From contig JAKZAN010000007.1 of NCBI GenBank assembly GCA_023053545.1, positions 4,154,001 through 4,218,000 on the forward strand: a stretch of 64,000 nt of DNA, given 5' to 3'. Source of the DNA: Lepidurus packardi. Taxonomy: Eukaryota; Arthropoda; Branchiopoda; Notostraca; Triopsidae. Position 1 is the stretch's first letter. Every line of letters begins with the position of its first letter. The notes under the pieces were generated by a model, which searched no databases, was not told the DNA's origin, and was given only the letters and a program-made list of their open reading frames with translations. The translations under genes were made by a program, and so were the position numbers. Of this stretch, positions 1 to 64,000 are shown piece by piece.

Positions 1-635
1 ATAAACGACCGCCAAGCAAGCTTCGGTAGCCGTACAGTATTGTACGGCATTAAAAGTAATGTTTGGGACGAAAGAAGCAGTAATAAATAACAACCACAAA
101 GACAGAATAAAGGAGAGGAGACTTGCATCAAATGAGTCTTTTGTACTCTGCACCAGCGAGATCTTTTCCTACTACTGAGCACATATATTGCAACACTGAA
201 CTTTTCGCCCTATAGTACTTGCAGCTTAACAAGAACGAAAACTGGAAAGGTGAAGCTTCTCTCATGAAAGGCGAAGCTTACAACGTTTCTTAAACAGTTT
301 AGGTTGCCTTTAAGTGAGTTTCCATCTCCTAACCTGTTCATAGATAGGGTCTATGCATGTAAAGTGAGTGCTAGGTCTATACCTTAACTCTTTCAAGTGT
401 TGTGTACTTTTCTTTAGGACTAATTTATCATCAGAAATGAGTGGCGACGTGCTTGTAGATTCAAGAGAAATTCTCGGAACGAGGCAACTTTAACATTCTA
501 TTCTGTATCCATAATACAGGGCGCATCTATATTCCATTCTTCTGCACGTAATGTAAACGAAGGCAAGACACGTAGTACAAAAAATAACGAAAACGCCGAG
601 GTAAGAAGAAACGGAAACGTTTACGAAAACTTATA
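1..635. other. non-coding flank, no gene seen
   Basis: I see no supported gene, RNA or domain in this stretch. It is AT-rich with stop codons in all frames and ends at the TA target site of the pogo-like element that begins at 636. Confidence 0.5.
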
Positions 636-1259
636 CAGTAGATGCCGCTTATCACTGGTAATTAGAATCGGCCGCTTTATGGAATCAAATTTTACAGAAC
701 CGATTCAAAATGATCATTTATAGCATTTTAATCGGTTATTAGAATCACACTTTCGGATATTAGGCTCAATTTCGAAAGAATTCTTCACAGTGCAGTAACG
801 AAATTACGATAGTGATTGCTACATAGGCTTTGCATATTGACCAATAACATTGCTTGTACGTCGTTTTGACCAATCGTCATTTCCGGCCTACTACTATGCT
901 TAGGGATAAATTCCTTCTAAATTCCCCAGTCAATGAAATGAGCAAGTTATTCAATTGAATGACCCGTTCCTTTAACTGACCGGTAAAATTAGAGGGATAT
1001 CGAGTTGACAAACCCTACCTAAGCGTAGGAGTAGGCTTCAAAGGCGCAGTGTTCGTTATGTTTTAAACGTGTAGTTTACAAAAATGGCGACAAACAAGAA
1101 AATAGTTGATTCAAGTGTAAAAGAAAAGCTGCGGCTTATTGAAACTTATGACAAGTCTATAGCTACTGTACATATTTCCGATATCCGGTCATTAGAATCT
1201 CCGCTAAATGGAACCAATATTCTCTTGACAAACGTGATCACAATAAGCGACACCTACTG
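636..1259 (+). mobile_element. pogo/Tigger-like element, copy A (internally deleted)
   Basis: The element starts CAGTAGATGCCGCTTATC and ends with the imperfect inverse AATAAGCGACACCTACTG, flanked on both sides by TA, as expected for the Tc1/mariner-pogo group. A short reading frame from 1084 begins MATNKK and continues VKEKLRLIETYDK, which resembles the N-terminal CENP-B/Tigger helix-turn-helix. It then jumps straight into terminal sequence. Relative to the copy at 16802 about 230 bp are missing, so no transposase could be made. It is dead, non-autonomous debris of one family with two further copies in this window. Confidence 0.75.
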
Positions 1260-3687
1260 TATTTAAAACACACAACAATCCAGGGGAAATCCGTTTTGTT
1301 AGCTTCAATCTCATTCAATCTTGTTTCCAAGTCTTTTTTTATCGAGGTAAAATAAAAAAAATGTCATGGGAAATGCAGAGCATTCCGGGGTTAACTTTTT
1401 TGTAATTCTTGGCAGCATACTGGCAAAAGTATATAGGAAAGTAAAGCCCCTTAGCCTAGCTTCTTTCCGGAGAACCCCGCACGTTTCTCGGAAGTCCTAT
1501 AATGAAGTTGAGGAGACAAACGTCTACGTTATCTCCGCTGCAAGAGATGCTTCTTACTTTAGCCAAAGCTTTGCGTGGATGCCGTGGACATCTTGACAAC
1601 TCCCCCAGTAAGCGCTAAACAGCATCTCTTCAAAAATCCCCGACAGACCGCTAATAACGCCGACCATTAACTTCGGCTTAAAAAGGGACCGACACGAAAA
1701 TATAGTGATGTATAAAAAGATGGGCTCCTAAAAGCCGCAAGGATCTAAAAACGATTTGGGGAGTAGTTGTAAACGTAAACGTTACCGGGAAGGGGGCGTG
1801 ACGAAGGAAAATTAACGGTTAGGAGAAACTTAAATGCAGATAATTCTTCAATTGAAGTCTGAAATGGGAGTAGACAGATCCTGCGTCCTGCAACACAATG
1901 AGAGGAAGAGCGCGACTGCAAATCTATGTTCGCCTAAGCCGATCTTTACTTTTTGTGCTCTTTCGGACGGGGGGTCCCCAACATTGTTCTGAATGACAGA
2001 AAACAAATGAGAGGCGCCAAACGTTAGGTATTCTACTACCTACGTCGTTCCATTCGCTCATGCCATCGTCGAGGCGTAGGCGGCTTTCAATCAATAACAT
2101 TCATTACGCCCCAAACTATTGTCTTGCAAAGTCTGAGCTGGCGTGTTCAAGAGCCAAGATCAACGAGAATGTACAAATTCAAGACCCGAGTACTCTCGTT
2201 TACGGGAGGCTAAAGGCAAAAAAAGCAACACTCCTAAAAAAAAAAAAGAAAAACCTAATCAACGCAACTAAGCCGAAAACGAAAACAGCCTAGCAAGGGT
2301 TTCTTCTCTACCTGTTTTATTTAATTAAACTAACCCAATAAAAGTGCACCTAGTTTTAACAGTTAAGGCTCTGTTGCAAAATGAAAAGAAAAAATACCCA
2401 AGGTGACGAGAATCCACGTCCGAGATTACAGCACCAACACCGCAATTAGCGCCCGAACAAGAGAACGCAAATCACACCCAACCTATTTTTACATCAATTA
2501 CCTAGCATTCTGGGTCTGCCGTGAGGATCCTTGGTTTTTACTGTAATGAGCCGCGAAAAACTCTTCGTCACGCAAAAATTTCCAAAAGAAGTAAAATAAA
2601 CATAGTTGCTTTGCTCAAATCATCGTTTTCTTCCATCACACTCAGTTTTCTTTGCACCAAGCAATTTTCTTCCCAACCCAAATAACACGTAGAGATAAGA
2701 GGGCCATTCACCTGTCGTCACCTGCTTTTGCTGCTATGACCACAATAAACATATGTTCCCTTTTTGAGTCATACAAGTATTGTACCTTCGGTCTCGCCGG
2801 TTTCTCTTTCGCTCTTCCTGTTCCTTTTGCTCTGTCGTGTCGCTTGCACAGATTTTCGTTCTGTGTCCCAGTTTCTACGGCTGTGCCTAAGAATCGGTTG
2901 TTTGCCGGCACGCCCATGATTTCCTCTAGAAATCTGCGAGTTCTGGAAACTACCAAGTGCGTCAGTAAGAGCAAGACGTCGACGTCACTAATAAACTTAC
3001 ATGTTTTTTTTTTGCTTTGCTTTCCTCGCGTATCAGTAAGCTTTTGGTATTGATTCATACTCATAGCTGACCCTAGAGGATAAGACTCATTCGGGCCCCA
3101 TGACGCCCCCCACTACCGCTGCCAAATGAAGAGCTGTGACTGTTCGGTTCGATATATAGAGCTCTCTGAATAAGAGATAAGAGGGTGCCCAGATTGCAGT
3201 AAAAAAGCGAATTGCTTGCACACATGTCACAAGCTACATTCCCACCATCGGGCTTGGCATATTTACGCGAGAGCAGATACAAACAAATCAGGTGGCGTAA
3301 ACGTAAACGACATGCGTTAGCCCCTGCTTGCAAAAATAAATTCCTGGCTGTTAATGGCTAATTCGGAAGTAGTGAGTCTTTCCTGAGGCTATTTACACTC
3401 CTCCAAAGGGGGACAGTGAGGTACCGTACCACATCATTGACCGTAATGACATGGTTTAATTTATGTATGGGCATGTACATTAGTATGGGCAGAAAAGTCT
3501 TGGCTTTGGGAATCTTGCGATTCTTTTTTTTTACTCTAAGGAGTACATACGTATATAAAGGCAATGTAATAGTCTGTTAGCTGCTTGTCTAAATAAGGAT
3601 ATAATGTAAGACCTATTCAAGGGAGAAAACGTGTGAACGTTCCGTGGGAGCAAACGTGAAACGCCGTAAGCAAGGTGAAATCCTTAC
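1260..3687. other. non-coding region, no gene seen
   Basis: Several frames of 60-130 codons exist on both strands, but none shows a recognisable domain, and overlapping frames on opposite strands are about equally open, which suggests chance. The motif GTAAACGTAAACG occurs near 1769 and 3297. No RNA gene was recognised. Confidence 0.4.
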
Positions 3688-3860
3688 CTTGATTCCGTCC
3701 AAGGTAGGCTGCTGCAAGAAAATAACTCGGGTGAATGTAGAGATTCGTAGCTAAAATCGACAGGGCTTAAGTCTTCAAAAAATCCTGGCATCCAAAGTCC
3801 AGCCATGGAAAAGAGTTTGTTTGGTTCTGAGGTAGGTGTAGCAAAAATCGGATGTCCCAT
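3688..3860 (-). CDS. possible first coding exon of an unknown minus-strand gene
   Basis: On the minus strand an ATG at 3860 opens 57 codons (MGHPIF...LPWTES) ending at AG followed by GTAAGG, a strong donor in phase 2. A TATATAAG motif lies on the same strand about 35 nt upstream of the ATG (about 3892-3899). Splicing to an AG near 3617 would add SYIISLFRQ and a short tail ending in TAG, giving a protein of about 84 residues. The peptide matches no family I know. TATA box, start and donor in order are suggestive, but such combinations arise by chance in 64 kb. It could also be an internal exon of a gene extending off the left edge. Confidence 0.25.
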
Positions 3861-3899
3861 TAATCCATAAAAACTCACAGTATTTTAAGACACTTATAT

Positions 3900-4955
3900 A
3901 AAGGCCACAGTTGCGCAAGCTGCAAGTTTAAATTAGGCTGCCAAACAGGAGAGGAAATACACACATCTGAAAGAAATTAAGAGCATCGGTTTCCGAAATA
4001 TTAATTTTTCTTTGCATAAGAAGTAAGCAAAATATAGCTATTACAACGTTCGCTCATTTGAATATTGGCACGGGCATTCGTTAAATCTGTAGACTGAGTG
4101 GTGAGCTGTCCTGATTTTCATATTTATCTCTATTGGCGCATTGTGCAAGATTCTAGATAAGAAAGCCATGGATAACAACAAAGTGCTTAAAAAATTTACC
4201 AGATACTACAGGTTCCCGCCTTTTGGCTTTTGCACTTGGACTGCGAATCAAGGCGGATTATGGAATGTTCGGTTCCAAAAATAGTTATCACAACGTCAAC
4301 ATGTCCAGGAATAAGAGGTGGAAGCTCAGATTTGTCCTTGTACTATTCTACTATATTTCCTGATTTGATTAATCCACAGTTTTCATTTCACTCCATGCGT
4401 TAATCATACACAGCTGCTTTCACTTTAATAGAGTTAACATAAGTCAGTGAGCTACCTTGTTGACGGCAAGAACGTTTCTGTAAACTGGTTTCCCAACCTG
4501 TTGCCCTACGCCATGCTGCTGCCATGTTCCAACGTTCTTTACTAGTTTGACGAAGCTAGGATTATCAAAGTTCGTTGAAAATACGATGCACAGTCTAACG
4601 TCAGCAAAACGCTTTGCGCGCCACACGGCGCTGACAATATTTGAAAGTTTTGGCGCGCTAAAAGACTCGGCTTTTCCATTTCTTACGCATAGTTCTGATG
4701 AACATCAAGAGCGAATATAACAAGGGCATATATAAATAGGCAAATATCCGAAGGGTGTATTCCCATTCTCACTGAGAACCGAAGACTTGCGAAGAAAATA
4801 CTCACACAACAATTCTTGGACAACAAGACCACGTCACTCCAAAACCGAGTCAATTTGCAACCACAGTAGTCAACAAGAAACCGATACCAAGAAAGAAGAT
4901 TATGTCAAGTTATACACCTGTTATCATGTGACCTATGCCAGACATATCTAATAGC
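3900..4955. other. intergenic stretch downstream of the minus-strand SR gene
   Basis: This holds the 3' untranslated region and flank of the SR gene that ends at 4956. A TATA-like GCATATATAAATAGG lies on the plus strand near 4727 and an E2F-like TTTTGGCGCGCTAAAA near 4648, but no reading frame worth calling follows either. Confidence 0.4.
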
Positions 4956-6094
4956 TTAACCGCGGTCACTTGGAGTATGGCTGCGACTACGAGATCGACG
5001 AGTATCACGGCCGGGACGACGACTGTAGAAAGCATGTTTTCTATTTCTCTTAGTTGTCGATTTAATCAAATTACCTGTCTTTGAATGTAGATCGCACATC
5101 TCTGCGAGGAGAACGACTGCGTGATCGTCGTGCAGGTCCAGACCTAACCAGAACACCAATCTTATTAATAGCCGATTAACGAACAAAATATTTCCTGTCT
5201 TGACCAAAGAGAAAGAAAAAATAAAATAATAGAACCGCATACTTAAAAACCCCAGAACTTAGAATCCCTTGCTTAGCTTTACTCTCGTCTAGTTCATTTT
5301 AGGTATACCGTGCTTTGATGACCAGCAACGGGATTTAGGCAAGAGAAGTTCCTCTCGCAATGTGGTCTGCTGACAGTGCTGGTGTGTAGCCTTATGCTGG
5401 CATTTTTTTGAGCAAGAAGCTTATTTGAAGGAGTAGCTCAATGCTGAAGGATTGTTGGACATGGAGATGAGAAACAGATGATGTGGAGGGATGAAAGTGG
5501 ATGTCGCGGAGACCCTGGAATTTTGGGCATCTGTGTTAATTCGAGTCAAACTGACCAGAAAAGGTGAAAAAAAATCAACAGAAAAGGCCAAATATACGCG
5601 CGGATGCCTTGCCGTTAATACCTTAATCAGAAGACAATGGTGGGAGAAAATATACACAAAACGGACATGTAAAGCAAGTCAATAACACATACCGTCCTCC
5701 ATTTGAATCATTGCGGCCTTTATACGGTTCATAACGCGGGGAACGGCGGTTTCCATCTCCTTTACCACCATCTTGACGCTTTCGACCGGTCGACATTTGC
5801 ACACGAATTTTGTTCCCGCAAAATCGTCTAAGCAAAAACATGTTACTTGAAAAGTTCGAACTGGTCGTAAATGAGGCCTGCTTACGTTCCATCAAGTTCT
5901 TTTACAGCATCTTCTGCGTCACGTGGATCTTCAAATTCAACAAAGGCAAAGCCAGGAGGATTTCTAGCAATCCAAACGTTCTTCAAATTGCCATATTTGC
6001 TGAAAAGTCCCTCCAAATCTCCCCGAGCAGTTTCTGATTCCAAGTTACCAATGTATACTTTGCATTCCAAATCCCATTCACGGTGGCGTGACAT
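4956..6094 (-). CDS. SRSF3: SR splicing factor, SRSF3/Rbp1 type (copy a)
   Basis: Coding exons on the minus strand are 6094-5886, 5827-5693, 5143-5075 and 5022-4956; all phases agree and give 159 residues (human SRSF3 has 164). An RRM covers about residues 11-82, with RNP2 as VYIGNL (13-18) and RNP1 as GFAFVEFE (48-55), preceded by the family signature REWDL. A short basic linker and a modest RS tail (SRSRS blocks, ending HTPSDRG) follow. No zinc knuckle is present, so it is SRSF3/Rbp1-like rather than SRSF7-like. SR proteins of this type bind exonic enhancers and help recruit spliceosome components and export factors in the nucleus. The introns are 58, 549 and 52 nt; the long one lies between the RRM and RS exons. 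It is divergent from a close paralogue at 6841. Confidence 0.95.
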
Positions 6095-6840
6095 GTTCGT
6101 GTTAATAAGGGAAAAGCTCTGTTTACAAGCTTGAATTTCTCTTTATTTTGTCGACGAAAGAAAGCTATATCATTGGTGAGATGTAATTCGTAAACCTTCG
6201 TCACCGCGACCGCCCCTTTGCAAAAGCACGCTATGCCGCATTGCCAAATGTAGAATTTCGTACAATTTGCTTTATTTCTATGGGCATGAATACTTCGTAG
6301 GTCGAAAGAGAAAGTTTTTAAAACTCATAAATAATTATACTTTCTCGGAAAGTACTTTATATTAACGTATTTTACGTTATTTTTTGTTATTTTATACCTA
6401 AAATTGGAGCAAGAGAGAGTGTGGATAAAATGCGAAACGGGAAATGTTAAAGCGCGAAACCAACTACAAAACAGCTTTCATGGGATGACGACTGCCGGAC
6501 TTGAATACCTGTTTAATTCTTTAGGAGAATAAAAATGTACTAACCAGATATTAAAGCATTTTTAGTATTTTATAATTTGGCATGATTTCGCTCGTGTGGT
6601 TTCGAAGGTTTCGCTGGATCGTTTCGCATTTCGGATTTTCGCTTCTTACACTTTATCTTCCTCGCCTGGGCATGGGCGGAGCTACCGAAATCGATGTTGT
6701 GGACGCGAAACCGGTATTTGTTCGTTGGGTTCATTTAGATCCACTTGAGACCCGAGGATTTATATTTGCATCAGGTAAATTTTGCTGTTCTCCTTGGACT
6801 CGGGTTCATTCATTGTTCTTTAGACATCAAAGCCTCGATA
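6095..6840. promoter_or_regulatory. shared head-to-head promoter region of the two SR genes
   Basis: This 746-bp region separates the two divergent start codons and must hold both 5' untranslated regions and promoters. On the plus side a probable 5'UTR intron of 49 nt runs 6775-6823 (CAG|GTAAAT ... TTCTTTAG|A), placing the acceptor 17 nt before the ATG. The middle (about 6300-6420) is AT-rich. No canonical TATA box stands out at a convincing distance on either side. Confidence 0.6.
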
Positions 6841-8526
6841 ATGTCGCGCCATAGAGAATGGGATTTACAATGCAAGGTTTACGTTGGAAATCTTGGACCC
6901 AACGCAGCCAGAGCCGATTTAGAAACGGCTTTTAGTAAATACGGAGCTTTGAAAAATGTTTGGGTCGCTCGAAACCCTCCTGGATTTGCATTTGTTGAGT
7001 TTGAAGACACCCGGGATGCCGAAGACGCAGTGAGGGCGTTAGATGGCTCGTAATTATTATAATCTTTCCTATTACTAATAGCGGGTTCCACTGGCAGCAC
7101 TGGTGCAATATTTTTGGCACTCCGGGTGTAAGCGTATACATGTTTGACACACTGAGTGCCAAAAAAAACCACACCAGTGCAGCCAGCGGAACACAGTAAT
7201 AAGGTAAAACCTCCGTTTGATTGTTGACTAATTTTATTTTATTTATTTTTTCCTTTGAAGTCGTTTGGGCGGAGATAGAATTCGCGTTGAAATGTCTAGT
7301 GGCCGGCGCCGGAATACTAGAGGAGGAGGAGGTGGTGGTGGAGGCGGAGGCGGAGGCGGCTATAATAATGGCGGACGTCGCGGTGGAGGTGGACGCGGCG
7401 GAGGAAGGTATAGTAATAAGCCAATTTTTCATTCATTCCCAGACAGTAAAACACAATTTCCCCCGCTCTCTCAGGCGCTTTTCTCCAAGAGGGTAAGTCT
7501 AGACTACTTCTAACGGTGGTGTAGTTTGGGTGTCTTTTGTGGGCAAAGACTGGTTGTCGTGTACAAAAAAAACCCTTTGTTACTCCTTGTTCTCAAGTTG
7601 ACGAGGTTTTTGAAGGATTTGGATTTGATAGGCTTCTGTCGTTCCCAAGGCCGTTCATTCGTCCTACAACACCGTAATGACACGTTGATTTTGCCAACAC
7701 CTACTTGCTTCTTGCCAGCACCGAGCTTCTTCCTCGTGACAATTTCTCGTTGTGACAGCCTACACATAGACATCCGTGTCAGCCGTTCCCTGCATTTTTT
7801 CTGCTCAACAACCTCATCCGTGGGGCTCAGCTCAAAATGCACGCGTTTTCCCCCAGCTCATGAAAACAGAATCAGCAAAAGTCGGTTGCAAACAGGGGTG
7901 AACAAGGTCATCTAGAAGGGGGTTGCAAATCAGTTAGCTGCCCAGGCTCTACTCGCTCATGTTACCTCTGCAGAGTAAGCCTTTACTTATAATGCTCTTC
8001 TAAAAATATGCCATATAGCCCATCAACGTGTTGACCGGTCTTGCCACCTATCTCATCACCTACACCCTTTCTTATTTAGACCCCGTTCTCCGCGACGCAA
8101 TCGTTCCCGTTCCCGCGAGCGCACTCGTGATCAACGTTCTCGTTCCCGATCCTACTCCAGAGAAAATAGGTATTTTCAAAGTCTCATTATGTTAAGGACA
8201 CGGTGTTGTCAAAGTAGTTTATTCTTTTCAAACGATGGCACTGACATCTTTTGACAAAAAAAATATGATGCGATGGCGGGCATTGAAAATTGAAAAAAAA
8301 AATCGTGTATCTAAATCTTTTGACGTTTTAAGATATTTTAAAAAAAGAATTGTCCAAGTATGTAGCTACATTTCTTTTTCAAGTTTCATAATTCTCATGA
8401 TATAGGGGTATGACATCTGTGCCATCTTTTGACAAAAAAATCCACTACTGTAACTACACCGTGGCCTTAACGCTTTTTGCGATATTATTGTTTGATTTTT
8501 CCAGTCGTTCTCGCTCGCCGAATTAG
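6841..8526 (+). CDS. SRSF3: SR splicing factor, SRSF3/Rbp1 type (copy b), glycine-rich
   Basis: Exons 6841-7049, 7261-7407, 8080-8169 and 8505-8526 join in phase to give 155 residues. The RRM (about 11-82) has RNP2 VYVGNL and RNP1 GFAFVEFE and resembles insect Rbp1, including the [10 protein letters not shown] block after it. Residues about 90-118 are almost pure glycine with scattered arginines. The RS domain is short ([16 protein letters not shown], then RSRSPN). By hand count about 55 of 69 exon-1 residues match the divergent paralogue, and the exon-1 end, the exon phases and the four-exon structure are identical, so the two are a duplicated pair. The introns are 211, 672 and 335 nt; the first and third are swollen by hairpin elements. 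An alternative last exon may exist at 8905-9001. Confidence 0.95.
7082..7195. repeat. small foldback (hairpin) element in SRSF-b intron 1
   Basis: Two inverted arms of about 41 nt (7082-7122 and 7154-7195) share TTCCRCTGGCWGCACTGGTG and TTTTTGGCACTC around a loop of about 31 nt. It has the shape of a miniature inverted-repeat element. The paralogous intron in the divergent SR gene is only 58 nt and lacks it, which supports an insertion. Confidence 0.7.
7408..8079 (+). other. long intron 2 of SRSF-b
   Basis: This 672-nt intron sits between the RRM/glycine exon and the RS exon, the same position as the 549-nt long intron of the divergent paralogue. Reading through its donor adds about 35 residues and then stops at 7511-7513, which would give a protein without an RS domain. 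Long introns at this place in animal SR genes often carry unproductive cassette exons. I cannot fix such an exon by eye here. Confidence 0.5.
8191..8471. mobile_element. 281-bp TTAA-ended MITE in SRSF-b intron 3
   Basis: Terminal inverted repeats GTTAAGGACACGGTGTTGT and, at the other end reversed, GTTAAGGCCACGGTGTAGT continue imperfectly for about 80 nt, with a shared inner GATGGCAC block. TTAA is present at both ends. There is no coding capacity. The host intron is 335 nt; without the element 54 nt remain, close to the 52-nt intron of the paralogue. A lone related end (TTAAGGCCAGGGTGTAGTGG, reversed) lies at about 44151-44170. Confidence 0.75.
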
Positions 8527-8779
8527 AAGATCCCTCGGATTATAAGCATATTATTTCGTCTTACGTTGTGTCATTGCTTCAACGTTAACGACCGTGGTGT
8601 TTATTTGCACAGAAAATTTCGAGATTTCCCTTTTATTCCTTTATAGCATGTTGTCGGTTTTTGGTCCCTGTAACGGGCAACGAACCTTCCATGTACCAGA
8701 ACAAACATATACACACCCATTACACTGTCCAAATACAAAAGTTAACTCTTACAAATGTGTTCGTTTCTCCCATTTTTTG

Positions 8780-8785
8780 TTTATT
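8780..8785 (-). terminator. candidate CPSF6 polyadenylation signal
   Basis: AATAAA on the minus strand, 255 nt past the CPSF6 stop codon. A second AATAAA lies near 8599-8604. Use of either would make the CPSF6 3'UTR overlap the 3' end of the convergent SRSF-b gene. Confidence 0.45.
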
Positions 8786-8904
8786 CCATTCTAAATCCGG
8801 CTCCTAAGCTTCTACACAAAGAAAAATAACCTTACTCGACAAATAGTGTGTTTGAATACTTCGAATGTTCTACTTCGACTTGTTTGCTTTTTCCTTTTTT
8901 TCAG

Positions 8905-9001
8905 GGTTTCTAATGCAGATTCAAATGAACATCTCGATATTAAAACTGTTCGTAATGTCAATATGATTAAAGAAAAGGGAAACGAAGGAAAGAGACATTA
9001 G
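8905..9001 (+). CDS. possible alternative last exon of SRSF-b
   Basis: A strong acceptor (TTCCTTTTTTTCAG) at 8904 precedes an open stretch that, joined to the phase-2 donor after 8169, reads R then VSNADSNEHLDIKT and continues for 32 codons to TAG at 8999-9001. Phase and frame fit exactly. It would replace the last seven codons (RSRSPN and stop) with a charged, RS-free tail. It could equally be a 3'UTR exon or chance. It ends 39 bp before the CPSF6 stop codon on the other strand. Confidence 0.4.
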
Positions 9002-9039
9002 CCATGCACAACGACAGCACAGGAGTTTTCACCTTTGAA

Positions 9040-12000
9040 CTAATGACGAGCACGATGGATGTCTCTATCATCTCGTCTCCCACGATCTGAACGATCTCGA
9101 GGTTCTCTGCTGTCTCTGTCACGTTCTCGCACTTCCCTTTCCCTGGGTTCGATGGCGGGCTCGCGTCGCTCACGGTGATCTCTTTCCCTTTCACGATCGC
9201 GTTCCAAGACACGCTCGCGGTCTTTCTCTCTGTAACGGTCATCGTAGTATCTTTCGTCCCGCGGTTCCCGACTACGTTCACGGTAATCACGTTCACGGTC
9301 CCGATTACGATCCCGTTCGGTTTCACGCTCCCTTTCGCGGTCCCGATCACGATCGCGTTCTCTATCGTGGCTTCTCGATCTCTCCCTACTCGGATGTTAC
9401 AAGATTATTGTTGGTAACTTAACCAAATTGACCTAAAATAACCAAATAAGACATGCGAAAACACACCTTGGACGCTCAGCACTGCGACCTCGATAGTCTC
9501 TCTCGAAACGCGTATCGCGTTCACGTTCGCGTTTCCTATCGCGATCCAAATCGCGTTCTGCACTCCGCGAACGATGGCGCCTAGACGACCCATGCCTGGA
9601 CTCTCGATCCCGTGACCGAGACCGTCCACTGCCTACAAATGACGTCAAATAGGTTAGAAAGGAACCAGAAATTTAACAAAAATCGTAAGTATATACTTCG
9701 CTTAGCAGAATAACCTTTTGCTTCAATGCCATGGAGCGTATCTTCCAGGGATCCTACCAAGACTTTGCAACGTTCGTCACGAGCGACTTTGGACTGCTTG
9801 ATGAGTGAAATGGCGGTGACCAATGTTTCAATCGCACTGGAGTAATCACCGGTGGCAGCATCGGTTACCGCACGAGTAATTGCAGAACTGGATACGGTGC
9901 GGTTTCGTGACATGGTTTCTTCAAATTCAACTTCAGATAAAGCAGGCCCATCGTGGCGCATATCAGGGGGGAACTGTTCAAACTGTTCAGTAATATAAAT
10001 TACTAATGTTGCTACAGGTCAATTAAAAAGATTAAATACATTATTTGGAGGCGGAAATCCAGGTGGCCCTTGATGTGGAGGTCCTTGATTAGGCGGGAAA
10101 AATGCAGGATTAACATGCGGCGCAGGAGGCGGACCTAATCAAAATTTGGTCATTTAGTTGCCAAGTAACGCCCTTTTCCCCACCCCAACCTATACAAGTG
10201 CATTATCTTTTTCCTTCTCAATAAATGCGGCAGCCAAGAGCAAATGGTCACTCTGTGTAAAATATATGTACAGTAGATGCCGCTTATTGTGATCACGTTT
10301 GTCAATTGGAAATTGATTCTATTACGCGGAGATTCTAACCGAAAATCGGTATATGCAATAGAATGCTAAGATTAATCGGCATGTGAAACGAACTGACTTG
10401 TTTAAACCAAAGAAACAAAGCATTGTCTACTTTTTGACACTTTCCCACACGTTTGCTTTTTCTAGATTCACTACACTCGCTATTCGTTATTTCGAAACGA
10501 TTTTTCAACCGTTTTGGTAGAGATGATTAAGCAATTCCTAACGTAAGGATCTCTTCTCTTCGTGGCAAACCTTTTAAATTTACTTTGCCATAGGTTTCAG
10601 TGAGCCACAACTTCTTTTACATTTAAATCATCTCTTTTCTTGTTCGTCGCCATTTTTATATAACCACACGTCTAACACAGGGCCCTTGAAGCCTTTCCTA
10701 CGCTTAGGCAGGGTTCTCAACACGATATCCTTTCTAATTTTACCGGTCAGTTAAAGGAACTGGTCATTCAATTGAATAACCTGCTCATTTAATTGACTGC
10801 GGAGCTTAGAAGGGATTTCTTCCTAAGCGTAGTAGTAGGCTGGAAATGATATGAATGGTCAAAATGACGTGAAGTATGTTATTGGTCAATATTCGAAGTC
10901 CATGTAGCAACAACTACTGTAGTTTCTTTTCTGTAAATGTGGAGATTCTTTTGAAATTGATTTCATATCCGAAGGTGTGATCCTAATAACCGATTAAAAT
11001 GCTATGACTTTTATCATTTTGAATCTGTCCTTTAAAAATTGATTCCATAAAGCGGTTAATTCTAATAACCAATGATCACAACAAGCGGTATCTACTGTAT
11101 ATAAAAAAAAAAAAATCCGTTTTCTTTTACTAACCCCTGGGAGGCATGCCTGGAGGACCATGATGTGGAATTCCATGATGAGGAAAGCCTAGCAACCGAA
11201 TACATAATTAGTATTGTTCATACTGCAAGATACGACAGATTTAAAAATCCAACCGAATCTTGCTTTACATACCAGGAGGGCGATTCCAATCTGGGCGTGG
11301 TGGTGGGCCACGTGCATCCATATGAGGTCCTCGCATATTCTAGTTAAGTGAGTATACATTATTACTTTTTGTATTTATTTTTTTCTTTTATTTATTATTA
11401 ACATTATTTATTTATTATTTTTATTATATATTCACTACTTATTATATACTAGTATTATATCATATTATTTAACTAGCCGCTATCAACGGGAAGTGGGAAT
11501 TTACCATGCCCGGAGGCGGTCCGCGCGGCCCCGAGAATTGTGGTGGCATTCCCATTCCATAGGGGTCCTGAAATCCAGGGGGCGGTCCCTGATGTCCTTG
11601 TGGACCATGGGGACGGTTTCCTCCGCCTTGCATACCCATAGGTGGCAGGCCAAGACGATCTGGCCCTCCAGGTAACAGCATACGAGGAGGTGGTCCACCC
11701 ATGCTACCAGCAGCCACAAGGGGTGGTCCTGCAAATCCTGGCGATGGTCCACCAGATAAACTAAGCGGAGGGGGCCGGCTACCAGGGCTGGGTGCTCGAG
11801 GTGGGCGTGTCTTGGCTTGTGACTCGAACTAAAAATACGTTTAGAAAATTAAACCAACCTTTAAAGACTTCCTGCTATTGTATATTACAATATATTCTTT
11901 ATTTTTTTTTACCTGATTCAGAGCTTGCTTGCTAGTATAGGTAACTGCAGGTTGCTGCCCATGGATCTCCTTTTTAGGCAACCGATCAATGAGCATTCGT

Positions 12001-13864
12001 GCACTTTGCTCGGAATTGACGATGACGGCACAAAAACCTTTGGATTGCCCATTAGCGCGGTTTTCATGAAATTTGATCTCAATTATATCAGGTACACCAA
12101 CGCCGGAACAAGCATCCATTAAGTCCTGATCTGTGGTCCACTGTGAATTTCCCCAGATAAGGGAAATTTTTAAAAAAGATAAAAAGAGAACAAGCCAGTC
12201 AGCACACAAAGAGCTTTGATAAATCGCAAAGAAAATGCCACAAGAGAGACAGAAGGGTGCTTGGTATACCGACTGTATTGGGGGCACACATGGCATACCC
12301 AACTTATCTGGCACCACTTCACTTTGTGTCGCCTGATTTCTATTATTCCCATTCTTTTCAATTTCAATCAGTCGTCCCTTTCCCGTTCAATAAGTATACA
12401 TATACACGGTCATGTTCTTACTTCTTTGGCGCAACCTTTGTAGACAAGTTCCAACAAAAAATGGACTGGAGACATACAAAATGTTTTGCTTGTCTAGAAT
12501 GGCTGTACCGGTACGGTTACACAATTCCATGCATCTTAAAATACGTTAAAAAAAATAAATTGAGAAAAAAGGAACGAAATCTAATACAGCCTACAAGCCT
12601 CTCACAGACATGTAAAAACTCCCAAGTGAGTCCACAAAACGGACACCTTGGCTCAATGCAAATTCACTTCCGTTACAGGATTAAAGCATTTTTTAAGCGT
12701 TTTCAGCCCCGAACTTTCCCAGATTTTTTCTTATGTGGTGTCATACATGTTTCCAATTACGGATACCAAGTTTTGCTTACAGTACAAAACGGGATACAGC
12801 GGAACCCTTGAATTTTGTCATCGACCTACATAATCTGAGTTGTTCCCCATTTTCCTTGTCCCATATCATGCAATAAAAGCTACAAAAAACCTTATGACCG
12901 TCATGATAAGGAGCTTATTTTGAATCGCATTGGTAGGATAAAACAAAAATGATCATTCTACGTGATTAATAAGATTCCCTGACTGGAATTTTGTGGCGGA
13001 ACATACATGAAGTAATAGCCTGAAGGCAGTATTAACAGGGTTTACGAGTCCTAATACAGATTTCATATCCATACCTTGTCACACATGAATATTATCGTTT
13101 CAGGTACAGTGAACATTCATAACGTTGTTTTTGGCCTAACCGTTATCTTTGGCGATGGACAATTAAGAGCATGCACATGATGAAAAGTGCAAAAAAAACC
13201 TTACTTAACATACAAAAAGTAGGAAAAAAATATTAGCAGCTAAACAAAAATACACTTTTCAATAATGGTGGGGAAACAACCCAGTAATAATAATCAAACA
13301 GCTTGCTTACCCATGTCAAATTGCCTATATAAAGTTGCACCCTCTTTCCAGGTTGAGTTATGGATCCTCCTGACGTGTTTAATGAAGGAGCAGGCGAAGG
13401 TCCTCGAGCTAAGCTTCGTTCTCCTATTCCTTGACTTGATCCTATTGCCGCTGCTGGTGAAATCTGTCCATTGGTATCCTTTGCTTCACTGGACGGGGCA
13501 GTTATCACGTCATTGTATAAGTCCTCTCCATCTCCGCCAAATTCCTCCTAAATGCATCAAATAGCTCAATTAGCTAAACTTACGTTGAATGTACATATAA
13601 TATGGCACGAACAGACACGGTCTGGCGTGGTACGAACGGCCAAGCGTTGTTTTAACTGCAAAAGTTACGCAAAACACAAAGGGCGGTTAGCAAATCCTTT
13701 TGCATACTGATAACGCAAACCCCACGCTCACATAATTAATTGAAAAATACAAAAAACTGTGAAGGTTACAAAACAGTATTAATTATAAAATTGGTTACAC
13801 TTACCTGAGGAAAACTGTCTTCTATATCGTCTGCATAAATATCTAGATCCAACTGGTCGGCCAT
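9040..13864 (-). CDS. CPSF6: cleavage and polyadenylation specificity factor subunit 6
   Basis: Ten coding exons on the minus strand: 13864-13805, 13547-13311, 12140-11913, 11828-11505, 11339-11273, 11188-11135, 10134-10040, 9982-9697, 9632-9467 and 9385-9040. All phases agree and give 620 residues (human isoforms are about 550-590). The start [13 protein letters not shown] is the family N-terminus. The RRM spans about 89-170, with [15 protein letters not shown] and NGQSKGF; the tryptophan pair is split by an intron. A proline/glycine-rich middle (about 176-365) ends [15 protein letters not shown] conserved helical block follows (ALSEVEFEE ... [19 protein letters not shown]), then an RS/RD/RE tail (about 450-620). 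The protein is the large partner of the CFIm complex, which binds UGUA elements and controls poly(A)-site choice in the nucleus. One intron (10135-11134) contains a pogo-like element. A tandem acceptor 9 nt apart (9982 or 9973) may give FEQ-plus and FEQ-minus forms. Confidence 0.97.
10271..11097 (-). mobile_element. pogo/Tigger-like element, copy B, in a CPSF6 intron
   Basis: The ends CAGTAGATGCCGCTTATTGT and ACAAGCGGTATCTACTG are flanked by TA on both sides. The transposase start lies on the minus strand at 10653 (MATNKK...DLNVKE) and shifts frame after about 14 codons because of a one-base loss relative to the copy at 16802. The element is 827 bp of a 1000-nt intron, in the same orientation as CPSF6. 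Confidence 0.8.
12141..13310 (-). other. long CPSF6 intron splitting the RRM
   Basis: A 1170-nt intron interrupts the RRM between the two tryptophans after LYIGNLT. Its sequence shows no repeat shared with the rest of the window. One plus-strand frame of 184 codons (12257-12811) lacks any recognisable domain and is probably chance. Confidence 0.5.
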
Positions 13865-14365
13865 TTTTCAGGCGTTATGCGGTAGAAAAAGCGGTGGCTT
13901 CTCGTCGTAATTGTCGCTTACCCCTGGCGGCCGACCTGCACAACCTTTATAAAGCGCTGGAGATGGCGTTGCTGAAGGCGAACATTATTTGAATAAAGAG
14001 CGAACATAAAAGAGATTTCCAATATTCTTAAATAATGACACACAGTAGTTTCTTGATTTATCACACTATTGGCTCTATTAAAAGACTTTACCCAATATCG
14101 ATCAGCTTCGGAATAGAAGGGAATATCAAGCGGAAAACTTTGAACAAGCTCAAGTCATGGCACACAATCGGAGACCTCGTTTGTAAATATTTTTTTCTCG
14201 TACGCAAAGACGGAAAGCACGATAATCAGGGCGGACGGATATACAGCTTTCAAGTTCTATATATCATGAGGGGGCATGGGGATTAAAGAGAGATAGAGAC
14301 ACAAAATCAAAACTTGAAAACGTTAATCGAAAATTAGAAGATCAAAACGAAAAAGAAACAGCTAC
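13865..14365. other. CPSF6 upstream region and ORP8 3' flank
   Basis: About 500 bp between the CPSF6 start codon and the ORP8 stop codon on the same strand. It must hold the CPSF6 promoter and 5'UTR and the ORP8 3'UTR. The part next to CPSF6 is GC-rich (CTGGCGGCCGACCTGC near 13924), as expected for a housekeeping promoter. I found no clear AATAAA for ORP8 here. Confidence 0.5.
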
Positions 14366-17300
14366 TTAGGACTTGAAAAAAAGCCAGTAGGACAGGAATT
14401 GGAAAAGAGACATACATCCTATGGCGAAGACCATATCTTGTACATTTATCCGCGTTTCTTGCAATCGACAATTCATGGCGACAGTTTCCAACAGATGATG
14501 AATCCGACCCAGCTTCTCTTGTGTTTCCTTTTGCGTCGCTTCCAGCTGTCGCACTATGCTCAGAACACTAGGACGAAATTACCGTTCAGAGTGTTTGGAG
14601 AATGACAACAAACAAAACTAGAGCTTTACCTGACTTTATCGCTTTTATCCTGCTTTCTCGCAGTTTCTTGGTCAGAAACTTCGCTGTGGGGAGCTTCTCC
14701 ATCAGCTGATGAGGAAGCACTTCCTTGTTTAACTTTGCTCTTATTTCCCATTCCGTTGATATTGATAGCCTTTGACGCTCGGCCTGCAGCTCGGCCCAAT
14801 AATCGCGCTCGAAATTCCCGGGCACCCCCTTCTCCTCCTTTACCACCTCGCTCGGAATGCTCCACACTAACAATACTCGCAGCTCGGATCATAGGTGTCC
14901 GGTGCATAGTTTTGTTAGCGATTACAAAGTTGGCCTCGTACTGATGCAAGTCATTCCGGGGATCCCATGGCCGCATGTCTGCATGACGGTAAGTCCAACA
15001 ACCCGTAATGATGTCTTGCTCAAAACAACGCGGCGTCCAGGTCAACCCTTGTAACTTGTGTTCTTTGGCTGCTGTTCGCTGTGCTTCTTCCAACAAGGTT
15101 TTTTCTTCCGTGGCAGCTTCCTGGGAAATATGACAACAGTGAATTGCATGAAAACAAAAGAATGGAGAACTTGAAGTTAACGGAATTTTGCTTATTACTT
15201 GATTATCTTGGCGAATAGCTTGCGTTACATGCTGCCAGAGCCTCTCGGACTCAAACTCGTCTTGTTCCGTCTGTGGGACTACCATTCTCTTAAGTCGACG
15301 AGCTCGAGTCTCTGGAGTAGAATTCCACAGAACGTGTTCTTCACCGGTACGTTTGTCTTGAATATAAATGGCTCCATCCCAATGCCCCGAAAGGGTCGCC
15401 AATGTTTCTTTGCCCAACCGTAACTTTCCGGATACGTAATTGGTCAGTTCACTTTTCCCTCCCAGTAAAGGCTGTATGTTTACCAACCCCAGGAGAAGAT
15501 AAAAAATAGCTTTTAGTGTAACTCAGTTTGCTGATAAATCGAAAAAATACAAAAAAATGGAAGTGGGCCTCACCTTCAACTTGAATTCTAAATCGGCTCT
15601 ATAGCCAGTCTTTTCACATTCAATCGAGACTTCGCCGCCCAGCTCCATAGTCAGAGCGCCATAAAGAATGCCTTTGCAGTGGGCGTAAGGCATATTCAAG
15701 AGGTAATCTTCACCTCGTGGCAACAACGTAAGACGTGCTGAGCCTTCTAATAAAGCCGACAAAGAATTGCCTGCAAAAAAACATACAGAGAAACAGAATT
15801 AATCCATCACACTCTTTTATTTATCATTGTTAGCCAAGAAAAAATGCGGCAAAAAAGGAAAGGAAAAGTGGGAGTTACCGTAGTATTTGGATTTGGCCAG
15901 AATGGACGCCGACAATGTAAAACCCTCTTGTCTGTTTGTCACGTAAAAGGCCGAAACGGGTGGATGGTGTGAAACCTAATAAATTACAGATAAAAAATGG
16001 TAAGAAAAACATTAATCCTTCGCAGACAAAAACACAATAAAAAAATCGTCCATTGTCTTCCAAATAGGACTTCTTCTTTATAGAAAACAAAAAATCAATG
16101 CTAACTAGTTTGGAACGGGAACATTACTTGCTCTGCGATGTAGAAAGTTCGTGATCCCGAAGGATGCTTCCAACAGCACCGGAACACTTCGCCCAAAATT
16201 GGATTGTATGGTTTTTTTAAACCTTTGGGCTTTTTATAGAAGCCAGACAGGTACCACTGCACTACCGTTTTCATCCGCGTAAAAGGGTCATCTTCTTGCA
16301 CTGCCCTATACATATAACACCGGGCAAGAGATCATCAGTCTTCTATACTTGCCAAATCTTTCTTTCTTTTTCTAAAAAAAATTGTATCGTGCTTTCAACT
16401 ATTAAAACCTAAACTGGCTTCAAAAACTTTCTAATTTTTCAAAGTTAATATTTCCTGTGTCAAAATAAAGTTAAATGAATCAAACTTAAGCAAAAGTCTC
16501 TTAACAAACAAGTCTATAAATTAATATGGCATTGGTTATCATCCAGTTACTATGTCGAATTTACGATTTTCACTATCCCCATGGTAACCAGCGAAGAATT
16601 TGCTAACAGATAAGGGTTAGGTCGAAAAAAGATCGAAAGATGTAGTTGAAACTTCCTGCTGACGATAAATGCTCTAATTTGAAATGTATGAGGATGAATC
16701 AAAAAAATCCGCGGAAATGACGGGAAAAAATAAGCATAAAGCGGAAATCCGGTTTCAAAACAACAATATATCCCGCAGATTGAATGGGATTCCTTCATAT
16801 ACAGTAGATGCCGCTTGTTGTGATCACTGGTTGTTAGAATCAGCAGCCTTACGGAATGAAATTTTCGAGGACCGATTCAAAATGATGAAATTCATAGCAT
16901 TTTAATCGGTTATTAAAATCACACCTTCGGATATTACATCAATTTTAACAGAATCTTCACGTGTTACAATAATGAAACTATAGTAGTGCTTGCTACATGG
17001 ACTTTTCATCTTATCCCATGACATTGCTTTCACGTCGTTTTGACCAATTCTGTCATTTCTAGCCTACTAATACTAAGTTTAGGGGGAAACCAATACCTTC
17101 TAAACTCCCCAGTTCATTAAGTGAGCAGGTTATGCAAGTTAATGAACAGTTCCTTTAATTGACAGGGGAAATTAGAAGGGATATCGTGATGAGAACTCTA
17201 CCTAAGCGTAGGAGTAGACTTCAAAGGCACAGGGTCAGTTGTGTTTTAGACGTGTGGCTATATAAAAATGGCGACGAACAATACAAGCGTTGATTTAAAT

Positions 17301-20300
17301 GTAAAAGAGAAGCTGCGGCTCATTGAAACTTATGACAAGTTAAACTTAAAAGATTTGCCAGGTAGAAAAGCGGCTGTTAAGTTATTAATTCTTCAATCAT
17401 CTCTAACAAAATTGTTGAAAAATTTTTACGATATAAACAATCGTTAGTGTAGTGAAAATAGAGAAAGAAAACGTGTGGGAAACTTTCAAAAAGTAGACGA
17501 TGCTTTGTTTCTTTGGTTTAAACAATCAAGTTCGCTTCACGCGCCGATTAATCGTAGTACTTGGTTGCATATTTCCGATTTCGGTTATTAGAATCCCCGC
17601 TTAAAAGAATCAATATTCACTTGACAAACGTGACCTCAATAAGCAGCATCTTCTGTAATAGGAAAACTAGTTAATGAAAAAAGAAGAAGACGCTTTGCTT
17701 CCGTCATTTTTAAGGCTATTTTAACCATTTCATGTTCTTTAAACCCAGATTTCCCTTCGAACTTGCTCTTTTTTGTCCCTTTTTTCTATATTATACTTTA
17801 GCACGGTACCGAAAGAAATCTAAGCGAGTTTAAAGACGGGGAGCTTACTTGGACAGGATATCGGCGTGGTAGTGGTAATCGGACAGTTTATCCAAAAAGG
17901 ATCTGGGTTCTAAGATAAAAGTTGGAAGAACCACCCTTGACAAATCCATACCGGGTCTTAATTGCTTCACCAAATACCAGATGAGGGAGCGATTATCATC
18001 AGCAATTTCCTCGGTCTGTTCGCCAGCCTGTTTGAAACCAAAATGTACACGAAAAAAATCGCTTCAGAAAAAATACGAAGGATGTTGGCATTGTTCACGC
18101 TTTATCTCTTTCTCAAAACAAAAACATTGCCCACCCAGGAGTAGAGACTGACAAAAACGATTTACCGAGCCAAATTCCTCTTCGTCTTGTTCCTGGTAAT
18201 TCGTTTCCACAACAGTATTAGAGATTGTCTGCTGAAGAGTACGGACTGTTTCTCCCGTTTCTTCTTCCGATTCTGATTCCGTGACAGGTGCAACTCGCTG
18301 ACTTCGCAAACTGCTGTCCGGATCCTGATCACCTTTGCCGTCCGTAACGTCATTTTCGTCGGTGTGACTCGCGTCGTCCAAATCTATCAGGAAAAAGGGT
18401 CCGACGAATGGAAAACAAACAGAAGAGACGCAAAATACACATCAAGCCAGCTTCCCAAGCAGATTTACAACGGCCAACAACTACGTCACACGTCCAATAC
18501 GCGTTAAACCTTACACAATATTGATTTTCAACGGAAAAAAGGAATCGAAAATTGAAGGAAGCTATGCAAAGCGTTTTCATGTCAGAGTTGGTATTAACCC
18601 GACGCTATAAGCCATACAAGCAACTACATATATGTACCAATGCGAGGACATTTTAGTCCTGACGGCATCTGGAAAGGCGGAATTGGTGATTGCCGCTCTA
18701 ACATGGCTAATGCATGGCTGATCTTTTGGAAAAACGGAGTAGGTGAAGGGCAAAGCGACGAAGCTGGACTGACATGCGATCGTTGGCAAGCACGTGGATG
18801 CAAATGTTGATGCTCTTCCACTGGGGAATCCGACAAATCTAACCCCATCGTAAAAGACAAGGTCCCCGAAACCCAGCAGAAACAAGGCAGCCATACGTTT
18901 TTTTTCAACCACCGCAAGATGAAGACATAGTATGGCATTGTTCGAATTTACAGGGGTTTTAAATTAAACAAAAAATATGTTACAAAAAAAAATATGTTAT
19001 AAAGGACACCCGGAGGAGGGACAAAAGAGAAAGAGAGAAAAGATGATGGCATTCCGTGAGTTGCAAATTCAACTAGAATATTGGTGTGATCAATAAGTGG
19101 CACATCTCAGATAAATGAGGAAAAAGTAAAAAATACGCGAACGAGAATAGAACTCGAGATTTCTCTCTTACCATGATCCTTGAAATGTTTTTCGCAATCC
19201 GACTCATTCCAATGTAAATCCGACGCGGTGCTCACGTCATGGGCGTGGCTTAAGTTCAAAATGCCTCCCAAGACTGAAGAGTCGGCGGACTTCTGGCTCA
19301 TACTACGCATCAGTAACGAAGAGCATTTCACAGCCAGCTCCAGTGCGTCCATCCAACATTTCCCGGCCGCTTGGGACGGGGCCCGAAAGATGAGATGAGA
19401 CGTGGGTAGGGGTTGTACTACCGCGGCTGCCCCATCACAACAAAACCCAAGCACAGGAATTGGGATGGGGAAAGAGTAAAAATTTTATATTTTTAAAATG
19501 AAAAATTTCTGAAAATGATTAAAATCTCAGACACCGAGTCTCTTAAAGGGGGAGTAAGGTCTGAAAAAATATAGATTAAAGGTATGGCAACGAGCCCAGC
19601 CACGCCGTTTAAAATAAAAAGAAATAAAAGTAAAAAAAAATCCTTTGAAGAACTGAGTAAGGTTTAAAAATGAAAAAATATATGTTTTAGAACAGATCGA
19701 TGTGTTCTGGCTGCAGAACCCCTCTGTCAGTTATGCATATTTAACCGGGTAGTTACTTATTTAGCGAAATAAGCTTCAAATTTTCTTATCCTTATAACAC
19801 TGGGGGATAGCGCCTTTACCTATGAGCGCATCCAAAATCGATTCCTGGACTCATAGGATGACACCATTGTCTTTCTTTTGAATGCCCAAACTAGTCTGCA
19901 GGTACTTTGCTTAATTTACAAGCTAAATAAAACAAAAAGATAAAAAATTATTCGCGCCGTTACTTGCGGGCTCCGCTGTACCATGCAGCAGCAAGCGTTA
20001 CCCGCATAGTCGGACCCGCCTCGTGCGGTCCCATTGCTGGGGGACAGGCTCTCGGTTGTGAAGCCGACCCGAAACTTGCCCAAGGGCTCTCACGGCCGGG
20101 TCTCGGCCCGGCAGGACGGCGATGGCGCGAAGAAAAGGTTACTTTGTTATGATTCAGTTTTTAAATTAACCAGAGCACCTACGGACTTGTTGGTTCACAC
20201 ATAAATTAATATGTACAATTTTAGATTAATATGCATAACTTGACTCACGGGTTCTTCAGCCAGAACTCTACATTTGTTCTGTTCTATGATATAATTTTTT

Positions 20301-23300
20301 CATTTGAAACCTTGCTCCCCCTTTAAAACAGTTGTGTAAATTATGACAGGATACGAAAACACACGTACGAATGGTCTCTCCTTCTGGTCCTTTTGGGGCC
20401 CATATGGATTGGTCCAGCGGATGAAAGAGTTTGAAGCAAAAGCCATCTTTCTTGGAAGGGCGCTCGATAAGTTTGCACGTGCTCAAGTGTATGGTTCCTA
20501 CCCAATAACTGCTCTGTGGACATAAGAAGAAAAAGAAACAGACATAAGCTAAAGAAGTTAAAAAAAAAAAAAATTTAAAAAAGGGATCTTGGTACCGTAT
20601 ATCTCTTACTATTACCATGTCCTACAAAAGTCATCTATACTTTCTTCTGCCATACCCTTTCCTGGTACTCAACTCTCCCTTTTATTCCAGTCACGGAAAA
20701 ATTGGTCTTCTTTTTGCTTTTTATCTTTTCTTTTTATTTCTTTTTCTCCTTTTTTTGCATTTCATTAAAAAAGACAGAAAAAGACAAAGAAAGAAGGTAC
20801 CTTAGCTTTGGGACTCTTGTAGAGCAGTACCAACCCAGGTTTAAGGATGCACCATAGCTTGGTCCAGCTCTTGAGTGTGCCTCGGACTTTGAGCCAATCT
20901 GCCAATACTATGACAGTAGGGTCTTTCAATGTTGACAACAATTCCTTGGCCACACGCTTCTTCTCGTAGCGGTAGTTTTTGCGTTGCATTTTATAGGACT
21001 CTTTCCGCGCTAAAGCCGAAGATACCACGCTCGAATCCCCGGCGGTGGGCGTGGCTCCTCCTGCAGCAGATACCGCGGTCGTTTCCCCGTTTGTCGATAC
21101 ACCCTATATTAAAGAAGACAACATGAAACATGAAATACATCAAGCAGCCAACCCAAGAACCTATAACGTTAGTGTCACAACAGGTTGCCTGTGTGTATCT
21201 CCTAATGCACTCCCATCACCGGAGTTGTGCTGTAGAATTCATGACTTTAGCCTCTTGATTTTCACTTAGGCTTGCTCACAGGGGTGGGTAACCTAATCGA
21301 CGGAATATTTTTCTTTGAACGACAAAATAAAGAAAAGCGTTATCCGATGGATCATGACAGCTATTACTTGTCTTTTTAACGCTCTGCAGCACCTCCGTAG
21401 ATCCATCAGAGTCTAATCTCGCGCAACTAATGCAACTGTAACTTCACGCTCTAGATTTCGGCTACCGCCGAAATCGTTTCTTTCATTTTGCTTTTTAATA
21501 TGGCAAGACACTGACAGCTTCACGGTCCCAAACCTGGGGGAAAAGTTCCTACTGCGATGAAAGGACACCTTTTGATGCATCCAACCTGCCTTCATTTTGG
21601 CGACAACGATTTCAAGTAAATAGACGGAACTTGACTAATTACCTACGACCAAATGGCCACGTTGGAAGTCAACACTTGGCGCATTGCAGGTCCTGGTTAA
21701 TTAAGTAAAGCTTTATCCCCTCAAAAAAAAAAAGCCGACCCGCGTTTGTTTATTAAACTGCATATTGTATGAAAGTAAAGTAACTCTCCGTGTCACTGCT
21801 GTGAACAGCCTTGAACCACAGGAAAACTTGAACTTTGGAAGGAACTAAGAACTTAGTGCAGCTGGATAGCAAAAAGTTGAGTCCAAGTTAAAACTTTCCA
21901 TCGATTTAGTTTTGCGTCTGAGACGTAATTATGTACAGTAGTGCAAAGGTCGCCAAAACCAGCCAAAACACTGCATATTCATTAAATTTACCGGAAGCGA
22001 CCGACGTCCGAAGGAGTGACATGAAAGGATTAGGTTTATTGGTGGATTGCCACACGCGTTTCTTCTTTCTCGCGTCGTGTCATTAACGTAACGAAGTTGT
22101 GCCTCCGGTGACAATATGACAGAAAAAAATAATAAAAAAACGCGGAACATGCAGCTCACTCCTTATATTCTTGTTACATAACCCTCGCCTTTGAACTTAT
22201 AAAGCACCAAAATGATCCAGTTGACGTTGAAGATTCTGGCGGGGCAATGTTACAGACTACACTACACACGCTCTGTTGATAAAGAAAAGAAAAAAAAAGC
22301 CCGGGATCGATGATGAGCTGGCAAGAGAATCGATACAACGCTTTGGTTAAATTGCGGGATGTAAGAGTTGGCCGGATAATGAGGGGGTTCCTTCGAGGCT
22401 CGCCGGAAGGAAGGGAATAAAGAAACGAACGATATTTTCCAGACTTATGATTTCCGCAGCCAATGGAAAAATGGGGAGAGGGTCAAAGAAGTGTGCAAGG
22501 GTCGTACACATAAATAATACGTCTTCCCTTAGTCCCGTACTGCCGCGCGTTATGATGAAGTTACAAAGGATCGATACTGTGCTACGAACTTGTCACCTAA
22601 ATACTCTTGAACTATATAACAGCCAGGAAGACTAAACACGATATATGACTCTGTATCCAATGCCCTCTGCCTAAGTTCTATTTACATCTATGTCACTTAA
22701 AAAACTGCAAATCCGGCTGTCGTATATCTATTTTTTTTTCATTTGATCTAGTAATACAAAACATAAGACACATGCGATCATATAAATAAATTTATAAAAC
22801 GACTTCTTGCATCTCGCTGCTTTTTTTTGCTATTATTACTTCGGGGATTCTGTTAAACCAAAGCGGGCGGGAATGTTCTTCTCCCATTCTGATGGATAAT
22901 GATTTGGACAAATAAGATTTAAGAGAAGCCGCTGGGGACGAGCTGCTATTGCTCATAAACACAGCTGTTGTTGTTAGCAATAAGTGGGCAGAAATACGTG
23001 AAAGACACTGTGCTGAAGGTAAAATTCCAGGCGGCTATTTAGTGCAGCGCTATCCAGGTTTGATACGGGGCGAAAATAACGCGACTTTTCAATTAGCGTT
23101 GACTAGAAATAAAAAAACGCGTGTACGTATAGCACGTTCATGTACACGAGCGAGTGTGTGTGGCCAAGCCTGGTGGCTTGGCGGAACTATTTTCGTGCCC
23201 TGTAACGACCGAGAGTTTGGCTTGCTAGTGGGGGGAAAGGGACGCAAAAGTACATGCGCGTATTTACTTGCCACGTTTTCCTGCAAGGCCGATGAAGAGT

Positions 23301-23983
23301 GCCAGTGGGACACGAATCAACATTTGACTTTTCCAAGGCGGCAGAAAACGGCCCAAACTATTGGATGCATTGTTATGCGTAGAAGTTGGCAGTCAAAGAG
23401 GGAGTGCTGATCGGTTGCCAACTGCTTGACGATTTTAATGGACTGTAAACGAAGGTGGACGGTATGGACTTGAACTTGAGGCTATAGAAACTTCTTTAAT
23501 CGATAAGCCCCCCACCCCCAAAAGACACGCGGACGCAGCAAGGAGTTCAAAGACTGCTGGGCGAGGGGAGAGACATAACTTAATTTGCATTGTCGTAGGA
23601 GTAGATGCAAAAGCCTATGAAACCCCGTTTTGAAAGCTTTGGACTAGAACTACAGAGCCGAAACCAGGTAAAAGAGCCGGCAATAAGTGTGATAAAAGCA
23701 ACATTCCGGACCTACCAACAAGGAAATGTCATCGTCGTCTTCATCTTCCTCTTTAATATGCTGAGCCGGACTTGGTGTGCCTAGATGGAGAGGAAGAAAA
23801 TTAGGCAATTAGTTTATGAGTACACAAATTAAGCGGCTTATGAGTCATGTGTTTACAAATCACACAGTAGGTAAGAAGGAGGAATTTTTGTTTAAGCTTT
23901 AGTCGCAAACATGTATGATGCTTGAATACATTTTATATCATCCTACCTGGTGTACAAAGTGGCAACTGTGTTTCCATTGCCAT
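14366..23983 (-). CDS. OSBPL8: oxysterol-binding protein-related protein 8 (ORP5/8 type)
   Basis: Thirteen coding exons on the minus strand: 23983-23947, 23780-23716, 21103-20801, 20513-20369, 19426-19172, 18383-18166, 18027-17849, 16305-16128, 15975-15879, 15770-15574, 15471-15199, 15120-14630 and 14567-14366. Every phase agrees and the total is 879 residues (human ORP8 has 889). Order of parts: acidic N-terminus (EEDEDDDD), basic helix before a PH domain (about 98-222, ADWLKVRGTLKSWTKLW), acidic linker, lipid-binding ORD domain (about 353-780) with the signature EQVSHHPP (459-466) and YLSGFYKKPKGLKKPYNP, linker, coiled coil, and a C-terminal membrane segment (about 857-876) ending FFKS. ORP5/8 proteins are anchored in the ER by this tail and exchange phosphatidylserine for PI4P or PIP2 at plasma-membrane contacts. 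Introns hold a pogo-like and a TTAA-flanked element. Confidence 0.97.
15121..15198 (-). other. in-frame ORP8 intron without stop codon
   Basis: This 78-nt intron has a good donor (CAA|GTAATA) and acceptor (TTTCCCAG|GAA). Its length is a multiple of three and it contains no stop in the ORP8 frame, so retention would add 26 residues near the end of the ORD domain. The family alignment supports removal. Confidence 0.6.
16802..17655 (+). mobile_element. pogo/Tigger-like element, copy C (fullest), in an ORP8 intron
   Basis: The ends CAGTAGATGCCGCTTGTTGT and AATAAGCAGCATCTTCTG are flanked by TA. Of the three copies this keeps most of the transposase start: ATG at 17268 and 59 codons to TAG at 17447, reading VKEKLRLIETYDKLNLKDL then SSLTKLLKN. 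This fits the first helix-turn-helix of CENP-B/Tigger transposases. A TATATAAAA motif lies immediately upstream of the ATG. The rest of the transposase, including any DDE catalytic part, is missing. It is 854 bp of a 1543-nt intron, antisense to ORP8. Confidence 0.8.
19543..20326. mobile_element. TTAA-flanked element (784 bp) in an ORP8 PH-domain intron
   Basis: It starts TTAAAGGGGGAGTAAGG and ends CTTGCTCCCCCTTTAA, an inverted pair of ends with TTAA at each. Its left third (about 19680-19900) is the same sequence family as the arms of the foldback element at 42688. A GC-rich core (about 19960-20130) is unlike the surroundings and differs from the other copy. TTAA target use suggests a piggyBac-like element, but no transposase is present. 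It accounts for most of the 942-nt intron. Confidence 0.7.
21104..23715 (-). other. long ORP8 intron upstream of the PH-domain exon
   Basis: A 2612-nt intron. It contains a candidate alternative first exon at 22840-22956 (separate entry). A 153-codon plus-strand frame at 22949-23410 has no recognisable domain. The rest shows nothing I can name. Confidence 0.5.
22840..22956 (-). CDS. OSBPL8: candidate alternative first exon of ORP8
   Basis: On the minus strand an ATG at 22956 opens 39 codons, MSNSSSSPAASLKSYLSKSL and onward to FNRIPE, ending at GAA followed by the donor GTAATA in phase 0. The next ORP8 exon (acceptor at 21103) also begins in phase 0, so splicing yields an ORP8 with a serine-rich, basic N-terminus in place of MAMETQLPLCTP and the acidic EEDEDDDD exon. 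ORP family genes commonly use alternative 5' exons. Support is phase, donor and position; no similarity was recognised. Confidence 0.4.
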
Positions 23984-25460
23984 GGTTTCTAACTTGATTA
24001 GCTAGCAGGGTGTTGCCTGTCAGAAATCAAGGAAAGTTCAAAGAGCAAATCACTTAAGGAAATAAAATTCGAATTTAGACCAAGCGATGACTTGAAACAT
24101 ACCGATTTATCAAGAATATTTCGGTTACAATGAACACGTACCACTTAAAACATGATAAAGCACATGATTTGTTTACATGCACAAATCTCTCTACTTCTTA
24201 ACGTTTATAGTCGGTCCGCGTCATCTAACGGGTGCATTGTCGACTTTTTCTCTGACTAAACTCATGCAGGTTTCCTTATTCCGCTCTTCAGCAGCTTGCG
24301 AGATGTCGCTTCTTGAAGTCTGGTTTGCAGCGAGTGAGCGTTTACTTGCAAAACTTTATTATTCTAGCAGTAGAGGGAACGGCCGTCCGGTTAGTTTGCA
24401 TTTTTTCCTTTTAAAGACGCCAACATTAATCATTAATCTAACGTTACTGAAAGCGTGTTGCGTTGCTTTGGAATACTCATAACAAGAGCATGGGCAGAGA
24501 TGCCTTAACCGTACGGAACATCCCGACATTTAATAAGGTACTTTTAATATGGTTTAATATAACTTTCTAGCCTAAATATGGCGGCAGTTCACATAACGTT
24601 CAAGGTTCCGCCAGCACCCTGCTGAACTGATTTTAAGTTCAAAATCATGTCATTCGTTGGGTTTTCTACCGATATAGCGATAGCCCTATCGGGATCGCAA
24701 ACGATGGCAAATCAGCTACCTTTTTGTCTTATTTTAAGACGAAATTCTTGAGCTGCTCCTATAGGATTCTTCTTTCATATTATAATAGGTTATTTGCTTG
24801 TCTCATATAAAACACCCATGTAGCTTAGCTAGTTTCTTCCAATATCGGCAAGGAGGCACACCTCTTTGGTATACGGGTCTGTATGAAAGCACATGGCTTT
24901 GTTACGTAAAACAGCATGCACGATACTTCGATAATGTTTTATGACCGGCTTAGTGAGGAAATTAGATACTTCTGACGTATTTCATGGATGTGTTTAAATT
25001 CTTCTGACTTACTTTGGAAGGGCTGGATATGTTATCTCACAATCACGTGGGCTAACCAAACATCCAAAGCGATAATTTTAAGATCGACTTGTTACCTCTT
25101 ATATCTCTTCTACTCTTTTTTTAAATTTACCGCCATTCACTGGGTTACACCGATTTCCCGCAAATATTTAGCCACCTATAGAGCTTCTTAGAAATCTAGC
25201 GAACACAATACTGCGTTGCGTTTTAAAACAGTGGTTGAGCGTAATTGAGGTCCGAATTGTCCGAATCGTGAGCAAAGGTATGGTAAACCCTTCTCTTCGT
25301 TTAGGACGTGTACTGTAATTTCGACAGATTCGTGTTTATCTAAAAACCGTCGAGCGTCAAAGTCCTTGTCATCGCTCTTAGTACTGACGTGCTGAATTAT
25401 ATGCATTGCATGTCACGCTTAATTTTTTGGCTAGTAAATATCTTTTGATGATTATTGCAC

Positions 25461-25494
25461 CTCTACTATTGCATCTTTTGATACAATAATAGAG
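25461..25494. repeat. short imperfect palindrome
   Basis: CTCTACTATTG and CAATAATAGAG face each other around a 12-nt loop, and CAATAATAGAGAG recurs about 50 nt downstream. It is probably a degraded simple or hairpin repeat. Confidence 0.5.
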
Positions 25495-28400
25495 ATGAGT
25501 ACTGATGAATAATAGGGAATAATAAAGATTTGAATCTTTTCATGCAATAATAGAGAGTACAAAGTGTAATTGCGCAGTTTTTTCGAAGGTCGTTTCACTA
25601 GTTGTTGTTAGATGGCGAGGTGGGACTAAGTGATACAAGAGAAAAGGCTCCCATCGGCAATCGGAATTTGCGCGGGTCTTTAGAAGTTAAAAGACACGAG
25701 TTTGAAGTATTTAGCATTATCTTCAATGCAGTATATTATATAGAGAGGCATAGAATGGATGACCATGTAGAAAGAAGTGAGAAAGCGAGTTAAAACGTCT
25801 TGTTCTCGCGCTATTCTTTCCCAGAATACATCCTTTTCAGGATTACCTTTTGAATGCATAATTTAGCGACAAGTCCTTTGTTAGCGAGACCCAGCCGTAG
25901 CCAGCCCACACAGCCCATAACAATATAACTTGGTAAAAAAGGCAAGAAAACCAAAGTCTAAATATGGCCAACAATAGAACTCTCTGGTCATCTTGTTCCC
26001 GCTCTTGTTCCTCGCAAGTTTAACATAGTAGAAACATGAGCGGGCTGGAGTGAGCCGAGTTGAAGGTATTCCGGCTTATTTGAAGGACCATTTAAAAGGA
26101 AGAATCTCGGTATATATGCTGTCTAGCAAATGCTCTTTTGTTCGGGCAACCCTAAATCTAAATACCATCCTAAATCTAAAGTCACTATATACATACATCC
26201 TTATGCGGTAAGCGTGTGACTTGTTGCTTACCTATACATCCTTCTCAATCTTTCAAAGTGGAGAGGATATGTGGCTGATGTGACAGCTTCCCCCTTCTTA
26301 GCCTTTCAGCTTTTGGGAGTGTCTCTTTGACGTTATTGAGGCAGTTGTGGAGTGTAGCTATAGGGGCCCCATATAAAGTTGGCTCTGGTTTGGTAAACAA
26401 CATTAACAATAGGCCCATTTTCGCCTTACTAAGACTTAACCTAGCAGGAGGGCCTCCGATGCTTCAATCCTTTGACTTGTTCAACAATAGCTCAAATTTG
26501 AGCTTATCCCTACGAGACATATAACTGCTTTGTTCCTGCTCAGGGCCTCTATCAGCTATTTTTCCCTTTTCCGGTTATTTTCCGTAATAACAATTTGATG
26601 CTAACCGCGAGATAACCCCTCATTATACCGGGTGCCAGATTTGGCTCATCATTAACAGAAAGATAGGGGGGGAATGTTAATTAGAGTGTGTGAGACTTCT
26701 TTTCGTTGCACCAAGCATCGTGTGATTTTTTGTTGCGTCCAGCTGTGCTTTTAGAAGTATTCGCGAATCCGTGACAGAAAACTTGATTTCACCTGGTTAA
26801 AAAGCATAAAAAGAAACACAATGAACAGAGCAACTCGGGGCAAAGCTATCTTTATTAGTCTATACCTAATTAAAGCAGTCAGTAGTGCTAGCCAATTCGC
26901 AGCGAACCAATCCGCAAAACGAGTTTTTACTTAGTTATATACTCTTTTATTCTCCAGGATTAATGAACGCAAACCTTTGACACTTTTCGTGTGTAATCTC
27001 CATACCGGAATTGCACAGGTATTATATAAAAATGTATAATAATAAAAAGAACGAAAAGGAGACTCCCAAAAGACCAGTTTCTTCTCATCAACATATTTAA
27101 GCTTTAAAACCAGCGTATATAACCTTTAGTTGCCATGTGTGGAGCCATTCGCCGCTTCTCTAGTACTGTTTGCGCAATAAACGTCTTCGGAGATACCTAC
27201 ATCGACTAATTCCATACTATATACGCCTTATGTCGAAAAGAGGGCCAAAAATAAAAACTTTAATACCTTCAAGGGGGAGAAATGCAAACTTGAGCTCTTT
27301 GCTCCGTCACTCAAGTAAGCAAAAACCTTGAGTATACACTTTATCCGTGTACTTTACGTTACTGGCGTATATGAATGCACATTCAAGTCCCGTGCACGCT
27401 ATTTTTACTCGCAAACTCCCCAAAAAGCATCAAATTTCACTTGAGCGTAACGTTTGTACGGTGTCACAAAGTGAAATCCGCCAAAAGCTCCCATACAAAA
27501 GAAGGTTTTTCTAATGAAATATTGTCTGCTGTATAGCAAACAAGCTTAATTTACATACTGGCTCTGTTCAACATGGACTTGGATGTGTTCGGATTAGCGA
27601 TAACGCGTATTGATGTCCGTGGGACTGCATCTTAAGACAAGTATAGAAGTACGAATAACTAGTACTGAATATGTAAAAAATTTATAAAATGACGATGAGA
27701 CACTGCCACACCGTCTATAAGTGTATAAGGAACCGGGAGCGTCCGAGGGACTAGCCAAAAAGACCATTGAGAACACGATCTAAAACCCACGAGCTGTAGC
27801 CCGAGTTTGCCTCAGTTGCTCCATGCAACCCCAAGTCAACGGATCCCCGTTCTTGTCCGTGTCCCGCTTTCTTCAGTGCATGGAATCACCAACACGCGAG
27901 AAACCTACATTTGCGCATGCCAAATTGTGGTACCAGTTAGACTTTTTTTAGGTTTTCGGACACACGCGAATTTCACTTGTGAAAAAGAATAAAAAAACGG
28001 ACTGGTTGTGTGGAACGGAAAGATTTCACATCAATTTTCGATTTCATTGTCGCTCCGCCACTGAGCAGAGCAATGTCGAATTTCTGATTGATATTCACTG
28101 TTGCGGAAAGTTCTGGACCGACTAAAGAAGATTTCCGCACGTATCTAACCGTAACGGCAAATTTGAGTTCTTTGCTAATCGCCGAAAAAAAATAAAGTGT
28201 TTAAAAAGTTATGGTGCTGGGGGGACGGGTGTGTGATTGCAGTTTGCGATTGGAATTGGAGTGCGTATGGTTTTAACAGTGAGAGTTTTTCGGGGAAGTG
28301 GACCGTACCGTACCGGATAGTTTTTTATTTTCTTGGTGGTCCAGGATTCTTTAATACACGAAGAAGGGGGAGGAGTGGTTATTTGTAAGGGGAAAAGGTC

Positions 28401-31400
28401 AAGTTACTCCCGGTCTATCATGCCTCGTCTAGCCATTCCAATGTTGCGAATGAGGTAAGATTTAAGCGAGATTTGTAACAAGTTCCTTGAACTGACTGGT
28501 TCGGTTTTTCAATCGCATCGCATGTGTGTGTGTGTGGTGCTGCAAGTTGGCGGCGAAAACGGAAAAGGAGAGAAACGTTGGGGTGATGAGAGATTGCGAG
28601 TTTGAAAGATTGGGTTATTGAAAGTTGTGTATCTATAATAAAGTCGGGGTTCCAGACACAAGTCGTGGGGTTCGGAACAGGCAACAATAGGCGTTTTTAT
28701 CACTCACGATATGTTTTTCTTTGGTATCGTCCAATTATACACGGTTCTGTGTGTGTGTATCTCTCTCTTCATATTATATCGCTACTAAAAACTAAAATGC
28801 GCAGTCTGCACCTGATAGGCCTGGCGTCAGTAGGACGGCAACTCATTTTTCTTTGTCTATCCGCACTCTTGCGTTTTCTATTGTGCGGCAGCTATCTATT
28901 ATTATTTTCAATATTATTTTCATTTTTATTATTTCTGTCTGATTCCTTTCTTTTCGGACGCCAGTTCTCTGGCCGTACTTGGCAGTTATCTGCGTTTGAT
29001 GTGCGGAGTTTTAAAGTCTGGAGGTGGTCTGGTTTCTAAATGCACGTTAGTTTCGCTTCCATGGGCTATATTCTGTTTTGCTGGACCGTAAATTTAGCGC
29101 GCAATGGCTGCGTTATAGTTCCCTAAGTCCCAAAGTAACCTTTATAAGCTGAAAAGATGAAAAGATCAAAGGTCAATGCCGAAAAAGAGAACGTTCGTTG
29201 CAAAAAGCGTTTAATTGCACCAGCTGACACATTGGTCAGTCGAAAATGAAGTTCTTCTATTGACAAGGAGCATAAAACCTTATTTTATGATGTACAGAGA
29301 AAAAGAAGGAAGAGGGGGGTAGCATGTTACGTGCAAAACGAAACGAAAGGATCACTAATTGAAAAACCAAACAGTGGCCCGAGTGTGTGGTCTCTCGCAG
29401 TAGATTATCAATGCAAAACGACATCCATTCCTAAAGCCTTATTTTTTATGATTTTTTTAAACTTCACTATCGTTACGGTATTGTGTATAGTCCGCCAAGT
29501 CAGCACATACAACTTAGTTTCAGGCCACATAACTCCGGAGCTTGGTGTTAGATTTCGGTTTCGGGGAAAAGAGAACACTATGGGTGGCATCATTAAGCTC
29601 ACATAATCGTGCCAAGCATTAGCAAAAAGGGAGACGGAATTTAAATAGTTGAGTGGGTTTAGAGCTTTAGCCAATGAAACCTGCTGACTAATTAACCTGA
29701 ATGGTTTTGGCGAAAGCGCGCGAAACTTCTCAAGTTTCATCCGACTGCGTGCCTGGGCTGTCACTTCTCTCTCTCTCTCTTCTCTTGGTGTATGTTGAAG
29801 TGGAGGCTTTCAATTGCGTGTGCTTGTGTGGCTGTTGATTCACGAACAGGCGAAGAGCGATAGATTACTTGGATAGCCATGAAAAGTGTGACGTCACATA
29901 CAACAAACCATGCTAATGCGGCATACTTATGAAGAACCATGCAGCAGAATAGAGCATATATAAGCAAAACAAGGATCTCTCCACGGCGGTATTTTTCTTT
30001 TTTATCCTCGCTTCTACGTGCCATGGGACGCCCACCATAACTATATTATATCTATATAACAGAAACTTATGGTTACGGTTACTGTTAAACAGTCTAGAGT
30101 AATAGTCTGTGTAGTAATAGTGGTAGCGTGCCTTTTTCGCATTGGTTGGATAAACGCAGAAGGAAACATGCCGCAAAACAAAATTGCGGCCGTGTCAACA
30201 CGTCGGGCTTCTAAACCCCTCCAGGAGCATGCGAGACCTATATTTAAAGAGCGTTTAAAAACGCATGTATTTTCACGGCAACTTGTCTGCAATCCCCCCG
30301 TCAATCCTTCATTTGTCGCTATTCTGCGTTCGTTATATTCGTTTGCCGCACTTGGGTGTAGAGATCTGTGTTGGCAGTTTTTTGCTACCGCTCATAACTC
30401 ACGTCTTGTAATAGTAGCTCGGGTTTTTCCTTACGTTCAAGATTTGATAGAACACAAGAAAAATATGGGCCACCGGCGATTTCAACAGGCAAACTCCCAA
30501 AGCTCTTTTTTTTGTAACCCTGCATCACAAAAAACTTGGAAAAATGAAAATGGTGAGAGAAACACACAACACACACGGCTTGTGAAGGGTCCAGCGTGAT
30601 AATTTGACTTATTGGGTCAGGAAACTCAGCATGGTGGCTCTGGGGCTCTTCTTTTATTTTTATTTAGTATTATCTTCATTGAGTTTTTCGAGTTTTTGGC
30701 CCTTGTGTCCTGAACGTGCTGTTTGCGGTTATGTTATTTCTTCGAATCCTTCGGACGGAAGGTAGACGGGATCTTTTTTTTACGCTGGCTGGCAGCTGAG
30801 AAAACATGACCTCAGAACACACCTTCCAAATTTCCGGATTTCGACTTGTAGTACGGTACGCCCCCTAAGAAGACACGTGATAGAGCAGCATACGTATAAT
30901 ATACGCTCCAGCAGCGTTCTTGTATGATACGAGGGTCCCGAAAAGCTTTGATAGTAGTCCGTTATTGAGACTTAAAACGTTTACATCTGACCTTCCTTGA
31001 ATATAATAGCCAGATAACGATCTGGACTGTTTTTTATAATTGGTTTATAACGAAAAAATAGAGGCCAACATTTGCATGTTTGGTTTCAGGCAAGGAAGTG
31101 AAGCTGCCATGGGTTATACACAAGGTTATACGAATGTGTAGATATACATGTATGTATAGATATAGATAGATAAATAATACGAATCATCGCAATGAGATGG
31201 GTGTTTTCTACTTCGGATGTGTGTGTCTGCGGCTTAACATGTCATTGAGAAAAGGTTTTCGACTCGTGTGGACCACTAGACTTGAAAAACTCGCTACGTC
31301 AGGTACAATGATTCTATATGCAAATGAAAGTGAAGGGGTGTGAGCCCGTAATGCAAGCGGAAGCTCAGGGACCATTGCACGCTTACCTTTTTTTGCGAGG

Positions 31401-32539
31401 GGTAGCTTTTTGTCAGGGTTTTTCCTGGCCCAAACTCCCGCAATCCCTTAGTTCTTTTTTTATTACAGCGGAAGTTTATGAATATGGAAAAAACTTTTTC
31501 TTTTTTTTCCTTTGTAGAAAGAAGAGCGGATTAAATAGAAAGAAAAAAAAATCAAATAGGGGCACGCGGAAACTCTGTGAACCAAAGTACTGTATTGAAT
31601 TGCTAAATTGAATATTGCGAGAATCTAATTTTTTTTAAATGTGTTTTTACGGGCGTGAAAAAAATTCTGGAGTAAACTCATTGAAAGTATTATTTTACAT
31701 TATTATTTTAATCCCAACGCATTGTTGGTTGCATTATTTACTTACACATTCATTTGGTGGTAAAAATTCATCAACAATAACTTTACAAAATTGAAAGTAG
31801 TATGTTGTGTCATTGAAAGTATTGTGTGTGGCGTGAGGGGCACGTGGAATTTGATTCGTCATAAGCGAAGGCAAGGACTTCGGGGCTTGTAACACAATTT
31901 GTGAAGTGATCGCTTTCGAAGAATGTGTGATTTAACTATAACTTTCTCTGACTGTGTGGGCTGTTATTCTTTTTCGCTAGTTAATTTTCGAGGAGCTAAA
32001 GGGCCCGTTTTCGTTTGTTTTCTCGACAAGAGCCCAATTACTTGCTTTTAGCTAGAAAGTTCCCAACTTTCCATTGATGCAGGTCTTGTTTGTTTGCTGG
32101 TTGTATTGGGAAGTCAGCTTTGAACCTCTAGAGAAGTCACGTGGCACACGAATTGTATTTTGATCTTGGGATCAAGCGAGATGCAATTAATTCCTTAAGA
32201 AACAAACTCCAACCCCTTTGACTGTGTACTGTAAAGACTGAAACAAGGTTTATCTAAGAATTGTAAAAGACGAGGGGGCAAGGAGCCCAGCTCACGCCGG
32301 ATCCCCAGAAATAATAAAAAAACTCTTTCCCCTTTGACCCACAATTCAGTTATTTTCTATTAAGAAAAGCCTTTTTTTGGCACAAAAAAAAACACAAAAA
32401 GATGTTTTGAACATTTTGGTTGAGATCTGCACCCATATTTTGAAGTAAGAGTTCAAGTGCACTTTACTCGATTTCTTGTGAAGCTTTTATCGAATTAACA
32501 GAATCAGTTTTTCCCCCGAATAAGTGGCGCCTGGATCTG

Positions 32540-32715
32540 TCAGGACAAACTATATAGGCCGACGTCCTTGACAGTATTTGGATGCTGGGAAGAATGTCCT
32601 GTAAAATCATCTGCCAGCATGTGAAGAAATGATTCGTAACGAATCTTGGCCTTTTTTTTCCTTTTCTCTTTAATAGAAAGCCAAGGCTTTTCTTCCGCCA
32701 AATGACTTAATCTCC
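32540..32715 (-). CDS. possible orphan terminal exon, minus strand
   Basis: A good acceptor (ATTCCTCTTTTAG) precedes 57 open codons rich in Lys and Glu (LSHLAEEKPWLSIKEKRKKK ... ESFLHMLADDF ... VGLYSLS) ending in TGA at 32540. The exon begins with two bases of a split codon. The nearest upstream candidate (34057-34265) ends in the wrong phase to join it directly. No family was recognised; it could be a nested minus-strand gene or chance. Confidence 0.25.
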
Positions 32716-33269
32716 CTAAAAGAGGAATAGACAAAAAGTGGCTGACGGATCATGTAAAGGCCACGGTCGTTTCAATGTCTCGATCCGAGTCTCGGAGTCG
32801 CAAGTATTGGGTTCGAAATAAAAGCTATCACAATCGTAATGTGAGAGGGATACATGCAAAACTGGGTAAAAAAAATAACCTTTACGGTGTGTGTTGCCTT
32901 GTTACATTCCTAAAAGATATAATTTAACAAAAATCTATTCTTCAAACGTTTGCATTTGAGACATACATATTTTAAGTGTTTTCTGAGCTGATGATGACAA
33001 GGGGGTAGTACAGGACGCCACGAAAAAATAGAGTATAGTTAGTGACTTCAAGGTTAATTTGTGCAAATTACTGCACTCTGCCACGACAACGTACTGCAGC
33101 TGTTACTGCTAATTTCATAATTCAGTCATCATACAAAGTGACATGACTCACGCTTATGGATCGAGGAACTTGTTATACGACACATGTTTTCCACCGAAAA
33201 GAATTGGCCTTTTTTCATGCACTGCTCTGGTGTATACAGCAGATTGCATTGGGCATCGTGTGATTTTCG

Positions 33270-33390
33270 TTGTTATATACTATACCGTACTTATACTGTA
33301 CTTTCATTGTTGTATACTATACTGTACTTAGTATATATTACAGTATTTTCATTGTTGTGCACTACAGTATGTTGTATACTATACTATACT
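33270..33390. repeat. degenerate tandem repeat of TATACTATACTGTACT units
   Basis: Three or four units of roughly 40-45 bp share TTGTTGTATACTATACTGTA with small changes. The tract is AT-rich and non-coding. Confidence 0.6.
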
Positions 33391-34056
33391 ATGAGGGGTT
33401 AGTCAAGGCATTGAAACAAGGAAAACGTCCTTGGAATGTGGTGTCAAAAAAATGAAGAAAAAGAAATTAGCCCATATAATAAAGCAGGGCCTGGTCAAAA
33501 AAAGAATCTAATTTACGTTAAACGATTTTATGGGCAGTCATTAAATCTCTCCTTTGGGGTGTATAATGCAATGCAAGGTTATTTTTACTGTTGGCCTGTG
33601 CTTATGTGTAATTGATCCCATAAATTCCCCTTTTACGCACATATATAGCGTATCAAATGCCTCTCACTCCGCGTCTGGTTCTTTAATCATTGAGATTCTT
33701 GCAAGTTTTTTTCATTTTTTATTTGTGTTTCAACGTTCGTGTGTTAGCAAAAGGGGGGTTAATGCGAGAAATGCAACTTGCAACGCTATAACGGCCAAAC
33801 TGGAAACATATGGGCTTGATTCGTATAACAACGTGACCTTTTCTACTCTATGCCAAGATTTCATAAGGCTTCTGTCTTGAATTAGCCATTTTTTAGACTA
33901 AGCTAAGGGCAAAAAAGTTTTTTTTTCGTTTTTTTTTTACGCGTTTGTGTGGTGCTGTGTATATGCATACTTTGGCTTTACAACATCCGTCATCGCCAGA
34001 CCATAAACACTTAAAGTTGCCGGCCCAAATTAACCGGGTTGCGTGTTATTTCTCAC

Positions 34057-34265
34057 CTTAGGGCACTGCTGGCCCCCAAAAATAAAGTCACTTTTTCTTT
34101 CAAAGCCAAAGCTTCCTTTTTAGCTTCCGTGGCAATGAAGTTGCTTCGGTTACGCGCCAAGTGATGTTCCAAGTTAACCCGCTGAAATCCGGGAAATGGG
34201 TACGAATTTGAAGAACGTTTCCGTCGCGTTTGAACCATTTGAACCCAATTTTCCAAATCTCCAAT
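34057..34265 (-). CDS. possible orphan internal exon, minus strand
   Basis: A good acceptor (TTTCTATATCTGCAG) and donor (CTAAG|GTGAGA) bound 69 open codons starting IGDLENWVQMVQTRRKRSS and including LARNRSNFIATEAKKEALAL. The opening IGDLENW resembles a block of the BLOC-1 subunit 1 family, but the similarity stops after about seven residues, so I do not assign it. No partner exon with matching phase was found. Confidence 0.3.
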
Positions 34266-36763
34266 CTGCAGATATAGAAATAGCGGGTTTGGGGTGGGAG
34301 TCATTGAAATCCCTGTGGGATGACGCTAAGAAACACATAGGCAAGCGGTTCTAATCTAAATACGACGCTGTGTAGACTCAACAGCTGGTCTTTTTTTATG
34401 GCAGAAGAAGCTGAAGCTGCAATTCATCGGCTTGGAAAAAGGCTCCCGATTCAGCCGTTCCCTGCAATGTGGGTTAGCATTCGCATTTCGGAGTATAAGG
34501 AGCTCCCTCTCTCTCTCTTTTCTAACTCGCACGATCTCTCTAATTCTTTCTCAAGTCCCGCGTAACGCGTAACCATCAGTGGGGATGATAGCAAACTTTT
34601 TTAGTGTTGTTTTAGGTTGGGTTTTTAGCCTTTTTGCTTGTGTTTGTAGCTTGGCCTTGGCTGTTTTCAGAGTGTGAAAACGTTGGCACGGAAACGTTAA
34701 GCTCCGGAGCCCCAAAGTATTAAACCCATAGCACACTTTCCCATCTCATTTATTCGCAATTGCCGAAAGTATAGTATTCGCTGTAGAGTATATGCACATT
34801 TATTATACGCGCTAAAAGGCAGGGCAAAAAACGGGTGATTTGACATATTAAAGTGCTGGTCGAGAAGAAATAACAACACGCGTGATACATGACATTCCTT
34901 TGGCGCACAGCTTCCACCATAGCGATCCATCAGGTTAACGCCTTTCGCTGGGGCTCCCTTTTTTTCTTTTTTTTTTAAAAAACTATTTTTCGTGTTGTGT
35001 CGTTGCTGTCTTATGTGTGCCAACGCGAAATGAAAGTCTGTCTAAATGCTTCTCGACTTTGTGAGCCCTGCAATCGTATGCTAAAGTTAGTTCACATTAG
35101 CATCGCAAAGATGCTCTTTTGGTTCTGAAGAAGGTGAACGAGAGGGGTAAAAAAAGAAACAGGGAACGGGTTATATAGCGAAAGGCTTTTTCGAATTGCT
35201 GGCATTCAACAATGCTTTGAATTCAAACAGTTCCTGACGTTCTTCCCAAGGGCCCCCGCTTACATTGCGTGCACCTTGCCCTCGAAAAAGTGCTGATGTC
35301 AGACTATCTTCTTCTTTTACGTTTTTTTTTTAAACCAAACGTTTGTTTAGAGAAGGCAAGAAAGGGCTGTTAGCTTCCCTCCTTTTCCAAATTGAAACGA
35401 AAAGAAGTAAAACAAAAAAAGAACCTTAAATACAAGTAAATAAGGCTTGTCTTAAAGACTTATTTTTGCATGTTAAGCGACAGTATGGGTGTGGGAAATT
35501 CCTGTCTTTTGTTTAATTTCTTGCCAATTTTGCAACTGGGCAGCTTCCATGTTAGCTCCTTCTTGCGCTTTCCTTATATTTTTTTTTCTATTGTGATGTG
35601 TGTTTAGCTCAACTTTGGGACAGATTGTGTTGGTGAAAAAAAGTTACTTAGCTAGTTCCAAAACACTTCTTAGGATTTGTAGAACAGCTGTCTTGGCTCC
35701 TCGCTATCTTTCGGATCGTCAGTTGAGCAAAGCTGTCGAGATGTTTTACCGAAAAAAACTTTCTTTTTTAGAAAAAAATATCTGTTTGATATCAAAATAA
35801 GAGGGAAGTTGCAAAGTTTAAAGGGAAGTTGTGAAGAGGCTGTAACAAATGTCTTTGGATGCATTTTGGTGTTGATAGCGGCACAGGAAGCAATGTTCGA
35901 CAAATTTTGTATTTTTTTGGCTTTTATTTTTTTGTTTGAGCGTTGCTTTTCAAGACATAAACCAGTTAAGGCGTGAGAAACGTTAACTGTTGGCATCCAC
36001 AAACAAGCCCGTTATGTGAAAACATAAGCCTTGTTTAATAGAACTGACACGGATTTACAGAACAGCTGCCTATTTTCAAACCTCTCACGAGCTGTCTATA
36101 TTGCAAGAATTCGAAACATTTATTGGTCGTATTTTGGGAGTGAGGATTTCTCCAGACTTGATACACAGTATAAGAGCTTTTTTTCTTCTTTTTTTAATTA
36201 AAAAAGGTGCGGTGAGCCCTCGATGCAATATTCAGAGATGTCAAACCAGGGATGTAGACGTTTGCGAGTCCGTTAATGACAATTTGACCCGTTAATGACA
36301 AATTAGACTTACGACCAAACACTTTTAATTTACGATACAACTATAAGAGACTTTTCTAGTTTGCCTTGGCCGTTGAATCCTCTTAGGACTTGGAAAAGGG
36401 AAAAAAAAGTCAATTAAATCATTGGGCTTCTTTTATTTCTTTGTAACCTTTTCCTTTTTCTTCACAAAGATTAAGAGCTCAAAGAAATAAAATAAGTTAG
36501 GGCAAATGCCTTGAAAATTGCCCCATTGTTCTACTCCATAAATGGTTAGCTTTTAAGGGAACAGATGAATGCAATTCGGACAAAAGAATGAAAAGACCTG
36601 CTCAATCCCCAAACCATTTGACCATTTGAGAAAGACAAAAGCGTAGCATCAGGAGAGGCAAATTGTGTGGCTTGTTAACTTCGCTTTTTCCGGTATGGAT
36701 TTGAATAATGACCCTCATTCTTCCCCTTTTCTTCTTTTTTTCTTCCCCTGTTATCTGGCATAG

Positions 36764-39700
36764 GTATTCCTGGATTCCAGTGCTGGGCTTCCTGATTGGG
36801 CTGGCGTACTGCGTTATTATAGTGGAAACGACTCAAACTACCTCAGCTGTGGTGCCTGAGAAGAAAGCCAAGTATCCTGAAGAGGTATAACATATTTTAT
36901 TTCATTTTTTTGGCAATAAAAAGTTGTTTTTTCAATATAATGGGTCCCCTTTTTCTGCAGTTCCGAGTTCTTACAAAGTTACACTCCAAAGCTAAAAAAG
37001 AGAGAAAAAAATAGGCGGCAACCTGGTTATGCTAAATCTTCTGAAATTTCCATGAAAAGTGGGGAAAAGTGTCACGGGCTTCCCTTTCTGACGGCTGGAT
37101 TGTGAAGTAAAGAATACCATGAAGGCATGAAATGAAAATGACATATCAGGGGGGTGTATATGGAGATGGAGAGGGATCTGGTGCGCTCATTCTAAAGGGG
37201 TTGTTTACACCCTGCTGCGCTGGAAGCATCACTTTCCAACAATCCAACCCTTTTTCTTTTTCATTTCGTGTAGCAGGAAGCCCAGGTGTGTTAGCTATAC
37301 AGAGCTATACAGCCAAAGCTCCTAGATAACAGCCCCACATAGTCTAAGCAGAAGGAATCTGCTGCTGCTTGTTGCTCATGCTTGCCCCATCCATAACAGC
37401 CCTAGCCAAACGATATCTTTATCCTTCTCCAGAGTTCTAACAATACAAACTAAAAGGGGCGGCCTGGACGAGTTAAAGATTAATGAGCTACCGCACCAGG
37501 GAGGTTTTTCTCGCTGCCGGCGTACGCGGCATTGCAATGCCGAACGACTCTATAGGATCACTGTCCCTCGAGAAACCCTTTTGCCTTTGGAAGCTTAACA
37601 ACAAGTCGTTTCCCCAAATCTATCCTAATATAAAAAGTTGCTGTCAGAAGGGTGTGAGCCGATGCGAAGAGCAAGTTTAACCCTTGTTGGGTGTTATAGG
37701 TCAAGCGGGTTGGTCGTTTTTGGGCGTATAAAGAGGGGAGGTCTTCTTCATATTATAGAAAAATTTCTATCGTGAAAAGGGTGGGAGTTATTTCACGTTT
37801 GCTTGCTTTTTACACGTCCCTTTTCATAGAGGCGTTTTGGCTTTTGGGGGGAATTGGGAATTGATTCATTTCCTTGAAAGATGGGTTCTCATATTTCCCT
37901 CTGGGGCAAAAGCAAGGTAAAAGTGGATAATAAGCTGATCGTTTCGGTTCTTCAGAATCTTTTAGCTTTCTTGACGGACCGTTTAGAGCCCCACTTCTAC
38001 TCTATATTACTGTCCCAAGGTTTTTCTGGTTATAAAGGAGGGCTAACGAGGTGATCCATTTATGCCCCGTGAGGCCGTGACAGAATCTGTCATTACTTTA
38101 TTCAATAGAAAAGATAGAGAAAAGATAGCCATTTTGTGCCAGGGTTTGGTATGTCAGCTATGAAACGCATGATTGTGATTGTGATTGATCAGAGGAGTGG
38201 TATATCCCCGGACAGTTTTTATTTTACTGCAAATCGCGCCCGCACTTGAACTTGTTTAGAGTTAGACAAACTGGCACGTCTCCCTTTTTTTTCAAGTCGG
38301 GGGAAGTTTGGAATGCGATATAGTTTATCTTGACCTTGTGTTCTTGATGTGTCAATATAAGGGAGTCAATATTTTCATTTCTGGCTAGCGCCAAGCAGTC
38401 CAACAGAAGCTAGAGATTAGAGAATTGCGATCGTTATCACTCGTTTAATCTAATGAACCTTTTGCCCCCATGTTAGGGCATGTTAGGCCAAAGTTGCAAG
38501 TCCATGGAAACCCGCAGTACAAGAACACGCTAATCTAAGAAATTTCCGAGAATCCCAAAGAAGGCATTAAAAAACAAAAAAAACAGGTTCTCTAGTTTCA
38601 GAACGCGGTGATAAAATTGACACATAGTATGTCATATATGTTGCAAAGCGTTCTCCGGAAAAATAACGGCAAACGGGTGTCATTCGAGTTGAAAATTAGT
38701 AGTTGGACTGCAGTGCGTTAGGTTAGCATAGGTCAGGTTAGATTAATGATTAAAAATTAATCTTTAAAACTTGTACTTTCTTTCATTCTATTAGCTGAAA
38801 AGATTCACTGTTCCAAGGTGACACAATGGTGTCATTTTTGCAGCGGGTGATAAGTTATATATTGTTGTCATTAAATCCGGAGAACGTGTTGAAAAAAAAA
38901 ACGCAGTAAAGAAACACACTAATCTAAATAATTTTGGAGGATCCCAAGAAAAAAAAAAGTTGTTACTGTCATCAGTCATGGAAATTAGTGTCGGCTTAAC
39001 TTGAGTATCCTATATGGGTATACAGATATAAGCGAAAGATGGAAAAGTTGGAAAAGGCTTTCGTGAGTTTCATGATTTCCGCGGTTAGGTATTCCTGATA
39101 TCCCCGACCATAATTCTCTCACGTATTCTTGTGTGGGTCTTGCCGGACTGTAATCAATACTAGATTAGGCATGGTACTTATCCGACTGCCAATTAAAGCT
39201 CTCACTCATGAAAATGTTATAAACTGTGGGGTATTCGTTACTCGGGCTCTGTTATTTAACCCCTCATCTGTCATTCGATATCAGGCCGATCACCACGCAC
39301 ACGCAGCAACCAACCCATCACTCCACCCAGCCCAACATTACACGTGTATTCTGTATTCTCTGTGAGCTTTGGCGTACGCCTCGTGTTGTTAAGGGATCAT
39401 GTGGATCTTCCTTGGCCATTTCGGCATTTCTATTGTCCCTTTTCTTTCGGTTCGGGAAAAAGGATGCAGAGAGGGTTATAACATCACGTGACTGACTTGA
39501 CGGGCATATCGCAGCAATAAGTTAACCGTAGTTAGTATATAGCCGCAGAGGAGCAGAGACCCCCTGTCGTAATTACCTCTTTACTACTGCTCATCCATAT
39601 GTTATTTGACAGCGCAGTATAATCTTTTACAACCCCAGAAATCAACTCTCTTTCTCTCTCCTGGAAGCGAAACAAGTACCTCCTGCACCTCTCCTGAACA

Positions 39701-42700
39701 AGTATTTCCGTAACAGCAATAAGAGCAGCTGGTTTGTTCTCTGCACTTAGTTAAGCTCCAAGTGTAAGCAATTAAGCGTATCAAGCTTGTTGAATGGAAA
39801 TGGACTAAAAGTTTGCCCTATTTGGCGGCTATTTAAAGGGTTAACCTGTTCGTTTCGCGGTTTTTCTGTATCTTGGCCAAAGTATGTTTCTCATGAGGTG
39901 GATAGCGTGACCGATAACTTATCACCATTGTTATTAGAAATGGGAGAATTCAGTCGAGCTTAGTTTAAAGCATGGTAAGAACCTATAATAACCCGCCTCA
40001 GCGTTTTTCTAATAAAACGATAGCGTTATGGTCACAATTTTTTCTTCCCGGCCTTTCGGAACTCAAAGAAACGCCTATAGGTCGCACGCTTGGAGTGATT
40101 TATATTTTTTTTTTTTTTTTTTTTTTTTTACCTTTTGCCGAAATGATTATTACTTTATGTGGAACTTTTCTTTGCAAGAAAGCGTTTCGTATAGTGATCT
40201 CTGTCAGCTGTCTATGGGAGAGACTTCATTCAGGAGGCTAGGTGGAAAATTAAGCTCCATTTCACGCTTTTGCATTGAAATTATTCACGTTGCGCTTAAT
40301 CTCATTACCACGTTTTGGTGGTCCGATGGGCACTCTCCAGCTTGCTCTCCAGATGTTTCAAGTGGGATATTTAAAAAATTTTGCCGTTTTCCCCCCACAA
40401 AAGTTCTGCTCGTGAATGGACCAAGGATTATTCGTGAAGGTTTCTTGCCATTTATTATATTTATTACATTTCTTAAATTTTTTTTAGACTTTGTATTGTT
40501 GGTTGTATTCTACAGTATGCTAGTGTCTACTCCTTTGAATGAAGGACTACTCCCTTTTGGTTGCGGGGCCAAAAGATAACAGTAATAATATGGGTGCGAA
40601 CAGGAAAATGCTTTTAAAACTATATAGCTCTCGGGGAACACATGGCTTATGGCTGAAAATCTGTCGAATTTTCCTGAACTTTCCTCTATCGGGATTTTGT
40701 AAACAGTAAAAAGTTGTCGCTTGTCGTTAGACGAAAAAAAAAAAAAAGAACTACACACATAACGGAATTTATAGAGTCAGTTTAAAGGCAGACTTTTTTA
40801 TAGCCTCAGTATTTCAGTCGCATTGAATACTAAGGGAAAAAATAAGCAAAAAAGCAGGCTGGTGAATAAAGATAACTGGGGAGATATATCTGGGGAAAAT
40901 AGAAGGCATGGATTTTTTAAAAAAAAAATAAGGTAGCTTATAGGTAGCTATAGGCTTATGTTAGGCCTACGGTTATCCTTTTATGGGAAAATATAAGGTT
41001 TTTTTGGTTTTATGGAAAGTTTTTGTATGTGTTTGTGGTTATTTGAATGTGGTTGACGTCGTAGTGGTAGGCCAATATATTCTGACGTTTGCAATAACCC
41101 CCAGAGCTATAGTGTGATCCTTTTGTTGAGGACTGTTAGCTTGTTATACAGCTCCCCAGACTTGTTTGGCCTGTGTGCCCCATGTCAAGCCTCATGAAGC
41201 TTGACAACAGTGAAGTGATTGGAATTCTCGTTTTCAGCTATTGGTATCAAGCCGGACCATCTTTTAACAAGAATGGGAAAATAAGCGTATGGGAGGCTAT
41301 TTAGTGTCAATCCCAATTCCTGCGGTTGGGCTTTTCACGATACCATTAATGGTTTTAGGATTTTGGGGGCAAAAAGTGGCCAAAACTTCAATACATTTTC
41401 TCTTTTGTCGTTCAAGTGGCTGTTGCTACATTAGTGGAAAGATCAGTAAAATTTTGGCTTTTGGGTTGATATAAGACACTTTGTGGTTTGACGTTATTGG
41501 GCGGTTTTTAGGGAATATACAAGCAAAAGATCTTGCAGTTAGATTTGCCCTCTTCCCACAGTTTAACGCACCAAAAAAAACTTTTATATAAGGTAGTAGT
41601 CCATAGGCGCTGAGTAAAGCGGATGGGATCGTGGCTTTTTATCTGTATGGGTTTTATGGCCCAGGTTCACCTTTACTGATTACCATAATTACGACCCTCA
41701 TATTATCGAAGAGACTCACTTCTTGGTAGGTTTTCCAAAAAATATACAAAAAGACGGAGAATGAAGGTCTAAAGGTCCCTCTTTAAAAAAATACCCTGGA
41801 AACGTCAACCGTGGTAAGTTTGTGAAAAATTTTATCGGTCAAGGTAAAAAAAGTGTTCTTATCGTTATTGGTTATCACTTGCTATAAGGACCTTTTTGTA
41901 TTTAATTTTTTTTTTAAAGTCCTGAGATTGGTTTCTGGTTATCAGTGCCATTTCCTGCTATGCCACAAGAGAGGAAGTTGGTTGTGTTGAGATCCTTAAC
42001 CAAATAATTCCCTGCTGGAATTATGACACTGAATCTGGATAGTGGCGATGAAGTTGGCGAGTGACGAGAGAAAAAGATGAGGGCCTCTTTGGTTTGTATT
42101 AGACTTGGTATTATACCACCCAAGCTTTCCAGCCACGTGAAAGCGTTGTGTGGCTGCGAAATAGATCTCATCTCTATTACAACCCCGAAAAGCCGAGGCG
42201 GTTAACAAAGGGTGGATAAAGTTTCCCTTTCTATAGAACCTGTGTCCACAAGTTTCCTGTTTTGTGCTATGAATCATATATTGGGGAAAAAAAAGAAAGA
42301 AAAGCTTATCCACTTGACTGCCCCCGCGCCCAAACATCCCAAACATGGCTCATTATTGTATATGTGCCCTTTAGAAAACTTGGCCCAGTCATGTAACTTT
42401 CATAATTTTGTTTTTTTGCTTGTGTTTCCCGTTTGCCGTAGGTGTACCGTCTATTCCAGAATAAGCTGCAGAATCGAAGATTGGAAGTGAATGAAGGTGT
42501 TTGGAGTGAATGGATGCCCTGGACCCCTTGTTCGAGGTCATGCGGAGGCGGGATATCTTCACAGGAAAGACAATGCTTGAAGAGTCGACGACGGAGAAGG
42601 TATATATTTATATCTTTTACGCGACGAGATGATTCCCATGTAAAAAGATTTAACTTGTCAGTTAGGCTTATCAGTTAAGGAAAATTCTTAAAGGGGGAGT

Positions 42701-45700
42701 AAGGTACGAAAAAATAAAAAAATATGTTATAGAGGAGACCAAAATAAGTGTTCTGGCTGAAGAACCCCTATGTCAATTATGCATATTAACCGAGTAATTA
42801 ATTATTTAGCGGTTTAAGCTCCGCCCCTTTCCGCCAAATTTCAAATTTTCCTATCCTTATAACATTGGCGGACAGTTGGCCGGAGGCCTAGCGACTTTAC
42901 CTGTGAGCGCATTCAAAATCGATCCCAGATCTCATAGGGACCGTACCGTGACCTTTCTTTTGAATGCTTAAGCAGTTTTTTACGCGCTTTGGTTACTTCA
43001 CAAACTTAATCACAAAAAACCACTTTTTCTTCGCGCCACGACGGGAATGTTCCGTTCTGTGGCTCAACGAACGTCAACGCCGCGAGCGTGGAGCTCACAA
43101 CCTGTGTCAGGATAGCCTGCCGGACTAACCGAAGAATCCGAAGAATCGCTTGAAACACTATCGTTATCACTCATTTTAATTCAAAGCTTATGAAGACACA
43201 AACTAATAAACTAAACAAGCGAATAGTCAGCACGTATACAAGACCACGCTTTGGAATGTCGACTTTGGATAACACGCGTTCCAAGGCTTCTTAGCCTAGC
43301 TCTCCCCAATATGTTAGTCCGGCAGGCTATCCTGACACAGGTTGTGAGCTCCACGCTCGCGGCGTTGACGTTCGTTGAGCCACAGAACGGAACATTCCCG
43401 TCGTGGCGCGAAGAAAAAGTGGTTTTTTGTGATTAAGTTTGTGAAGTAACCAAAGCGCGTAAAAAACTGCTTAAGCATTCAAAAGAAAGGTCACGGTACG
43501 GTCCCTATGAGATCTGGGATCGATTTTGAATGCGCTCACAGGTAAAGTCGCTAGGCCTCCGGCCAACTGTCCGCCAATGTTATAAGGATAGGAAAATTTG
43601 AAATTTGGCGGAAAGGGGCGGAGCTTAAACCGCTAAATAATTAATTACTCGGTTAATATGCATAATTGACATAGGGGTTCTTCAGCCAGAACACTTATTT
43701 TGGTCTCCTCTATAACATATTTTTTTATTTTTTCGTACCTTACTCCCCCTTTAAAAGAAGCTAAATAAGAGACAAAATGGGCCGTACTTTTATAGTAGAT
43801 AACGCTTTTATCAGGTGCCATGGAGCAAAGGCAATTGATAGCTCATGTTCGGTAACTTGGGAGGCGATAGCCTATTTTCCAAAGACACGGCTACCGTAAC
43901 GATCCGGTCACTAGAGATTAGGCACAAGGAAGTATACCCCCCCCCCCCCCCCAAAGTCCGATACGTCCAATACCACGAAACACCAATACTACGGAAAAAA
44001 TTAGTGAAACCGATATTAAAAATGAAAATCAGCAGATAAAGTAGGTTTATACATCCCCATGCATTACTGTCACAATAGGATTTCATTATATTGCATAGCG
44101 AAGAAGAATTTTCGCACAAAATTTGCCATGCTATATCGCCATAAGGGGCTCCACTACACCCTGGCCTTAATGGGAGCGATACTGACAGCGTGCGTTGTGT
44201 GCGTTGTGGTGGCCGTTATGTAGGCAGGCCAATTGGCACTTGTTTCGTCAAGCATATAAGATAAAAAAGGGAAGGAGAACCCTTCAAAGTTTTTAAAGTA
44301 GCATTATGCAAATATTAATGCCAAAGCTCACGCCATTCAGGAGGCCACGCGAGAGAACTTTGTAGCTTGCTTTATAGTGCAGTCTGTCTGCTGCTTAACT
44401 TGCCTTTTAAATCAGGCGACATCACAGCTCCCCCCCCCCCCCCCCCAGAAACGAATAAAGACCAGGGAAAGGCGTGAAAGGAAGAGAGAGAGTGGAGAAG
44501 ACGACGAAAAAACAAAAGAGAAAAAAGACATGCTCCCAGGTGCTATGCTGATAACGTTGTCTTTTAACACGGACATACGCACTATATAACGCGAGATCGC
44601 ACGACAAGAACACGAGCTTTTATAGTTCGTCGCACCTTATAGGCTTCATGGGCCAGGAAGGCATAGGGTTGTGCATAAACTACGGGGGGTTTCGTTTGTT
44701 TTTAATTTTTTTTTCATAAGCCTCTCCTCTTTTTACCTTATCAGGGCAACACAATTTATGCCTCTTCCCTCAGCTCTGAATTGCATCTTACTACTTGACG
44801 ACCGGGGGGTCTTCGCCACTCCAACTCAGCAACTTGCAAGCGGAACTGTTACGAACTTAACGGAATTATTTGCTGCCGCTGTCTCGTCTGCCTCTCTAAG
44901 TACTTTATTGGCGTTGTTCCTCTGGGGTTAACCAAAGAGCAAGAGTTATACTTTGGACGCTTGATACTTGGGTACACCAAGACAGTATTTATAACCGTTA
45001 CTTCAGGGCCAACCACAAAAAAGCGACTTGTGATTCTTGTCGGGGAAATTAGGGGGGGGGGGGGGGGGGTGCTCAAGACAATAGTTACTAGGTAAGTCAC
45101 AGACTGCACAGGCTGGACTAACTGAGGAAGAAGAATGGGGCCATTAGGGGAAGCTTAGTGACACCCAAGTAACACCTTTTGAGAGGCCTTTTTCACCTGG
45201 GTGGGCTCCCTTTTGCTTGCTTTTGCAGCGCCATTCAAGTGCGTATTCCAAAAATGCTCACGTCCATTCGCATTCTAAAAGACGCGTTATTTAACTGTAT
45301 TATTCATTTCGCAAAAAAACACAATTTATTACCATGAATGACTCTTTGTATGTAGCGTCTTTTGACATTGTACACAGAATGCGTCAGTCATTTGAGACTC
45401 CTGTAAGGATTTTTTTTTTTGTGGGGAAAGTATAATGAGGGCCTTCTCACTACGGGTACAAGTACTGTACATTCTTTGAAAAAGTGAGAGATGTGTAGGT
45501 GGACGTATCAACTTAGCGTACGGGGACTCTTTGTTGACTTTATTTTTTATTTTTATTGCTTTCTTAGCTTACATTCTTATTAGAACCCTTTTTGTCTCTG
45601 ACTTACCCCCTTGGTGGCGGCCACCCAGTCCGTTTGACGTTGTATTGTTGTCGGTTAGGTTTGGGAGGACCCACTCTTGAAAGCTGTGCGGCAATTTAGG

Positions 45701-48700
45701 TAAAAGGTTTTTATTCCTGCTTTGGCACATGCTTGTCAAGACAGATTCGAGTCGTTGATGCTCGTGCAACAAAACGCTTCTGACAAATGTGATAAAAGGA
45801 CTCAATAGCGTGCTATAGCTGTCACCCAACTCATACAAAAGAATATTTTTTCGATGGGACAGATGGAAATTGCCTCTTTGTCTAAAAAATAAAGTTTAAA
45901 AAAATCTCTTGGATATCCTCTGCTCCAGCTCATATTTTTCTACAAAGATTTTATTATCTCTCTAAGTATACAGATGTATTTTTTCTTTCTTCTGCATAAT
46001 GTAAAAAGCCTTGGGTATTATAGGGGAAATACAACAAAGGGCTTGCGAAGAACCCCAACAGATATGCAGCGACCAAACTTGTAATTCCTGTATTACAAAT
46101 GAGCTGCAAAGCGCTGCAAAGCACTGCAAAAGACCTTTACCAGAATACTCTGGCGCTATACATTCCAAGAGCAAGCAAAAAGGCGAGGGAAAAAACAGAG
46201 AAAGAAAAGCTCACTTTGTTCGATCCAAATATTTGAACAGTTTAGCGTTAACTGAAAGCTAAGTCTAGGAAGCTACACTGGATGTACAGTACAGTACATT
46301 GTTGCCGAAAATTACTTTTTGCTTTTGCGACACGGCTAATGTCGTGGTCGTCGCCACCTTATTCTTGTTCCAAAACCGTGACCGCACACGTTGACCACCT
46401 CCCTTTTCTCTGAAGTCTTACATTCTGCGGCTATAACAGTAGGAAGCTAAAGGAGTTGGGGGGGCGGCAGACATTCTTATTGATAACAATGTATTGATAC
46501 CTTCCTCCTCTTTAAAAGGCATAGAAAATGGAAGTTTAGCCGTGTTAAGGCGACACAGAACTATTCGGCGAGTTTCTGGGGTGCGGTTTTCTCTTTTTTA
46601 TTTTAATGGCGGTAACTTATTCTTTATGGCTGGTCATCTTTTTTTCTTCCTCTTACGGACGGACAACGCATTTCTCCCGAAAGGTAAAACCAGGTTCTGG
46701 AAAGAGTTAAAGCTCGCTAGATATTTTCCAAGCACGTAGTTGACAAAGATCGAGAGGCTAGTTATTCCTTTTCATAGCTGTAATAGAATTTGGCTGAGCA
46801 AAAGCGGTTCCCCTGCTGATGTGCTTTTTGATATTTATAGAAGGTCCCTAAAGTAACGCTGGAGCATGTTATAAAACCCTGTAGTAGTAGAAGTAGCAGT
46901 TAGTTTAGTGGCTATATCGGCGAGATGTTGTACATATTACGATTGCTTTCTCCTCACGTCACATGTGCGGTTTATCTATTCTTGGTTTATATATTCTGTA
47001 GTACAGTACGTGGTGTACACTACACGGTATTACTGGATGGCGAATGGCATCCTTTTCATTGTTGGCTCTGGGGTGTAACTCAGGTCTTCGTTATGGTTCT
47101 GACCCCAATAACTCCATGACAACAGTTGTGGTTTGTGGTGCCCAGTAATTGACAGCTGAGGCGAATCGGAGTTAATGCATAAGGCTTTTATGACACGGTC
47201 GAATTCGCACGGATGTTGTATAAGTTGCAAAACTAGATCTGGCTGGGAATGGACTTGGGGGTGCGTGGCGCTTGACCAGTTCTTACGGATTACGGCGAAG
47301 CCCGAGTTTTTTTTTTAACATTTTTTGGGGGGTGGGGTAAATACTGGCTTATGGTCAAGTCATGTGATAAAAGCACGAGTCCATGTCTATGTATATTTGT
47401 GCGGTTGACCAAGACGACCGACGATTTACGACCCGCGCGTTATATTGATGTGGCGTAGTGCTTCGAAGGTGGTATATATTTCCCGAAGCCTTTACTTTTG
47501 GTATTGTTCGGTGACAACTGACAAGGTAGACACGGAGCCAAGTGAAAACCCTCCTTAGAAGGGTCTCCATTCAGTTTTTGTTGCAGCGTATTGACAGGGT
47601 TTTGCTCCTCCGCGCTCCGCGCAACCCCGTCTTTTTTATTTTATTCTATTTGAACAAGGTTGTCTTATGACTTTTTGTTTGGGGTATACTCTTCCTTTCT
47701 TTTCTTTTCATTCGTTTTCTTTTCACAGGCGAGCACTTTCAGAACTGTCCCGGCGTCGGCGGTACGATGACAAGCATGCTGATCCGGCCCTCAATGCCAT
47801 TGAGAATCATCGAGTTGGATGTGTGGGGTTGTACAAACGTTTTCATCTTTGTAACGAGCAGGTAATATTGGTTAGGGATCATTGAATTCGAAAGCAGAAT
47901 TTCGCACACAGACATGGCTTATATAGTTTTGAAGACTGTGGTGAATACTATAGACGCCCTTTCTTTTGTTGAAACATTTCAAGTTGAGCACATTGTCGTG
48001 GGTGTAACCTGATAATGTTGTAGCCTGGCTATGCTTGATTCAAACCGTGATAACCGTAAGCGGGTTTTCCTTTAGCTGGAAGTATGCATGTATGTGTGTA
48101 GAGCGTCTTTTAAAGCATCATTTAATGCCATGCGAGGGCTTTGTTTGCTAGGCCGGAAAACTCAAGATACCAAGACTTTCAGTTCAGTTCCTTTAAGCCT
48201 TTTTCGTCTTTCGTCTTCCTTTCCGAGCGGCTAAAAACCTTAACAAAGTGAGAAATGGAATATATGAACAATTTTATAATGGAGCACAAACTAAAGTGCG
48301 TTTTCAACTCTCAGTCTACTCTCAAGGATAGGTCTTAGGATATGGATGCGTTTCTGTGATTTATCTTTTTATTTTCTCTCAAGAAAAGGCGTTTCTATAG
48401 TAAAAGTCATGACGCGTACTTTCCATTAGCGAAAAGTGAATTATGACAGTCGTATTGACATGGTGACGTATACGTTACAACAAATCGGAGCTGTCACACG
48501 TTCCAGTTCATGACAAGTCAACTCGTTGTAACATAAGCCATCCGGGCCATTTTTTTGTATTATTTATACGGATGTGCGGGATTATATATGCCCAGAGCTG
48601 TTCAAGGAACACACACACAAAGTCTGTTTTCGGTTTCTGGTGACATTTAGCATTTTCTCTTATATGAAAGCGTAACATGTGCCATAGTCTTTGTATGCTA

Positions 48701-49498
48701 AAATAGAGCTCAAGTATCGTTTTACCCCGCCCACTCGCTTCCTGTTCCCTGTTGTTCTTTTTTAACATTTGTAAATATATTTTTAACATTTATTAAAAAA
48801 GGCAAAGAAATAAGTCAGAGAAGAAAATCATACAGCCGAGACCTTGATCAACCAAGGTTTGGCTTTGGCGGCGATGCTGATGGCAGTGAAATGTCATCGT
48901 TAGAGCGACTTTCTTTAATGTCAGTGTGGAGTATTAGTTTTCATTTTCAGCATCCCCCTGGAAAAGTTAGCTAGACAACCTTGTAATAGGTCAGCCTTTT
49001 GGTGGTCTAACCAAAACGGTAGATATTGGTTACAGTCATGTAATATGTGCTAAACTTGAACCTGGTAACCTGCTGTGAATGTCATTCTTAATTTTTTTTT
49101 AAATTCTTTTGCAGGAGTGTCCAACTGGGTCTCGCGATTTTAGAACGCAGCAGTGTGAATCATACAATGGGAAACATTTTATGGGACGCTATTATAGCTG
49201 GGAACCTCACGTTGACAGTAAGTTGTAATTTAGCCTTACTTACATTTTTAGCTCCATAAAACCCACAAGGGGAAACGGTTTTTACTATATCTTATTGTAT
49301 TTTCTTATTAAAGCAAAGGTTATACCCACAATAGTTTAAACACGTTCGTTTTTATTTCCAACAGATGATCATCCTTGTGAACTCAATTGCCGGGCGTTGG
49401 GGTACCGATTTTATGCCCTTCTCAACAAAACCGCCGTGGATGGCACACGCTGTTATGCAAATGACCCTACCAAAGTCTGCGTCACTGGAGTTTGCAAG
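36764..49498 (+). CDS. THSD4: THSD4/ADAMTSL-family extracellular matrix protein (partial, five exons)
   Basis: Exons 36764-36884, 42442-42599, 47729-47861, 49115-49217 and 49365-49498 join with matching phases into about 217 residues; both ends are missing. The first visible exon encodes a hydrophobic segment ([18 protein letters not shown]), a signal peptide or signal anchor, and opens with the third base of a split codon, so a start exon lies upstream. A thrombospondin type-1 repeat follows ([17 protein letters not shown]), then an arginine-rich linker. A cysteine-rich ADAMTS-type module comes next ([61 protein letters not shown]), matching THSD4/ADAMTSL4 block by block. No metalloprotease domain is seen. 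Family members are secreted and bind fibrillin or basement-membrane matrix. The next expected block (a CD-x-LGSD type spacer start) was not found in the window. Introns are 1.3-5.6 kb except one of 147 nt. Confidence 0.85.
36885..42441 (+). other. first long THSD4 intron
   Basis: 5557 nt with no gene recognised. It contains a long poly-T run (about 40105-40129). A 183-codon frame at 40028-40579 owes part of its length to that run and looks like chance. Confidence 0.5.
42688..43754. mobile_element. TTAA-flanked foldback element with 442-bp inverted arms
   Basis: The left arm (42688-43129) and right arm (43313-43754) are each 442 bp. Reading one against the reverse complement of the other I found no mismatch. 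They enclose a 183-bp spacer. Both outer ends are TTAAAGGGGGAGTAAGG, so TTAA marks each end as in piggyBac-type insertions. The arms are related to the 784-bp element at 19543-20326. A short minus-strand frame runs from the spacer into the left arm (43174-43064, separate entry). The perfect arms imply a very recent origin, recent gene conversion, or an assembly fold. Confidence 0.85.
43064..43174 (-). pseudogene. 36-residue acidic peptide frame inside the foldback element
   Basis: ATG at 43174 on the minus strand opens [20 protein letters not shown] and ends at TGA at 43064-43066 inside the left arm. A Ser/Asp-rich acidic opening of this kind is common at the start of piggyBac transposases, so this may be what remains of one. 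No further transposase sequence is present. This is an inference from composition and the TTAA ends only. Confidence 0.3.
43937..43952. repeat. C16 homopolymer run
   Basis: Sixteen consecutive C in an AT-rich intron, one of three such C/G runs within 1.2 kb. Confidence 0.9.
44430..44446. repeat. C17 homopolymer run
   Basis: Seventeen consecutive C, 480 bp from the preceding C16 run. Confidence 0.9.
45052..45069. repeat. G18 homopolymer run
   Basis: Eighteen consecutive G, opposite in strand to the two C runs upstream. It has G-quadruplex potential on the plus strand. Confidence 0.9.
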
Positions 49499-51818
49499 GT
49501 AAGGGAACCATTTCAGTTGTCAATTTTCATCCCCAGGTAACAGAATAGGGAGGTTGATTGGGAATTTCGCACGGTGACAGAGAACTTTTTTTTCTCGAGA
49601 TTTGTTAGACAACGCAAGAGGGGGACTTAGTTAAGGCCTCATTGAATTGGCGAAGGTCTATCTTGGCTAACATACACAAGGGATACAATAAGGGTGGGAG
49701 CTTGCACAAACCAATAGTTTTTGGTTTTTGGGTGCCTTTTATGTGGTCTTGGGACCCAGAAACATGGGCTTGGTTCGGTGAATCATGATATTTTCATTCT
49801 TACATGTGTTAAAAGCGTACCAGCCATTGTCCTCTTGTTCTCTCTCTCTCTCTCTAATGTTTGCGGCGGCCTAACGTTCTAACTCTAAACCTTTCAGCTT
49901 TTGGCAAACACAAGGTTTCTATATGAAATCTTGTCCAGCCCCAGCTGCCCGTTTTGGAGACCAATTGACAATTCCGAGAGGGAGAGAGAGAAGGATGAAA
50001 GAGAGACGCTCATATTGCTGTCATCGCTTTCAATAATTTCAATAGATGAGCGTTTCCTCCGAACGATTGCTGTCACAGTGGCTCCCGCCATGCCATGAAA
50101 CCTTCCCCTCTTTCTCCGCCTGTCCGACTTGATTTCACATCTCGGGGAGCAACAATAGGCTGCATATTACTTCCATTTGACCTCTACTGCTGTTTCTGCG
50201 GAGGGGAGTCTTCATCTCAATGAATCGCTATGATGCTGCGTTTATCTCGCTTGCTCACGCCGCAACAACTCTATAGAAGACTGCCTAGTAATGTTAATTT
50301 AAATTGAAAGGAGAGACGGGCTCGCCTTTTGATTTTTGTATTGTTTAAAACGGCTTCAGAAGCCGTTTTGTGTGCGTTTATGCATTTAGGAATTTGATAG
50401 TCGGCCCTCCCAGCCAAGACAGACACCCCCCTTTTAACCGTAACCTTTTTCTTGATGTTATTGTGCCAACTGTAAGACTGTATGGGCTTTTTCAAGTTGG
50501 GGAACCTTTGCAAAGGAGAGAGAGATGTATATGTGTAAGGCTTCGTCGGCAAGCAGGGACAGGGAGCGTAATTATAGGCTCTTACTTTTCAAGCCGCGGA
50601 GAAGAAAAGGCTTAAAAGACTTGAGCAACGAAGCAAAGTTTCTACTGGCTTTGACGGTCATAACATTCCATCGACGGACTTTTTTCCTTTGACTTTCTTC
50701 TAAAATACATGCGGCACTTCCTTCGCTAAGGAGAAAACATGCGTGACCAAGTATGCGACTATATAGGTCCTTGCGTCCCGTTTAATGCGTTACCCAGGAA
50801 GCTCTCCTGCTCAGCCAGCGAAGAAGGAAACTGGGTTATAATTTATAATTAGTCAATTATATTCTTTGGGACCCCAAAGTGCAAGAAAAGTATTGTACTC
50901 ACTATGGATTTACCATAGTGCTCATTGTGCATTGTGCACGACTTTACGATTGATATTAGCTTAATTTAGGCAATTGAAGAAGAAAGAACGATGTGCAAAT
51001 GAAAGAACCAGTAAAGCCCCACGGGTTCCTAAGCAAAAGAAAAGGAACCGGGTTTACGCTGAAGGCAGTAGTTAGTTGAACAATATGCTACTACTGTACT
51101 GAAGATGCTTTCCCGGTTCGGATGCGATGCTTGTTATGCAAATATAGGGTCATTAACTGTATACTTGGCTTTCGTGCGTTTTGAATCGGGTAGCGGACGT
51201 TTTCAAATCGTAACATTGTAAGTGCAGTACCAAGGTTAGCTTTTTCCCGTTTCGAAGTTTTGAAGATTATTTAATGAAGACAAGTCTGGGAACAGCTGAG
51301 ACAGTTGTTATTCTAAGCCTTGGCACTGAAGCCAAGAACTCACAACTAATTGTTCATCTCCAATGCCAAGGGAAAGGTATGCAGTTGGAGTTAGACCAAT
51401 GTGTATGGGGGGGACTGGTAGCTAATGGAAAATTATAAAGCTGCGTTGCAACGCCCTTCATTAATGCAAACTAGCAGTCAAAGGTGTTTCAAATGGTTTG
51501 GGGTTGAGATGAATTGATAAAACGCTGGCTTTTGCGTTGTAGAAACCTAAGAAAAAAATGCACACAATAACCCCTGAAAGCGCGTGATGTTGAGCCCAAG
51601 CTAGCGGTTCTTAATTAGCCTTCCAGCGTGGAATCGTGGGTAGGCAAACATTTGCTGCTGATTAAAAAGACGGCTCAGGACAACATGCACGATTACTTTT
51701 CTTCAGTTTTCCCTTCAGTCAAAATTCAAAAATTGGAATTGTAACGACTTAAACTAACGGACGCCATCTAACGATAGTTAGTCATACTGAGCGCTTACCT
51801 TTTCGATGTTGTAAATGA

Positions 51819-51833
51819 CCGCTAGGTGGCGAC
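51819..51833 (+). promoter_or_regulatory. CTCF-like motif
   Basis: CCGCTAGGTGGCGAC fits the CCGCNNGGNGGC core of CTCF sites. A weaker opposed copy, GACGCCATCTAACG, lies 46 bp upstream (51760-51773). The pair could also be short inverted ends of a small repeat. Confidence 0.3.
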
Positions 51834-54800
51834 GGAGGTTCGAATGCCAGGAAAAGTTTGACAAGAGCGGAGATCAAATAGTGAAGTATGTTAATGAGTT
51901 TTTTTTGGCATGGGCTTAGAGACGAGTGTTCCTCATCAATTTTTAATGAGTATACTTAAAAGGGCGGTTGCGAAAACTATAATAGTGCATACTTCAACCC
52001 CCGCATTGTAGGTTGCATTGCGTTTACATATGATAGGGTTCAGGCGAAGTGTCGTGCCAAATAAGGGCACAAGGACCGTGTAGTGCCTGATGGGTGTGGG
52101 ATGGAAGAAAAAGACTTTTTTGTAGGTATGGATGGAACGGAGAACGAGTAACCCTTTGAACTGTTTTCAGCTCCCATCCCCTTTTGTCTTTTGTGTGATG
52201 GCTTCTTGACACGCCCCATTAAATGAGCTTCCATTCCTCCGCCCAATTCACTTTGAAAAGATAGTTAAGTCAAGCCGTGCCGATATGGCATTTGGGGCTC
52301 TCACTCTACTACCTCTCTCTTCGTTTAATTCAAACGTCAGAACAACACCGCCTTTTGGCACCGTCCATTTTTTGTGCACGTCCTCGACTTGGCAGAATCT
52401 GAGGGTTCAATCCAAACCTTTTCATATCTAACTAGACTCGACCTTATTTCACGCCTTTTATATTTCGTTACGTGCCCCCCCCAACTCCCGACGTGGAAAA
52501 AATAAGAGTAAGAAAAAAAACGGATAAAAAGTTTGAGGTTCATAATTTCCAGGGTTGTCACTCGCATGGGTGATATTCTTAAAGTAAAAGCACTGGTTTA
52601 TGATGACAATAAGGGCCTTTTGCAACTATGGTATTGTTAATGTAGGCCTTTGGAAAATTTCTCTGCGCGGCTCCCACCATTTCATGTTTTATGTGACAAC
52701 TTGACAAGATGGATGTAATATACGTTGAGGGCAGAGACGAGTCAAAGGTCTTTATTATTAAAGCCAAATACGTAAACGATAGCCGGTGCAATGCCGAGTG
52801 ACGTCACCGGAGATTTTCTTTTTTAACGACAAGCGGGCGAGGTTAATTGAATGTCATGGGTAATGGTCCTTATTGAAGAAGGTGGTGATGGACAGTATTT
52901 ATGGCGATAGGGTTGGATACGTTTCATTTATCAATTATGCCCACGTTTATGGACTGCTGAGCTTTATAGTTCACATTCACGTGTTTTTCTCTGCTTAGGA
53001 AATGAAAGTTTTGTATGTGGTTGTATGGAAATGAGCAAAAGACGAATCGAATGGTTAAAAGGGCCACAGTAGCCAACTGTGGGTCAGAAAGGGATATGGG
53101 AGAATGCGCTGGAATTTGTAATGGAGAGAAGGGAACAAGATGGGTCGCCGGGATTAACGTTAATTTGCATACTTTTCCAGCGCAGAAACGTCTGCGCCAT
53201 AAGGTTATACCGTGTAAACTCTTCCCGGTTCAGATCTCGTGTTACATGCTTCATTTATCTCATCGGAAAGCATGAAATGAGATGGAAGTTTTACAACACC
53301 TGTTAGGGCTATCCATCTCTCCATCCTGGTGGAGAAAACCTTCGGCCAAAAAGGCGGCCCCCTTTTTAGGGGTTTATGCGTAAGCAAGAATGGCCCCCTT
53401 TTTGCATGCGTGAGTGTGTGTAGGATTGCTGTTTGGAAATAGAAGAGCAAAAGGGAATGGTTATAAACATTTGTTACCGATTTGTCGTACCCCTTTTACC
53501 GGTTTCCAAAATGCAATGCATGCACAACTTGGGAAGATTCTTGGGCATGTGGGAGGGGAAATCGAATGCCGTTTTTTTCTTTCTTTCCTTTTTTGATTCA
53601 CTGGACTCTTTTGGCACACAGAGTCACCGTTCGTGTTTACGCTTTGCAAAACCCTCCCATGACAGGAAACCCCAAATGAGTGAATGCAGCAATGACTGTC
53701 ATCAGGAGCGGTTTGTCAAATTTGCATATCCGTACGAAAAAAGAAACTTACTGTGCTTGAAATCCACCCCCCTCAAACAAGAGCGCCATTATGCAAAAAA
53801 AAAGAAGTCTGCGAAGGTTTGGCGCCAAAAGGCAAACATTGGCACACTTGCAGTGACGAACTTGCTGCGGTTTTGGACTTGCCGATCCCCATTATTAGAA
53901 AAAGAAAATAAAGAGTTGGCTTTATCTTTCTAGCATTCGTACACTAGTGTGACGTCATGACTGGGATGAAGGTTACCTAAATTGGGATCACTTTTGAGAA
54001 CAATTCTTCGCCAGTTTCAGGAGTCTTTTGGGGGCCGTTGATAGACGCTTATGACGTCACTTGAGAGTTCGAGTTTTATTGTTTTTTTTCGTTAAAGTGT
54101 TTGTTTTAATTCTGATTTCTCGGGGTGTTGGAGCGTTGCGAGCCGGGCCAGAAAAACGAGAAATGAGAATGTAAGTTTTGTGTAAGTCTGGAGGGATATA
54201 TACACTCTATAAGACGGTTCTTGGCGGTGCCCGGTGCGTGAGTTGAGTTGAGTGAGTCGGTCTATGTCATGCAGTAAAGAAAAGTCTGCGGCACTGCACT
54301 ACCAGCGTGCCATGTTAGTATTTAAGCGCGTGTGTGGGGCTGCGCGGACTTTAGTCGTGAAGCAAGGGAGCTAGTGAAGCTCTCTTCAAGGCTTGGCAGA
54401 CGTTTGGGTTCTGTGCCAAAGTGGGAAAGAGTTTGCCTAGTTTTGATAGTTAAAAGTACGTGACATTCTCGAGGAAGAAAGTGCGACAGAAGGTAAAATA
54501 GATTATTTTCGAGACGCTGAATTCCCCCACCCCCAAAAATATTAGGGGGTTGGCAGAAAGAGAGAGAGAGAAAAAAGTGTCCGAAACCAAATGATGTGTT
54601 AGGACCCTATTTAGTTCTTTGACTTGGTTAAAGCTTTCCTGAAGTCGGCAAGGCGGAAAGTCCAAGACATGGTCCAAGTCATTTAGAAAAAAAACGTGCG
54701 TGGGAAAAAATTTGCGGGCTGATATGCAGAGACGCAACGCGCACAACCTTATGTTCCGCAGTTAGTAGTTTAAATGGCTGTGTGTGTATGTGTGTTAGTT

Positions 54801-55290
54801 AGTGGAGTTTTTTTTTAACACGCTATGAAGCGTTTGTTGGGGAGCCACTTGGCTACGCTTATGGAAACTTCTTTTCGAGTCCACGAACTCGACAGCAGAC
54901 CTAGGCCTGATGCCTTTTGGCTCGCAATCCGAAAGACGTGAGAAGAAAGCTGAAAGGATTCTTTGGCAACGCTTAGATTACTATTACGCGAGCATTCACA
55001 TATACGTATATATACACACACGCATGCACAGTTAAGTTACACAGTATAGTACTGATGCGTACCTTTTCCTGATTAGTTTTAAAAGGAAAACAAAAATCGG
55101 GAGGGGAAATCGGGCGGATCAGAATGTGAAGATATAGCAGATTGTTTGAGAAAGAAAATCAGCAATTGCGGGCGGAATTGACATGTTGCTTATTGCAGTC
55201 GTTTGTCTTGCGCTCCACGTGATGCAGATAAGGAAATTATGCGACTGGGAGACGTGTGTGCGTTTTCCATGGAACAGATGAAAGACTCAC

Positions 55291-55392
55291 GATAGCAATT
55301 AATCCCTGAGCCTCGCATTCCACTGGGTTAAGAATAAGAACTTGGTTCTCTTTTTGGCGAACTTGCAGCGTCCTTTCGCGTTCACGTTCCTC
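55291..55392 (-). CDS. possible orphan coiled-coil exon, minus strand
   Basis: An acceptor (TTTTTGTTTTCAG) and a strong donor (ATC|GTGAGT) bound exactly 34 open codons in phase 0-0. They start EERERERTLQVRQKENQVL and end AQGLIAI. The start is strongly charged and helical. It lies inside the presumed THSD4 intron on the opposite strand. No family was recognised and no partner exon was found. Confidence 0.25.
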
Positions 55393-55499
55393 CTGAAAAC
55401 AAAAAGTTAGATATGGTTTCCTTGCATGTATGGCTCTTTTTTTGTCCGGATTTTCCATGTGTAAAGTCATCGTCATCGTATTCAATGTGGTTAAGAGCG

Positions 55500-55582
55500 A
55501 AAAAAGTGCTTGGCGAAAGACTTTTAGCAACTTTTTTTTTATTCAAATAAAAGTGCTTGGCGAAAGACTTGGCAACTTTTTT
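55500..55582. repeat. direct tandem duplication
   Basis: AAAAGTGCTTGGCGAAAGAC occurs twice, 48 bp apart, each copy followed by a GCAACTTTTTT run, indicating a recent local duplication. Confidence 0.8.
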
Positions 55583-56651
55583 CTCAAGTGGTTACAAGCT
55601 AGGGCAACAGGTGCTCGGAATTTACTGTATATGTACTGATTATTATTGACGGGCAGGAGCCAAATTTCGTGTGCAAATAAAGCTGTGGGTAAATTTTCTT
55701 TTTCATGTTTGCTTACATTTTTGGAAAGTTTTCCCCAGTTTTTATTTATTTGTTTGTTTGTTGTTGTTGTTTTTTTTTTTAAAAAGAAGACAAGTCCGCT
55801 CAACATCACGTTGTAGTAAGCATTAGCATCGCTTATCGATACCGATTGGGAAATCCGGGTTGAAAAAAGGGTTTACTAAGGAGTTACTGAGTATGTATGC
55901 AGGTAACTGGTTATCTCTTGAGGAGAAGAAAATAAAGGAATGGAAAGAAAAGTGTGCGGCTGCTGTAGCACGATTTGGGAGAGATGGATTCGTGAGCCAT
56001 CCATATAGCGTATAGCGATTTAAGATGCATTTGAAAAGACACCAGATAACGCGTTCAAGTCTTATTTCCTCGAAAGGAACCTCGCACTTTTGTTAAGGGG
56101 CTTGATTGACGATAAATCACCTGCTGTCTGGAGCCAGCAACTTTCGCGCGGAAGCCAAGTTGAGCCTTTTTTTGTCCCCGTGTGCTTATCTGGTCCATCT
56201 TTTCTTTTTTTAAGAATTTTTTTTTTAACTTTGACAAGTTTGAAATCCATCCGATGTACAAATGAGTGAAGGCTAGTATTCTTGTAACGGAATTAGGCAA
56301 AAGAGTTGGGATTTCCTGCCGGCAGCGCGAAAGTTAAAAGGAGTATGCGCAAGACATAACGAGCGGAGGTTAATTATGTATTCAGAGAGCGTCGTGGCCC
56401 TCAACTTCATTCCAGAACGGGTTAGGCTAACTTCAGCTTGGGCTCAGCGGACGCCAAAAAACCCTCATAGGCTCTGAACTTCAACTTCTAGTTTGGCAGT
56501 TTATATGTCCTGTACTTGGGATCTATTTAGGAAAATTTTTTAAAAATGAAGAGAAGAACAGGTTTAACAACGATTTTAAAAACCTTGGCCAGATGTTTTG
56601 CTCCGTTTCGATGTCCTAATCATACTTTCCAACCTGACGAGACAATGTGTC

Positions 56652-56990
56652 CCTTCTATTTAGAGTAATCTTTATATTTATTTATTTTTATTTTCAAAAA
56701 AGAAAAGGAAAATGGTAAAATTAAACAGTTTGTTTTAGTTCCTTCTATCTAGCGTAATCTTTATAATTATTTTTTATTTCAAAAAAGGGAAAAGAAAAAA
56801 AAATAGTAAAAAAATAAAAAGAAATCTATTTGAAATAATCTTTTAAATTTTTTATTCGAAAAAAATTCATAAAAATAGTACAATTTAAAAAAATAATCCT
56901 TCTATTATGAGTAATCTTGATATTTATTTTGTATTTGGAAAAAAGGAAACTAAAAACAAATTTTAAAAAATAAGAAAAGTAAGGAAAATG
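56652..56990. repeat. AT-rich minisatellite, four units of about 75-92 bp
   Basis: Units beginning CCTTCTATTTAGAGTAATCT start near 56652, 56741, 56824 (degraded) and 56898. Each continues with a T-rich half and then an A-rich half, so each unit is also a weak hairpin. No coding capacity. Confidence 0.7.
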
Positions 56991-59580
56991 GCTCCACAAA
57001 ATCCCACGTTGCCATAAGCACTTGAATATTTGGCTAGATGGGGGGGAGCTTCGTTAGCAAATTGCGAAATTGCTCAGAGGTTATCGCCCGGAGATTGATA
57101 TGCTACAGCTTCCGTGTGGAGGGGTTTTAGGCATTTGGAATGCGAGCCAGAGCGCTGAAAGGGACTTTTGACTCTGAGCATTAGATCATTTTAAAGAGAT
57201 GGATTAGCGGACAGCCATGCGTTTTTTTCCCTTCACACACTTTTTTTTTTCGCTTACCGTATATTGGCAATGCAGTCCTATATATGTATAATACGTAACA
57301 GCCAAATAGTTTTCATTCGCAATACGTCCAAGTCCGTCAACAAGTGCTTTGAAATGCTTCATAAACCGGACAAGTCCTTCATGTGAAGTGGTTACATTTA
57401 TTACAAAACAAGCTCTTGAATGTAACGTTTTTCGCTCGGGGAACGTGAGTGAAGCTGATTATCATTGACCCTTGTGCATGTCAAGTACTTCCTTCTATAA
57501 CTTGCGAGCTCTGTTGGCGTTCAAATGGAAAGCCACAGGTTTCGTTCGCCACCACTTGGACTGTGGAATGCCATTTGCCCCATTTATACCCCAAATGCTA
57601 AGTTGTTAAAGGCATGTCATACCCTGATATGAAACAAAAAGGGGAAAAAAGCTCTTGAATAACTATGAATTGGAATTGAAAACTGCTTAGGCATAAAATA
57701 CTTGGAAATATTTACGAGCAGAATGATCAGGAAGCACAGTGCCCCGCCTCTTTTCTGGCCACTCTAGTTTAGCCTTGTTATTATTTGAAAACTATTTTCT
57801 TTCAAATATTTTCTTAATCTTGTATTTCTAGTCAACATAGATCGTAGCATATAATGCTTCTATAACTTTTAAAGGTGAACTGTAAAAATTCTGTAATTTA
57901 ATTGTAAACTATGCGATTTTTGGTACCGTTTCCTAATGAAAATACCGTTGGCAATAATATTTTAAAATAATAGTAAATATTTTTAACTTTGCCCATCTCA
58001 ATATTGAGTTATCTCCAAACTACGTTTTTTGCTATTCTTATTTATAATGTTCATCGTAAAATGTGCACATATTTTATTTCTATTTATTTTATTTTTATTT
58101 TAGTCTATTTTTATGTCTTTTCCAAAAATTTATTTTTCACCAGTGTAGTCGATTTATATTCTCATGTCAGGAAGAAACAGTACTTTTTTCAGTGATCGCG
58201 TGAAGTAAATGCGCCAAGATGGAATAAAAGGTTCTCAAGTTACATGATACATAGATTTATTGCAAACAATCATTGCGTCTGCGTACACATGCCTCCTGTG
58301 GGACAGCTCGGAATTATTCAGAGTGGAAAGCTCGTAGATGTACGAGAAATCATGAGCTTCCAATAGGGAAGATTTCGTAATTGGTCAAAAGTTAGTAAGT
58401 TAGCTACGTGCTACTCAAGGACGAACTCCGTATTCCATATTCATGTTGATTCAAGAGCTACGGACCCCCTAGTTGTGTTGTTGGGCTTGTCATACATACT
58501 GTTTTCGAAAACGTTAAGGGCCACTAAGGCTTTCTGCATGTTACTGATTATTGGAAGCAAAAAACGAAAAAGTATTGTCAATTATTCATCGCAAGTTGAA
58601 AAGGGAAATGAGGCTCCATTGCAGGAGTACTAAGGTAAATACCCTACATAAAAAACACCTTGTTTGGTCCAACATCTATTGCCCTGAACCATCCGGGAGC
58701 AATAACGTGTGCTTAACCAGGTTAGGTTAGTGAAGGTAACTCGGGGACAGTTACTTTATTAAGACAACGCACTGATGCTGCTCACGTACTGAGAAGACGT
58801 TGACTCGATGATGTAGTTTTACCTTAAAAGAGCAAGTCATATTCGTGTGTATGTGTTAAAAAGTTTGGCTAAATATAAAAAGGGACACCCCAAAACGCCA
58901 TTTTTTAGTATTGGAAACGCCATATTTGGTCCGACCGCTTCTCTCTCTCGCTCTCGTCTCGTTTTGTGTGAATCGTTGAATCATATGTGTGTGTAACCTA
59001 TTGCCCATGTCGTTACGTAGGTGGTTTGGGGTTACGGAATCCGTTTCTTTTTTATTGCTCTTGCAGCCATAAAATAAAAAAAACGCATGGTATGCTGCAT
59101 TACCTGTAAACAGAAAAATGTGTTATTTCAAGCCAATGGGGCAACGTTGTTGGTCATGTGGTAGCATTTGATCAGCAATGACGTAAGAGCTGTGCCAGTT
59201 TTCGGTTTCCTGCTTATTCTCCGAGAATTTTTGCGTTGGCTTCGAAACGCGAACCAAGGCAAAAAAGGTGATTCATTACCAGGGAATCTTGTGGATTCGT
59301 TGCGGCGCTTGCGGCATTCATTCTGTAAATGTGATTTCCGGTTGTGGAGAAGTCGCGAGACGAAAAAACAAGGATTTTTCCACCTATTCGGGCACGTTAA
59401 ATACCCCCACGAAAACTCACAGCACACGTAAAAAGGAACGTATTAAGACAAGGAGCGTATTAAGAGCTTGGTGAACGATATTGGGATATACACGCTCGGC
59501 AGTGCAGCGTTTTCAGAAGAGTTCCCCCCTTTGTCCACGTTGTCAAAACGTCGTGGCCAGCTATTAGCGAGAACGACGTC

Positions 59581-59634
59581 ATGGAAATGGACCGACTTGG
59601 CTGGAAATTCGCAGTAACCGTGCTACTTTTCCTG
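59581..59634 (+). CDS. signal-peptide first exon with donor, possible alternative start of the THSD4-family gene
   Basis: ATG at 59581 opens 18 codons, MEMDRLGWKFAVTVLLFL, followed by the strong donor GTGAGT in phase 0. The peptide has a charged start and a hydrophobic core, as in a signal peptide. The last recognised THSD4 exon (ending 49498) also ends in phase 0, so both could splice to the same downstream exon beyond this window. Alternatively it is the first exon of a separate gene to the right. Upstream lies a CRE-like GACGTCA directly before the ATG. Confidence 0.5.
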
Positions 59635-62600
59635 GTGAGTCCGCGACTTTATGTTGGAATGTTGTATTGCAAGACGTTTAGACGTGTTATGGAAATGAGA
59701 GCCTGAGTAGCCAAAAGTCCCCTGTGAAGTCAGGTTATGTCCCTATGTAAACGTCCCAGTTAGAAGAATCGAAGGCAAGTATCCGGTACTTTCCCATTAT
59801 ATGCCAAAGCAAACACTTTCCCCTGAAATCGTTGCGCTTTATCATATTGCGAGAAGGTGGAAAAAAAATTTCCCCTTGGTGAAAGAATCCCTCTTTTCAC
59901 TCTTGATCAGTTTTTTCGCTACTGAAAAAACTGCCAATTTAATCTGTCAAACCGATTCTAGCAAAGTAAACCCCGCGGCCCTGACAATATCCGAACGATT
60001 TGAAAGGACGCGAACGCGGTGGATAGAGGACTTGAAACAAGCTCAGGGTTTCCGGTTCCGGTTTATAATGTAACTCCTATGCTGTATATCAAACTGTTTG
60101 GCAGAAGAAAAAAGAATTTGTGTATATGTGTGTGACATGCGAAGGTTTAGAGGTTGTTAGGACTGTAGATTTTTCTTTTCTTTTTTCGACGTTCCTTTTT
60201 TGTCGAACATTATCGCAGCGAGAGTCATAAGCGTGACTCATGGGTTGAATTGAAAACTGCTATGCCAGAGATGATTACCTAAACATTAGCAAACATTATG
60301 CTAAGGTTGGTGGCATGGAAGTCATCTTATCGTCATCTCACTCATCTTAGCATCCCATCAGGCGACTGATTGCACGATGGGAACGGGGAAATTCTACTAA
60401 GCAATGTGTGCGCCGTTCGTTATGGTATGTGTAGCATGGCATAAGAGACGCGAAGGGGCTCTAGCAAGGGGGGAGGAGTATGCATGCATGTGTGTGTATG
60501 TAATATGTGTAGGGAGTAGTAAGGCATAGTACAAAAAAAGAGAAAAAAAGGATGAAAAGCTGACGTCATAGCTCAAGTCAGCGTTAGGTTTTTAACATAC
60601 ACCATGCAAGGCTGTGCCGGGCAGGCCATATAGTTTTTGGGGGTCTTTGCTAAAGGCAACGAGGCAACAACCAACCCAAGATATATATCCCAGGCTATGA
60701 TGTATTAATGTCGGTATGTGGTGCTGCTGCTGCTGCGGTGCGGTTTAGTGTACATGACCATATGGGCAATTGCATACCACTATAGCAACTTGTTAACTTG
60801 TTCCTTTTAACTTTACATGGCCATGCGATTCATGACTCCTAGCCGGGAACACTGACTCGCCCGGTTTTCTGTTTTCTGGCGTGTACACTCTGTACACTCT
60901 CTCCTTCAAATCACCCACCACATTTTTTATTTTTTATTTATTTTTTAGATAAAGGGGAAAATCCATTGCAGGTCTGCTCTCTTTATAGAATTTTCTTGGC
61001 CGGTTTCTGTTTTTCTTTATAAAAATTTACTTGGCTGGCTAGGGGGATATGCGCTAGTTCGGTAGCTATTTCAAGGGGAGGTATGGGTTAATACAAACTG
61101 TCCGCCGAGCTGGGTTTATTGGTAGAAGGGGATAATAGCCGCAGTAAAACTAAAATAGGTCCGGATGTAGGTCAAGGGTTCTGGTACATGAATTGCGGTA
61201 ACAGACTGGCCATTTGCCGAGGTGTGAAAGGGGAAATGCATCAAATCCCCATAACAACAAGGTGCGGTAAAAGAAGACAAAAAAGTTCTTACAAAACTGA
61301 AAACTGCCTTAGAAAGTCAGCACAAATCTATAATTTATACGCAAATCTTTGGTTTGGCGCTCATTGAGTTCTTTTCCTCTTCACGGCAGCAAGCATGGGA
61401 GCGATATTTATATATTCTGGTCTTAAATAAAAATCGTGGAAATTTTAGACCGCAGAAGCAGACAAATGTTGATTCCTGGAACAACATTTTGTCGTCACCG
61501 TGTCATGCTGGACAGGTCCAATATGCCTTTGTTGCCGACCAAACGTGTATTTATTTACACGACACGCTTTCTTAGCGGCTTGCTTTTTCTTCCCTTTTCC
61601 TTTGATGAACGCAATCCTGTTTCCTGCTACAGCATACGTACCCCTTTGCCTGGCAACATAATTCTTTTTTAAACGTAAACAAACGCATTACCCATTTCCG
61701 CGCCGTTTTGCATTTGACACAAATTAAGGTTTCTAATGGCCACCAAACGTTGACGTTATGCTAGTGCAAATAGAAATCAAGTGCAACAAAACTGTATTGA
61801 TCGATTCTTTTAACTTGGAGCAATGCGAGTGATGTTTCAAACCCAAGGTATTTCCAATTTCGCTCCTATTTTTTAAGGCGACCGGGGAAAATTTGATTCT
61901 CGTCACGTCGTGTTTTCCTGGGCTTCTGTTTGAGTGAAGCGCAAATTACGGAGAAAAGAGCTTAGAAGGCTTAGAAGGTTTGGAGTACGGGTAACGGGTC
62001 GGTGGTTCCCAAAATTGAGCCAAGGCGGGCTCCACAGTGACAGACGGTTTTCGATTTCCTCATCGTGTTCTTTTCATGGCCTGGTGCAGTTTTGGTGTTA
62101 CTTATGTGCGTATGACTGTCTGAATAAAAAATTAAAGAAAAAAACTCTAACCGAGTTGTATTGTGTTCTTTGGCGGGATAAAGTAGAGTTACTTAACTCT
62201 ATAATTTTTTCGGCTTATACTGTTTAGACAAGGGCATGAGTGGATCTGGAGAGTATATGTGGAAAGGGAGACAGAAAGAGGAGATCTAACCCCATGAAAT
62301 TCAATCTGGTTTGTAAAGCTTTTCTATGCTGACGAAAAACTTCAGCTTCCACTACACCAGACCAGCGTAGTTTTCTGCCTGCCAGGAACAAAAAAAATAA
62401 AATAAATGGGGCTTGTAAGTGAGAGTAAGTGTATCAGACAGATCTATTATTCCAATGGCGTTATAAATCGACGCAGGTCGCTTAGCGACTATAAGAGGTT
62501 AAGAAAAAAATTTACAGTTGAAGTTACGATTCGGGATCTTGGGAATGCATTAGAGAGGGAATGAGAGGGGAAATATGGGATCTCGTGTTCACTTCTAAAA

Positions 62601-64000
62601 GCAGCACACCAACACCCCCTCTTCTTTCCCATGTGATGCCTTGTAAGGTATTACCTTTTAACTTGTTACCCCAATTAGATTGGAATGTGAAATATGACAG
62701 GACTCTTTGCTCTGTGGTGGGTTAACCGCGATATATATTACCGCGCATACGTACATGTATTGCATATTTCCACTATTGAATATTTTCACTTTTCACTGAA
62801 GTGGATAAAATGTCGGGGGAACGTTACAAAACGTTCAAGTTAGAGATGGCCTTGGCTGTTTCTTGCTTTCTTTCCGAAATAGAAAAGTCATGTTCCTACT
62901 GGCGAATTATTTAGCGCCATCCAACATTGCGGATGGCAGAGAGAGACGAGAAATAGACTTCATGGATTCGCCTATTAGTTGGAGTTTCTGTGCAGCCGAC
63001 CCTGACCCACATGTTGGCAACGTAGAGTCTCTCTTTTCCCCATGTCTTCTCGTATCATTGTAATAGAAGCATAGTAAGCAGGAATGGAAGTCCAAGACCA
63101 AACACAAACATAAACAAAAAAATACGCGTTATTAAAGGACTTTTGCGCATCGCTGCATTTTAATATTTCTTTTTTCTTTAAAGGACAATTATTTCAAGCT
63201 GCTAGGGTGCTAGAAACTTTTTCATGGGGAAGTGTTTTCTCCAGATGTAGGAAAATTCGTCAAGTAAATTAAAAGCAGAGCAGGATTCCCCCCTTAGTTT
63301 GTTTCCAAGAGTCTGAAAAAGGCACCTAAGAAAAGAAAAAAGGGAGGCGAATTTATATGGAATAAATGGAATCGGGACTCGGTATTCTGCACGAGGCTTC
63401 CCAAGGATCCGTGGGTACTTTCCGCTTGTTTGCACGCTTTCCTGGCGAGGAGAACCTTTTCTAAGCGCCACTAACGGCATACTTGCTGAGCCAAACGTGT
63501 CGACCTTGTCACATGCAGTAAGGGGCGCTTCTCTTGGTCTAATTGGATAATTACTACCTGGACGCTCTTTCGCTTTTTTGTTCAGGAATAGCTCATTGCA
63601 GGCAAAGGGTGGAAACCTCATTTTCTTTCTCGCTAGACAATTATCTTTCCCAACTTTTGACTCGTGAAAAATCTTAAAGAAATATTTCGAATGTTGAGCG
63701 ATATTTCGCGACGCTTAACATTTAGCGATATAATAAGGCTAAGCGAAGTGGGTTTCTTCAGTTATTCGGGTATTAATTAGGTTGTTAGATTTTCAATTCA
63801 GATTTTTAAGTTTAAGGACTTTCGCTCGAAACCAACGTTTATTCTTAGGTTAGACGGGGCAAGTTAACTCTTGCCTGAGTTAACCCTACTTAAGTGAGTC
63901 GTCTAGAAACAACTCCGTTCAGGTTAACGAGCATTAACAGTTGATTGGGCTGTCCAATTCATGAGGTTGTTGCAACTCTCTTAACTTTAACGAGCACCAG
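59635..64000. other. non-coding right end, no gene seen
   Basis: Probably intron following the exon at 59581. A 139-codon minus-strand frame at 63202-63621 and several shorter ones show no recognisable domain, and I treat them as chance. No repeat family shared with the rest of the window was seen. Confidence 0.4.

What the first reader, a model, noticed from the sequence alone, without database searches (positions are those of the whole stretch)
42688..43754. Apparently perfect 442-bp inverted arms in a TTAA-flanked foldback
Arms of this length with no visible mismatch around a 183-bp spacer are unusual: they would extrude a cruciform and yield long double-stranded RNA when the THSD4 intron is transcribed, so it could act as a source of hairpin siRNA. 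Related sequence in the ORP8 intron is single-armed, so the foldback arose by duplication of an end.
Basis: seen in the sequence. Interest (0 to 1): 0.7.

Follow-up and report, generated by a model that had tools for sequence, protein, structure and literature searches.

The report
Young foldback transposon with swapped arms
The perfect 442-base inverted arms belong to a recently multiplied, gene-less jumping element that looks like the Kolobok type, and sister copies show that both of its arms were replaced by the arms of a related element while its core stayed the same.

Summary
Observation confirmed: 42688-43754 is 1,067 bp, with 442-bp arms that are 100% complementary, a 183-bp spacer and TTAA at both ends. 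It is not an assembly fold. The window's own genome holds 14 copies at different sites, 13 of them identical letter for letter. Joined flanks of two sister copies match host repeats that run through a single TTAA.

It is a non-autonomous Kolobok-type transposon. Full-length relatives (5.5-5.6 kb) have the same ends as 517-bp inverted repeats and encode a THAP domain (E 4.8e-9) plus an apparent DDE transposase (motifs read by eye). The arms are therefore the parent's ends left by an internal deletion, not a duplicated end. The ORP8-gene relative is two-ended, not single-armed.

New detail: the foldback is a chimera. Its core is identical to subfamily B, but both arms are subfamily A: 20 of 20 diagnostic sites in each arm. 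Three sister copies carry the same core with B arms. Of 28 A/B sites, 27 are mirrored at both ends, so the ends evolve in concert. Recent one-copy changes are mostly one-sided, so perfect arms chiefly mean youth. Hairpin siRNA is untested.

The parts
42688..42691 (.). left TTAA target-site copy
   Evidence: TTAA at both ends of 14 of 14 A-armed copies and of 10 of 10 further oriented foldback copies
42688..43129 (+). left arm, identical to the first 442 bp of the subfamily A terminal inverted repeat
42692..42696 (+). terminal AGGGG, fits the 5'-RR end of Kolobok and the AGGRR end of T2-MITEs
   Evidence: sequence; end rules from PMC6004289 and PMC9587614
43130..43133 (+). four filler bases at the internal-deletion junction (left end joined to right end of a B element)
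43130..43312 (+). 183-bp spacer; from 43134 on identical to the right side of subfamily B elements
43259..43306 (+). inner part of the right terminal repeat that carries B letters at 7 of 7 A/B sites
   Evidence: window places computed from it
43313..43754 (-). right arm, A letters at 20 of 20 A/B sites; the A site nearest to the core is 43394
43751..43754 (.). right TTAA target-site copy
42442..42599 (+). host exon with a thrombospondin type 1 domain; donor GT at 42600, 88 bp before the element
   Evidence: PF00090 E 3.1e-5, above cut-off, for 42442-42600; splice sites read by eye
19543..20326 (.). older relative of the same family in the ORP8-like gene: 784 bp, TTAA at both ends, two degraded inverted ends

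Best explanation
A non-autonomous Kolobok-superfamily DNA transposon (a long-armed, T2-MITE-like foldback). Steps shown by sequence: (1) full-length elements of two subfamilies, A and B, carry 517-bp near-perfect terminal inverted repeats; (2) an internal deletion in a B element left 442 bp of one end joined to 621 bp of the other; (3) in one descendant both 442-bp arms are A-type while the B core stayed; (4) this chimera multiplied recently into TTAA sites, one of them in an apparent intron here. Inferred steps: the transposase of full-length copies moves it in trans by cut and paste, and the arm exchange happened by homology-directed copying, either one arm taking A sequence and templating the other, or gap repair that switched template inside the long ends. 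The arms are perfect because the parent's ends were perfect and the copies are young.
For: 14 TTAA-bounded copies, 13 identical, one spacer change in 14. Joined flanks of L002 and L009 match host repeats through one TTAA: 40 of 41 rows for L002 (the match has only about 20 nt on the left side) and 40 of 40 for L009, with small indels; only 40 of 61 and 40 of 64 candidates were scored. Full-length elements of 5,584 bp (A) and 5,502 bp (B) with TIRs of 517 bp counting the target letters: 517/517 paired in L051, 516/517 in L052 and L059, 513/517 in L057. THAP domain E 4.8e-9, above Pfam's cut-off; 7 of the 114 THAP places in the genome lie in A or B elements (matched to places by me). Transposase ORFs carry DGQCDSPG, ATDRH, DVWH and HFCHTGELEV (motif roles partly recalled, the C/DxxH rule from PMC9587614). 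B-armed sisters L068-L070: 40 differences from the window copy, 20 in each arm, all mirrored, none in the spacer; L068 equals B over 442 + 621 bp without a mismatch. In the window copy A letters are at 20/20 left and 20/20 right arm sites and B letters at 7/7 sites just inside the right arm.
Against: The catalytic region reaches no Pfam cut-off (PF20700 Mutator-like, E 0.013-0.018, below cut-off; three pieces of diverged relatives also none, best MULE E 0.0078), and no named Kolobok protein could be compared, so superfamily membership rests on target site, termini, THAP and motifs. Transposition was not observed. The two candidate routes of the arm exchange cannot be told apart. THAP ORFs of A and B differ at only 2 of 76 residues, which speaks against a change of binding specificity as the reason for success. 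One full-length B copy, L057, lies between TTCA, not TTAA.
Confidence: 0.9

Rival explanations
1. piggyBac-type MITE (for example like Pokey/mPok of Daphnia), because of the TTAA target.
For: TTAA duplication; Pokey inserts at TTAA and has MITE derivatives (PMC4912750 passages).
Against: The transposase pieces gave no piggyBac transposase match in Pfam up to E 1. A THAP domain is present. Ends are AG...CT, the RR/YY end of Kolobok, which PMC9587614 gives as the difference from piggyBac. Pokey TIRs are 12-16 bp, here 517 bp.
Confidence: 0.03
2. One reading: an end was duplicated in inverted orientation to make a foldback from a one-armed element.
For: None found; the long perfect arms alone suggested it.
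Against: Full-length elements already have 517-bp inverted ends; the B-armed sister is exactly left 442 + right 621 of a B element with 4 bases between.
Confidence: 0.02
3. The arms are kept perfect by strong continuing arm-to-arm conversion or by selection for a hairpin RNA (siRNA source), not by youth.
For: 27 of 28 A/B sites in the terminal repeats are mirrored; a 7-bp contraction is mirrored in both arms of L067; the RNA stem is 442 bp, MFE -900.8 kcal/mol.
Against: Other recent changes are one-sided: L067 site 333, L060/61/62/64 site 126, L063 near 923, L052 site 220, L059 site 511, L057 sites 134 and 346. The L067 contraction removes one unit of a 7-bp tandem repeat and the same junction occurs in two diverged relatives, so it may have arisen twice. 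Diverged relatives pair less: L072 86% over 207, L073 79% over 378, L074 97% over 35, L075 89% over 136, ORP8 copy 80% over 92.
Confidence: 0.15
4. Assembly or polishing artefact that folded or evened out the arms.
For: Perfect long inverted repeats are a known risk for assemblers (recalled).
Against: Same structure at 14 sites on five contigs with different flanks; one-sided arm differences survive in other copies; host repeats with a single TTAA exist.
Confidence: 0.02

Closest known systems
T2-MITE / Kolobok superfamily transposons (Xenopus; PMC6004289, passages read)
   Same: TTAA target, AGGRR end of T2-MITEs, THAP-bearing DDE transposase in full-length copies, recent amplification of non-autonomous copies
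   Different: The table seen there prints 16-letter ends and gives no TIR lengths; here the inverted repeats are 517 bp in full-length copies and pair over 424-495 bp in the four young deletion types read. Not compared by phylogeny.
KolobokP (PMC9587614: abstract, Background and passages read)
   Same: Kolobok superfamily with long terminal repeats (about 450 or 660 bp) and amplified solo forms
   Different: KolobokP repeats are direct with TIRs up to 18 bp and it encodes a His-Me nuclease; here the long repeats are inverted; a nuclease gene was not looked for.
Galileo/Newton of Drosophila (P superfamily; PMC2775673, passages read)
   Same: Long TIRs (about 575 bp around a 350-bp middle), >99% alike within two copies but about 7% apart between them, and chimeric copies
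   Different: Galileo has 7-bp target duplications; the chimeras seen there arose by ectopic recombination at inversion breakpoints and have unlike arms, whereas here both arms were exchanged and the core kept.
mPok MITEs of Pokey (piggyBac, Daphnia; PMC4912750, passages read)
   Same: TTAA target; two autonomous groups with matching MITEs
   Different: 12-16 bp TIRs, piggyBac superfamily

Membership tests
Kolobok superfamily | 4-bp TTAA target-site duplication | tested here: met
   14 of 14 A-armed copies and 10 of 10 further oriented foldbacks end in TTAA on both sides; matching host repeats have a single TTAA. Exception: full-length L057 has TTCA on both sides.
Kolobok superfamily | termini 5'-RR ... 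YY-3' (AGGRR in T2-MITE) | tested here: met
   AGGGGG...CCCCCT; rule from PMC6004289 and PMC9587614
Kolobok superfamily | THAP DNA-binding domain in the transposase (usual in the Xenopus paper) | tested here: met
   PF05485 E 4.8e-9, 37.3 bits against cut-off 23.9, in L051:1274-1504. That this exon belongs to the same protein is inferred.
Kolobok superfamily | DDE triad with C/DxxH between second D and E | tested here: inconclusive
   Candidate residues and DVWH read by eye in L051:2225-3451 and 3253-3951; no curated profile reached its cut-off
Kolobok superfamily | phylogenetic placement of the transposase among named Kolobok proteins | not testable with these tools
   no named eukaryotic transposase collection on hand
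piggyBac | piggyBac-type transposase | tested here: not met
   no piggyBac profile among Pfam matches up to E 1 of the transposase pieces
MITE / internal-deletion derivative | ends of an autonomous element, no transposase gene, internal deletion | tested here: met
   no ORF of 90 aa or more is listed inside 42688-43754
siRNA-producing hairpin locus | 21-22 nt reads from the arms | not testable with these tools
   no small-RNA data

The most novel reading that the evidence does not exclude
The long arms act as a matched pair that can be rewritten together: once one arm takes sequence from another subfamily, the hairpin or cruciform lets it template the other arm, so a non-autonomous foldback can replace both transposase-binding ends in a single burst-founding event. 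Eleven of the 20 exchanged sites lie in bases 19-61, next to the end, so the swap may have changed which transposase moves it best.
Probability: 0.25. Interest if true: 0.5.

Novelty: new member of a known kind. Interest (0 to 1): 0.3.

Why it matters
It turns a suspected odd hairpin into a clear, recent case of how long-ended DNA transposons evolve: step-by-step intermediates (full-length A and B, B-armed deletion, A-armed chimera) sit in one genome, so concerted evolution of the two ends and arm exchange can be tested directly. For annotation, it says that this family should be masked as a Kolobok-type foldback rather than read as a regulatory hairpin of the host gene.

Tried and rejected
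Rejected: assembly fold (14 sites), piggyBac/Pokey (no piggyBac profile match, THAP present, RR/YY ends), duplication of one end, single-armed ORP8-gene relative. Considered and weakened: that A arms won because A transposase reads different ends. Sites 19-61 differ more than 62-442 (11/43 against 9/381, Fisher P 2.8e-7), but the A and B THAP ORFs differ at only 2 of 76 residues. Considered and dropped: that B transposase is frame-shifted; the frame change after residue 328 lies where I think an intron is likely, so no breakage is claimed. The A/B comparison is mosaic (0 to 22 differences per 100-bp block), so no age of the split is given. Literature: Kolobok + foldback gave 2 papers, neither opened; Kolobok + long terminal inverted repeats 0 papers; Kolobok + gene conversion + inverted repeats 2 papers, of which PMC9587614 had been read in part and its gene-conversion passage was not looked at; a five-term search for foldback chimeras 0; a five-term search on abortive gap repair 0. 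These cover an open-licence library only, not Repbase, so nothing is claimed to be absent from print. The host species was not identified.

Full report
OBSERVATION. The foldback is real: arms 42688-43129 and 43313-43754, 442 nt, 100% complementary, 183 nt apart, the only perfect one of the 10 inverted pairs of 60 nt or more listed for the window. TTAA stands at both outer ends.

COPIES. The window is C6:4154001-4218000 of a 108.6-Mb assembly in 344 contigs. A search with the left arm (443 bases) scored 40 of 287 candidates, so counts are lower bounds. It gave 14 whole A-armed foldbacks (L001-L014) on five contigs, each with other flanks and TTAA on both sides. Thirteen are identical over 1,067 bp; L010 has one change, in the spacer. 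Further copies with the same spacer: L068-L070 (B arms), L067 (A arms with a 7-bp contraction in both arms and one one-sided change), and L065, whose left arm is missing. Other deletion types read: five copies of 1,104-1,105 bp (L060-L064), one of 1,064 bp (L066) and one of 868 bp (L071). The 17-base end TTAAAGGGGGAGTAAGG occurs 105 times in the genome, 0 times for the reversed control.

EMPTY SITES. The flanks of L002 and L009, joined with one TTAA, match host repeats. For L002, 41 rows were returned from 40 of 61 candidates; 40 run through the TTAA, most starting near query base 41, so only about 20 nt support the left side, and one short row (83-124) does not reach it. For L009, 40 of 40 rows from 40 of 64 candidates run through it, most over the whole 124 letters with indels of a few bases. 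This is what insertion with TTAA duplication predicts.

PARENTS. A: L051 and L052, 5,584 bp, one difference between them, and L053, cut by the contig end. B: L059 and L057, 5,502 bp, nine differences. Other B copies (L054/L055, L056, L058) are partial, deleted or interrupted. The terminal inverted repeats are 517 bp counting the target letters: 517/517 paired in L051, 516/517 in L052 and L059, 513/517 in L057, where two of the four mismatches come from its TTCA target copies. A and B are 90.0% alike over a 5,032-column alignment, unevenly so.

GENE CONTENT. L051 has a THAP exon (PF05485, E 4.8e-9) and, on the same strand, two ORFs with DGQCDSPG, ATDRH, DVWH and HFCHTGELEV. Of the 114 THAP places in the genome, 7 fall in A or B elements. 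[quoted passage not shown] that the other strings are Kolobok-like is recalled. The catalytic part reaches no Pfam cut-off (best PF20700, E 0.013-0.018), nor do three pieces of diverged relatives L077 and L078 (best MULE, E 0.0078). TTAA, RR/YY ends and THAP agree with Kolobok as described in PMC6004289 (passages) and PMC9587614 (abstract, Background, passages). I file it there with the reservation that no named Kolobok protein could be compared.

ORIGIN OF THE FOLDBACK. The B-armed sister L068 equals B 1-442 joined to B 4882-5502 without a mismatch, with four bases between. The 1,104-, 1,064- and 868-bp types are other deletions of B, keeping 495/599, 454/613 and 440/424 bp of the two ends. 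So the arms are inherited ends, not a duplicated end.

CHIMERA. A (L051) and B (L059) terminal repeats differ at 28 left and 27 right sites; 27 are shared and mirrored, one (511) is one-sided. The window copy has A letters at 20 of 20 sites in each arm and B letters at 7 of 7 sites of the right repeat just inside the arm, so the change lies between 43306 and 43394 (window places computed by me). L068-L070 against the window copy: 40 differences, 20 per arm, all mirrored, 0 in the 183-bp spacer (Fisher on 20/442 against 0/183, P 0.0017). Because L068 is an exact B product, I take the A-armed form as the derived one. No foldback with an A core was met among the copies read, with the spacer as query, scored 40 of 43 candidates.

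HOW THE ARMS STAY ALIKE. Over the A/B split the ends changed in concert. On the recent scale they do not keep up: one-sided changes are in L067 (333), L060/61/62/64 (126), L063 (near 923), L052 (220), L059 (511) and L057 (134, 346). The only mirrored recent change, in L067, is the loss of one unit of a 7-bp tandem repeat whose junction also occurs in two diverged relatives, L075 and L076. So perfect arms here mean perfect parent ends and youth.

HOST CONTEXT. The element lies 88 bp behind the donor of an exon with a thrombospondin type 1 domain. Further TSP1 exons on the same strand lie at C6:4232625-4234024, beyond the window. That they belong to one THSD4-like gene is inferred. An oxysterol-binding domain is encoded at 14626-15522 on the minus strand (E 4e-11), and a PH-like match below its cut-off at 20765-21103 (E 0.0014), in line with the ORP8 label. 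The relative between them, 19543-20326, has TTAA at both ends and inverted ends 88% alike over 24 nt and 80% over 92 nt.

FUNCTION. The transcript would fold as a 442-bp stem (MFE -900.8 kcal/mol; no shuffles at that length). That follows from the repeat and shows no use. I take the element as a passenger; siRNA remains open.

Noticed in passing
window 651-1261, 10269-11105, 16794-17657: Three diverged copies of another dispersed repeat; the first has 655 candidates in the genome, of which 40 were scored: itself and 39 others at 82-85% over about 500 bp.
   Followed up: partly
G000: 114 THAP-domain places, among them runs of equal-scoring copies (20 at 52.8 bits), which suggests other recently spread THAP transposons.
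   Followed up: no
L057 (C3:2837700-2843500): A full-length B element between two TTCA copies in the same direction: an apparent insertion at a target other than TTAA.
   Followed up: no
L071 (C2:3604700-3605610): 868-bp deletion form made of 440 and 424 bp of the B ends with only 4 bases between: nearly a pure palindrome.
   Followed up: partly
L051 and L052 flanks: Two A elements sit in repetitive DNA that matches itself in inverted orientation beyond the element ends.
   Followed up: no
L060, L066, L068, L071 against L074: The four young deletion types read keep 424 bp or more of both ends, while a diverged relative, L074, matches only 254 and 33 bp of them.
   Followed up: partly
A against B elements, 100-bp blocks: Divergence is mosaic: 0-3 per 100 from 601 to 1400 (THAP exon region), 1-5 from 3701 to 4400, up to 22 between, as if segments had been exchanged.
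   Followed up: no
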